The translations under genes were made by a program, and so were the position numbers. From contig JAGCOQ010000102.1 in assembly GCA_017642625.1 (NCBI GenBank), positions 1-6,460 of the forward strand: DNA of 6,460 nucleotides, given 5' to 3'. The number at the start of each line of letters is the position of its first letter. The first letter of the stretch is position 1. The notes under the pieces are model-generated. The model saw only the letters and a program-made list of their open reading frames with translations. It ran no database searches and was not told the origin of the DNA. Source of the DNA: Alphaproteobacteria bacterium (lineage in GTDB: Bacteria > Pseudomonadota > Alphaproteobacteria > Rs-D84). Shown here piece after piece: positions 1-6,460 of this stretch.

Positions 1-18
1 GATTTTAAGTGCGATTTA

Positions 19-27
19 TGGTATAAT
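19..27 (+). promoter_or_regulatory. Extended -10 promoter element (TG-N-TATAAT)
   Basis: A perfect extended -10 element is present: TG at 19-20, one base, then TATAAT at 22-27. Transcription would start near 33-36. Any -35 box would lie at or beyond the left edge of the window, so only half of the promoter can be judged. It is the only good promoter seen upstream of the gene at 98, yet an intrinsic terminator lies a few bases downstream of the predicted start. Either RNA from here is cut short, or the promoter merely overlaps the end of an upstream unit. Confidence 0.5.
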
Positions 28-39
28 ATACAACACTTT

Positions 40-65
40 GGCACCGATTTATCGGTGCCTTTTTC
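40..65 (+). terminator. Intrinsic terminator with perfect 8-bp stem
   Basis: GGCACCGA (40-47) pairs perfectly with TCGGTGCC (52-59) around a TTTA loop. A run of five T (60-64) follows. This is a textbook rho-independent terminator for + strand transcription. On the - strand there is no T-run after the hairpin. It probably ends a gene lying left of the window. It may also act as an attenuator for the gene at 98, because it lies in the leader of any RNA from the promoter at 19-27. Confidence 0.85.
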
Positions 66-97
66 TTTCCACTTTTTATTTAACCAAAGGATGAATT

Positions 98-670
98 ATG
101 TCACGAGTTTTACAAATTCGTCGCGGCACAACCGCGGAAAACAATAACTTTACCGGATTGGCGGGTGAAATCACATATGATACGACCGCCAAAACAATTC
201 GCGTTCATGACGGGACAACACTGGGCGGTGTTGCATTGGCACGCGCAGACGAAATACCGTCGCCGTCTGATTCTTTTGACATTACAACGGTGCCCGACAC
301 CACTTGGGCAGACATTGTCGCACGCGTTGCACCCGCACCGTACACAGTCAAGGCCAGCAGTAATTTAACAATCAGTGGCAACACCTATATTGAATATATC
401 TTTGGCACCGTCACAGCCGAACCGATTTCAATTCGCGCTTATTTGGTGTGCCAATCAGATGCCGCCGGATATGCCGTTGGCGACGAAACAAGTGCGTTTG
501 GAATTGGCGATTATGCGTCCCCATTATTCTATACATACATTGACCAGAACGGGTTGCATGTTCGCACAATGATTGGCAATCAGTCGTTTTGGGTCGCGCA
601 CAAAACCACAGGCGTTGCGACAAATATTGCCAACAACGAATGGAAATTAAAAATCCGCATTTATTGTTGA
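98..670 (+). CDS. Phage tail-fibre-type protein with N-terminal receptor-binding-protein head module
   Basis: 190 aa. Residues 1-49 carry the motif series QIRRGTTAEN, GLAGEITYDT and VHDGTTLGG. I recognise this as the small N-terminal module found on phage tail fibres, tail-associated hyaluronidases and major tropism determinants, where it links the fibre to the virion. The C-terminal part (about 115-190) has GYAVGDE and ends in a TGVATN...WKLKIRIYC stretch that resembles the beta-rich ends of short tail fibres. No signal peptide or membrane segment is visible. The ATG at 98 is chosen because AAAGG (86-90) lies 7 nt upstream and the conserved module begins at residue 2. An ATG at 91 is out of frame. 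No other phage gene lies in the window, so it may be a prophage remnant, the right edge of a prophage, or a domesticated gene. Module assignment is fairly sure; the cellular role is unknown. Confidence 0.7.
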   Translation: MSRVLQIRRGTTAENNNFTGLAGEITYDTTAKTIRVHDGTTLGGVALARADEIPSPSDSFDITTVPDTTWADIVARVAPAPYTVKASSNLTISGNTYIEYIFGTVTAEPISIRAYLVCQSDAAGYAVGDETSAFGIGDYASPLFYTYIDQNGLHVRTMIGNQSFWVAHKTTGVATNIANNEWKLKIRIYC

Positions 671-695
671 AAATAAAAATAACCTTTGCTATTCT
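667..695 (+). promoter_or_regulatory. Probable ackA promoter
   Basis: TTGAAA (667-672) and TATTCT (690-695) are separated by 17 bp. TG at 687-688 adds an extended -10 element. The -35 box overlaps the TGA stop of the upstream tail-fibre-type gene. The predicted start near 701-703 leaves a leader of about 27 nt that contains the Shine-Dalgarno AAAGGAAG (717-724). No terminator lies between the two genes, so read-through from upstream is also possible. Confidence 0.55.
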
Positions 696-728
696 GTCGG
701 CATCAAAAATAACACAAAAGGAAGCACT

Positions 729-1970
729 ATGTATGTTTTGTCATTAAACTGCGGTTCTTCATCGCTGAAATACAAATTGTTTGATGCCGACACGAAACAG
801 GTCGTGTTAAGCGGTTTGGCTGAAAAAATCAAGTTGCCAGATTCGGCGATTTCACAAAAATATCCTGATGGACACAAGGTTGAACGCACTGTTCCGATGC
901 GCGATCATGGCGAAGCGTTAAGCGAAGTTATGAAATTGTTGCGCGAAGCGTCCATTGACACCAACGAGATAAAGGGTGTTGGACACCGCGTTCTGTTGGG
1001 TGGTGCAGAATTGACCGCATCTTGCGAAATTACTGATGATGTCGTGCGCAAGATTCAAGAATATGCGGAAATCGCACCGTTGCACAATCCACCGGCTTTG
1101 GCGGGTATCAATACCGCGTTGCAAATGATGCCAAACGCAAAACAAGTTGCGGTTTTTGACACCGCTTTCCACCAAACTATGCCGGAACATGTTTTCCGTT
1201 ATGCTGTGCCAGAGGCATGGTATTCACAACTAAAGGTTCGTAAATACGGTTATCATGGCACTTCGCATTTGTATGTTTCAAAACGCGCGGCGGTCTTGCT
1301 GGGCAAGCCGGCATCCGAATGCAACCTGATTACAGTCCATTTGGGTTCAGGCGCATCTGTTGCCGCGATAAAGAACGGTAAATGCTTTGACACATCAATG
1401 GGATTCACCCCTATTACCGGTTTGGTTATGGGAACACGTCCGGGCAATTTGGATACATCTGCGGTGCTTTATGCAATGGATAAATTGAACCTGACATCCG
1501 CCCAGGCAACAACCCACCTTAACAAGGAATCGGGCTTGTTGGGTATGTGCAGTTTTTCCGACCTGCGCGATGTCGAAGGCAACATGGCAACCAACGAAAA
1601 ATGCCGCTTGGCATTGGAAAAACAAATCTTAAGTGTGCGCCAAACAATCGGTGCATATATGGCAACACTGGACGGCAATGTTGATGCAATCGTATTCACA
1701 GCCGGCGGTGGCGAAAACGATGCGTATATGCGCGAACGTTGCTTGGAAAACCTTGAACCAATGGGGATTAAGTTGGACAAGGCGAAAAACGAAAACGCGG
1801 TCGGTCGCAAGAATGTTTCCGAAGCAGAAATCAGCACACCCGACAGCCGTATTAAATTGTTTATGATTGCCACAAACGAAGAACTTGTGATTTTGGAAGA
1901 TACTTTGGCAATTATGAACGGCACATATAATCCAGACCATCTGAAAATGGATTATTCATTCGCAAAATAG
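729..1970 (+). CDS. ackA: Acetate kinase
   Basis: 413 aa, close to the usual 400. The enzyme converts acetate and ATP to acetyl phosphate and ADP, and in reverse makes ATP from acetyl phosphate in the cytosol. The acetokinase landmarks appear in order: LNCGSSSLK with Asn7, GHRVLLGG with Arg87, APLHNP with His119, VFDTAFH with Asp144, YGYHGTSH with His176, HLGSGAS, GTR with Arg237, FTAGGGEN (323-330) and TNEELVI with Glu384. These match the catalytic and nucleotide-binding residues known for the family. The loop after Arg237 reads PGNLDT rather than the common SGDIDP, and the later SFSDLRD replaces the usual SSDMRD type. The ATG at 729 has AAAGGAAG just upstream and the protein starts directly with the first beta strand. 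The gene appears monocistronic, with its own promoter and terminator. The usual partner pta (phosphotransacetylase) is not adjacent on the right. Confidence 0.95.
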   Translation: MYVLSLNCGSSSLKYKLFDADTKQVVLSGLAEKIKLPDSAISQKYPDGHKVERTVPMRDHGEALSEVMKLLREASIDTNEIKGVGHRVLLGGAELTASCEITDDVVRKIQEYAEIAPLHNPPALAGINTALQMMPNAKQVAVFDTAFHQTMPEHVFRYAVPEAWYSQLKVRKYGYHGTSHLYVSKRAAVLLGKPASECNLITVHLGSGASVAAIKNGKCFDTSMGFTPITGLVMGTRPGNLDTSAVLYAMDKLNLTSAQATTHLNKESGLLGMCSFSDLRDVEGNMATNEKCRLALEKQILSVRQTIGAYMATLDGNVDAIVFTAGGGENDAYMRERCLENLEPMGIKLDKAKNENAVGRKNVSEAEISTPDSRIKLFMIATNEELVILEDTLAIMNGTYNPDHLKMDYSFAK

Positions 1971-1995
1971 TGCTAAAAAACACACACAAAAAATG

Positions 1996-2030
1996 GTCAA
2001 GATGGGCGTATGTCCACCTTGGCTTTTTTT
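1996..2030 (+). terminator. Intrinsic terminator after ackA
   Basis: GTCAAGATGGG (1996-2006) pairs with TCCACCTTGGC (2013-2023), with one A-C mismatch and two G-T pairs. The loop is CGTATG. Seven T (2024-2030) follow. It lies 26 bp after the ackA stop and separates ackA from the next operon. Confidence 0.88.
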
Positions 2031-2044
2031 ATGCGACATAACAA

Positions 2045-2074
2045 TTGACACGGCGCGCGTAATTTTTTTATAAT
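2045..2074 (+). promoter_or_regulatory. Perfect-consensus sigma70-type promoter of the envelope operon
   Basis: TTGACA (2045-2050) and TATAAT (2069-2074) are both perfect hexamers, 18 bp apart. Transcription should start near 2081. The spacer begins with a GC-rich near-palindrome (ACGGCGCGCGT, 2050-2060) and ends in a T-run. The promoter sits between the ackA terminator and the lipoprotein start, so it should drive the four genes to 4482. The two perfect boxes suggest high basal expression. Confidence 0.88.
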
Positions 2075-2100
2075 CGCATTATCAAAGGGGGAAAAGTATT

Positions 2101-2247
2101 ATGAAGAAAGTGATTTTGGGCTTCTTCGTGGCGTTGGTTTTGGCCGGCTGTGGTCAAGTTTACGACCGCGAACCAGTGGGCGTTGGATACGACAACAACG
2201 AATTGAAATTAAGCCCTTGTGCATGCATCATGGTGTATCAGGCATAA
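2101..2247 (+). CDS. Small lipoprotein, 48 aa (VirB7-like by size and position)
   Basis: The protein begins MKKVILGFFVALVLAGCGQV. It has a two-Lys n-region, a hydrophobic core and a clear lipobox LAGC, with Cys17 as the lipidated residue after signal peptidase II cleavage. The mature part is only 32 residues. Gly18 and Gln19 follow the Cys, so no Asp2 inner-membrane retention signal is seen and an outer-membrane location is likely. The C-terminus holds a CAC pair (Cys40 and Cys42). GGGGG (2087-2091) lies 9 nt before the ATG, and a consensus promoter lies just upstream. It is the first gene of an operon whose next members are single-pass VirB8-like proteins. Type IV secretion loci often carry a tiny lipoprotein of this kind (VirB7), whose Cys can bond to VirB9. 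That identity is inference from size and place. The coding call is strong, the function is not known. Confidence 0.85.
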   Translation: MKKVILGFFVALVLAGCGQVYDREPVGVGYDNNELKLSPCACIMVYQA

Positions 2248-2252
2248 TCACA

Positions 2253-2280
2253 CCAACAGCCCGTTGTTGGTGGCGGAGGG
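2253..2280 (+). promoter_or_regulatory. Intercistronic hairpin and strong Shine-Dalgarno before a TTG start
   Basis: CCAACA (2253-2258) pairs with TGTTGG (2265-2270) over a 6-nt loop. After a 4-nt gap comes GGAGGG (2275-2280), 6 nt before TTG at 2287. There is no T-run after the hairpin, so it is not a terminator. The strong ribosome site decides in favour of the TTG start of the next gene. The hairpin could tune translation or RNA stability between the lipoprotein and the membrane protein genes. Confidence 0.5.
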
Positions 2281-2286
2281 ACGACA

Positions 2287-2982
2287 TTGAATTACCCAGA
2301 CGATTTTAGCACGCGGACCTTTCCGGCTGGCAAAAGCATCGCGTTGTCGCGCGCGATGGGTATCGGAATTATGTCCGCGTTTTTTATTATCGTTTGCTTA
2401 TGCGGTCTTATTTTGTGGACAATCAATTCGGCACGTGTTGAACCATACGTCTTGGTAAATGGGGGGCTGAACGATCAATGGCGCGTTGTTATGGCGGGCA
2501 CTGGACGGCCATCTGCAAAAATGACCAGTGAAGAGGTATTACAACAATCTTTACTTTGGAAGTTTACGCAAAATTGGTTCAATATTTCACCCGAGGCCGC
2601 GGTAAATCAGGCGATTTGGAACGGCACATGTGAAGAAGAATACTGTGCGTCCGAAGAAAGAGATTCGCACGATTGCGCGATTTTCTGTGCCACGAACAAT
2701 GATTTATTTAAACGTTTTACATTTACTGTATTGCCGACATATCGCAAGTATGAAGAAGCGAACACAACATGGATGTTGGTTCCTGAATCCATGCGTATTG
2801 ACCCAATCGGCTATGTTTCCCCCAGTGGCGGAACATGGCAAATTCGTGCAACGGTTTTAATTAACTCGACCAGCGCAATGGACATTGTCGCATTTGCACG
2901 GGTTGCACACAGCGACAACGCATATCCCGACACAATGGGATATTACGTTGTGGACTTTAATTCATATCGGATAAGCCAATGA
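2287..2982 (+). CDS. Single-pass inner-membrane protein, VirB8/DotI-like
   Basis: 231 aa. A cytosolic tail of about 24 residues is followed by one membrane segment (about 25-46, GIGIMSAFFIIVCLCGLILW) and a periplasmic domain of about 185 residues. This is the layout of type IV secretion VirB8, TrbF and DotI/IcmL proteins. The domain starts with EPYVLVNGG, then a helical SLLWKFTQNWF stretch, then alternating strands including TWQIRATVLIN and MGYYVVDF, as expected of the NTF2-like fold of that family. Four Cys (115, 120, 130, 134) lie in one periplasmic loop and could form two disulfides; I do not know this from typical VirB8. The start is TTG with GGAGGG 6 nt upstream. The next in-frame Met (residue 24) would remove the cytosolic tail. 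The stop overlaps the next ATG (ATGA), so translation is likely coupled. Family membership is inferred from architecture and weak motif likeness; a plain hypothetical membrane protein is the alternative. Confidence 0.85.
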   Translation: MNYPDDFSTRTFPAGKSIALSRAMGIGIMSAFFIIVCLCGLILWTINSARVEPYVLVNGGLNDQWRVVMAGTGRPSAKMTSEEVLQQSLLWKFTQNWFNISPEAAVNQAIWNGTCEEEYCASEERDSHDCAIFCATNNDLFKRFTFTVLPTYRKYEEANTTWMLVPESMRIDPIGYVSPSGGTWQIRATVLINSTSAMDIVAFARVAHSDNAYPDTMGYYVVDFNSYRISQ

Positions 2983-3653
2983 AGAAACTGACTATGGTTC
3001 TTTTGGGATTATTGATGGTGGCACTGGTTGTGGCATTACTGTTTTTCGCGTCTGCGATTTATGATACCGCGGCGCGTGAATCTGTGACCCCATACTTTTT
3101 CCAAACGAACGAGTTGTCGGTTATGCGCCCTGGGTTACCGGTGCGTGAATCAGAATTGGGCGAAACAGCAATGCGTGAAATGCTGATTAAAAAATATGTG
3201 ACCGAATACTTCTATGCGATACCAGACGAAGAAAACATCGCCGTTCGAACACAGGCGGGTACCAGTTCTACAATGGCTCTTATGTCCAAGCCAGAGGTTT
3301 TTGACGAATGGCTTAATGGCGAAGCGGAAACAATAAAATACTTGGCGAAGCACAAAAAAATGCGGACCGTCGCGGTTGATGGCAGGATATACAAACCCGC
3401 CGACAGTGATTACTGGGTTGTCCCATACACCTTATACACATGGGATTATCCAAATGATATGAGCATTAAACCAACCGTTTCGCATGGAACATTATTGATG
3501 GATGTTTATTACAGCCCCGGCATCCGCGAAGCATTTAATGGTGAAAAGTTTTTAAAAGCCGTTTATAATCATCACGTCCAAGTGCGTGGAATTGATCCGT
3601 CGGCGGCTCTTAAATTCGGGGTAAATTATTTGGAAAACAGACCTAATGATTAA
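2979..3653 (+). CDS. Second single-pass inner-membrane protein, VirB8-like
   Basis: 224 aa. Two Lys at positions 2-3 precede a long hydrophobic segment (about 4-27), which no obvious signal peptidase site ends, so it is probably a membrane anchor with the rest in the periplasm. The soluble part begins with a helix (EMLIKKYVTEYFYAI, 67-81). A TSSTMALMSKPEVFDEWL stretch, then strands MRTVAVDGRIY, YWVVPYTLYTWD and GTLLMDVYYS, follow. This helix-then-curved-sheet order is like the periplasmic NTF2-like domain of VirB8. There is no Cys in the protein, unlike its upstream neighbour. The ATG overlaps the previous stop by 4 nt, with a weak GGATAAG before it, so it probably depends on coupled translation. 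The two adjacent proteins may be diverged paralogues that pair with each other, as VirB8-type proteins dimerise. That is inference. The protein has no name I recognise. Confidence 0.85.
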   Translation: MKKLTMVLLGLLMVALVVALLFFASAIYDTAARESVTPYFFQTNELSVMRPGLPVRESELGETAMREMLIKKYVTEYFYAIPDEENIAVRTQAGTSSTMALMSKPEVFDEWLNGEAETIKYLAKHKKMRTVAVDGRIYKPADSDYWVVPYTLYTWDYPNDMSIKPTVSHGTLLMDVYYSPGIREAFNGEKFLKAVYNHHVQVRGIDPSAALKFGVNYLENRPND

Positions 3654-4482
3654 AAAGATTTTATCTTTACTGGTTATTGTGATGATGGGCACCGTTGTTG
3701 CGCATGCTGAAAACGATATTGTGTATGACGAAACCCAATTTAATCAAGGTAATGATGATTATGTCTATGACGAAGACCCATTTAATTTTGATAACTTTGC
3801 CATCGCAGACAGTGTGAATCCTGACATTACAACCACACCCAATTCTGTTAACCCGGGCAACAGACCCGTCGCGGTAAGCACTTTTGATATTGCCGGTATC
3901 ATGTTGGGCATGACATTTGATGATGTTCGTTTTCTGTTCGAAAATGGTGGTTTATATGCGCCACGCGCAAATGATGCGGTTGTTTACACTATTGCGCCCG
4001 ATTGGCGTTATAACTTGGATTATGAATGTCGGCAACGGAATATCTTTGTCCCTGACCAGTTGGAACATTGTATTCGCACATTGGCACAAAATCGTGGGTT
4101 AATGTATGCATCAGAATACCATTTGGTTCGCGATTTAACCGGCGAAACGATTGATGTTTATTTCACCAGCAATGCAACCGACAATGTTGTATGGCGCGTT
4201 GAATACAATAATGATGCGAACGAGATGGATGGCACCGCCGAAAAGTTCGAAGACCAACGCCAAAAAAAGATTCTTAATTTCTGGGCGGGCGTGGTTGATA
4301 AATATGGCACACCTAATTCTGGAACGGACAAGTGGGTATCGTCAAACAATTCTTATGATCCAATGATGACGGCATACTATGGCGCACTGGAATTGGTGGA
4401 CAATGGTCGCCATGCCACTGATGCGGCGCTGAATGTAAAGGGCGCACGTGAAAACTTCCCATCGAAACCATATGCGTTTTAG
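3646..4482 (+). CDS. Exported periplasmic protein of unknown function
   Basis: 278 aa. Residues 1-21 form a Sec signal peptide (MIKKILSLLVIVMMGTVVAHA) with an AHA cleavage site and END as the mature start. The next 60 residues are acidic, low in complexity and probably unfolded. They contain two copies of VYDE-x-x-FN (26-33 and 40-47). A folded domain starts near residue 80 with FDIAGIMLGMTFDDVRFLFENGG. The 'GI-x-LGM-x-x-x-x-V' pattern is common in small periplasmic alpha/beta domains. Later come NFWAGVVDKYGTPN and a KW pair. Two Cys (128, 142) lie close enough for one disulfide. The ATG overlaps the previous gene by 8 nt, with GGAAAA 8 nt before it, which ties it to the operon. It may act with the two VirB8-like proteins in the periplasm. 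I do not recognise the family. Confidence 0.85.
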   Translation: MIKKILSLLVIVMMGTVVAHAENDIVYDETQFNQGNDDYVYDEDPFNFDNFAIADSVNPDITTTPNSVNPGNRPVAVSTFDIAGIMLGMTFDDVRFLFENGGLYAPRANDAVVYTIAPDWRYNLDYECRQRNIFVPDQLEHCIRTLAQNRGLMYASEYHLVRDLTGETIDVYFTSNATDNVVWRVEYNNDANEMDGTAEKFEDQRQKKILNFWAGVVDKYGTPNSGTDKWVSSNNSYDPMMTAYYGALELVDNGRHATDAALNVKGARENFPSKPYAF

Positions 4483-4503
4483 TCCCGCATTTGCCGTTTT
4501 TTT
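4472..4503 (+). terminator. Weak possible terminator at the operon end
   Basis: ATGCG (4472-4476) and CGCAT (4486-4490) can form a 5-bp stem that includes the last codons and stop of the operon. Seven T (4497-4503) follow after a 6-nt gap. The stem is short and set off from the T-run, so this is much weaker than the two terminators upstream, and some read-through into the next gene is possible. Confidence 0.3.
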
Positions 4504-4519
4504 ATTTCAAAAAGATAGG

Positions 4520-4538
4520 AATAGTTTCACAATAGTTT
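4520..4538 (+). repeat. Tandem AATAGTTT direct repeat upstream of a -35 box
   Basis: AATAGTTT occurs at 4520-4527 and 4531-4538. The period is 11 bp, about one helical turn, so both copies face the same side of the DNA. The second copy runs into the TTGACA at 4538. Such spacing is typical of binding sites for a regulator beside RNA polymerase. No regulator gene is in the window. Confidence 0.5.
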
Positions 4539-4566
4539 TGACATAAATCCTAAAAAGCGGAATAAT
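4538..4566 (+). promoter_or_regulatory. Promoter of the NTase-kinase gene
   Basis: TTGACA (4538-4543) is a perfect -35 box. AATAAT (4561-4566) is a 5-of-6 -10 box, 17 bp downstream. Transcription would start near 4573 and leave a leader of about 28 nt. Direct repeats overlap both sides of the promoter, which suggests regulated expression. The leader has no good Shine-Dalgarno before the ATG at 4601. Confidence 0.7.
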
Positions 4567-4578
4567 ATCCTAAAACGG
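4547..4578 (+). repeat. ATCCTAAAA(AG)CGG direct repeat, 20-bp period
   Basis: ATCCTAAAAAGCGG (4547-4560) recurs as ATCCTAAAACGG (4567-4578). The copies start 20 bp apart, about two helical turns. One lies in the promoter spacer and the other covers the predicted transcription start, a usual place for a repressor operator. An inverted TAGGA (4516-4520) occurs further upstream. Confidence 0.5.
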
Positions 4579-4600
4579 ACACAAACCAAGCAGAAAACCA

Positions 4601-6442
4601 ATGAAACCCGAATTACATTTAATCGTTTTATGGGCGAACGCCAGATATAAAGAACAAGAAATTGTTGATGATATTAAACAACGATTGGACATTATGGCGG
4701 CATATGATATGCATTGGTCATGTGATTTAGTGTCCAGTAATTTTACGCGGTTTTATGGTGTTAATTTGCCCAAAAACTCCCCAAAGGAACAAGAATGCGG
4801 GGTGACGGGATTTCTGTTGCTGGTTGTGCGCGATAATAATCCAAAATATGAATATGTTGAAACATCACGTGGCACCGAAAAGGTAAATATAAATATATTC
4901 AGTTTAAAGCAAAAATATCGTCAATGGACACGTGGTGGGCACAAGATTCACACTACTAATTCTGTGGCGGAAACAAATCATGATTCTGCATTGCTGCTGG
5001 GGTTAAATTATGATGATTTGAAGAAGTCTTTGTCGAAAAAGTGGAACGGCGAAATCAAAACAGTATATCGCGATTTAACCGGCGCAAAAGGTTGGACCAG
5101 CCTGAAAGAGTTTTTCTATACCTTAAACGCAACCATAAATTATACGGTGTTAAGAAATGCGGAAATATTGCCCAATAAGTTCAAGACCGATTTACATGGC
5201 GATATTGACATTTTGACCACTGATTTCAAGCAGATTCTGTTTATCACAAATGCGACCAAGGTGTTTGACGAACCGTATCGTGTTCACTGCGAAACAAAAA
5301 TTGCGGGTGTCCCTGTAAGATTTGATTTCCGCTATGTTGGCGACGATTATTATTGCAAGGATTTTGAACAAGATTTATTGAAACACAAATACATAAATGC
5401 CAAGGGTGTTTCCGTCTTGGCGGATGAAGATTTGTTTTATGCTATGGTGTATCACGCATTGGTGCACAAGCGGGTTGTTGCACCTGATTACTATGACAAA
5501 ATCTATGATTTATTTGTGAAGTTGGGTTTTGATAAATCATACGACATAAAAAAATATGCTTCTCCGTTTGATTTGTATTTTGAATTGCTGGAAAAGTTTA
5601 TGGCGAACAACCACTACCAATATACCCGACCAATCGACAGAAGTGTATTTTTCAACGAAAAACTTACAATTTGGCGCAGAGCGTATAATTATCTAAACAA
5701 TGCATTTCATTTCACAAACATACGACCGGTATATTGTGATAAAACCGCGCAGACAGATGCCAATTTATTCTTGTTCGCAACTGATGAATATGGAAACAAT
5801 CTCTTTGTAAAATCCGGTGATATTCCCGAATTGTTCACTAATGAATACAAGAAGTCTGCGATTTTATATAATATCGACCATACGCATTTTGTTAAACCAT
5901 TGTATTATCATGACAACTCGTTGGGTGCGGATGATGTTTGTTTCGTTGCAACCGAATACAAACGTGCCGGCACATTGTCGCGTTTAATGGAAACGACAAC
6001 CGTGACGCCAAAACAACGGTCGGCAATGCTGGACGATATTCGCGACATATATACGGCGTTATCACAATCTGATGTTGTGCATCGCGACATTCGCCCAGAC
6101 AACCTTATGTATTACAGAAACCATTTAATTTTGATTGATTTCCAGTTGGCTGTTAGTAAAAGCAATTACAAGGAATTGCAATTCCTGATGAAACACACCA
6201 AATATCTAAAATGGCTTGGCACAAGCGATTTTCGCCAGAAACAGTATTTGTGGGATGATGCCTATTCTTTATTAAAGGTTGTTGAATATATCGGCCGGCA
6301 CAGCAGTTATGGCAAAAAATATGACGATTTACACAAATTGCTTGCGGGTGCGGTTGGCAAACAACAAATTCGCTTTAAACCAAAGCGCGCTAACAAGGGG
6401 CTGAAACGCCTGTGGAAACATATCAGAAAATTAAAGTTCTAA
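4601..6442 (+). CDS. Multidomain nucleotidyltransferase-like and kinase-like protein
   Basis: 613 aa, no signal peptide or membrane segment, so cytosolic. Residues 1-150 form an unnamed region with striking blocks: LIVLWANARYKEQEI, FYGVNLP, ETSRGTEKVNINIF, GGHKIH and TNHDSALLLG. Residues about 180-290 look like a nucleotidyltransferase fold: YTVLRNAEILP leads to HGDIDIL (Asp201, Asp203), and a third acidic residue lies in VRFDFR (Asp242). Residues about 385-560 look like a protein-kinase fold: LFVK (Lys404), NEYKK (Glu415, likely the salt-bridge partner), hinge TEYKRAG, VVHRDIRPDN (His494, Asp496, Asn501), LIDFQ (Asp513) and WDDAYSL (551-557). Gln replaces Gly of DFG, and no clear glycine-rich loop is seen. 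The C-terminus (590-613) is very basic. Such pairs of domains fit proteins that modify surface glycans or lipids with phosphate-linked groups; this is inference. The gene is AT-richer than its neighbours. The ATG at 4601 has only a weak ribosome site. Confidence 0.85.
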   Translation: MKPELHLIVLWANARYKEQEIVDDIKQRLDIMAAYDMHWSCDLVSSNFTRFYGVNLPKNSPKEQECGVTGFLLLVVRDNNPKYEYVETSRGTEKVNINIFSLKQKYRQWTRGGHKIHTTNSVAETNHDSALLLGLNYDDLKKSLSKKWNGEIKTVYRDLTGAKGWTSLKEFFYTLNATINYTVLRNAEILPNKFKTDLHGDIDILTTDFKQILFITNATKVFDEPYRVHCETKIAGVPVRFDFRYVGDDYYCKDFEQDLLKHKYINAKGVSVLADEDLFYAMVYHALVHKRVVAPDYYDKIYDLFVKLGFDKSYDIKKYASPFDLYFELLEKFMANNHYQYTRPIDRSVFFNEKLTIWRRAYNYLNNAFHFTNIRPVYCDKTAQTDANLFLFATDEYGNNLFVKSGDIPELFTNEYKKSAILYNIDHTHFVKPLYYHDNSLGADDVCFVATEYKRAGTLSRLMETTTVTPKQRSAMLDDIRDIYTALSQSDVVHRDIRPDNLMYYRNHLILIDFQLAVSKSNYKELQFLMKHTKYLKWLGTSDFRQKQYLWDDAYSLLKVVEYIGRHSSYGKKYDDLHKLLAGAVGKQQIRFKPKRANKGLKRLWKHIRKLKF

Positions 6443-6460
6443 GTGCACAATGAACAGTTA

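Follow-up and report, generated by a model that had tools for sequence, protein, structure and literature searches.

A conserved lipoprotein, tandem VirB8-type and exported-protein gene unit as a probable islet of a dispersed type IV secretion system in uncultured alphaproteobacteria

Does a short gene cluster for a lipoprotein, two VirB8-like proteins and an exported protein belong to a secretion system, or does it encode an envelope complex in its own right? The question is raised by a 6,460-nt stretch of alphaproteobacterial DNA (GenBank assembly GCA_017642625.1, contig JAGCOQ010000102.1, lineage Rs-D84), which was analyzed whole and is called the window here. All features given below lie on its forward strand. 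It opens with ORFs for a protein with an Mtd_N domain (98-670) and for acetate kinase (729-1970). Next come a promoter, TTGACA-N18-TATAAT, at 2045-2074, a ribosome-binding-like AAAGGGGG recognized by eye at 2084-2091, and then the four genes in question. These encode a 48-aa lipoprotein (2101-2247), a 231-aa VirB8-type protein with a TTG start and a single N-terminal hydrophobic stretch (VirB8a, 2287-2982), a second VirB8-type protein of 224 aa (VirB8b, 2979-3653) and a 278-aa exported protein (3646-4482) whose family is unnamed and whose start, by eye, resembles a signal peptide. A preliminary description had reported four such ORFs with overlaps of 4 and 8 nt, one perfect promoter ahead of them and an unrelated gene behind, and inspection of the window bears this out: the promoter matches at 12 of 12 positions, the sole perfect match among 19 promoter-like sites, and the following gene (4601-6442) encodes a kinase-like protein not related to the unit and has its own promoter-like site at 4538-4566. 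That description had also seen no secretion engine, which is correct for the window, where no engine gene follows the unit, but not for the genomes of relatives, in which engine genes lie elsewhere.

To look at the unit in other organisms, one genome per species was scanned with a VirB8b profile, giving 26 related loci, a non-exhaustive set from a scan that relied on two peptide patterns. Their titles read Alphaproteobacteria, proteobacterium, Pseudomonadota and, once, plain bacterium; 10 of the 26 mention herbivore rumen, reticulum, colon, rectum or feces. The assemblies measure about 0.6-1.1 Mb, and small alphaproteobacterial rumen MAGs have been placed in the orders Rs-D84 and RF32 in the accessible part of one study (PMC8992543). 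The prospect, raised in the preliminary description, that the four genes might come apart in related genomes did not materialize: they are contiguous and co-oriented at all 26 loci. Because these loci were chosen via VirB8b, the contiguity means that the unit is kept wherever the VirB8b gene occurs. In the protein database, VirB8a has 54 homologs, VirB8b 82 and the exported protein 801, the query's own cluster included. The best conserved member is the lipoprotein, in which 28-32 of the 32 mature residues match the window copy at each of the 26 loci; VirB8b is 31-61% identical to its window counterpart across the same set. The TTG start of the VirB8a gene was found again at 18 of the 21 loci with a placeable start.

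The promoter is kept as well. Counting the window, all 27 loci have a site matching at 10-12 of 12 positions with an 18-nt spacer, 52-70 nt ahead of the lipoprotein gene. Against base shuffles of the same stretch, made locus by locus, its score was reached by at most 1.5% of shuffles at 23 of the 27 loci and by 8.5-10.5% at four (L021, L022, L025 and L026). The acetate kinase gene is visible in the examined stretch of just 4 of the 26 loci. At many loci the unit lies downstream of an apparent frr-uppS-cdsA-rseP-bamA cluster and upstream of a YraN-like gene, these names having been assigned by eye.

VirB7 proteins are small lipoproteins with a lipobox and a second Cys, encoded just before virB8, and the first protein of the unit shows each of these features: it has the lipobox LAGC, scores 22.2 bits against LPAM_1 (cut-off 20) and carries the motif KLSPCAC. 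We devised a K-x-SPCAC pattern to find similar proteins, which returned 22 rows across loci L027-L133, including 3 off-target ones. Of the 16 distant virB8-virB9 loci, 14 encode such a lipoprotein 0 to about 180 nt upstream of virB8. In genome G308 it instead precedes a tandem virB8 pair elsewhere in the genome, and in G311 the pattern gave no such lipoprotein. The lipobox, together with lipoproteins of the same motif ahead of virB8-virB9, marks the window protein as VirB7-like, as judged from its sequence. In the accessible portion of their account, Gillespie and colleagues describe a candidate VirB7 of Rickettsia, encoded immediately before virB8b, whose second Cys is flanked by a [KI]KSP motif, and a VirB9a with a conserved Cys (PMC2653234). 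The VirB9 proteins collected here have one invariant Cys just past the CagX domain, present in all 39 sequences of at least 440 residues (some genomes supply two of these rows), and two further cysteines in the SPOR domain in every row that reaches them (17 and 15). By these patterns of conservation, one Cys of the SPCAC motif probably pairs with the invariant VirB9 Cys in a disulfide.

The two following proteins had been read as VirB8-like, a reading that the analysis supports. For VirB8a the support comes from profile matches among its relatives: PF04335 is found in 41 of 54 homologs at E ≤0.1, with a best value of 1.9e-8. The window copy itself scores 15.9 bits, under the cut-off of 23.2, and precomputed PF04335 annotation is present on 4 of the 54. 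These matches support its assignment as a putative VirB8-type protein. In VirB8b homologs the family is found in 3 of 82 at E ≤0.1. The structure prediction proposed in the preliminary description for this protein gave a model with a helix at residues 2-31 and a matched domain from about residue 60, the family layout of an N-terminal transmembrane helix followed by a VirB8/NTF2-like periplasmic domain, and comparison with known structures (Foldseek, VIA) returned VirB8, TraE and CagV. VirB8b is thus predicted to have the VirB8 fold. Comparison of the VirB8a and VirB8b profiles with each other gave no similarity (hhalign probability 2.1%).

The preliminary description is thus supported as to the VirB8-like pair, but it missed both the VirB7-like character of the lipoprotein and a third VirB8. 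This third copy, VirB8c, adjoins virB9 and is found by PF04335 at E ≤0.01 in 22 of 26 relatives; VirB8a and VirB8b are both present at all 26 loci. Of 15 distant genomes in which the exported protein and CagX both occur, nine have exactly three PF04335 matches, and the other six have five (one genome), four (one), two (three) or one (one). For G308, with two matches, the third VirB8 copy was recognized on reading its loci. In a tree of 59 VirB8 sequences, VirB8a, VirB8b, VirB8c and two of three distant paralogs each form one clade, with deep links that lack resolution. The R388 arch protomer is, by the title of PDB 7q1v, a trimer of VirB8, which suggests a heterotrimer of the three paralogs here. 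By analogy, we tentatively raise the possibility, itself rather doubtful, that VirB8a, VirB8b and VirB8c form an obligate heterotrimer, each arch being made of three dedicated subunits, and that the machine has in the fourth protein a new periplasmic component.

Where, then, is the rest of the system? The preliminary description had proposed a search for virB4, virB6, virB9, virB10 and virD4, and this was carried out outside the unit in the genomes of the 26 relatives that carry it. VirB4 (PF03135) gave one match in 22, none in four and two in none; VirB9 (CagX, PF03524) gave one match in 24 and two in none, a search that a truncated second copy could escape. VirB10 (TrbI) is present in 23 and VirD4 in 25. 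An ATPase of the T2SSE family and of VirB11 size is likewise present in 25, identified by family and by a length of 319-334 aa, apart from a 195-aa copy close to the end of a contig. The ATPases VirB4, VirB11 and VirD4 and the VirB9-VirB10 core, which characterize P-type systems, are therefore found in the relatives. All five components occur together in 18 of the 26, at least one is missing in eight (G001, G004, G007, G010, G011, G012, G020 and G022), and every relative has at least three; incomplete assemblies likely explain the gaps. For VirB6, TrbL (PF04610) exceeded the cut-off in none of the 26, a result that a divergent VirB6 could produce, and the single weak match falls in what looks like an ABC transporter ORF. 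PF03432, the one relaxase family searched, was likewise found in none of the 26.

In the 22 genomes with comparable coordinates, the contig of the unit never carries VirB4 or VirD4; it carries VirB10 in two, about 90-100 kb off, and a VirB11-size gene in 9 of 21, 9-29 kb off. Genome G006 shows the arrangement: virB3-virB4 form one islet, the VirB11-size gene another and virD4 another, and in a further one the third virB8 is followed by virB9 and virB10. In this genome VirB3, VirB4, VirD4, the third VirB8, VirB9, VirB10 and the VirB11-size T2SSE protein all score above their Pfam cut-offs, and the C-terminal part of VirB9 carries a SPOR domain (22.7 bits against a cut-off of 21). Since the components sit at separate places in the genome, the machine of the relatives is dispersed, not absent. 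The suggestion of a scattered system like that of Rickettsiales is supported accordingly by the dispersed VirB4, VirB9, VirB10, VirB11-size ATPase and VirD4 of these relatives.

The exported protein co-occurs with the same machinery over a wider range. Its invariant columns, drawn from 41 sequences, include C128 and C142, and no Pfam domain was found on the 120 listed of its 801 homologs. Among 385 sampled genomes of the class, the exported protein gave 23 matches, or 24 with alignment A3, and CagX gave 84. CagX is present in 18 of the 24 genomes that bear the exported protein (Fisher p 1e-8 across the 385, in a test that ignores relatedness) and VirB4 in five of the remaining six, so that 23 of 24 have VirB9 or VirB4; in the last, G095, neither was found. 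In all eight distant loci that were read, the gene lies away from virB8, and the link there is thus one of co-occurrence only. The association also has exceptions in the other direction: the exported protein was not matched in G028 or G397, two genomes whose VirB7 and VirB9 are of the same kind, and no gene for it lies alongside the tandem virB8 pair of G308 and the lipoprotein gene that precedes it.

Taken together, these results make it highly probable that virB7, virB8a, virB8b and the gene for the exported accessory protein make up one islet of a chromosomal type IV secretion system whose genes are dispersed. In such a system the VirB7 lipoprotein would tie VirB9 to the outer membrane, probably by the disulfide proposed above, and the VirB9 SPOR domain would probably hold peptidoglycan. 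VirB8a, VirB8b and the third VirB8 would form periplasmic arches reaching from the VirB3-VirB4 inner-membrane complex to the VirB7-VirB9-VirB10 core, with the fourth protein as a possible periplasmic accessory part. VirB4, VirB11 and VirD4, encoded elsewhere, would supply energy and substrates.

What the machine transports is a separate matter. VirD4 is present and a PF03432 relaxase was not found, and from this we infer that protein export is more likely than conjugation. That its function is to deliver proteins into another cell seems to us about an even call; the partner may be a gut eukaryote or other bacteria, and the ancestral rvh system may have killed bacteria according to the accessible part of PMC9352585. 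The strongest competing proposal accepts the machine and differs in function alone, assigning it to DNA uptake of the ComB kind or to DNA release. VirB10 also matches ComB10, at 47.5 bits and below the cut-off of that family, the cysteine features of VirB7 and VirB9 resemble those of ComB7 and ComB9 as far as the available text of PMC2653234 describes them, and in G006 about 10 kb separates the virB3-virB4 islet from a PilO/T2SSE cluster. However, this link to a pilus is one of neighborhood only, and the VirD4 coupling protein of 25 of the 26 relatives argues for protein export; a role in DNA traffic is the less probable of the two functions, at perhaps half the weight.

A very improbable reading is the one offered in the preliminary description as the other choice, a stand-alone envelope complex of VirB8-type folds with no tie to a secretion system. 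The position of the unit behind the frr-to-bamA cluster at many loci would suit it, as would the distance of about 24 kb to the nearest vir gene found in G006 and the separation of the exported-protein gene from virB8 in the distant loci. This proposal does not explain why each of the 26 genomes has three or more of the five other components, nor why the same-motif lipoproteins directly precede virB8-virB9 in most distant loci, and it finds no support in the relatives. Least probable of all is a decaying remnant in a shrinking genome, which the small assemblies, dispersed genes and undetected VirB6 might suggest, but which is at odds with a lipoprotein nearly invariant in its mature part, a promoter kept at 27 of 27 loci and all four genes present at 26 of 26.

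If the unit does belong to a type IV secretion system with scattered genes, then uncultured alphaproteobacteria whose assemblies are small, and many of which come from animal guts, have a machine that routine annotation would overlook: the VirB7 has 48 aa, the VirB8 copies score at or below Pfam cut-offs and the fourth part is unnamed. Three VirB8 paralogs within one genome also make the composition of the arches directly testable. Literature searches, which reached few subscription papers, gave no account of such a system and nothing on type IV secretion in RF32 or on a VirB9 with a SPOR domain. In some Hepatincolaceae, type IV components occur together with a virD2 relaxase, according to the accessible part of PMC11724238.

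How does this system compare with those already known? DotI and IcmL of Dot/Icm and TraM (PDB 3wz3-3wz5, 5cnl) resemble VirB8b more weakly than do VirB8 and CagV, and the other components found here match VirB families. The P-type systems of R388, pKM101 and Agrobacterium (PDB 7o41, 7q1v) share with it the VirB8 fold, the VirB7-VirB9-VirB10 core, VirB3, VirB4, VirB11 and VirD4; in contrast to these, the genes here lie outside one operon, there are three different VirB8s, and no PF03432 relaxase was found.

The scattered rvh system, for which a dispersed system of the present kind provides a comparison point, likewise has its genes in separate islets, with more than one virB8 and with virB3 adjoining virB4, a VirB7 lipoprotein encoded by virB8 whose second Cys follows a K-x-SP motif, and a conserved VirB9 Cys (PMC2653234). 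The differences are in number and size. Three VirB8 paralogs are found here against two in rvh, and VirB4 and VirB9 give a single match each per genome against two of each; the second rvh VirB9 is truncated. Two virB4 genes are described as an rvh hallmark (PMC11077975). VirB9 frames here are about 510-560 aa with a SPOR domain, whereas Rickettsia typhi VirB9a has 247 aa; VirB10 is mostly about 770-830 aa, against 481 aa in R. typhi. TrbL/VirB6 did not exceed the cut-off in the 26 relatives, whereas Rickettsia has five, and the exported protein is an addition here. We class the system as a P-type type IV secretion variant, arranged like the rvh archipelago but with a single virB4 in place of two.

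The unit and the islet that holds virB11 (the gene in the relatives for a T2SSE ATPase of VirB11 size) may be loosely linked, because in 9 of the 21 genomes compared (G002, G005, G006, G008, G009, G011, G017, G025, and G026) one contig carries both, with 9-29 kb between the unit and the VirB11-size gene. In G006, whose dispersed vir islets were read, ~10 kb separates virB3-virB4 from a pilus-like cluster (L079:1393-6598) that encodes a T2SSE ATPase, a PilO protein (PF06864) and an ORF that appears PilC-like by eye. Judged from match coordinates, and without a count, the spacing from VirB4 to a long T2SSE ATPase is comparable in many genomes. At the VirB10 position, distant relatives carry very long proteins: one of 2510 aa with its frame still open at the locus end (L130:1-7531), and another of 1208 aa (L131:905-4531) in which beta-flower repeats (PF21785) occupy 13 stretches.

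The surroundings of the unit hold further genes. Besides the unit's own lipoprotein gene, 16 of the 26 related loci have another conserved ORF for a small lipoprotein-like product that includes NCEYDFLLHKDISISKIIG (L006:11697-11954); in most cases this ORF lies downstream of the unit. In the window, the gene at 4601-6442 has a promoter-like site of its own. Its 613-aa product carries a kinase-like domain at the C-terminal end (PF00069, 33.9 bits), and none of the ORFs in those 26 loci is related to it.

Upstream in the window, positions 98-670 encode a protein with an Mtd_N domain (the N-terminal domain of the major tropism determinant), which PHROGs class as tail-like. Twelve of the 26 related loci have ORFs that cluster with this one, and in the distant relative G308 the tandem virB8 pair (L129) is adjoined by an ORF that, by eye, resembles it. 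Adjoining the Mtd_N gene is that for acetate kinase (window 729-1970), whose product is 97% identical to its counterpart in the related locus L006 (7740-8981), whereas identity between the same two loci is 74% for the Mtd_N protein and 61% for VirB8a. Either recombination of ackA or rapid divergence of the genes around it may account for this contrast.

Scattered phage structural genes also lie close to the unit or to virB11 (L006:15322-16554, L010:11718-19769, L080:249-2390). Among them are a head-tail adaptor (phrog_332), a terminase (phrog_38) in two separate halves ~3 kb apart, a tail protein (phrog_376) and a major head protein (phrog_3437); the head-tail adaptor gene is found downstream of the unit in 11/26 related loci. 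Together, these phage structural genes could be a dispersed set of domesticated phage or gene-transfer-agent-like origin.
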